A stretch of 33,366 bases of DNA, taken from Desulfocapsa sp. (GTDB taxonomy: Bacteria; Desulfobacterota; Desulfobulbia; Desulfobulbales; Desulfocapsaceae). The position numbers and the translations under genes were made by a program. The notes beneath the pieces are model-generated. The model was given only the letters and a program-made list of their open reading frames with translations. It made no database searches and was not told the origin of the DNA. The stretch lies in assembly GCA_024763035.1 (NCBI GenBank), contig JANTGG010000020.1:1-33366 (forward strand). The letters are read 5' to 3'. Positions 1 through 33,366 of the stretch are shown here, one piece after another (the stretch's first letter is position 1; each line of letters begins with the position of its first letter).

Positions 1-103
1 TGTAATAAAAAACAAGAAAATAAATGACCTTAAACCTTGAATGGTAACGACAGCAACAAGGCACTTATGCCGGCTTACCGTTCATCACCGGTGTTAGCAT
101 TTT

Positions 104-748
104 TCAGCCAATATAAAGGGAATGTTCAATGATATAGGCAGCAACAGCCGGGCTGACAAGTCCGTCAAGGGGTAAACCGTCAGCTACACGCTGTCGTATC
201 TGAGAAGAAGAGACGGAGGGGAGGGTGAGAAATGACGAAAATATCCATTTTCCACTCTTCTCGTTGTACCAGCCTGTATCTTTTTTTTCATAGGAAAAGC
301 GCATAATCTGCCTGTTAAGTCTTTCATTCTCCACGCCGCTGCGTGAAAAAACTATAAAATGAACAGTTTTCAGAATTTCAGCGCTCTCTTTCCAGTTGGG
401 GAGATCCAAAAAAGAATCCGCCCCCGTGATAAAATAAAAATCCACAGCAGGAACAGTGTGCAGTTGTAAATAGCGAAGGGTATCGATTGTGAATGATGGT
501 TTGGGCAGGGTCTCCTCCACAAACAGAGCGCTGATATTTTCATGCCTGATTTCCAAAAGAGCACGTTCCAGCATGGCCTGTCGATGACAAAACCCTGCAA
601 CATCGGTGTCTTTATGGGGAGGAACAGCTGCAGGAATCAGCAGAACATCATCGAGATCACATAACTCCCCTGCTGCACGGGCAAGGGCAATGTGCCCTTT
701 ATGAACCGGATTAAATGTTCCTCCTAAAAGTCCCGTGCGGTGCTTCAC
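104..748 (-). CDS. nadD: Nicotinate-nucleotide adenylyltransferase
   Basis: Transfers AMP from ATP to nicotinate mononucleotide to give deamido-NAD in cytosolic NAD synthesis. The 214-residue protein has the nucleotidyltransferase signature GGTFNPVHKGH at residues 9-19. Near the C-terminus SSSQIRQRV matches the family's second nucleotide-binding motif (usually ISSTxIR). The length is normal for NadD. The start is GTG at 748, and its first bases overlap the proA TGA stop as GTGA, so translation is probably coupled to proA. It is the last gene of the obgE-proB-proA-nadD run. Nothing is odd apart from the GTG start. Confidence 0.95.
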   Translation of the reverse strand: MKHRTGLLGGTFNPVHKGHIALARAAGELCDLDDVLLIPAAVPPHKDTDVAGFCHRQAMLERALLEIRHENISALFVEETLPKPSFTIDTLRYLQLHTVPAVDFYFITGADSFLDLPNWKESAEILKTVHFIVFSRSGVENERLNRQIMRFSYEKKDTGWYNEKSGKWIFSSFLTLPSVSSSQIRQRVADGLPLDGLVSPAVAAYIIEHSLYIG

Positions 749-2004
749 CCCCTGATCTGTCCCTGCCCGTAAACGATAAATTTACGGGTGGTCAACTCCT
801 CGAGTCCCATGGGACCATAGGCGTGCAGCTTTGTCGTACTGATACCAATCTCTGTGCCAAGACCCAATTCGCCGCCATCGTTGAAGCGGGTGGAGGCATT
901 CACCATCACTGCTGAGGCATCGACTTCTGCAATAAACCTCTGGGCATTGCTGTAATTCTCGGTGATGATATTTTCAGTATGCTGTGACCCGTACGTATCA
1001 ATGTAGGCAAAAGCCTCGTCCATATCACTGACCACTTTCACACACAGGGTGAGATTGAGAAATTCCGTCCCCCAGTCGCTTTCCATGGCCGGGGTCATGT
1101 CGGGGACAATCTTTACACTCTCACTGCAGCCAAGCAGCTTCACCCCTGCCTTTTTCATGGCTTTGACAAAGACAGGTAAATACCCTTCGGCAATGTCTTT
1201 ATGCAGCAAAACACCTTCAAGGGCATTACACACTCCCGGTCGCTGAGCCTTTGAGTTCAGAAGAATCGGCGTTGCCTTTTCAAGATCCGCATCACGATCC
1301 ACATAGATATGACAGACCCCTTTATAATGTTTCAGAACAGGAATCCGTGAGGTTTCGGAGACAAAACGTATAAGCCCCTCTCCTCCCCGTGGGATTATCA
1401 GATCGATGTACTCTTCCTGGGCAAGCATGGAATTTACTGCTGCCCGATCAGTAACAGGGATTACCTGGACAGAATCTGCGGCTATTCCCTGACTGACAAG
1501 GGAGTCCTGAAGAACAGAGGCAAGTGCCATATTGGAATGAATTGCCTCGGATCCTCCCCGCAAAACAATTGCATTTCCGGCTTTCAGACAAAGTGCTGCG
1601 GCATCAACGGTAACATTTGGGCGTGACTCATAGATCATGCCGATGACACCTAAGGGGATACGCATCCTTCCAACCAGCAAGCCATTGGGGCGCTTCACCA
1701 TCTTTTCCACTTCACCAACCGGATCAGGTAACTGGGCAACTTCCCGCAATCCTGCCATCATGGAATCGATCACCTTATCAGACAATTCAAGACGATCAAG
1801 CATGGCTGCGGAGAGCCCCTTCTCTTTCCCGTTAAGCAAATCCTTTTCATTTTCAGCCTGAATAAAATCACGTTTGCTGTTAATGGTCTCAGCCATTTGC
1901 AGTAAGGCCTGATTCTTTGCCTCCGTTGACAGTGTCACAAGTGACCTTGCCGCCTTTTTGGCACGAATAGCCATGCTTACAATATCTTGCTCAAGAGTAG
2001 TCAT
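745..2004 (-). CDS. proA: Gamma-glutamyl phosphate reductase
   Basis: Second step of proline synthesis: NADPH-dependent reduction of glutamyl 5-phosphate to glutamate 5-semialdehyde in the cytosol. It is 419 residues, the usual ProA length, with an aldehyde-dehydrogenase-like fold. The catalytic cysteine is expected at Cys259 within QRPGVCN, and the conserved YESRPNVTVDA segment lies at residues 125-135. It follows proB by 16 bp and overlaps nadD by 4 bp, so the three genes look cotranscribed. The ATG start has a GGGG stretch about 11 bases upstream, a slightly long spacing. Confidence 0.96.
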   Translation of the reverse strand: MTTLEQDIVSMAIRAKKAARSLVTLSTEAKNQALLQMAETINSKRDFIQAENEKDLLNGKEKGLSAAMLDRLELSDKVIDSMMAGLREVAQLPDPVGEVEKMVKRPNGLLVGRMRIPLGVIGMIYESRPNVTVDAAALCLKAGNAIVLRGGSEAIHSNMALASVLQDSLVSQGIAADSVQVIPVTDRAAVNSMLAQEEYIDLIIPRGGEGLIRFVSETSRIPVLKHYKGVCHIYVDRDADLEKATPILLNSKAQRPGVCNALEGVLLHKDIAEGYLPVFVKAMKKAGVKLLGCSESVKIVPDMTPAMESDWGTEFLNLTLCVKVVSDMDEAFAYIDTYGSQHTENIITENYSNAQRFIAEVDASAVMVNASTRFNDGGELGLGTEIGISTTKLHAYGPMGLEELTTRKFIVYGQGQIRG

Positions 2005-2020
2005 CTGTTTATCATCCCCT

Positions 2021-3196
2021 TCACGTCAGTATTACAAGATTATCGCGATGGATAACCTCATCATAATCTTTCACACCAAGCAGTTCTACGATTTCGTGGG
2101 ACTGATGTTGTTTAATCTTCTCAACATCTTCGGAATCATAATTTATCAATCCAACTGCGACAACCATACCATTTTCATCCAGACAGCGGATGGCATCACC
2201 AAACCCGAAATTTCCGTGCACTTCACAGATTCCGGAAGGAAGCAGGCTTCTTCCACCACTGCAGATCGCCCTTCGTGCCCCATCATCTATAACAAGCTCA
2301 CCGGCCGGTTTCAGGATATGTGCTATCCATTGCTTCCGCCTGCTGATCTTATCACTTGCCGGGAGAAAAAATGTACCCACCATCTCACCACTGAAAAGCT
2401 GCTGCAAAATCCCCTCTTCCTTACCGGGACCGATAAAAGAACACCCGCCACCGGTGGCAACCATCTTTGCCGCCCTGATCTTTGACTGCATGCCGCCGGT
2501 GCCAAGGGCACTTTTCAGATTACCAGCCATGGCTTCAATTTCTTCGGTGACAGCGGGAACAGTATAAATGGGTCTTGCATCGGGATCACTCTGGGGGTTA
2601 CCGGTATACAGTCCGACAACGTCAGTCAGACAGAGAAACATATCCGCCTCAATGAGATTACTGATATGAGCTGCCAGTGTATCATTATCACCAAATCGCA
2701 GCTCTTCCACAGCAACCGTATCATTTTCATTAATAACGGGAATGGCGTCGTAGCGAAAAAGGGCAAGGACGGTACTGCGTACACGCAGATATCGATTTCT
2801 ATCTGCAAGATCCGAGTGGGTAAGCAATACCTGGGACACCGTCTGGCCATACTCTTCAAAGGCAGCTTCATAGGCATCCATAAGAATGGGCTGACCGATG
2901 GCTGCAAGAGCCTGTTTTTCATCAAGATCGGTTTCGGTCGATTCGGGTAGTTGTATTTTACGTTTTCCGGCAGCAACGGCGCCCGAACTCACCAGGATGA
3001 CCTCCCTGCCGCTTTTTTTCAGGAAACTGAGCTCCCTTGCAATATTTGCAATGACAGCGTAATCAATGCCATTTTCATCAGTGAGTACCGCTGAGCCAAC
3101 CTTTATAACCAGCCGTTTCGCCTGATCAAAGTAGGTCTGACGATAGTACAGTCCGTCTTCCCTGGTTATATCGTAAAAATTTTCAGCCATAGCCAC
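2021..3196 (-). CDS. proB: Glutamate 5-kinase with PUA domain
   Basis: Phosphorylates glutamate to gamma-glutamyl phosphate, the first and usually feedback-inhibited step of proline synthesis, feeding ProA encoded next door. An amino-acid-kinase domain occupies about residues 27-285 (VIKVGSAVL near the start, later NENDTVAVEELRFGDND). A C-terminal PUA domain follows (about 295-380), as in full-length bacterial ProB. At 391 residues it has roughly 25 extra N-terminal residues compared with many homologues. The first possible start is a GTG at 3196, directly after the obgE TGA. An ATG two codons later (3190) is equally possible. Neither has a strong ribosome binding site, which suggests coupling to obgE. 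Confidence 0.95.
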   Translation of the reverse strand: MAMAENFYDITREDGLYYRQTYFDQAKRLVIKVGSAVLTDENGIDYAVIANIARELSFLKKSGREVILVSSGAVAAGKRKIQLPESTETDLDEKQALAAIGQPILMDAYEAAFEEYGQTVSQVLLTHSDLADRNRYLRVRSTVLALFRYDAIPVINENDTVAVEELRFGDNDTLAAHISNLIEADMFLCLTDVVGLYTGNPQSDPDARPIYTVPAVTEEIEAMAGNLKSALGTGGMQSKIRAAKMVATGGGCSFIGPGKEEGILQQLFSGEMVGTFFLPASDKISRRKQWIAHILKPAGELVIDDGARRAICSGGRSLLPSGICEVHGNFGFGDAIRCLDENGMVVAVGLINYDSEDVEKIKQHQSHEIVELLGVKDYDEVIHRDNLVILT

Positions 3197-4261
<1,065 letters not shown>

Positions 4262-4420
4262 CTACGTTTTGTTACTGCAATGCAGCCCAATTACAATAGA
4301 CTAAGTAATTATCACTAAAGCACAGTTAATCTGGATTTGATGCAGGGGTGAGCTCCTACAGTTCCATTCTGCATTTACCTGAGCTTTGATGGTAATCATG
4401 ATAAACTGTGTGCAGCATAC

Positions 4421-4461
4421 AAAAAAAAACTCGACCATCAATACTAAGGATTGAGGTCGAG
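4421..4461 (-). terminator. Rho-independent terminator after rpmA
   Basis: On the minus strand, a 7-bp stem CTCGACC/GGTCGAG with a further inner TCAAT/ATTGA pairing is followed by nine T residues. It lies about 70 bp downstream of the rpmA stop and upstream of obgE. It should end the rplU-rpmA transcript. Confidence 0.85.
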
Positions 4462-4531
4462 CAAATACCTGGTTTCAATGAATCGTTTTCACGATCCCAG
4501 GAGAAAAATGCAGTATTCCTGCTGCCCGAGA

Positions 4532-4789
4532 TCAGGCTGCCGGATAGACACTGACTCTTTTCTTCTTTTTTCCAAAATCTTCGAAAGTGACAACTCCATC
4601 AACTTTAGCAAACAAGGTATAGTCTCTTCCGCAACCCACATTGGTACCGGGATGAATCTTCGTTCCCAGTTGGCGTACAATAATGGTTCCGGCAGTAATA
4701 TTCTCTCCGCCGTATCGTTTTACACCGCGTCTCTGTCCCTTACTGTCACGACCGTTCCTTGAACTACCACCAGCTTTTTTATGTGCCAT
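4532..4789 (-). CDS. rpmA: 50S ribosomal protein L27
   Basis: Large-subunit protein whose N-terminus reaches towards the peptidyl transferase centre. The 85-residue sequence begins [16 protein letters not shown] and contains [17 protein letters not shown], both diagnostic of L27. It has no Firmicutes-type cleavable N-terminal extension. It lies 67 bp downstream of rplU on the same strand. A purine-rich AAGGAGCAGGAC stretch just before the ATG provides the ribosome binding site. Confidence 0.97.
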
Positions 4790-4856
4790 TGTCCTGCTCC
4801 TTATTGCCCACCGAAAATTATCCGACGGATATAACTAGTATGAAAACTATGCTCTA

Positions 4857-5168
4857 TTATGCGGTTATTTCCTGAATCTGTAAGGCAGTGTACATCTGAC
4901 GATGTCCCTTTTTCAATCGATAGCCCTTACGGCGTTTTTTCTTGAAAATAATAACCTTCCTGGCTTTTCCCTGTTCGGCTATTGTAGCAACTACTTTTGC
5001 ATTTTCAACAACGGGGCGACCAATTTCAGCCTTTTCACCATCAACAACCATAAGAACATCTGTGAGCTCAATGGTATCACCGACTTTTCCTTCGAGTTTC
5101 TCCACACGCAACCGGTCACCGTTTGTAACCTGATATTGTTTTCCGCCGGTTCTAATTATCGCATACAT
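4857..5168 (-). CDS. rplU: 50S ribosomal protein L21
   Basis: Binds 23S rRNA in the large subunit. It contains MYAIIRTGGKQYQV at the N-terminus and KKRRKGYRLKKGHRQ near the C-terminus, standard for L21. The ATG at 5168 gives the usual 103 residues and has AGGA seven bases upstream. A TTG at 5174 is two codons earlier but would place the Shine-Dalgarno sequence too close. It is the first gene of the rplU-rpmA unit, with a candidate promoter near 5289-5318 and a 5' leader of about 110 bases. Confidence 0.96.
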   Translation of the reverse strand: MYAIIRTGGKQYQVTNGDRLRVEKLEGKVGDTIELTDVLMVVDGEKAEIGRPVVENAKVVATIAEQGKARKVIIFKKKRRKGYRLKKGHRQMYTALQIQEITA

Positions 5169-5288
5169 TCGCAAATCCTCATTATATATTTTAATGCACT
5201 CTTTTTCTTATGGTTCGTACCTGCCTGACAGCAATTCTAAATGCAACTTACTCGCTACAAGCGACTTGCCACGACAAAACAATCCTAG

Positions 5289-5318
5289 AGGATAACCTTT
5301 TCCACCTGAACAAGTCAA
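5289..5318 (-). promoter_or_regulatory. Candidate sigma70 promoter for rplU-rpmA
   Basis: On the minus strand, TTGACT (5313-5318, five of six matches to the -35) is separated by 18 bp from TATCCT (5289-5294, four of six to the -10). The resulting leader of about 110 bases contains a small hairpin (TCGCT/AGCGA) that could be part of a ribosomal-protein leader, but I could not match a known class. Confidence 0.45.
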
Positions 5319-5419
5319 CACATTTCAAAGCATAACAAAAAAAAAGCAGCAGCCTGTTCAACGCGCTGAAAAATCAACGCCCCCTGCCCGGGTCTAAAAG
5401 CCATCTGCAACAGTAACAC

Positions 5420-5911
5420 TCAACCATGGAGACGGGCACTCTCCTTTTCACGGCGAATTTTACACGCCTTGAGAAAAGCGTTTTCCCTGCCATGCTTCCT
5501 GATGGAAACGGAGGTCTTCCCCTGTTTGCCTTCGGTGGTTACCCAACTCACCTCATACCGGTTAAACCTGCTGTTTAACCTGACACCCACCACTCCCGTA
5601 CCGGAATTGGAGACAGTTACAAGATGTTTATTGGTTCGTATCTTACCGAGACTTTTTTCAGTTGAATCTCTCCAGGCAATGGCAGAGAGAAGGCTGGAAT
5701 ATCGCCCGCCGCATTTTTTATCAGAGAAAAACTTTGAGTGTGTTGCTCCCTGAAAGCGGACCCGGACATACCATCCGTGGGTTCGTTTGCTTTCCTGGTC
5801 GATCCGGGCAATATCTTTGTGCCTCTCCAGCATGAATTTTTGTTTTTCCTTCTCTTCCAAAATATTTCTCCGGATTTTTCTGCTAATATGGATTAACTGT
5901 TTTTCACACAA
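5420..5911 (-). CDS. Protein with two AP2-like repeats
   Basis: Function unknown; probably DNA-binding. The 163-residue basic protein has a coil-prone charged N-terminus (about 1-42) and then two related beta-rich repeats. Repeat 1, about 44-95, has GWYVRVRFQG, FSD, GG and AIAWRD. Repeat 2, about 104-160, has GVVGVRLNSRFNRYEVSW and ends in a basic helix. The GVxxxxxxxRYxVxW pattern and the three-strand-plus-helix layout resemble AP2/ERF DNA-binding domains as found in bacterial and phage homing proteins. No nuclease motif is visible. The start is uncertain: position 5911 is TTG without a clear ribosome binding site, and an ATG exists at 5833. It is transcribed divergently from mazG. Confidence 0.6.
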   Translation of the reverse strand: MCEKQLIHISRKIRRNILEEKEKQKFMLERHKDIARIDQESKRTHGWYVRVRFQGATHSKFFSDKKCGGRYSSLLSAIAWRDSTEKSLGKIRTNKHLVTVSNSGTGVVGVRLNSRFNRYEVSWVTTEGKQGKTSVSIRKHGRENAFLKACKIRREKESARLHG

Positions 5912-6099
5912 CAGGAAGTTACAGGATGCATTTTCTGTAACAGCTGCGGAAAAACCTACATATCCTGTCAGGCTGTGTCAACCGTTTTTTGTGACAAAAC
6001 AGGATTATTTGTTGCCATAAGCTTATATTTTTATAGCTCTTTTTCCAAAGCACCCCTTCTCGCCAGAACACAATTCATAAAAAATACTGAACTGAATCA

Positions 6100-6495
6100 A
6101 TGCAGAAAAACGATCACATTTTTTTCACTTTTTCAAAAACCATCTCTGCCCTTCGTGGTGAAAAAGGCTGCCCGTGGGATCAAAAGCAGACCATCAAAAG
6201 TTTGACAAAATACCTGCGCCAGGAATGCGACGAACTTCTGGAAGCCATGGCTTCAGGAGACAATGAACACATCTGTGAAGAAACCGGAGATCTGCTTTTT
6301 ATCCTCTTCCTCATCTGTCAGATAAGTGCAGAAGAAGGCCATTTCACCATGGACGACGCCCTGCAGGCAATAAATGAAAAGATGCTTCGCCGCCACCCCC
6401 ACGTTTTCGGCGATGTTCGCATCACAGACGAGAACGCATTAAACCGACAGTGGGAACGTATTAAATCCCTGGAAAAATCAAAAAAAACAAATTGA
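6100..6495 (+). CDS. mazG: MazG nucleotide pyrophosphohydrolase, single domain
   Basis: Hydrolyses nucleoside triphosphates to monophosphate and pyrophosphate, likely a house-cleaning or ppGpp-modulating enzyme. The 131 residues cover one MazG domain: LRGEKGCPWDQKQT near residues 17-30, then an ExxE plus EETGD metal-binding arrangement (about 45-70), then LRRHPHVFGD. E. coli MazG has two such domains in about 263 residues, so this is the short form. No good Shine-Dalgarno sequence precedes the ATG. Its stop codon lies inside the promoter that drives rpsF. Confidence 0.88.
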   Translation: MQKNDHIFFTFSKTISALRGEKGCPWDQKQTIKSLTKYLRQECDELLEAMASGDNEHICEETGDLLFILFLICQISAEEGHFTMDDALQAINEKMLRRHPHVFGDVRITDENALNRQWERIKSLEKSKKTN

Positions 6496-6520
6496 CACTT
6501 TCAGGTTAACCATGTATTTT
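6492..6520 (+). promoter_or_regulatory. Sigma70 promoter for the rpsF operon
   Basis: A perfect -35 TTGACA at 6492-6497, a 17-bp spacer and TATTTT (6515-6520, four of six) sit just upstream of the rpsF leader. The -35 overlaps the mazG TGA stop. Transcription would start near 6527 and give a leader of about 130 bases. Confidence 0.6.
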
Positions 6521-6537
6521 ACGATGTTTTTCAGTAG

Positions 6538-6654
6538 AGATGCGTCAAAGAACGCAATTCTGTCCGGTAAGCACCGGGCGGCACCTCTTCGCTCTTGCAT
6601 ACGGCAGGGGCCAAAACCGGGGAACATCCCCAATATCATGAGTCCATGAGGAGG
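6538..6654 (+). promoter_or_regulatory. Structured rpsF leader, possible S6:S18 site
   Basis: The untranslated leader can form several short hairpins: TGCGT/ACGCA, CCGGT/ACCGG with an AAGC loop, GGGGA/TCCCC, and TCATG/CATGA (6636-6649). The last directly abuts the GGAGG ribosome binding site. The gene order rpsF-rpsR downstream and the known autoregulation of such operons by the S6:S18 complex make a translational operator plausible. I could not confirm the exact consensus by eye. Confidence 0.4.
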
Positions 6655-6659
6655 CACAC

Positions 6660-7112
6660 ATGCGCAGGTACGAGACGATCTACATCCTTCGTCCAACTCT
6701 CAGCGAGGATGAGATCAACACAATTATTGAGAACACAAACACTATTCTGAGAACTGACGGCGGGCAGATAATCACCCTCGACAAATGGGGATTACGTAAA
6801 CTCGCCTATCTCATCCAAAAAGAACCGCAGGGCTATTACGTTTACTGCGATTTCGCCACAGCCCCTGCAAACGTTACAGAAATGGAACGTAAGTTCAGGA
6901 TTGATGACTCTGTCATGAAATACCTGACGGTTAAACTCGCCGATGCAATTACAGAAGAAGGCATTGAGGCGGCCCGCGGAGAACATGAGGCTGCAAAAGC
7001 CGCTGCTGCCGCTGCTGCCGAGGCTGAAGCCGCCGCTGAAGAGACTCCTGCTGTCGAAGAAACTCAGACAGTTGAAGAGTCACCGGAAGCCACAGACGAA
7101 AGTGACAATTAA
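6660..7112 (+). CDS. rpsF: 30S ribosomal protein S6
   Basis: Small-subunit protein that pairs with S18. The core, residues 1-100, starts MRRYETIYILRP and includes WGLRKLAYLIQK, typical of S6. The protein is 150 residues because of a tail of about 50 residues (from about 101) rich in Ala and Glu and ending in acidic residues. Such tails occur in several lineages, and in E. coli S6 the C-terminal glutamates are post-translationally added. A strong GGAGG lies five bases before the ATG. It is followed 37 bp later by rpsR. Confidence 0.95.
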   Translation: MRRYETIYILRPTLSEDEINTIIENTNTILRTDGGQIITLDKWGLRKLAYLIQKEPQGYYVYCDFATAPANVTEMERKFRIDDSVMKYLTVKLADAITEEGIEAARGEHEAAKAAAAAAAEAEAAAEETPAVEETQTVEESPEATDESDN

Positions 7113-7149
7113 TCCGTTACAGCGGACTTAATATTTTCAGGAGATTATT

Positions 7150-7389
7150 ATGCGTCCTAAGAAAAGAGTTTTCCAGAGAAAAAAAGTATGCCGTTTCTGC
7201 ACCGATCCGGAACAGGTTATCGACTATAAAAATGTTAAAGTAATTCGTAATTTTGTCACGGAACGCGGGAAAATCATCCCCCGCCGGATCTACGGCACAT
7301 GCGCCACCCACCAGAGGCAGCTCTGCGAAGCTATCAAACGTGCACGACAGATCGCTCTTCTTCCCTATTCCGGTACTACTGGCAGGTAG
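7150..7389 (+). CDS. rpsR: 30S ribosomal protein S18
   Basis: Small-subunit partner of S6. The 79 residues contain [15 protein letters not shown] and the conserved [14 protein letters not shown]. Cysteines at 13, 16, 50 and near 58 suggest the zinc-binding (C+) form. CAGGAG lies seven bases upstream of the ATG. The next gene begins 22 bp after its stop, so the unit continues into the DUF2232 protein. Confidence 0.96.
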
Positions 7390-7411
7390 CGGTGGAGAAG
7401 AACTTTCGCAT

Positions 7412-8380
7412 ATGAGTGAGGGATCACAACAACGGAACGGCACAGATTTTCCAAGACATATTCTGTTTGTCACCGCGATTGTTTCACTTCCCCTGCTCTT
7501 CGGACCGCTTTTTGAATGGGTCCACGGAATCACCCCCCTTCTGGTTTTTTATTTTCTTCACCGTTACGGGAAGAATGTGGGAAGGAAATACATTATTTTT
7601 GGCTGGCTGCTCGCCGGCTTGACAGCACTTGCTGTTCAGCAGACCGGGCAGCTGATCTTTTCGCTCACCCTTGTCCCGGCCGGTTTTGTTCTGGCTGACT
7701 CGGTTGAACGCAAAGAAAGCCTGAACATGTCAGGATTGAAAACAGTACTTGCCATCGCCACTTCATGGTTTGCTGTGTCATCTCTTCTTGCCATCGGGCT
7801 TACACAGCATCCCTACGGCCTTCTTCTTGCGAGTCTGGCCCAGGGAATGGATGAGGCAATGGCGTATTACAAGGCCAACGCCTCCCTGCCGGCCGACACC
7901 CTGTACCTTCTGGAAATGACTTTTCAGCAGATGCAGCTGTGGATTCCAAAGATTATGCCGGCAATACTGTCCTGCATAATCCTGATGATCGTCTGGTTCA
8001 CCATGGTTTTCGGGAATAAGCTGCTGCAGATGAAAGGTGGCGGAAGTCCCTGGCCCGAATACAAGCTCTGGAAATTACCGGATCGGCTTGTGTGGCTGGT
8101 AATCATATCCGGTACCCTGATTGTCCTGCCGGTCGAACCCGGCAAGACAATTGGTCTGAACATACTTATTGTAACAGGTCTGCTCTACAGCTTTCAGGGT
8201 ATTGCAGTGATGTTATTTTACTTTTATAAATGGAGTGTTCCTGTATTTTTACGAACGTTAATTTATGTCATCCTCTTCTTTCAGTCATTTGGTGCTATCT
8301 TTCTCGCACTCCTTGGCATTGCTGATATTTGGTTTGACATTCGACGTCTGCAGAACAGCGAAAACGAAACTGACACATAA
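7412..8380 (+). CDS. DUF2232 (YybS-like) membrane protein
   Basis: A polytopic inner-membrane protein of about 322 residues with roughly eight hydrophobic segments and short charged loops. Genes of this YybS/DUF2232 family commonly sit between rpsR and rplI, as here, but their function is unknown. I chose the ATG at 7412 (MSEGSQQRNG) because it follows a GGTGGAGAAG stretch and avoids overlap with rpsR. Reading the same frame back to 7253 would overlap rpsR by more than 130 bases. A hydrophobic loop pair around residues 170-215 carries the conserved amphipathic stretch. Confidence 0.8.
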   Translation: MSEGSQQRNGTDFPRHILFVTAIVSLPLLFGPLFEWVHGITPLLVFYFLHRYGKNVGRKYIIFGWLLAGLTALAVQQTGQLIFSLTLVPAGFVLADSVERKESLNMSGLKTVLAIATSWFAVSSLLAIGLTQHPYGLLLASLAQGMDEAMAYYKANASLPADTLYLLEMTFQQMQLWIPKIMPAILSCIILMIVWFTMVFGNKLLQMKGGGSPWPEYKLWKLPDRLVWLVIISGTLIVLPVEPGKTIGLNILIVTGLLYSFQGIAVMLFYFYKWSVPVFLRTLIYVILFFQSFGAIFLALLGIADIWFDIRRLQNSENETDT

Positions 8381-8443
8381 ATAAAATCCCAACGGTTTTT
8401 TTAACCCAGCGATTTTGATATACTAGAATGTAAGGAGAGCATA

Positions 8444-8917
8444 ATGGAGCTTATACTAAAGGAAACAATAAACACCCTTGGAAGAGAAGGTGATATTGTT
8501 AACGTCAAACCGGGATATGGTCGCAACTACCTGCTTCCACGCGGAAAAGCAGTTGTTGCCAACAAAAACAATCTGGCAATTTTTGAAGAGAACAGGGCCG
8601 CCATCCAGGCACGCATCGAAGAAGAGAAAAAGATATCTTCTGCTCTTGCCAAAAAACTTGCAGGTACCACAGTCACCATCCCCATGCTGGCAGGTTCAGA
8701 TGAGCGTCTTTTTGGTTCTGTCACCAATGGCGACATCAGCAAAAAACTTGCTGAACTTGATCTTGAAATCGACAAAAAGCAGATCCTTCTTGTTGACCCC
8801 ATCAAATCACTGTCTGAAACCAATGTGGTCGTTAAGGTTGGTTTTCAGGAACGTGTTGATATCACTATCAAGGTTGTTCCTCTGACAGAAGATGAGGAAG
8901 GAGAAGAAAAGGAGTAA
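8444..8917 (+). CDS. rplI: 50S ribosomal protein L9
   Basis: Binds domain V of 23S rRNA and supports reading-frame maintenance. It has the N-terminal L9 domain MELILKETINTLGREGD, then PGYGRNYLLPRGKA (about 22-36), a long linker helix, and a C-terminal domain. At 157 residues it is slightly longer than average because of an acidic C-terminal end. AAGGAG lies seven bases before the ATG. TATACT at about 8419 could be a -10 for an additional promoter, although its -35 is poor. A strong terminator follows. Confidence 0.96.
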   Translation: MELILKETINTLGREGDIVNVKPGYGRNYLLPRGKAVVANKNNLAIFEENRAAIQARIEEEKKISSALAKKLAGTTVTIPMLAGSDERLFGSVTNGDISKKLAELDLEIDKKQILLVDPIKSLSETNVVVKVGFQERVDITIKVVPLTEDEEGEEKE

Positions 8918-8954
8918 TCCCCTTTTCACCTTTTCCCTTCGCATCACCGTTCAT

Positions 8955-8997
8955 ACACACTGTCAGAGAGATTCTCTGCACAGTGTGTTGTTTTTTT
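8955..8997 (+). terminator. Rho-independent terminator after rplI
   Basis: A long hairpin with outer stem ACACACTGT/ACAGTGTGT and inner stem CAGAGA/TCTCTG is followed by TG and seven T residues. It closes the rpsF-rplI operon only 38 bp before the dnaB start. Confidence 0.9.
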
Positions 8998-9034
8998 ACC
9001 CCCGGATACCCTGCACCCTGTTGTCCACTCTCCC

Positions 9035-10420
9035 ATGAATCACGATCCGTCAGCCAAACCTCCCACTGCTCATTCCGGTCGTATTCCGCCCCAGAATCCG
9101 GAAGCCGAACAGTCCGTACTTGGCACGATATTACTTTCAGATGACTCCTTTACCACCGTCCTCGAATTGATAAGCTGTGATGACTTCTACCTTGATCGCC
9201 ACAAACTTATTTTCGAAGCGATGGTTCTCCTTTTTGAAAAGAATGAACCTCACGATATCATTACGGTTTCCAACCAGTTAAAGGATATCAATAAACTTGA
9301 AGAGGCTGGCGACATAGCCTATCTGGCCACACTTACCTCCATCGTCCCCGTCACTGCCAACCTTGCCCATTATGCAAAAATCATCCGCCAGAAGGCAGTT
9401 CTGCGCAGTCTAATCCGAGTGAACACGGAGATTGCCGGACGTTGCTATGAAGAACAAGGCGATATCGATATTCTGGTCGAAGAAGCTGAGCAGGCAATCT
9501 TTGAAATTGCGCGTTCAAAATCAGGTCAGAGCTTCACCCATTTAAAACATATCATTCCCGGTGCATTTGAGACTGTTGAACAGCTTTATAAACGTAAAGA
9601 GCTGATAACGGGTGTTCCCACAGGATACACAGAGATGGACAAAATGACCGCCGGTCTCCAGCCCTCTGACCTGATCATCCTGGCAGGCAGACCATCCATG
9701 GGAAAAACGTCCTTTGCCATGAATATTGCCCAGCATGCCGCACAGGTTGAAAAAATTGCAGTGGCCGTTTTCAGTCTTGAGATGTCCAAGGAGCAGCTCA
9801 CCATGCGCCTCCTCTCCTCTGCCGGGCGTATCGATTCCCAGCGTATCCGAACCGGCAAGCTGCACGATGAAGACTGGCCGAAACTCACCCGGGCTGTCGG
9901 TATGCTCACCGAAGCCCCCATGTACATAGACGATACGGCCGCCATATCGGTGCTGGAGATGCGGGCAAAGGTCCGGCGCCTGTCAGCCCGTTCTCCCCTG
10001 GGACTCATTGTTGTCGATTACCTGCAGCTCATGCGGGGACACAGCACAGAAAACAGGACCCAGGAGATCAGTGAGATTTCACGTTCATTAAAGGCAATGG
10101 CAAAGGAGCTGAATGTACCTGTGATTGCCCTTTCCCAGCTGAACCGTGGTCTTGAAAGCCGTACAGATAAACGCCCCATGATGTCTGATCTTCGTGAATC
10201 CGGAGCCATCGAACAGGATGCCGACGTTATCTGCTTTATTTACCGCGACGAAGTGTACAACAAGGCCGATGATAACCCCAACAAGGGACTGGCAGAAATC
10301 ATTATCGGCAAACAGCGTAACGGACCCACCGGTACTGTCAAATTGACATTTATCAAGGAGTACACTATGTTCGAAAACCTGAGCCACTACGACGAACAGA
10401 ACAATTTTCAATCCGAATAA
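9035..10420 (+). CDS. dnaB: Replicative DNA helicase
   Basis: Hexameric 5'-3' helicase at the replication fork. An N-terminal primase-interacting domain (about 20-125, PQNPEAEQSVLG) is joined to a RecA-type ATPase domain. That domain has Walker A GRPSMGKT at 218-225, VVDYLQLM as Walker B, and the SDLRESGAIEQDAD segment. At 461 residues it is standard length, with no intein. It follows rplI, a common neighbour. No Shine-Dalgarno sequence is visible before the ATG. The preceding terminator leaves little room for a promoter. Confidence 0.95.
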   Translation: MNHDPSAKPPTAHSGRIPPQNPEAEQSVLGTILLSDDSFTTVLELISCDDFYLDRHKLIFEAMVLLFEKNEPHDIITVSNQLKDINKLEEAGDIAYLATLTSIVPVTANLAHYAKIIRQKAVLRSLIRVNTEIAGRCYEEQGDIDILVEEAEQAIFEIARSKSGQSFTHLKHIIPGAFETVEQLYKRKELITGVPTGYTEMDKMTAGLQPSDLIILAGRPSMGKTSFAMNIAQHAAQVEKIAVAVFSLEMSKEQLTMRLLSSAGRIDSQRIRTGKLHDEDWPKLTRAVGMLTEAPMYIDDTAAISVLEMRAKVRRLSARSPLGLIVVDYLQLMRGHSTENRTQEISEISRSLKAMAKELNVPVIALSQLNRGLESRTDKRPMMSDLRESGAIEQDADVICFIYRDEVYNKADDNPNKGLAEIIIGKQRNGPTGTVKLTFIKEYTMFENLSHYDEQNNFQSE

Positions 10421-10471
10421 CTGCATCGATTTCCAACCCCGATACAGCGTATCTCTATAAAGGCAGAGGCT

Positions 10472-12970
10472 ATGTCCACAAGTACCCCCCAGGAAAATTT
10501 TTACGACTTTAAAACCATCGAAAAGAAATGGCAGGATCACTGGCTGGACAACGCCACGTATCGTGTATCGACAGATACTGAAAAAGAGAAATATTATGTC
10601 CTGGAGATGTTCCCCTACCCCTCCGGCAGAATCCATATGGGACATGTCCGCAACTACTCAATCGGCGATGTGGTAGCCAGATATAAACGATTCCGCGGTT
10701 TTAATGTACTCCACCCCATGGGCTGGGATTCATTCGGACTGCCTGCAGAAAATGCAGCCATAAAAAACAATTCCCACCCCGCCCGCTGGACCTACGACAA
10801 TATCGATTACATGAGGGATCAGCTTCGTCAACTCGGTCTCTCCTACGACTGGGATCGTGAAATTGCCACCTGCAACCCTGAATATTACCGCTGGGAACAG
10901 TATATATTTCTGGAGATGTACGAAAAAGGACTGGTTTACCAGAAAAACACCAGTGTGAACTGGTGTGATTCCTGTCAGACGGTCCTGGCAAACGAGCAGG
11001 TTATAGATGGCTGCTGCTGGCGCTGTGACGAAGAGGTTCAGGCACGGAGTATGAACGGCTGGTTTTTCAAGATTACCGCTTACGCCGACGAGCTTCTCGA
11101 AGATCTGGATAAACTGGGTGGCTGGCCGGAAAAGGTCGTCACAATGCAGAGAAACTGGATCGGTAAATCCCAGGGGCTGCAGTGTGATTTTGCAGTGGAT
11201 GGTCTAGACGAATCACTCTCTATTTTCACCACGCGTCCTGACACCATCTTTGGTGTAACTTTCATGTCCATCGCAACCGAGCATCCCCTGATTGAAAAAC
11301 TTCTTGCGAATAACCCGAGGAAGGAAGCCATTGAAGACTTTATCACTCGTATCGCCAATGAAAAACAACAGCAGGCCAATAGTGATCTTACCGAAAAAGA
11401 AGGCATTTTCACCGGATGCTCCTGTGTAAACCCCTTTAACGGTGAGAAGATCCCCATCTATGTCGCCAACTTTGTCCTTATGGGCTACGGCACAGGTGCT
11501 GTTATGGCAGTACCCGCCCATGATCAGCGCGATTTTGAATTTGCAAAAAAATACGATTTGCCAATCACTGCAGTTGTCAGCCCCGAAGGTATTGAACTGA
11601 ACAGTGATGAGATGGCTGAAGCATCCACAGTCCCGGGTGTCCTGATCAACTCCGGAGCGTTTACCGGTATGGACTCCGAAGAGGCCAAACAGGCAATTAT
11701 CAATCAAGCCGTCCAAGACGGCTTCGGTTCTGCTCACACCACCTACCGTCTTCGCGACTGGGGGATCTCCAGACAACGCTACTGGGGAGCACCCATTCCC
11801 ATTATCTACTGTGATACATGCGGAGTACAGCCTGTTCCCGCAGAGCAGCTGCCGGTCACCCTTCCCGAAGACAGGGAATCGGGACAAAATGAATGTGCAC
11901 CGCTCCATCAGCGCAGCTCATTTTTCACCACAAGCTGTCCTTCATGTGGTCAGGAGGCAAAACGGGAAACCGACACCATGGACACCTTTGTTGAGTCATC
12001 CTGGTACTTTGCCCGTTACACATGTCCCCGCTTTACCGATTCTCCGCTCAACAGGGAAGAAGCCTCCCACTGGCTGCCGGTGGATCAGTATATTGGTGGC
12101 GTGGAGCATGCCATTCTTCACCTGTTATACTCCAGATTTTTCACTAAGGTACTTCGCGATCTCGGATATCTCGACATAGACGAGCCATTCACCAACCTGC
12201 TGACCCAGGGAATGGTCATCAAAGATGGATCAAAGATGTCCAAATCAAAAGGAAATGTAGTCGACCCCAATGATCTTATTACGGAGTATGGAGCGGACAC
12301 CACCCGTCTCTTCAGTCTCTTTGCAGCTCCTCCCGAAAAAGATCTGGAATGGAATGCAAAAGGGGTTGAGGGCTGTTTTCGTTTTTTAAACCGAATTAAC
12401 CGTTTTATCACCAATAATCTGGACGCCCTTCTTAAAGGCAAACGTAAACTCCCGGCAAAGCTCAACGGCAGCGAGACACAGCTGCACAGAAAGACTCACC
12501 AGACCATCAGTAAGGTCACAGGAAATATCGAACAGAATTTTCATTTTAATACTGCCATCAGTGCCGTGATGGAGCTTGTCAATACACTGTCTGCCCTTGC
12601 TGGTGACCAGAAAAAAGAAGTAATCGACAATGGTGTTCTCTATGAGGCTGTCAGTAATATCCTCATCCTCCTCTGCCCCATTGTTCCACATTTCTGTTCG
12701 GAACAGTGGGCAATGCTGCACAAAGATCATTCCATCGAAGATGAAAAATGGCCGGTATGGGATGAACAGGCGATCAAAGAAGATGAACTGACCATCATTG
12801 TTCAGGTTAACGGAAAGGTTCGTGCAAAGCTTCAGGTTTCGGCTGATATTGACAATAAAGCCCTTGAAGGGCTTGCCCTGAAAGATGAGAAGGTCCTAAA
12901 ATTTATTGACGGGAAAACAATAAAAAAAGTCATCGTTATTCAAAAGAAACTTGTCAACATCGTTGTTTAA
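10472..12970 (+). CDS. leuS: Leucyl-tRNA synthetase
   Basis: Class I synthetase charging tRNA-Leu. HMGH is at residues 55-58 and KMSKS at 588-592. The connective-peptide editing domain includes TTRPDTIFGVTFM near 250. Two Cys pairs, around WCDSCQ...CCWRC and CDTCG...CPSCG, could bind zinc in the insertion domains. The C-terminal anticodon and VQVNGKVRAKL domain is intact. The 832-residue length fits bacterial LeuS. It lies 51 bp after dnaB with AGAGG close to the ATG, and lptE follows as it does in many proteobacteria. Confidence 0.97.
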   Translation: MSTSTPQENFYDFKTIEKKWQDHWLDNATYRVSTDTEKEKYYVLEMFPYPSGRIHMGHVRNYSIGDVVARYKRFRGFNVLHPMGWDSFGLPAENAAIKNNSHPARWTYDNIDYMRDQLRQLGLSYDWDREIATCNPEYYRWEQYIFLEMYEKGLVYQKNTSVNWCDSCQTVLANEQVIDGCCWRCDEEVQARSMNGWFFKITAYADELLEDLDKLGGWPEKVVTMQRNWIGKSQGLQCDFAVDGLDESLSIFTTRPDTIFGVTFMSIATEHPLIEKLLANNPRKEAIEDFITRIANEKQQQANSDLTEKEGIFTGCSCVNPFNGEKIPIYVANFVLMGYGTGAVMAVPAHDQRDFEFAKKYDLPITAVVSPEGIELNSDEMAEASTVPGVLINSGAFTGMDSEEAKQAIINQAVQDGFGSAHTTYRLRDWGISRQRYWGAPIPIIYCDTCGVQPVPAEQLPVTLPEDRESGQNECAPLHQRSSFFTTSCPSCGQEAKRETDTMDTFVESSWYFARYTCPRFTDSPLNREEASHWLPVDQYIGGVEHAILHLLYSRFFTKVLRDLGYLDIDEPFTNLLTQGMVIKDGSKMSKSKGNVVDPNDLITEYGADTTRLFSLFAAPPEKDLEWNAKGVEGCFRFLNRINRFITNNLDALLKGKRKLPAKLNGSETQLHRKTHQTISKVTGNIEQNFHFNTAISAVMELVNTLSALAGDQKKEVIDNGVLYEAVSNILILLCPIVPHFCSEQWAMLHKDHSIEDEKWPVWDEQAIKEDELTIIVQVNGKVRAKLQVSADIDNKALEGLALKDEKVLKFIDGKTIKKVIVIQKKLVNIVV

Positions 12971-13032
12971 GGATAGCATTGACACGAATGTTGTTTTTCA
13001 GCCATATCATTTTCTTTTTACGGAGCAAAACG

Positions 13033-13557
13033 TTGAATAAACTCAAACGCCTTATCCCCATATTCCTGATAGGACTTTTCCTGTTTGCATCCTGTGGGTA
13101 CCACAATCCGTATGTTTACTCGGGGCCCGACAGAAGTCTTTACATCACCACCTGGTCCAATCGAACCAACGAACTGCTTCTGGACTCTAAAATTTACCAG
13201 TCGCTGGTCAGATGGTTTCAGCGCTCCAATCAGATTAAAATCGTCAAACAAAAAGAAGGTTCGCAGCTTATCCTTGCAGGGGAAATTCTCTCTATTGATC
13301 TGCCCAGTCTCTCTTTCGGTACCGGTAATAATGCCACGGAAGTCCGGGTGCTGCTCACAGTCCGCTACATTGTAAAAGATATCAACACCGACAAAATTCT
13401 GTTAGAGGTTGGTCAAGAGACCTGGACAGAGGAATACTCTGTCGGAGCAAATTCATCAGAAACAGCCGATAATGAACGAAAAGCACTGGCCATCATCATC
13501 GATGATCTCTCCGAAAGGATCTATCTTAAAACACTCACTGCACTTTCCAGACAGTAA
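13033..13557 (+). CDS. lptE: LPS-assembly lipoprotein LptE
   Basis: Outer-membrane lipoprotein plug of the LptD lipopolysaccharide translocon, implying a diderm with LPS. I chose the TTG at 13033, with GGAG seven bases upstream, giving 174 residues. The product starts with a short basic n-region and a hydrophobic stretch ending in FASC, with the lipidated Cys at 21. Another TTG at 12979, with AAGGA before it, would add 18 residues and weaken the signal peptide. The body has the two-layer beta pattern of LptE/RlpB (YVYSGPDRSLYITTW). It directly follows leuS, the classic leuS-lptE arrangement. Confidence 0.8.
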   Translation: MNKLKRLIPIFLIGLFLFASCGYHNPYVYSGPDRSLYITTWSNRTNELLLDSKIYQSLVRWFQRSNQIKIVKQKEGSQLILAGEILSIDLPSLSFGTGNNATEVRVLLTVRYIVKDINTDKILLEVGQETWTEEYSVGANSSETADNERKALAIIIDDLSERIYLKTLTALSRQ

Positions 13558-13587
13558 CAAAGAAAAAGAAAAAACGGGAACAAACGG

Positions 13588-13626
13588 AAAAAGGGGACAT
13601 TCCAGAAATGGAATGTCCCCTTTTTT
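13588..13626. terminator. Bidirectional terminator, lptE / transketolase
   Basis: A perfect 11-bp stem GGGGACATTCC/GGAATGTCCCC with a six-base loop is preceded by A residues and followed by six T residues. It can therefore stop transcription from both the leuS-lptE unit and the converging transketolase gene. Confidence 0.9.
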
Positions 13627-13645
13627 ATTTTCAAGAGAATAACGA

Positions 13646-15580
13646 TCAGCCAATCATCTGCTTCACTGAATCGGCAATGGAGGCAGCATCAAGCCCCTGG
13701 CTGGCATACAGCTCTGCCGGTTTTCCTGATCCGCCGTAATGCTTCACCCCTGCCCGCTGAAAGTTTATGGACATGCCAGCTTCTGCAAGGATCGTCCCGA
13801 CCATACTGCCAAGCCCTGTTTCAATGTGATGATCTTCAACGGTGAGGATTCGCCCGCAGTCGGCTGCCTTTAAGACGGCATCCCTATCTATTGGTGAAAG
13901 CGATGCCATATTCAGTACCGCCACAGAATGTCCCGCTTCGCCAAGGAGTGTGTGGGCCTCCATCACCGCCGGCACAACAGCACCGTAGCAGATAACGCAG
14001 GCATCTGTTCCTTCCCGCAGCCAGTCAGCTTTTCCCGCCTGGAAAACATAGTCTTTGTCAAAAAACTCCGTCCCGTCCTCTTTGGTAATTACCGATGTCT
14101 TTGATCTGCCCATTCCAACAAATACATTCCCGGGCTCTGTGGCAATGTAGCGAATGATACGGTCGGTCTGATTCGGATCCGCCGGCATAAAGACAGAAGA
14201 GCGAAAATAATTACGAAACAATCCGAGATAATCAATACACTGGTGGGTGGGACCGTCTTCACCAACGTCCAGCCCCACATGGGTCGCCACGACCTTGACA
14301 CTGGCGTGATTAAAATCGTTGAGCCGATTCTGATTATATACTTCCGAGACGGCAAAGGCACCAAAGGTGCTGAAAAATGGAACAAGTCCTACACTTGCCA
14401 TACCACCTGCCATGGTTGCCGCATGGTGTTCCTGGATTCCTGCCTCTATATAGGCAGAGGGTGAGTGTTTATGAAACCCGCCCATCTTCACCGAACCTTC
14501 GAGATCACAGGAAATCCCGGCTATAAGCATGCCGGCATCACTGTTGTTTGTCTGCCCCAGACTCTCCAGAGCATTTCCGTATGCTGAACGGTTGTCAATC
14601 ATGCTTCCTGCTTCATAGAGAATGGGATCACCCCCCTTTACGTCCAGGGCAGGAGGAACAAATTTCTGGATTGTGTTTGTCTCCACCGGTTGCTCCCGAA
14701 GGGCAGCATATTTGTCAAATTCGTTTTCGACACCGAGCTCTTTCATGGCATCGGCCAGTGCATCAGCCCCAAGGGTTGATCCATGATATTTGCCCACACC
14801 TTCCATAAACGAGATCCCCTTGCCCATGGTTGTGTTGGCGACAATCACAGTGGGTTTGCCACCTGTCTTGGCGTAGGCCGTTGAAAATGCTTTAAAATAG
14901 GCATTATAATCATGACCATCTTCGAGATAGACAACATCCCAGCCATTGCTGTCATAGAGCGTTCTGATTGACTGCGGCATTACCTCTTCAGTGGTTCCGC
15001 AGATCTGCAGATGATTTCTGTCGACCACTGCAATGAGATTGTGTAACTCGTATTTATTGGCAAAGCGTATGGCCTCAACGATCTGCCCCTTCTGCTGCTC
15101 ACCGTCGCCCATAAAACAGACAACACGGTTATCCTCTTTTTTTACCTTAAAGCCCATGGCAATTCCCACAGCCGTGGAAAGTCCCTGCCCCAGATTTCCG
15201 GTATCCCATTCAACTCCGGGTACAATCCGTTCCACATGACCGGGAAACCCCGAACCCGTGCGCCGAAACCCTTTGAGAAAATCATCTTCCTGAAAATAGC
15301 CATACTCTGCCAGGGTGGAATAGACCCCGGGGGAGACATGACCGATACTCATAATCACCCGATCACGCTCTTTCATCTGCGGATTACTGCTATCATGTCT
15401 GATACAGCCATACGTAACAAGCAGCATATCAAGTGAAGACAATGACCCACCCGGATGACCGGAACCTGCGAGACTGGTGGACAATAAGATATTCTTTGCG
15501 CAACGTGTGCGCATTTCCTGAAGGGTGTTTAATTCCTCACTGGACAATTCCCCGGATTGCATAGTAAGTTGCAAGGTCAT
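13646..15580 (-). CDS. tkt: Transketolase
   Basis: Thiamine-diphosphate enzyme moving two-carbon units in the pentose phosphate pathway. The 644-residue protein joins both halves. The N-terminal ThDP-binding part has GSGHPGGSLSSLDML, GHVSPGVY and GDGEQQKGQ near 158. The pyrimidine-binding part has EAGIQEHHAATMAGG. A C-terminal transketolase domain follows. The sequence style is closer to the form that is split into two genes in archaea and some bacteria, but here it is one chain. I chose the ATG at 15580 because GGAG lies six bases upstream. An ATG at 15592 and longer readings are less likely. Confidence 0.92.
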   Translation of the reverse strand: MTLQLTMQSGELSSEELNTLQEMRTRCAKNILLSTSLAGSGHPGGSLSSLDMLLVTYGCIRHDSSNPQMKERDRVIMSIGHVSPGVYSTLAEYGYFQEDDFLKGFRRTGSGFPGHVERIVPGVEWDTGNLGQGLSTAVGIAMGFKVKKEDNRVVCFMGDGEQQKGQIVEAIRFANKYELHNLIAVVDRNHLQICGTTEEVMPQSIRTLYDSNGWDVVYLEDGHDYNAYFKAFSTAYAKTGGKPTVIVANTTMGKGISFMEGVGKYHGSTLGADALADAMKELGVENEFDKYAALREQPVETNTIQKFVPPALDVKGGDPILYEAGSMIDNRSAYGNALESLGQTNNSDAGMLIAGISCDLEGSVKMGGFHKHSPSAYIEAGIQEHHAATMAGGMASVGLVPFFSTFGAFAVSEVYNQNRLNDFNHASVKVVATHVGLDVGEDGPTHQCIDYLGLFRNYFRSSVFMPADPNQTDRIIRYIATEPGNVFVGMGRSKTSVITKEDGTEFFDKDYVFQAGKADWLREGTDACVICYGAVVPAVMEAHTLLGEAGHSVAVLNMASLSPIDRDAVLKAADCGRILTVEDHHIETGLGSMVGTILAEAGMSINFQRAGVKHYGGSGKPAELYASQGLDAASIADSVKQMIG

Positions 15581-15607
15581 TGTGATCTCCATGGTATATT
15601 TAGATTT

Positions 15608-15636
15608 TTGTGAATACGTGTGAACGCCTTTATAAA
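15608..15636 (+). promoter_or_regulatory. Candidate promoter for dusB
   Basis: TTGTGA (15608-15613) and TATAAA (15631-15636, five of six to the -10) are separated by 17 bp, about 48 bp upstream of the dusB ATG. The short gap also has to hold the divergent transketolase promoter. Confidence 0.4.
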
Positions 15637-15683
15637 AAACACAACATACTACTCTTTTTGCAAAAAAATAACAGCAGTAAATA

Positions 15684-16640
15684 ATGTTTGCCATAGCCGG
15701 ACAAAATCTGGATTCACCACTTATTCTCGCCCCCCTTGCAGGCTACACCGACCTGCCCTTCAGACTGCTCTGCAAACGCTATGGAGCAGGACTGGTCGTC
15801 TCCGAGATGATCAGTTGTCACGGGCTTCAGTACGGTCAGCAAAAAACACTGCACATGCTCAGATCATGCCCGGAGGAACGGCCTGTTTCCTTTCAGCTTT
15901 TTGGTGCTGACCCTGAGATTATGGGACAGGCGGCGGCACTGCTAAACGCTCACTCCCCATCTTTCATTGATATCAATATGGGCTGTCCCGTTCGCAAAGT
16001 GACCAAACGCGGCGCAGGCTCAGCCTTGATGAAAGATATCCGCCTTGCCGAGAAAATCCTTCGCAATGTTATTGCGAATACAGATGTTCCGGTAACAGTA
16101 AAGACCCGTTCCGGGATCGATTCCTCACAGACAACTGCCCTTGATTTTGCAAAAATGAGCGAAGACTGCGGGGTAGCCGCCATCTGTATCCATGGTCGTA
16201 CCTGGGCACAGGGGTTTTCGGGTACTGCCGACTGGGACATTGTGACAAAGGTAAAAGAGCATGTTTCCATTCCTGTTATAGGAAACGGTGATATAACAAG
16301 CCATATTGAAGGGATGAGGAGAATGCGGGAAACCGGCTGTGATGCTGTCATGATAGGAAGAGCCGCCCTTGGCAACCCCTGGGTGTTCCATCAGAACGGA
16401 CGACCGGCAACCCTTGCCGCCATCCTGCCGACGGTTATTGAGCATCTGCAGCTGATGGAGAAATATCTCGATACCCGAAGGCAGCTTGCCTATATCAGAA
16501 ATCATACAGGGCGATACTTCAGCGACCTGCCGGGAAGTTCACAAATTCGCAAGGCAGTCCATGCATCTCAGGATTTCGCCACCCTGTTCTCACTGATACG
16601 CAGATTACAGGTCGACAAGGGAATTACTTGTCAACAGTAA
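15684..16640 (+). CDS. dusB: tRNA-dihydrouridine synthase, DusB-type
   Basis: FMN-dependent enzyme reducing uridine to dihydrouridine in tRNA. It has a TIM barrel with LAPLAGYTDLPFR at the N-terminus and the catalytic Cys at position 101 in NMGCPVRKV. It also has VKTRSGI (139-145), the HGRTWAQ phosphate-binding region and IGNGDI. The shorter C-terminal helical part brings it to 318 residues, normal for the family. The family motif usually reads HGRTRAQ; a Trp replaces the second Arg here. The 3' end overlaps that of the convergent protease gene by 17 bp. Confidence 0.93.
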   Translation: MFAIAGQNLDSPLILAPLAGYTDLPFRLLCKRYGAGLVVSEMISCHGLQYGQQKTLHMLRSCPEERPVSFQLFGADPEIMGQAAALLNAHSPSFIDINMGCPVRKVTKRGAGSALMKDIRLAEKILRNVIANTDVPVTVKTRSGIDSSQTTALDFAKMSEDCGVAAICIHGRTWAQGFSGTADWDIVTKVKEHVSIPVIGNGDITSHIEGMRRMRETGCDAVMIGRAALGNPWVFHQNGRPATLAAILPTVIEHLQLMEKYLDTRRQLAYIRNHTGRYFSDLPGSSQIRKAVHASQDFATLFSLIRRLQVDKGITCQQ

Positions 16641-17922
16641 GCAGTGCCATACTTTTCAGGACAGAAATTGCGACCTGCAACTGTATATCCCCCTTGATTT
16701 CTGTTCTTTTTTGTTTTTCACGCTCACCGGCACCACTCCCCGCGCTTCGACGGTCTGCAACTGTTTCCTGATTTGGCAGATGCCCGGGCAGCCCCTCTTC
16801 ACGGATACTTTTTTCCGGGCATTTTTCATGTAACGGTTTGCTGACAGGGAGAATAATATCCGGATTGATACCAAGCGCCTGAATGGAATGACCGGACGGA
16901 GTGAAATAGCGACCGGTTGTCAGTCGTATGGCTGATCCGTCAGACAGGGGAAAAACAAGTTGTATCGTTCCTTTACCAAATGTTCTTGTACCGAGCACCA
17001 CAGCACGCCTGTTGTCCTGCAAGGCACCTGCCAGAACCTCTGCGGAACTTGCAGTGTTCCCATTAACAAGTACCAGGAGAGGAAACTGGTAGTTACTGCC
17101 GCCGGAATGTGCTGTGTAAGTCCTGTTCTGATCTGCTCTTCTGCCCCTGGTTGTCACGATGATCCCATCTTTTAGAAAGATATCTGCCACGTTCACAGCA
17201 TTCATAAGCAGCCCGCCTGGATTATTGCGCAGATCGAGTATCACTCCGCCGAGTTCAAGTTTTTTCTTTGTATCACGCAGATAGTTACGGATTTGACGGG
17301 TCACTGATTTTTGAAAATCCATGATCCGGATAAGCACTATCGACGAACCGACGACTCTACAGCTTAGCCCACGTGATTTCAGTGGTCTGCGCTTTAGAAG
17401 AAGGGTTCTTAGTTTCTCTGACCCGGGGTTCCTGACAGTGACCGAAACGCTGCTTCCTGCCTCTCCGCGCAGTTTCAAAACAGCGTCCTGAAGCGAGCAC
17501 TCTCCTATCGCTTCCAAGTCCACTGCAACTATCAATTCCCCCGCCACAATCCCCTGTTCATAAGCTGTCCCGCCTTCTATGGCATCAAGGACCATCAATC
17601 CATTGTCTGCCTTTTCCACCTCAACCCCGATGCCGCAGAACCTGCCGGCAGCCTGTCTGCTCAAAGCGGCTGTCTGCTCCCTGCTCAGATATGCGGAATG
17701 GGGATCAAGGGAAACGAACATTCCATCCACAGCCGCCTGTATTAACGTGCTGGTATCCACAGGATCAGGGTAGTTTTCATCAATACAGCGAAGAATCGCA
17801 GAAAGCGGTTCAATCGCCGAAGAAGATGAAGATCCGGCAACAATGACGTTTTCCCCAAAGCTCACATGGGCCGAAAGGAGGTGACACAGCAGCAGGATGG
17901 TGAGAAGAACAGCTTTTTTCAT
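16624..17922 (-). CDS. S41 carboxy-terminal processing protease
   Basis: Periplasmic serine protease of the CtpA/Tsp family that trims C-termini of envelope proteins. A signal peptide (residues 1-23, hydrophobic core LLTILLLCHLLSA) is followed by a PDZ domain (about 95-180) and an S41 core. The predicted dyad is Ser292 in TASSAEVL and Lys317 in GTRTFGKGTIQ, with Gln321. The Ser-Lys spacing of 25 matches E. coli Tsp. The usual TASASE reads TASSAE here but keeps the first Ser. A charged, presumably disordered tail (about 355-432) follows. No Shine-Dalgarno sequence is obvious at the ATG. Confidence 0.9.
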   Translation of the reverse strand: MKKAVLLTILLLCHLLSAHVSFGENVIVAGSSSSSAIEPLSAILRCIDENYPDPVDTSTLIQAAVDGMFVSLDPHSAYLSREQTAALSRQAAGRFCGIGVEVEKADNGLMVLDAIEGGTAYEQGIVAGELIVAVDLEAIGECSLQDAVLKLRGEAGSSVSVTVRNPGSEKLRTLLLKRRPLKSRGLSCRVVGSSIVLIRIMDFQKSVTRQIRNYLRDTKKKLELGGVILDLRNNPGGLLMNAVNVADIFLKDGIIVTTRGRRADQNRTYTAHSGGSNYQFPLLVLVNGNTASSAEVLAGALQDNRRAVVLGTRTFGKGTIQLVFPLSDGSAIRLTTGRYFTPSGHSIQALGINPDIILPVSKPLHEKCPEKSIREEGLPGHLPNQETVADRRSAGSGAGEREKQKRTEIKGDIQLQVAISVLKSMALLTVDK

Positions 17923-17963
17923 GGCGCAAAAAGAAATGGAGAGAATACGGTCAGGGACAAAAG

Positions 17964-18037
17964 AATACCCCCGCCGACCAAATGGTCAACGGGGGTAAAG
18001 AATAGCGTAAAAAACTGTTTATTTAAAGAAACAGTTT
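17964..18037 (-). terminator. Two tandem terminator hairpins after the minus-strand ferredoxin gene
   Basis: Transcripts leaving the minus-strand oxidoreductase operon meet two hairpins. The first is AAACTGTTT/AAACAGTTT (18012-18037), followed on the minus strand by T residues and overlapping the stop codon. The second is GC-rich, TACCCCCG/CGGGGGTA with inner GACCA/TGGTC (17966-17997), followed by ATTCTTTTG. Together they separate the operon from the protease gene. Confidence 0.75.
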
Positions 18038-18845
18038 ACTTTTCGTCGCTATCATCCTGCAGGGATTTCACCAGCATTGTTCCGGCAAGACCGGCAAGAC
18101 CGATATTTCTTGCCTTCTTCATTGCTGGCTTCATCATACTGGCAAGCATTGACCGGCGACTGTTCGCATCAGGCATCTCCTGTGGAGTCGATGTCTTATC
18201 AAGCAGCTCCAGATCCTTTGCCTGACCATAATAGTAGACGTTCGGACCGATCTTGACATTTGCTGACTCAAGTCGTTTGGAACCTTTTTTCAGATATGCC
18301 GCAACATTCTTGTCATCGGTATACCCAAAGATCCGAGCATCAGCAATACAGGTCTGCACACAGGCTGGCTGCAATCCTTTACTGACCCTGGGCATACAGA
18401 AAGTACACTTGTCGGCAATTCCCTCACCGTCTAAATCCTCATTGACGGTATCGGGATTCACATAACGTGCACCGTATGGGCAGGCATCAGCACAGGCACC
18501 ACAACCAAGACAGCGGGTTTTATCAATCTGGACCGTTCCATTGAAAGGATCTTTCCAGGTGGCTGGAACCTCCATGGTTTTCGTTTTTCCGGTGATATCA
18601 TCTTTGAAGGTTACTTCAACCGTATCCGCAGGACACGCCTCAGTGCAAGCAGGTTCGTCACAGTGGTTACAAAGTCCGGGATAAAAGGTAAAGCATGTTC
18701 CCATACTGGTTTCAGCAGGACCGAGCCTGTTCACCCAGTTCCGTCGGTATGGCACCGGAACCTCCCACTCTGCACGACAGGCAATCGCACAGGCGTGACA
18801 TCCAACACAGCGGTCAAGGTCTATCACCATTGCATATTGTTTCAT
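18036..18845 (-). CDS. Four-cluster ferredoxin subunit of molybdoenzyme (copy 1)
   Basis: Electron-transfer subunit of the DmsB/PsrB/PhsB type that passes electrons between the catalytic subunit and an external partner. Four cysteine groups should each hold a [4Fe-4S] cluster: C13/16/19/23, C59/62/67/71, C112/115/118/122 and C147/150/162/166. It has no leader of its own, so it would leave the cell folded with the Tat-exported subunit. It is 269 residues, longer than simple PsrB because of a C-terminal tail (about 230-269). The tail is basic and then hydrophobic (ARNIGLAGLAGTMLV) and is shared with copy 2. It lies 13 bp after the catalytic gene, with GGAG before the ATG. Confidence 0.9.
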   Translation of the reverse strand: MKQYAMVIDLDRCVGCHACAIACRAEWEVPVPYRRNWVNRLGPAETSMGTCFTFYPGLCNHCDEPACTEACPADTVEVTFKDDITGKTKTMEVPATWKDPFNGTVQIDKTRCLGCGACADACPYGARYVNPDTVNEDLDGEGIADKCTFCMPRVSKGLQPACVQTCIADARIFGYTDDKNVAAYLKKGSKRLESANVKIGPNVYYYGQAKDLELLDKTSTPQEMPDANSRRSMLASMMKPAMKKARNIGLAGLAGTMLVKSLQDDSDEK

Positions 18846-18858
18846 TCTCTAATCTCCT

Positions 18859-21165
18859 TTAGGCTATTTTACTCTCAAAGCGGGGAATTTCATCCGGTAT
18901 ACTCACCAGTTCCGGAATATCCAGGGTTTTGCCACCCTTGATAATTCGTACGAAATTGGTTCGTTTACTGTCGGCACCGATAAATGGATCCTGAACAACT
19001 TCTGTCATCAGGAATCCATCTGAAGCCCCTTTACCATACGTCCGGGAGAGGTGTTTTGATGTTGAACCGAAGCCATGAAACATAAAGACAGTATCGGGAC
19101 GAATACCAGGTGTCACCAAAGCCTTAATGGGATTGGAACGTTTGCCATCCTGATTCTCAAGGATGATCTCCTCTTCATTTGTCACGCCGATTTTTGCTGC
19201 GACCTTATCATTGAGCCACAAATGATTTTCCGGCATCTCATTATTCAGCCAGAGATTGTTCATTGTTCTGGAGAAGGTATGCATTGGTGCCCGACCATAC
19301 ACAAGGCGGGTGTATCCTTTGGGAGGTGCAGGAGTGGGAATGAATTTTGGAATACCACCGAGATCCTCATCGTCAAAATCTTCCACGAAAAGCTGGATTT
19401 TCCCGCTTGCCGTTCCAATTTTCAGATTTTTGGAATCACGGTAAGGATTACCGGGATAGGTAACCAGCCCGCCCTTCTTGTTCAGCGAATCAAGGGAAAG
19501 CCCTGCCCCTTTTAACTCTTCGTCGAGAAATTCCTGTTCATCGTGACAGGTATAGCCTTTGATATCCAGTTTTTTGGCAAGTCCCTTGGCAATATCATAG
19601 GGGGACTTCACATCAAACATCGGTTTAACAACGGGCTGACGTACGGTCAGGTACGGTGTGAGTCCATCGTAGGCATACAATCCGTCATAGCGTTCCAGGT
19701 AAACACTGTCAGGTAACACGATATCAGACCAGATAGCTGTCTCACCTGCCATCATCTCTTCACAGAAGATAAAATCAAGCTTATTAATGGCCTTCATCGT
19801 CTCGTAAGGATTGGGCAGGGTCTGAATAATATTCACCCCATTTACTCCAAGCAGACGAACCGGATATGGCTTCCCGGTAAGTATCGCTTTGAAAATATCG
19901 CGGGTATTTGTACCAAACATGGAGGAAAACGGGTACTCACCGTCCTCCCGCAGTGAATCATCCTCAATCTCTGCAGTCTCCACGTCCTCCGGTTCCGGAC
20001 ACTCTGCCTTACCGGTCTTCACTGATGTGGGGAAATAAATACCACCGGGAACCCCAACTGCGCCAAAGAGGGCAGTAAGAATTGCATAGGACTGATGACG
20101 TCCGGTGTCACCTTTTCCATACCAGGTTGCATGACGTCCCGGATGGATATTGACGTTGGGAGCTGCCTTCGCTAGTTCTTCAATGGCAGCCTTCATATCT
20201 TCAATCTTCAGATCACAGATCTTTGCGGCCCATTCCATGGAATATCCGCTCACCTCTTTTTTCAGTGCCTCAAAGCCTGAACAGTTATTGGCAACGAAAT
20301 CTTTGGCATACAGATTGTTTTGAATGACATAATTAATCCATGCCAGCATCAGAGCGGTATCAGTACCGGGTCTGATGGGCAGATAGATATCCGCTTTATT
20401 GGCAGCAGCAGAAAAACGGGGATCAACAACAACAAGTTTAGATCCGTTCTGCAGGCCACCGATAAATTCACGAACATGGGAGACATGGACATTTTCTCCA
20501 ATGTGAGAGGCAACCAGCAGCATCGCTTTGGAATGTTCCATATCATTGTACTGACGGGTTCCTGTTGTCACATAGCCGACAGTTTCCAGATAAGCAAGGG
20601 CAGCAGGACCAACGCACTGATAAAATGCCGGCTCACTTGTGTAATTCTCAGTCCCCATTGCCTTAAAGATGCCGCGCAGGAACTCTGCTGAAGCACCATG
20701 GTCGAAATAGGCAAGGGCATGGGGCCCGTATTTTTTCTTTACCTTCTGCATGTTATGGGCGATCTCATCAAATGCCTCATCCCATGATATTTTTGCCCAC
20801 TTCCCTTCTCCTCGTGCACCCATACGTTTAAGAGGGGTTTTCACACGATCGGGATCATAGACCAGCTGTACACCGGCATTTCCGCGGGCACACACCCTGG
20901 GACCATTCACAGGACTTTTAGGATTTCCCTCAATCTTTATGACTTTTCCATCTTTTACTTTACCAACAATGGGGCAGCGCCAAAAACACATCTCGCAAAC
21001 AGAAGTAATTTCAGTTGCCCCCATACTACCAGTGCTTGCCCCCGGAACGGATTGCGCATGAGCCGTCCTGAAGAAATTGGGATTGCCTGGTAAGCCATCC
21101 ACTGTGGATGCTGCAACTGCCATAGCAGTGGCAGATGACATCTTGAGAAAATGTCGCCTATTCAT
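18859..21165 (-). CDS. Molybdopterin oxidoreductase, PsrA/PhsA-like, Tat-exported (copy 1)
   Basis: Catalytic subunit of a DMSO-reductase-family enzyme, most like polysulfide or thiosulfate reductases. A Tat signal NRRHFLK at residues 2-8 is followed by a hydrophobic stretch and an AHAQ cleavage region near 35-38. A [4Fe-4S] ligand set C57-x2-C60-x3-C64-x27-C92 follows. Cys184 in FYQCVGPAALAY is the expected molybdenum ligand. A C-terminal molydopterin-dinucleotide-binding domain contains RAPMHTFSRT. It is 768 residues, near the PhsA/PsrA length. The start at 21165 has a perfect AGGAGG seven to eight bases upstream. It overlaps the chaperone gene by 8 bp. The substrate cannot be read from the sequence; arsenate or other sulfur oxyanions are alternatives. 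Confidence 0.88.
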   Translation of the reverse strand: MNRRHFLKMSSATAMAVAASTVDGLPGNPNFFRTAHAQSVPGASTGSMGATEITSVCEMCFWRCPIVGKVKDGKVIKIEGNPKSPVNGPRVCARGNAGVQLVYDPDRVKTPLKRMGARGEGKWAKISWDEAFDEIAHNMQKVKKKYGPHALAYFDHGASAEFLRGIFKAMGTENYTSEPAFYQCVGPAALAYLETVGYVTTGTRQYNDMEHSKAMLLVASHIGENVHVSHVREFIGGLQNGSKLVVVDPRFSAAANKADIYLPIRPGTDTALMLAWINYVIQNNLYAKDFVANNCSGFEALKKEVSGYSMEWAAKICDLKIEDMKAAIEELAKAAPNVNIHPGRHATWYGKGDTGRHQSYAILTALFGAVGVPGGIYFPTSVKTGKAECPEPEDVETAEIEDDSLREDGEYPFSSMFGTNTRDIFKAILTGKPYPVRLLGVNGVNIIQTLPNPYETMKAINKLDFIFCEEMMAGETAIWSDIVLPDSVYLERYDGLYAYDGLTPYLTVRQPVVKPMFDVKSPYDIAKGLAKKLDIKGYTCHDEQEFLDEELKGAGLSLDSLNKKGGLVTYPGNPYRDSKNLKIGTASGKIQLFVEDFDDEDLGGIPKFIPTPAPPKGYTRLVYGRAPMHTFSRTMNNLWLNNEMPENHLWLNDKVAAKIGVTNEEEIILENQDGKRSNPIKALVTPGIRPDTVFMFHGFGSTSKHLSRTYGKGASDGFLMTEVVQDPFIGADSKRTNFVRIIKGGKTLDIPELVSIPDEIPRFESKIA

Positions 21166-21703
21166 GTATAACCTCCTTTTGGATTTTTCTGAGACACAGA
21201 TCAGTAATCTGGCCAAGTACCTTATAAAACGAACACGGTTGGGCATCCTGTAAACGCTGCAGGAATTTCGGATACCAAGATAAAAGATGTTTGCTGAGAA
21301 ACCGGTCCAGCACATCGTCCTGACCTTCGTCAAGCAAGAGAGCAACAAACTTCAACTCATGAGCTATATGATCAGGACTTTCTGCCGATTCAGACGGTTC
21401 AAGACCCGCTTCAGCATAAAAAGCAAGGGCCTCGTCATAGCCGCGCTGCCTGAGTATGCCTGCATCACCTACATAGACGGAAGCATAAGGCGGAGCAAAA
21501 AAACCATCTGCAGCATTGATAAATAAGCGGACATATTCAATCTGGAGTTCAGTCAGAGAAATATTTTCGATATCTGCAGCGGGAACAGTCTCCTGCTGCA
21601 GATCTGCAGCAAGAAGATTCAATGTTTTCACACTTTGCAAAACAGTATCCTTTTCAGGATAGGAAAACAGCTGTGAAAGGAAATGGAAAGGATGGTCGCT
21701 CAT
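21158..21703 (-). CDS. TorD/DmsD-family chaperone (copy 1)
   Basis: Cytosolic chaperone that binds the Tat signal of its molybdoenzyme and helps cofactor insertion before export. The all-helical 181-residue protein carries EYVRLFIN (56-63), PPYASVY (71-77) and PDHIAHELKF (110-119), the core TorD-family signatures. It is the first gene of the minus-strand operon, and its end overlaps the catalytic gene start by 8 bp, so the chaperone is made together with its client. The ATG at 21703 follows AGGGG at a long spacing of 12 bases. An in-frame TAG four codons upstream excludes an earlier start. Confidence 0.88.
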   Translation of the reverse strand: MSDHPFHFLSQLFSYPEKDTVLQSVKTLNLLAADLQQETVPAADIENISLTELQIEYVRLFINAADGFFAPPYASVYVGDAGILRQRGYDEALAFYAEAGLEPSESAESPDHIAHELKFVALLLDEGQDDVLDRFLSKHLLSWYPKFLQRLQDAQPCSFYKVLGQITDLCLRKIQKEVIHE

Positions 21704-22300
21704 ATGGTCTATCTACCCCTATACGTTATAGTCTTATCTCTTTTTTTGTTGGCTCGTCCATCAGCACTGCTGCCGGACAGACCTATCCACACTGTGGCAC
21801 TTCATGCTCCGGACAAGACCGTACCCCTCCTGCCACGTCCGCTCCCACCCTTGACCATGTACCAAAAAAGCAGCTCCAGAAGAAGAACGCAGCTTTCTCA
21901 AAACCCTGTCCGGGGGACACACACCCATCCAGCCAACTGAGCAATATCAAGCAGTTAACCAGAGACTCCGAAAGGATCAACCTACACAGTTTCAAGTCAT
22001 GAAACACACATGCAACAACACTATTTAATTGACATGGTCACCCGGAGAAGGAATGAGCTGTCAATCATTTTTGCACCCGTTCAACGTTTCTACCAGCATT
22101 AGTTTACAATAGCAATTATTTTATTAATAATTACGATCTTCATACAGCAGCAGTTTGAACTAAAAAGATTTTCCATTTGTTTTTCAACGTATTATCAGTT
22201 AGTTATTACAACGACCTATTTTTTACAATACTCATCTCTGAGTACATTTTTTTCCTCTCAAGTGAATAGCAATTCATTGACAAGTCAGGGGGAGTTGACT
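21704..22300. other. Intergenic control region between the divergent operons
   Basis: About 600 bp without a confident gene. The left half (to about 22010) is open in several frames on both strands. Examples are a plus-strand 21704-21940 frame with a hydrophobic N-terminus and a minus-strand 21783-22007 frame. None has a ribosome binding site or recognisable domain. The right half is AT-rich and contains a small dyad TGAC-ATG-GTCA (22030-22040). It must hold the promoters of both oxidoreductase operons. No convincing FNR box or -24/-12 promoter was seen. Confidence 0.5.
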
Positions 22301-22305
22301 ATGGT
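22277..22305 (+). promoter_or_regulatory. Candidate promoter for the plus-strand oxidoreductase operon
   Basis: A perfect TTGACA (22277-22282) with a 17-bp spacer precedes TATGGT (22300-22305, four of six). If used, transcription would start near 22312, inside or after the start of the short leader ORF at 22301. This promoter and translation of the full leader ORF are therefore mutually exclusive readings. Confidence 0.35.
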
Positions 22306-22405
22306 GGTGACACAATTTAGTATGAAGGAGTTGAACACACACCCAAAGCCTTCGCAATATCACCATATTATTTACTATTACGCACCCCTCTCAAGAATTT
22401 CATGA
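22301..22405 (+). CDS. Putative 34-residue leader ORF before torD-like gene
   Basis: An unrecognised short ORF. It has an ATG at 22301 preceded by AGGGGGAG with an ideal six-base spacing, a second in-frame ATG at 22322, and a TGA at 22403-22405 that overlaps the chaperone ATG as ATGA. The chaperone gene has no useful Shine-Dalgarno sequence, so ribosomes finishing this ORF could be what starts chaperone translation. The peptide is Tyr/His-rich near its end (YHHIIYYY). It may be a control leader or a small protein. Expression is not shown by the sequence, and a promoter candidate overlaps its start. Confidence 0.4.
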   Translation: MVVTQFSMKELNTHPKPSQYHHIIYYYAPLSRIS

Positions 22406-22992
22406 CTCAATCAGAAACGGCTGTCAATATAGCGCGCATCTACCGCTTTCTTGCTCAATGTATGCAATACCCGGATGCTGAATGGATGGGTGAGGACTTT
22501 TTTAATGTCCTTTACAATCTCCTTGGTACACTGGGTGCTGTTGACGATGGGGTAGCCATTAAAAAATCAATTGATTCCTCCTCTGACTTTATCGAGGACC
22601 TTCAAGTCGAATATACCAGGCTTTTCATAAACGGTGTTCCCCACGTAGTTGCCCCCCCCTACGGATCAGTTTACATGGACAAGGCCCTGCAGGGCGCATT
22701 CGCCGGTGACACAATAGCCTTTTATCGGAAAAAGGGATTTGGCATGGAAGAAGATGCTGATCTCCCCGACCATTTAATACACGAACTCGAATTCATTTCA
22801 CTCCTGGCAGAAGAAAATGACATTGCCGGTGAAGAGGAATTTTTAACAAAATTATTTCGACCTTGGTATGGAACCTTCCAGACCAGGGTAATGGAAGGAG
22901 CTCATCACCCGTTTTACAGGGTGATTGTACAATTAATAGATTTTTTCACTAAGGAGGAAGACAAAGATGGCTTTCAACCTAACAAGGCGTAA
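22402..22992 (+). CDS. TorD/DmsD-family chaperone (copy 2)
   Basis: Dedicated chaperone for the downstream molybdoenzyme. The 196-residue helical protein has YTRLFIN (71-77), PPYGSVY (85-91) and PDHLIHELEF (122-131). These are the same signatures as copy 1, though the rest has diverged considerably. The start is fixed: upstream in frame there is no ATG, GTG or TTG before a TAG. The ATG lacks a proper ribosome binding site and overlaps the stop of a short leader ORF. Its 3' end overlaps the catalytic gene by 26 bp and contains that gene's AAGGAGG. Confidence 0.88.
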   Translation: MTQSETAVNIARIYRFLAQCMQYPDAEWMGEDFFNVLYNLLGTLGAVDDGVAIKKSIDSSSDFIEDLQVEYTRLFINGVPHVVAPPYGSVYMDKALQGAFAGDTIAFYRKKGFGMEEDADLPDHLIHELEFISLLAEENDIAGEEEFLTKLFRPWYGTFQTRVMEGAHHPFYRVIVQLIDFFTKEEDKDGFQPNKA

Positions 22993-25207
22993 ATTCCTTC
23001 AGACAGCGTCCCTGGCAGCAGCCTCGGTTCCGCTGGCTAAGGTTGTTTCTGCCAACACCGGAGTCACAAAATCTGCCCTTGATGCAAAGGGGACTTTTGA
23101 AGACAAAACCGTTGTCGGCGGAATCTGCGAGATGTGTTTCTGGCGTTGTCAGTTAGTCGGCAAGGTTCGCGATGGTAGACTGATGAAAATCGAAGGGAAC
23201 CCAAAATCCATTGATAACGGTACATCAATCTGTGCCCGTGGAAATGCCGGGGTTCAACTGCTCTACGATGTAGATCGACTCAAATACCCAATGAAAAATG
23301 TTGGCAAACGCGGCGCCCCCAAATGGAAACGGATCTCCTGGAAAGAGGCCCTGGACGAATGTGGTTCCAAGCTGAAAGCCAGCCAGGACCAGTATGGCGC
23401 CCACAGCATCTGTGTCTTCCCCCATGGGGCTTCCGCCAAATACCCCATGCATTATTTTGAGCGCGCTGTGGGAACCCACAACGTCTCCGAGGCCTCCTTC
23501 TTCCAGTGTCGTGGTGTGCGAGATGTTGCTTATGTCAACTCAATCAGTAAAGCCCCTGGTGAGAAAATTGATATGGCAAACACCAAGGTGCTCTTCTTTA
23601 TCGGTGACCATCTTGGTGAGAACATTCATGTCTCTCATATCAAACAGTATGTTCAAGGTCTGCAAAACGGTGCAAAACTGATCGTTGCCGACCCGCGTTT
23701 TTCCGCATCTGCAGCTAAGGCTGATATCTGGGTTCAGATTAAGCCTGGCACCGATACTGCCTACCTGCTGGCCATCATGAACTACCTTGTCCAGAACAAG
23801 AAATATGACGCCGACTTTGTCGATGAGCATGGTGAGGGTTTTGACGAATTTGTTGAGGCCATCAAAGGCTGGAGCCTTGAAAAAGCTGCCAAGGAATGTG
23901 ATATTCCTGCGGAGCAGATCAAGGAAGTTGCCGAGATGCTGGCAGCCAATGCTCCAAATGTTGCCATCCATCCGGGTCGTTATTCCTCCTGGCATGGTAA
24001 TGACTTTCAGCGCATCCGCTCCCTGGCCTGCCTCACCGGACTTCTTGGAGCATACTACGTGAAAGGCGGCTGGGTTCCGACTAAGGGACCAAAAGTAAAA
24101 GGCGTCTCCTGGGCAAAAGAAGATCATGGTCACGAGTTTAATCTGAACATGGACCATCATGAGGACGAAAAAATCCATCCTTTTAATCCTCCTGGGACCC
24201 CCACTGACCTGATCCGTGACGCTGCAATTTCCGGGAAGCCATATCCCATCAAGAGCTGTGTTGTCTGGGGTCAGAACCCCATGCAGACCATACCCAATCA
24301 GCAGAAGACAAAAGACCTCTTAAAGGCCATGGATTTTGTGATGTGTGTAGATGTAATGCCCACCGATGTAACCATGTGGGCTGATATCCTGCTCCCGGAA
24401 TCCAGCTATCTTGAACGATACGACTATATCAAAAAAGGAACTCAGTGGAACCCCCAAGACGAGTCACAGCAATATATCTCTGCTCGTATGCCCCTTGTTC
24501 CTCCAATGTTTGAACGAAAAGACCAGGTCTATATCTGCAACGAGATTGCCAAACGCATGGGTCATGGTGATAAGATTCCAGTGAACACTATTGAAGAGAT
24601 GGTTGATAAGTCTCTTGCCTCCGCTAATCTTTCCATTGAAAAACTGGTTGCTGAAGACGGTATCCATATTCAGCCGGGTAAAGATCCCTACGGAGTCCCT
24701 GAAGATTTCACTGTTCTATTCTTCAATGAAGATATTGAAGATGCTGGCCATCCCGGCGCACCAACCTATAAACCGGTTCCTGACGTTCCCAAAGGATACG
24801 CCAGACTGCTTTACGGACGTGCCCCGGTTCACAGCTTCAACAGAACTCAGAACAATGTATGGCTCCACAATGCCATGCCTGACAACCCTGTCTGGGTAAA
24901 CGACGAAGTTGCCGCAAAAGTCGGTCTTATTGACGGTGATACCGTTGGTTTTGTCAATAATGAAGGTGTGGAGTCCCGAACGACTACCACAGTAAAGGTT
25001 ACTGCCGGTATACGGAAAGACTGTGTCTATATGTACCACGGTTTTGGTTCCGCCAACCCGCTGATGACCATCGGTGTTGGAGCAGGTGTTGATGATCAGA
25101 GCCTTATTACCGCACATAATGTCGACCCGGAAAGCGGATGTCACGGTATGCGTAACGGCTTTGTTAAACTGATCAAAGATGGAAAAGTTCTGGACCTTTC
25201 AGCCTGA
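22967..25207 (+). CDS. Molybdopterin oxidoreductase, PsrA/PhsA-like, Tat-exported (copy 2)
   Basis: Catalytic subunit paralogous to the minus-strand copy. It has a Tat signal TRRKFLQ at 6-12 with a hydrophobic stretch to about residue 29. The [4Fe-4S] ligands are C54-x2-C57-x3-C61-x27-C89. The expected molybdenum ligand is Cys181 in FFQCRGVRDVAY. The C-terminal dinucleotide-binding domain has RAPVHSFNRT. It is 746 residues. It shares CEMCFWRC and GENxHVSHxxxxxxGLQNG with copy 1 but differs around the active-site Cys (CRGVRD versus CVGPAA), which suggests a different substrate. AAGGAGG precedes the ATG. Exact substrate (polysulfide, thiosulfate, other) is not determinable here. Confidence 0.88.
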   Translation: MAFNLTRRKFLQTASLAAASVPLAKVVSANTGVTKSALDAKGTFEDKTVVGGICEMCFWRCQLVGKVRDGRLMKIEGNPKSIDNGTSICARGNAGVQLLYDVDRLKYPMKNVGKRGAPKWKRISWKEALDECGSKLKASQDQYGAHSICVFPHGASAKYPMHYFERAVGTHNVSEASFFQCRGVRDVAYVNSISKAPGEKIDMANTKVLFFIGDHLGENIHVSHIKQYVQGLQNGAKLIVADPRFSASAAKADIWVQIKPGTDTAYLLAIMNYLVQNKKYDADFVDEHGEGFDEFVEAIKGWSLEKAAKECDIPAEQIKEVAEMLAANAPNVAIHPGRYSSWHGNDFQRIRSLACLTGLLGAYYVKGGWVPTKGPKVKGVSWAKEDHGHEFNLNMDHHEDEKIHPFNPPGTPTDLIRDAAISGKPYPIKSCVVWGQNPMQTIPNQQKTKDLLKAMDFVMCVDVMPTDVTMWADILLPESSYLERYDYIKKGTQWNPQDESQQYISARMPLVPPMFERKDQVYICNEIAKRMGHGDKIPVNTIEEMVDKSLASANLSIEKLVAEDGIHIQPGKDPYGVPEDFTVLFFNEDIEDAGHPGAPTYKPVPDVPKGYARLLYGRAPVHSFNRTQNNVWLHNAMPDNPVWVNDEVAAKVGLIDGDTVGFVNNEGVESRTTTTVKVTAGIRKDCVYMYHGFGSANPLMTIGVGAGVDDQSLITAHNVDPESGCHGMRNGFVKLIKDGKVLDLSA

Positions 25208-25242
25208 TCTAATCTTTAAGCCTTTTTAGGAGGATATATTCA

Positions 25243-26052
25243 ATGCAATATGGAATGATCATAGATCTGGAACGCTGTGTCGGCTGTCATGCCTGCACCA
25301 TTGCCTGTCGGGCAGAGTGGGAAGTTCCGGTTCCTTACCAGCGTAACTGGGTAAAACGTCTTGGACCCACCATGACCGACCACGGAATGGCCGCAACCTA
25401 CTATCCCGGACTTTGCAATCACTGTGACAAGCCGCCATGTGTGGATGAGTGTCCCGCAGATCCGGTGGAGATGACTTTTAAGGATGCAAAAACAGGAAAA
25501 ACAAAAACCATGGAAGTAGCTGCAACATGGAAAGATCCGTTTGACGGAACTGTTCAGGTTGATAAAGAGCGCTGCCTTGGCTGTGGTGCCTGTGCAGACG
25601 CCTGTCCTTACGGCGCCCGCTATGTGAACCCTGATCTTGCTGACGATGACAGCGAGGGCAAGGTTGACAAGTGTACCTACTGTAAACCCCGTGTTGAACA
25701 GGGTCTGCAGCCTGCCTGTGTACAGACTTGTATCGCAGGTGCCCGTATCTTCGGTGATCTCAGCGATCCAAGTTCGGCAGTTTCCAAGTATGTGAAAAAT
25801 GGTGCCAAAGGCCTTGAAGTTAAAGACGGTCATATTGGACCTAACTCACGTTACTATGGCAACAAGAAAGATATGGGACTGCTCTTTGCAGACCACACAC
25901 CGGAACTTGCAGACATGGGCAGCGCTAAACGCCGTGCCATGATGGCATCCATGGTGAAACCTGCTATGAGAAAAGCAAAAGACATCGGAATGTTAGGTCT
26001 TGCCGGTGCTCTTCTTGTGAAAGGTCTTTCTGAAAACGAGGATAAAGAATAA
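25243..26052 (+). CDS. Four-cluster ferredoxin subunit of molybdoenzyme (copy 2)
   Basis: Electron-transfer partner of the preceding catalytic subunit. Cysteine groups C12/15/18/22, C58/61/66/70, C111/114/117/121 and C144/147/159/163 should bind four [4Fe-4S] clusters. It is 269 residues, the same length as copy 1 and clearly alignable over its whole length. The C-terminal tail (about 229-269) repeats the pattern RxMxASMxKPAMxKA, then IGMLGLAGALLV, then an acidic end. It has no signal peptide. GGAGG lies nine bases before the ATG. A strong terminator follows, so the operon ends here without a membrane quinol subunit. Confidence 0.9.
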   Translation: MQYGMIIDLERCVGCHACTIACRAEWEVPVPYQRNWVKRLGPTMTDHGMAATYYPGLCNHCDKPPCVDECPADPVEMTFKDAKTGKTKTMEVAATWKDPFDGTVQVDKERCLGCGACADACPYGARYVNPDLADDDSEGKVDKCTYCKPRVEQGLQPACVQTCIAGARIFGDLSDPSSAVSKYVKNGAKGLEVKDGHIGPNSRYYGNKKDMGLLFADHTPELADMGSAKRRAMMASMVKPAMRKAKDIGMLGLAGALLVKGLSENEDKE

Positions 26053-26079
26053 GCCTCGCCTGTAAGAAAGCTGCTGTAC

Positions 26080-26114
26080 AAAAGGGGCTGTCGTGTTATA
26101 CGACAGCCCCTTTT
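26080..26114. terminator. Bidirectional terminator after copy-2 ferredoxin gene
   Basis: An 11-bp stem GGGGCTGTCGT/ACGACAGCCCC is flanked by AAAA on the left and TTTTCTTTTT on the right. It ends the plus-strand operon. On the minus strand it also ends the two-component operon that comes from the right. Confidence 0.92.
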
Positions 26115-26144
26115 CTTTTTCTCTGCCCTGGGAGGAACCAGAGG

Positions 26145-26405
26145 TCAGGAATAAATAAAAACAAAGCGTTCATCATCAACGGAAATACGCAGCCTGCCTC
26201 CGTGATTTCTGCCATACATTTCCCACCCCGGGATATCATCAAACTCACATTTCAGACAACAGGGAGAATGTACGCCCTTATCCCTGTCACACCAGGACAC
26301 AAGCGTCATATACTCATTTCCCTCCTCCGCAATCACAGCTGTCATCTTTTTTGCCTGCTCAAAACTGATTTCATACCCACTTATCGTTATAAAGATATCG
26401 TTCAC
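26145..26405 (-). CDS. AF1514-like small cysteine-containing protein
   Basis: Function unknown. The 86-residue protein resembles the AF1514 (DUF5619) family by memory of its pattern: an N-terminal beta-helix unit, LVSWCDRDKGVHSP, four cysteines (39, 49, 50, 53), then PGWEMYGRNHGGRLRI and a closing FVFIYS. The Cys cluster could bind metal or act in redox or sulfur handling; this is inference. It starts at GTG, with GGAGG seven bases upstream, and the GTG overlaps the regulator stop as GTGA. It is thus the last cistron of the kinase-regulator operon. Confidence 0.65.
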   Translation of the reverse strand: MNDIFITISGYEISFEQAKKMTAVIAEEGNEYMTLVSWCDRDKGVHSPCCLKCEFDDIPGWEMYGRNHGGRLRISVDDERFVFIYS

Positions 26406-27820
26406 TTTCCTGCCTCCTGCTTTAATCTCCAGTTCAGTGCCTGCCTCGTCATACCAAGCATCTGAGCAGCTATCGCCTGGTTTCCCTGGGAACGCTGTAA
26501 TGCCTCCTGAATAAGGATCTTTCCAGAATCCTTCAAAGTGGGCAAAGTCTTAAGGCCACTGAAAACCGTCTCGCCTTTCGTCTCCACCGAACCGCCCGAT
26601 GATTTTTGCCCGCTGCGCTGCTCTATATACTGCTTGAAAACATTCATACTCAAAGTACGGCTCCCATGTTTTGACAGAGCATCAAAGACCATGGACTGCA
26701 GCTCCCTGACATTGCCCGGGTAATCATAAGTACCAAGAAGAATCACCAGTTCATTGGGATATGCCGGCTTCTTTTTATTCAGGCGACGGGCGGATTCTTC
26801 AAGGAAAAAATCAAGGAGAACGGGCAGATCGTCAAATCGTTCCCGCAGGGGCGGCACATGAATATGATGGGTGCGCAATCTGAAAAACAGATCCTGTCGA
26901 AATTCTCCAGATTTCTGCAATGATTCAAGATCCCGATGAGTGGCAAACAGCATCCTCACGTCTGCCCGACTGGCGACATCGGAACCCAGCGGATAATATT
27001 CCCGTTCCTGTAGGAGACGCAGAAGTTTCACCTGTGATTCTGCTGACAGATCACCAATTTCATCCAGGAACAGACTGCCGTCTGCAGCACTTGCGATAAG
27101 TCCTTTTCTGTTCTGATCGGCACCGGAAAAGGCTCCCTTTCTGTGCCCGAAGAGGGTGTCGCTGAGCATGGAGTCGTCAAGCCCTGCAATATTTACTGCT
27201 ACAAAGTCACCTTTACCGGCAGATAAATTATGAACCGCCCTCGCAAACAGTTCTTTGCCGGAACCGGTCTCTCCGGTGATCAAGACAGGTTCGTTAGTCA
27301 CGGCTATGGCTTCGATATACTGAAAGATGGAGCGCATTGCCTTGTTGTGCGTGACAATATGAGAGAAGGAATCGGGATGATTTAACCTATCCTGCAGGAA
27401 ATGCTCCTTTAACGAACTGTTTTCCCTGCGCAGCCTGCAGTAATCAACTGCCCGCTGTACCCCCGTCAGCAATCGGGCCTGTTCAGTCACCTTGGTAAAA
27501 AAATCATAGGCCCCTAGTTTCATGCACTGCACCGCAGTTTCAACCTGATCCAGCCCGGTAATGATGATCACCGGAATTTCCGGGTAATCCTGGACAACCA
27601 TGGGCAGCAGCTCCTCGCCTGACAAACCGGGCATGGTAAGATCAAGGACAAGGACCCCAATATCCATTGACTGCAGAATAGTCATCACTTCATTTGAGTC
27701 GTTACAGGTGGAAACATTATTCATACCGGCTGCCCTAAGGGTGAGGCTGAAGCTGTTCAGCCACGCTGGCTCGTCATCTACAAGAAGTATGGGCAATGGT
27801 GGATATCGTGTACTAGTCAT
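26402..27820 (-). CDS. Sigma54-dependent response regulator, NtrC family
   Basis: Two-component activator of sigma54 promoters. The receiver domain (about 10-125) has the acidic pair D15/D16, phosphoacceptor Asp60, Thr88 and Lys110. The AAA+ domain (about 153-385) has Walker A GETGSGKE (183-190), a GAFSGA sigma54-contact loop (229-234, Ser in place of the common Thr) and LFLDEIGD. A C-terminal Fis-type helix-turn-helix lies near 440-470 (GNQAIAAQMLGMTRQAL). At 472 residues it is complete. The cognate kinase lies 118 bp upstream on the same strand. The ATG lacks a good ribosome binding site. Confidence 0.93.
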   Translation of the reverse strand: MTSTRYPPLPILLVDDEPAWLNSFSLTLRAAGMNNVSTCNDSNEVMTILQSMDIGVLVLDLTMPGLSGEELLPMVVQDYPEIPVIIITGLDQVETAVQCMKLGAYDFFTKVTEQARLLTGVQRAVDYCRLRRENSSLKEHFLQDRLNHPDSFSHIVTHNKAMRSIFQYIEAIAVTNEPVLITGETGSGKELFARAVHNLSAGKGDFVAVNIAGLDDSMLSDTLFGHRKGAFSGADQNRKGLIASAADGSLFLDEIGDLSAESQVKLLRLLQEREYYPLGSDVASRADVRMLFATHRDLESLQKSGEFRQDLFFRLRTHHIHVPPLRERFDDLPVLLDFFLEESARRLNKKKPAYPNELVILLGTYDYPGNVRELQSMVFDALSKHGSRTLSMNVFKQYIEQRSGQKSSGGSVETKGETVFSGLKTLPTLKDSGKILIQEALQRSQGNQAIAAQMLGMTRQALNWRLKQEAGK

Positions 27821-27938
27821 AAGTTATCTGTTTTCTATCTGTTGATCCGGTTTGCAGTTGCAGTTTAAGCATAACTGCATTCCAGTTGAAAAGGCAAAAA
27901 AAATGGTAAGCAGCTCACAGCACTACATACAATTTATT

Positions 27939-30254
27939 TCACGTATCATCAGGAAGCATCGCCGGAAGTATCAAAACAACCTCGGTCCACTGCCTCTCTT
28001 TGGAGTAAAAGTTTAAAATCCCCTTATGTTCCTTTACAATTCCTGCGGAAACAGAAAGACCGAGTCCGGTCCCCCCCATACTCCGTTTAGTTGTAAAAAA
28101 AGGATCTGTCACTTTATTTATACAATCCGGTGCGATTCCCACGCCTTCATCGCGGATGGAAATTTCGACCCCTTCGGTTTCACGGTTATATCGTGTACGA
28201 ATGGTGAGTGACAGATCAGGGTTGTCCATGGCCTCACAACTATTTTGAATAAGATTGATCACGACCTGGATCAGTCGTTGTCTGTTGCCAAGAACCGGAG
28301 GCAGTGAAGGCGCATACTCACTGACAAAATTTCCGCTTGCCCTGCGAATACTGTTTGCGGTGAGCCGTACAGCCGACTGTACCACCTCGGTGATATCAAC
28401 GGGCGACATGTGTCCGCTTGTTTCCTGGCGAGCATAGTCTTTCAGGTCAACGACTATCTGCTTAATACGAACAGCACTTTCCTCCAGTTCGGCACAGATA
28501 CGTTTCAACTCTGTCCGCATGGCTGAATACTCTACCCCACCCACGGAAAAGTCTCCATACTCTTCATAATACTCATCCAGAATCGGCATGACATTTTCCC
28601 ATGATCGGCTGAGCACAGGCAGATTGAGAAGAGCGATGGAATTTGGATTATTTATTTCATGGGCAACACCGGAAACCAGCAGGCCCAGAGAAATCATCTT
28701 GTCGGCATGGAGCAGATGCTGTTGCTGCCTTCTTTTTTCCTCTTCACTTCGTTTTCTTTCAGTTATATCGCGAACGATCCATATTGCGTGCCATTCTCCC
28801 CTGATAGCGGTGGAGGAGAGTGAGAGTTCGACAGAGACATCCTTTCCTTCACGATTTCTTACCACCAGTTCAAGGGTTCCTGCGTAGGAAACAGTGGACT
28901 GCAATTCTTCAAGGGGTTGCACTATAAGCTCATCCCCCTCTCGACGTGGAGCAATCAGCGAATGTACAGGTTTTCCCAGTGCCTCTTTGGAGGAGTAGCC
29001 AAAGATACCGGCGGCTGCCTCATTCCAGTAGGTGATATTGCCTTCTTTATTCATAAGGAGTATGCCATCCTGTGCAGAGGCCGTGAGATTCCTGAATTTG
29101 TCCTCACTTTCCCGCAGAGATGACTCGGCAAGAACCCGTGCCTCACTCGTGTCACAGTACCTTTCACCAAATGCTGTGAGATCACGGGCAAGACTTTTAA
29201 TCTCACTGGGACCCTTCCAGCGAAAAACAAAGCGCCTTTCATTGTTGGTAATTTCGTTCAACCCCTCCAGGAGATCTTTCCGCAACCATTCTATTCGTCC
29301 GGCAATAAATGTTGCCGCCAAAAAGACAAGTGCCCCCATAACACAGATAGTCAGAATTACATTTATGCTCAGCCTTATCTTCCACTTTTCCAGTGCACTT
29401 TCATCAACCCTGCTCCCGACCCACATGACAACCCTGTGCTCCTCATTGAAAACAAGGGGCATCCAGGCAATTTTCCTTTTATCTTTGCCATTTAGAATAA
29501 TGAGATCTCTCACATCCATATTGTTCAGGTCGGGAAACTCACCAAAGGCATTACACTCATCCAACGTTATATCGTGAGCAGCAGAGAGGGAACTGACAGC
29601 ATCACAGCCCTGCAGATAACTGCCATTACTGTTGATCCAGTATGAATTTGTAAAATCATCAAGAAATTCCGACATATCGATGCGCATCATCAAAATAGCG
29701 ATGGGTTCACCTGCTCCTTCATATACAGGCGTGGACATGATGAGTTCATACCCCTTGTCATCACTACTTTTAAACGGGTCAGAATTGCGGGTTATCAAAT
29801 CAACAACCACTTCTCCCTCAGCAAGTGCCGAAGATTTCATAAAGAATTCATGTCCCTTGTGATTCTTGTCCGTGGTATCAGAAACAAACAGACCCTCTTC
29901 TTTTTTAAGACCAAGCACCTCCCTCCCCTCCGCATCAACGAGTAGTATCCCGTGAATCTGCTCATCGCTTCCAAACCATCTTTCCAGAACCTTTGACAGT
30001 ACAGCGATGGTTCGAAAATCATGGATGGCGGATCCGGTGGAAGGCAGAGTCGCTGCACGGATAAGGGATTTTTTAAGACAATGTATCCGCGTGTTCAGGT
30101 GGGTAAAATGAACATTTGAACGTGCCAGTGTTTCTATTTCTGCGGCATGTTCAAGGCGGGAAATGGTTGTGGGCCAGTTCAGGGCAACAAGGGTGAACAG
30201 GGGAAACAGACCGAGTGCGGTTACAATCAGAAATATAACACTACGTATTTTCAT
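27939..30254 (-). CDS. Membrane PAS sensor histidine kinase
   Basis: Senses a periplasmic or intracellular signal and phosphorylates the regulator encoded next. It has a first membrane helix at about 5-25, then an extracytoplasmic region of about 270 residues that looks Cache-like (VDAEGREVL, then YELIMSTPVYEGAG). A second membrane helix at about 296-317 precedes a HAMP-like linker and a PAS domain (about 383-500, ending VRDITERK). The HisKA phosphoacceptor is His532 in GVAHEINNP. The ATPase core has N671, DEGVGI (702-707) and GGTGLGL (727-733). It is 771 residues. AGGA lies seven bases before the ATG. No receiver or Hpt domain is attached. Confidence 0.92.
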   Translation of the reverse strand: MKIRSVIFLIVTALGLFPLFTLVALNWPTTISRLEHAAEIETLARSNVHFTHLNTRIHCLKKSLIRAATLPSTGSAIHDFRTIAVLSKVLERWFGSDEQIHGILLVDAEGREVLGLKKEEGLFVSDTTDKNHKGHEFFMKSSALAEGEVVVDLITRNSDPFKSSDDKGYELIMSTPVYEGAGEPIAILMMRIDMSEFLDDFTNSYWINSNGSYLQGCDAVSSLSAAHDITLDECNAFGEFPDLNNMDVRDLIILNGKDKRKIAWMPLVFNEEHRVVMWVGSRVDESALEKWKIRLSINVILTICVMGALVFLAATFIAGRIEWLRKDLLEGLNEITNNERRFVFRWKGPSEIKSLARDLTAFGERYCDTSEARVLAESSLRESEDKFRNLTASAQDGILLMNKEGNITYWNEAAAGIFGYSSKEALGKPVHSLIAPRREGDELIVQPLEELQSTVSYAGTLELVVRNREGKDVSVELSLSSTAIRGEWHAIWIVRDITERKRSEEEKRRQQQHLLHADKMISLGLLVSGVAHEINNPNSIALLNLPVLSRSWENVMPILDEYYEEYGDFSVGGVEYSAMRTELKRICAELEESAVRIKQIVVDLKDYARQETSGHMSPVDITEVVQSAVRLTANSIRRASGNFVSEYAPSLPPVLGNRQRLIQVVINLIQNSCEAMDNPDLSLTIRTRYNRETEGVEISIRDEGVGIAPDCINKVTDPFFTTKRSMGGTGLGLSVSAGIVKEHKGILNFYSKERQWTEVVLILPAMLPDDT

Positions 30255-30464
30255 AAATATATCCTGATCCGACGGCAGTTTTCACAGTATTGCAAACGGT
30301 GGAAAAGTTTCCTGTCATTTTCGGCTTCAAACATTTGCTGACATACTATCATGTTTTAATTTCCCATAAAATCAATCTTTTCATTTATAGCCATTCAGAG
30401 TATTATCCCACCTTCAAAAAGCTACAATAACTCTCACATTACCATTATTCATGAGGCTTTCATA

Positions 30465-32147
30465 ATGAGTGTTGACGATAAAAAGATTATTTATTCCATG
30501 ATTAAAGTCAGCAAGACATACGCTGACAAACCCATCCTCAAAGATATCTCCCTCTCGTACTTTTACGGTGCCAAAATTGGTGTCCTCGGACTCAACGGTA
30601 CCGGTAAAAGTACGCTGCTACGCATCCTCGCAGGGATCGACACGGATTTCACCGGTGAAACAGTTATCTCACCCGGTCTCACCGTTGATTATCTGCCCCA
30701 GGAACCGGATCTTGATCCTGAAAAAACCGTGAAAGAGATTGTGGAGGAAGGAGTACAGGACACCGTCGATCTACTCAATGAGTTTAACGCCATCAACGAG
30801 AAATTCGCCGAGCCCATGAGTGACGATGAGATGCAAGCACTTATAGAGAAACAGGGTGAAGTACAGGAAAAACTCGACAATCTCGATGCCTGGGATCTTG
30901 ACTCCAAACTCGACATGGCGATGGATGCCCTTCGCTGCCCCCCCTCAGACAGCAAATGCGATATCCTTTCAGGAGGAGAGCGCAGACGGGTTGCCCTCTG
31001 CCGTATCCTCCTCAAGCAACCGGACATTCTGCTTCTCGACGAGCCCACAAATCACCTGGATGCCGAATCTGTGGCCTGGCTTGAACACCATCTGCAACAG
31101 TATGCCGGAACGATCATTGCTGTTACCCATGACCGGTATTTTCTTGATAATGTTGCCGGCTGGATTCTTGAACTCGATCGCGGCCGCGGCATTCCATGGA
31201 AGGGAAATTATTCATCATGGCTGGAGCAGAAGGAAAACAGGCTTGCCAATGAAGAGAAAAAAGAGAGTGACCGCAGACGAACCCTGAAGCGCGAACTTGA
31301 GTGGATCAAAATGTCACCCAAGGGAAGACGCTCCAAATCAAAGGCCCGTATCAACTCCTACGAGAAACTTATCGAACAGGATACCGACAAGCTTGCCAAA
31401 GAACTGCAGATCTTTATTCCGCCGGGACCACGTCTTGGAAAAGTCGTCATTGAGGCGGACCATGTCCGCAAGGCGTTTGGGGAGAGGATTCTTGTTGATG
31501 ATATGAACTTCAAACTCCCAGCCGGTGGAATCGTTGGCATCATCGGTCCCAATGGAGCAGGAAAATCGACCCTGTTTAAGATGATAACCGGACAGGATAG
31601 CCCGGATGAAGGGTCAATCCGCCTTGGAGATACCGTCAAACTCTCCTATGTGGATCAAAGCAGGGACACCCTGGACCCGGAACAGTCAATATGGGAAGCT
31701 ATTTCCGAAGGACAGGAATCTGTCTGGCTGGGAACCAGGGAGGTCAACTCCCGTGCCTATGTGGGCAGGTTCAATTTTTCAGGTTCCGATCAGCAGAAGA
31801 AAGTGGGACTTCTCTCAGGCGGACAGCGAAACAGAGTGCATCTGGCAAAGATGCTGAAAGACGGCGGCAATGTTCTGCTCCTCGATGAACCAACAAATGA
31901 TCTTGATGTCAACACCCTGCGGGCACTGGAAGAGGCACTTGACAATTTTGGCGGCTGTGCCGTCGTAATCAGCCATGACCGCTGGTTTCTCGACCGTCTT
32001 GCCACCCATATCCTTGCATTTGAAGGAGACTCGCAGGTCGTCTGGTTCGAGGGCAACTATTCAGATTATGAAAAAGACAGGAAAGCCCGGCTGGGGGCAA
32101 AGGCAGATCAACCGCACAGGATCAAATACAGACAGCTGACCCGGTAG
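30465..32147 (+). CDS. ettA: ABC-F translation factor EttA
   Basis: Ribosome E-site ATPase that gates the first elongation step according to ATP/ADP level. Two ABC domains lie in one 560-residue chain with no membrane part. The first has Walker A GLNGTGKS (42-49), a subdomain of EttA arm type around 95-150, and LSGGERRRVALCRIL with LLLDEPTNHLD. An interdomain linker rich in Arg/Lys (KGRRSKSKARINSYEKL) follows. The second domain has GPNGAGKST, LSGGQRNRVHLAKML and LLLDEPTNDLD. The length matches EttA (about 555). GAGG precedes the ATG by eight bases. It is transcribed divergently from the sensor kinase. Confidence 0.94.
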   Translation: MSVDDKKIIYSMIKVSKTYADKPILKDISLSYFYGAKIGVLGLNGTGKSTLLRILAGIDTDFTGETVISPGLTVDYLPQEPDLDPEKTVKEIVEEGVQDTVDLLNEFNAINEKFAEPMSDDEMQALIEKQGEVQEKLDNLDAWDLDSKLDMAMDALRCPPSDSKCDILSGGERRRVALCRILLKQPDILLLDEPTNHLDAESVAWLEHHLQQYAGTIIAVTHDRYFLDNVAGWILELDRGRGIPWKGNYSSWLEQKENRLANEEKKESDRRRTLKRELEWIKMSPKGRRSKSKARINSYEKLIEQDTDKLAKELQIFIPPGPRLGKVVIEADHVRKAFGERILVDDMNFKLPAGGIVGIIGPNGAGKSTLFKMITGQDSPDEGSIRLGDTVKLSYVDQSRDTLDPEQSIWEAISEGQESVWLGTREVNSRAYVGRFNFSGSDQQKKVGLLSGGQRNRVHLAKMLKDGGNVLLLDEPTNDLDVNTLRALEEALDNFGGCAVVISHDRWFLDRLATHILAFEGDSQVVWFEGNYSDYEKDRKARLGAKADQPHRIKYRQLTR

Positions 32148-32160
32148 GGACTGACCAGCA

Positions 32161-32194
32161 GCGGATACCGGGGTCAGGGTTTCCCGGTATCTGC
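32161..32194. terminator. Hairpin downstream of ettA
   Basis: A 12-bp stem with one wobble pair is built around GATACCGGG/CCCGGTATC with a ten-base loop. It starts 14 bp after the ettA stop. No T tract follows on either strand, so it may be a 3'-end stabiliser or weak terminator rather than a classic one. Its left arm lies just beyond the end of the decayed kinase reading frame. Confidence 0.45.
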
Positions 32195-32506
32195 AAGAAT
32201 GTTGTTAAAATCGTGGACGATAGCTCCTGCCAGCACACCTGCAGAATCCAGCTTTTTACCCTTCAGCAAATCCTCTTCAAGTCTGACCTGCCCGGTAATA
32301 TCAGTTGCAATTCAAACAATTACGGGCTCTTTGAAACACTTCTTCAGTATATGGTACCCTAATCCTCTGCAGCCAGGGTTTGTTGCCGCCTGCATCCACA
32401 TAGGCTTCCCTGAGAATGTAATTAAAATATTTACCACAATAAACATAGGTATGAAAAAGCCACCAATCAGAGCATAGTTACGGCTATAGCTGGTCATTTT
32501 TGCCAT
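32174..32506 (-). pseudogene. Remnant of membrane PAS/histidine kinase
   Basis: The minus-strand frame starts at ATG 32506 with a membrane helix (about residues 12-32, GGFFIPMFIVVNILITF). It keeps a piece of a PAS domain, hits an in-frame TGA at 32312-32314, and continues in the same frame. The continuation reads IATDITGQVRLEEDL and, shortly after, GVLAGAIVHDFNNIL, the end of a PAS domain and a HisKA H-box. It then stops, so the dimerisation, ATPase and any receiver parts are missing. The PAS domain is also far too short. One point mutation (GGA to TGA is likely) and at least one internal plus a 3' deletion would explain it. A selenocysteine reading is very unlikely here. Confidence 0.7.
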
Positions 32507-32585
32507 ACAGGCACCAAACTATCTGAAACACACCGGGAAGAACTGCACAGGGGGAAACTGACAACAGTGTCAAGGGTGTCGGCAA

Positions 32586-32909
32586 TTACAGTTTTTGCAG
32601 GAGGGATAATAAATGCTCAAGGTCTGCAAGTTTTTCCCCGGCAACTTTCAAAGACCCGTCTCGACAATCGCCTTCTATTTCTGCGGTGAGATCACGAATA
32701 TCTTCAAAACCGAGACTTGCAGCTGCACCTTTAATGGAATGGGAGCTGGATCGCCCCATGTCAGCATCATTTTTAGCGATGCCCTGTTTCAGGCCGGCAA
32801 GGTCAGATGCAGAAGATTCCTTAAAAATTTCAATTAATTCCTGCAGCAACTCCTCATCATCCGCCGCTTGCTCCAGGGCAAATTCCTTGTTCCACTTCAA
32901 ATCATCCAT
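32586..32909 (-). CDS. Hpt phosphotransfer protein
   Basis: Carries a phosphoryl group between a hybrid kinase and a response regulator in a multistep phosphorelay. The 107-residue four-helix protein has the phosphoacceptor His57 in SHSIKGAAASLGF, followed by a helix with LTAEIEGDCRDG. It stands alone, without a kinase or receiver domain. GGAGG lies nine bases before the ATG. It sits between the Sua5-type gene and the decayed kinase on the same strand, which may have been its original partner. Confidence 0.85.
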   Translation of the reverse strand: MDDLKWNKEFALEQAADDEELLQELIEIFKESSASDLAGLKQGIAKNDADMGRSSSHSIKGAAASLGFEDIRDLTAEIEGDCRDGSLKVAGEKLADLEHLLSLLQKL

Positions 32910-32989
32910 CTACTGCTTCCTCCTTACAAGAGAACGAAAACGTTTTGCTTACATACAGTTTTTCACTGTCGTAACAAAAGGCTATCATA

Positions 32990-33366
32990 TTACAAGCAGG
33001 GATTACAAACTGAATAATTTTTTTTTGAAAGGACGTCTGCTATGGAGGACACCGGAACAGCACCCGATCTGACAATAGTCAACTCCCCGCTTCCCCCTTC
33101 AACAAATGTTGAACCGGGTCCTCCCGCAACTATCCCGCCATCCAGAATATAATCACAACGCTTATCAAGTTGACTGCGCACTTCTTCCGCACTGACACAG
33201 GGCTTTTTCCCGCTGAGATTGGCACTGGTTGCAGTTATTGCACCGCCGCACATTTCACAAAAGCTGGCTGCAGTTACATTTGAAGAAATACGAATGCCAA
33301 TGGTTCTGCCGTCGCCGGTCAGGCAGGAAGACGTCTCAGCTGCTGCCGGAAATATCAAGGTAAGCG
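32990..33366 (-). CDS. Sua5/TsaC-type threonylcarbamoyl-AMP synthase, partial
   Basis: Makes threonylcarbamoyl-adenylate for the t6A modification of ANN-reading tRNAs. Only the C-terminal part (about 125 residues) is inside the window; the reading frame runs off the right edge. Visible family features are PLTLIFPA at the edge, GIRISSN, the ATSANLSGKKPC signature and a C-terminal STFVEGGSGELTIVRSGAV. A TTG within the frame at 33358 is internal and not the real start. The upstream part should carry the KxR/SxN substrate site. Confidence 0.85.
   Translation of the reverse strand, partial: LTLIFPAAAETSSCLTGDGRTIGIRISSNVTAASFCEMCGGAITATSANLSGKKPCVSAEEVRSQLDKRCDYILDGGIVAGGPGSTFVEGGSGELTIVRSGAVPVSSIADVLSKKNYSVCNPCL

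Follow-up and report, generated by a model that had tools for sequence, protein, structure and literature searches.

Two divergent operons in the stretch of DNA analysed here (the window, 33,366 nucleotides of Desulfocapsa sp.; contig C20 of a 3.3 Mb assembly that is 92% complete) each encode a TorD-type chaperone, a molybdopterin catalytic subunit (A) and a ferredoxin subunit (B), without any gene for a membrane subunit (C), and both B proteins end in a shared C-terminal tail. The reading that we favour, at a probability of about 0.36, is that of a periplasmic AB enzyme linked to electron carriers, in which the tail would serve as a helix for peripheral contact with the membrane. The features on which the analysis rests were as follows.

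17966..17997, minus strand: terminator-like hairpin 3' of operon 1 (14-pair stem, then a T-rich run)
18036..18845, minus strand: B1 ferredoxin subunit, 269 aa (PF13247, E 5.2e-19)
18039..18164, minus strand: B1 tail, residues 228–269, from the alignment (tail profile match at 18042–18167)
18859..21165, minus strand: A1 molybdopterin catalytic subunit (Tat-like N-terminus MNRRHFLK; PF00384, PF04879 and PF01568 over cut-off)
21158..21703, minus strand: TorD-type chaperone of operon 1 (PF02613, E 3.6e-25)
22402..22992, plus strand: TorD-type chaperone of operon 2 (PF02613, E 7.4e-18)
22967..25207, plus strand: A2 molybdopterin catalytic subunit (Tat-like N-terminus NLTRRKFLQT; PF00384, E 1.1e-31)
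25243..26052, plus strand: B2 ferredoxin subunit, 269 aa (PF13247, E 2.9e-20)
25924..26049, plus strand: B2 tail, residues 228–269 (tail profile, E 1.3e-22; selection by part)
25981..26028, plus strand: glycine-rich hydrophobic part of the B2 tail, residues 247–262 (selection by part, hydropathy)
26080..26114, plus strand: terminator-like hairpin 3' of operon 2 (16-pair stem, then a T-rich run)

An earlier note on this DNA had held that both operons stop at the ferredoxin gene, and this was confirmed: the order TorD-A-B runs from 21703 to 18036 on the minus strand and from 22402 to 26052 on the plus strand, with neither ORFs nor Pfam matches pointing to a membrane-subunit gene in either operon. 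The hairpins 3' of the two B genes are strong, in a region whose total of terminator-like sites (9) does not exceed the chance expectation (8.6). The start of A1 was taken as the ATG at 21165, which lies inside a longer listed ORF that begins at a TTG at 21348 within torD; with this ATG, which gives the Tat-type N-terminus, A1 and the end of torD share 8 bases. An S41 protease gene (16624–17922) follows on the same strand, 113 bases downstream of B1, and a sigma-54 response regulator gene (26402–27820) on the opposite strand comes after B2. Together with a Cache/PAS histidine kinase the regulator occupies 26402–30254, opposite to operon 2, and ORFs matching this pair in size and order adjoin the same operon in four further loci (L066, L070, L072 and L073).

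Both A1 and A2 carry the Molybdop_Fe4S4, Molybdopterin and Molydop_binding domains of Pfam. A2, the one searched against solved structures, has PsrA as closest solved relative (2vpw_A, E 2.8e-137) along its length, and the NCBIfam model for PhsA (PRK15488) gave 472 bits for A1, the other score being 447, both below the cut-off of 694. A1 has a Cys at the FYQC site, which we take to be the Mo ligand. The Pfam TAT_signal model scored 20.7 bits on A1, under its cut-off of 22.7, and was not listed for A2; both N-termini are of twin-arginine type. Neither B1 nor B2 shows a signal peptide, as judged by eye. Sixteen Cys are invariant in the alignment of 51 B rows, enough for four 4Fe-4S clusters. The closest solved relative of B is PsrB (2vpw_B; profile E 3.5e-42, Foldseek E 2.7e-18 over 223 columns), so that compared with PsrABC of Thermus thermophilus (2VPW) A2 and B match PsrA and PsrB in sequence, and B also in fold. 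The differences are that Thermus has PsrC, with none found here, and that PsrB has 195 aa against 269 aa of B, which has an unmatched stretch at profile positions of about 75–100 and the tail. Solved PsrB matches only positions 2–74 and 101–191 of the 266 in the B profile. The tail lies beyond both stretches, and the earlier proposal thus stood in so far as it set the tail apart from the usual PsrB fold. Judging from these sequence matches, both operons probably encode Psr/Phs-type enzymes that reduce thiosulfate or polysulfide.

To place the window among its relatives we collected 58 B rows scoring over 250 bits, 52 of them with an adjacent A gene (48 distinct operons) and six without (L049, L050, L056, L057, L070 and L102). 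No C gene was found beside any of the 52 A-B operons. At least 300 bases followed B in 47 of these rows and at least 2500 in 40, and the view was accordingly limited in 12 rows with less than 2500 bases, five of which had less than 300. ORFs with at least four hydrophobic segments overlapped the 2.5 kb on either side in 13 rows, giving 12 distinct ORFs, all of which Pfam placed outside the C families: EamA, an antiporter-type Proton_antipo_M, MotA/ExbB (two), histidine kinases (two), an RND pump, CDP-alcohol transferase, CvpA, rhomboid (two) and LytB/UbiA. A C subunit of cytochrome b type was sought as such a multi-TM neighbour only. Ten closed or near-closed genomes selected for the presence of B all had NrfD genes elsewhere (PF03916), and in every case the distance between B and the nearest of these was at least 171 kb. 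The lack of subunit C is general in these A-B operons, as has already been published.

A search for orphan NrfD genes, as suggested in the earlier note, gave three in the window's assembly, on contigs C71, C95 and C134. None looks like a stray PsrC, because each lies beside an FeS gene, the C71 locus resembles DsrMKJOP in gene order and size, and those on C95 and C134 come with a multihaem cytochrome; these three were hence rejected as an orphan PsrC, though one may lie in the part missing from this 92% complete assembly. The C95 and C134 loci are stand-alone FeS/multihaem cytochrome/NrfD modules (L044, 2467–5274, and L046, 2627–5952), which hold an FeS protein with a Tat-like N-terminus and cytochromes with 6 and 9 CxxCH motifs. 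We also observed, in the window's order, B-like ferredoxin genes without adjacent A (L049, 7332–8090; L050, 688–1404; L057, 7843–8586; L051, 7474–8181), those of L049, L050 and L057 having short RR tails.

AB enzymes without C, named PhsAB or MolyAB, are already known, and the tail of B was not found described in the accessible parts of the literature searched, most subscription journals and all supplements lying outside its coverage. The MOLY cluster (MolyA, MolyB and MolyC) of sulfur-disproportionating Desulfobacterota likewise combines syntenic genes for A, B and a TorD/DmsD chaperone and has no membrane subunit, other CISM members typically having a transmembrane anchor; in the available sections of that paper the B tail is not mentioned, the sole use of ‘C-terminal’ concerning AprB (PMC12998232). 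Both operons of the window fit the MOLY description, as compared by gene content and description. The YTD cluster, with YedE as a marker of sulfur disproportionation, was unsupported here, no PF04143 match being present in the window's assembly. According to the accessible text, Desulfolithobacter dissulfuricans has two PhsAB copies, like the window, with C stated to be lacking, and its Phs is low in abundance under thiosulfate disproportionation (PMC9751629), which counts against a simple role in that process. Candidatus Desulfobulbus rimicarensis, one of whose contigs is our locus L077 with a full tail, also has two thiosulfate reductases, named phsAB, with phsAB transcripts reported in the sections seen (PMC7117923). 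Desulfobulbaceae near the cable bacteria are described in the available excerpts as encoding PhsAB only, cable bacteria themselves having C (PMC13047784). In the portions at hand these three papers discuss expression and the loss of quinone interaction, not the tail (PMC9751629, PMC13047784, PMC7117923). A putative thiosulfate reductase of Desulfovibrio alaskensis G20 is likewise named PhsAB, and its mutants are slightly less fit on thiosulfate, according to the part of the paper available (PMC4215793).

The shared tail noted earlier on both ferredoxin proteins was verified as residues 228–269, which are 55% identical between the copies, less than the 68% identity of B1 and B2 as a whole; A1 and A2 are 42% identical. 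In B2 the tail has RRAMM at 230–234, then a basic part, then a hydrophobic part rich in glycine, and its end is acidic. It could not be assigned to a known domain, as C-terminal fragments of B1 and B2 had no Pfam match up to E 1 and PHROGs gave only a ferredoxin family ending at residue 173.

For its distribution we classed 52 tails, namely those of the 58 B rows minus eight, plus the two of the window. The rows left out were L082 and L085 (contig ends), L086 (a run of N) and the duplicates L093, L102, L175, L179 and L186; the loci L088, L089, L099, L100 and some distant ones were unused, with no B gene found in them. Classification by pattern gave 32 B proteins with a full tail, 17 with a short tail and 3 without any, L094 being counted as short despite its SLMGLLGTIAAKK stretch. 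The near-universal core is R-R-x-hydrophobic-hydrophobic, found in 47 of the 52 tails against 1.6 expected from shuffling each tail (49 against 4.2 when K-R is also allowed), and carried by most short tails too; these B proteins do not have it elsewhere, nor do any of 13 outgroup B proteins within their last 60 residues. The glycine-rich stretch (32/52) is a lineage-specific feature, found in most members of the window's order. In a survey of 193 genomes of that order, 107 had B (115 places; E 1e-60 or better), and the tail on its own, searched as a profile, matched in 96 (102 places, a few of them partial and weak; E 0.01 or better). All but one of the 102 tail places were on a listed B, the remaining one being a 73-aa frame in a genome where a contig end truncates B, and 14 of the 115 B places had no tail match (101 had one). 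Across the phylum B was found in 21 of 297 genomes at E 1e-45 or better, and those B proteins from other orders that were inspected had shorter tails or none.

The tail looks constrained, and its core more frequent than chance would give. Among 17 same-genus genes the uncorrected pN/pS was 0.22 for the tail and 0.11 for the core of the protein, and by part of the tail 0.12 (basic), 0.21 (hydrophobic) and 0.37 (acidic end); with synonymous sites near saturation, these values support constraint on the tail, less than on the core, and no more. The earlier argument that conservation implies a function therefore held with regard to this constraint and the frequency of the twin-arginine core, but conservation from copy to copy, on which it had been based, is weaker evidence, since B1 appears to be a mosaic.

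That mosaic was seen when B1 was compared with the B proteins of A1-type and of A2-type operons. Mean identities were 78 and 70%, respectively, for residues 1–60, 53 and 66% for 61–100, 62 and 73% for 101–175, 51 and 51% for 176–220, and 27 and 48% for the tail. In the tree of A, A1-type and A2-type operons split with full support and operon 1 falls, together with L189 and L092, among A1-type sequences most of which have short tails, the strongly supported branches forcing at least three changes of the full-tail state. In the tree of B, B1 and L189 stand beside the same short-tailed group (support 91) and B2 is in a full-tail group of 29 rows (98), with only one change of tail state forced. 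Both trees were quick searches with SH-aLRT support only and gave long-branch warnings. The pattern suggests exchange between paralogous B genes, which would explain both the mosaic and the identities of 42% for A and 68% for B, and the full tail appears to have spread in this way to the A1-type operon; faster change in A1-type B proteins from other orders may also account for it. Owing to the apparent exchange, the tail shared by the two copies is not independent evidence of function.

The suggestion that the tail stands in place of subunit C fared less well. As a requirement it failed, because all three tail-less B proteins, together with 13 of the 17 short-tailed ones, adjoin A without C (the other four short-tailed are without adjacent A), and because an outgroup A-B-TorD operon (L137, whose long branch is of uncertain position in the tree) lacks both C and tail, its multi-TM neighbour being a LuxR-type regulator. 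The tail is thus not required for life without C. As a correlation it stood in part: the 52 A-B operons have no C beside them, and for 12 of the 13 outgroup B genes an ORF that is NrfD-like or multi-TM lies no more than two genes away, but this amounts to one deep split in the tree rather than repeated events. Tail and loss of C as independent co-occurrences were accordingly rejected, the outgroup being one side of one branch.

We also analysed the physical character of the tail. Over the 18 residues from the RR onward (16–17 where the protein ends) the net charge was +3 to +8 in the 16 tails examined, and the helical moment of the same stretch only 0.11–0.50, so the tail helix is not uniformly amphipathic; the best 18-residue moment within the last 50 residues was 0.33–0.72, for a segment that in a few short tails precedes or spans the RR. 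In 11 full tails the hydrophobic part gave 19-residue Kyte-Doolittle means of 0.7–1.3, compared with 2.4–2.7 for the top five windows of one NrfD of the same genome, and summed insertion costs of 5.6–10.4, both from residue scales used in place of a dedicated TM predictor. An ordinary transmembrane anchor, as the membrane attachment envisaged earlier might have been, was therefore rejected, the hydrophobic part, about 15 residues long, being too weak in hydropathy. Tail-anchored FeS proteins of the Tat pathway (HybA, hydrogenase small subunits, formate dehydrogenase and HmcB) are similar in being exported with a C-terminal hydrophobic element, and one class of them, like B, is without a signal peptide of its own; as described in the sections available, theirs is a predicted transmembrane helix, in contrast to the weakly hydrophobic stretch found here (PMC10924467).

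AlphaFold2 predictions for B2 (51 rows in the alignment) had a mean pLDDT of 84.7 in the best of five models and of 72.4 to 56.8 in the others, with a helix at 225–266 whose tail blocks had pLDDT values of 77, 73, 58, 58 and 54. A natural A-B chain from L066, in which the stop between the genes was read as a residue, gave a mean of 80.4 and tail blocks of 74, 64, 44, 43 and 35, with B less confident than when modelled alone. In these models the tail is an addition to the usual PsrB fold, and confidence in any position of its hydrophobic part on A or B is low. The low pLDDT can mean plain disorder, and the poorly placed hydrophobic part would fit a partner outside AB.

Several roles for the tail can be weighed against these data. 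It may be a clamp for assembly, packing on A, or on the side of the last FeS cluster which C would cover, so that the cluster would be shielded and A and B kept joined. We consider this possible, if somewhat doubtful: the start of the tail helix is moderately placed in the modelled A-B chain (pLDDT 74, then 64), the twin arginine is as widespread as expected of a contact site, also in most short tails, and B1 is A2-like both in residues 61–175 and in the tail, but the hydrophobic part is unplaced (pLDDT about 43) and three A-B pairs manage without any tail. Docking of a periplasmic cytochrome, or of the stand-alone FeS-cytochrome-NrfD modules on C95 and C134, is unlikely. Such modules do occur in this genome, and NrfD is found elsewhere in 10 of 10 closed or near-closed genomes; type I cytochrome c3 shows a lysine-rich face, however, and the tail is itself basic, and Cytochrom_CIII matched just twice in the assembly, with scores (25.8 and 22.9 bits) that reach or barely exceed the cut-off.

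The likeness of RRxhh plus a weakly hydrophobic stretch to a displaced Tat signal raises the idea of a C-terminal element related to Tat or to export proofreading, by which the translocase or TorD would sense B, the partner without a signal peptide. The minimal Tat motif is given as R-R-x-phi-phi in the accessible part of one paper (PMC10924467). Of the 52 tails 47 match it, as noted above, and it occurs neither elsewhere in these proteins nor near the C-terminus (last 60 residues) of any of the 13 outgroup B proteins. Tat signals are N-terminal, though, TAT_signal had no match in either tail fragment of the window even at E 1, charged residues intervene between the motif and the hydrophobic part, no tail is present in three members, and RRxhh can arise in a basic helix for other reasons, all of which makes this explanation improbable. 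We would give as little credence to the view that the tail is a mostly disordered appendage of certain lineages and takes no part in electron transfer or localisation: tail presence follows phylogeny, some relatives are without it and its pLDDT is low, yet there is constraint in the 17 same-genus genes, the twin-arginine pattern is kept beyond the order, and the full tail has apparently spread to the A1-type operon. A long shot, finally, is that RRxhh and the glycine-rich stretch form a second, C-terminal signal that engages the translocase or the membrane on a signal-less hitchhiker, marking quinone-independent sulfur reductases that lost or never had C, and that on the enzyme it acts as a peripheral membrane hook, apparently passed between paralogous operons.

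Membrane contact of the tail is the reading we retain. Each operon would encode a TorD-matured, Tat-exported periplasmic AB enzyme of polysulfide/thiosulfate reductase type, the signal-less B travelling with A, and this enzyme, having no C of its own, would exchange electrons with periplasmic carriers without binding quinone directly. The tail of B would be an extra, non-catalytic element, a strongly basic helix starting with R-R-x-hydrophobic-hydrophobic that in most members of the window's order would continue into a short glycine-rich hydrophobic hook, and it may attach AB peripherally to the outer side of the cytoplasmic membrane, through anionic lipid or a membrane partner encoded elsewhere. 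We infer the export as an AB pair, the electron partner, the substrate and the membrane attachment. The TorD-A-B gene content, the match of A2 to PsrA, the lack of C beside the 52 A-B operons, the basic charge and the strongest tail constraint in the basic part speak for this reading; the low helical moment, the weak hydropathy and the 3 tail-less and 17 short-tailed B proteins of this C-less family speak against it. MolyAB is predicted to be extracellular, according to the text available (PMC12998232), which leaves membrane contact open.

For sulfur disproportionation it matters how C-less PhsAB and MolyAB pass on their electrons, a point on which the literature, in the sections seen, stops at the lack of C and a possible loss of quinone interaction (PMC9751629, PMC13047784, PMC12998232). 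A conserved tail of about 40 residues that can be deleted offers a handle on the localisation of these enzymes, on the assembly of A with B and on electron transfer.
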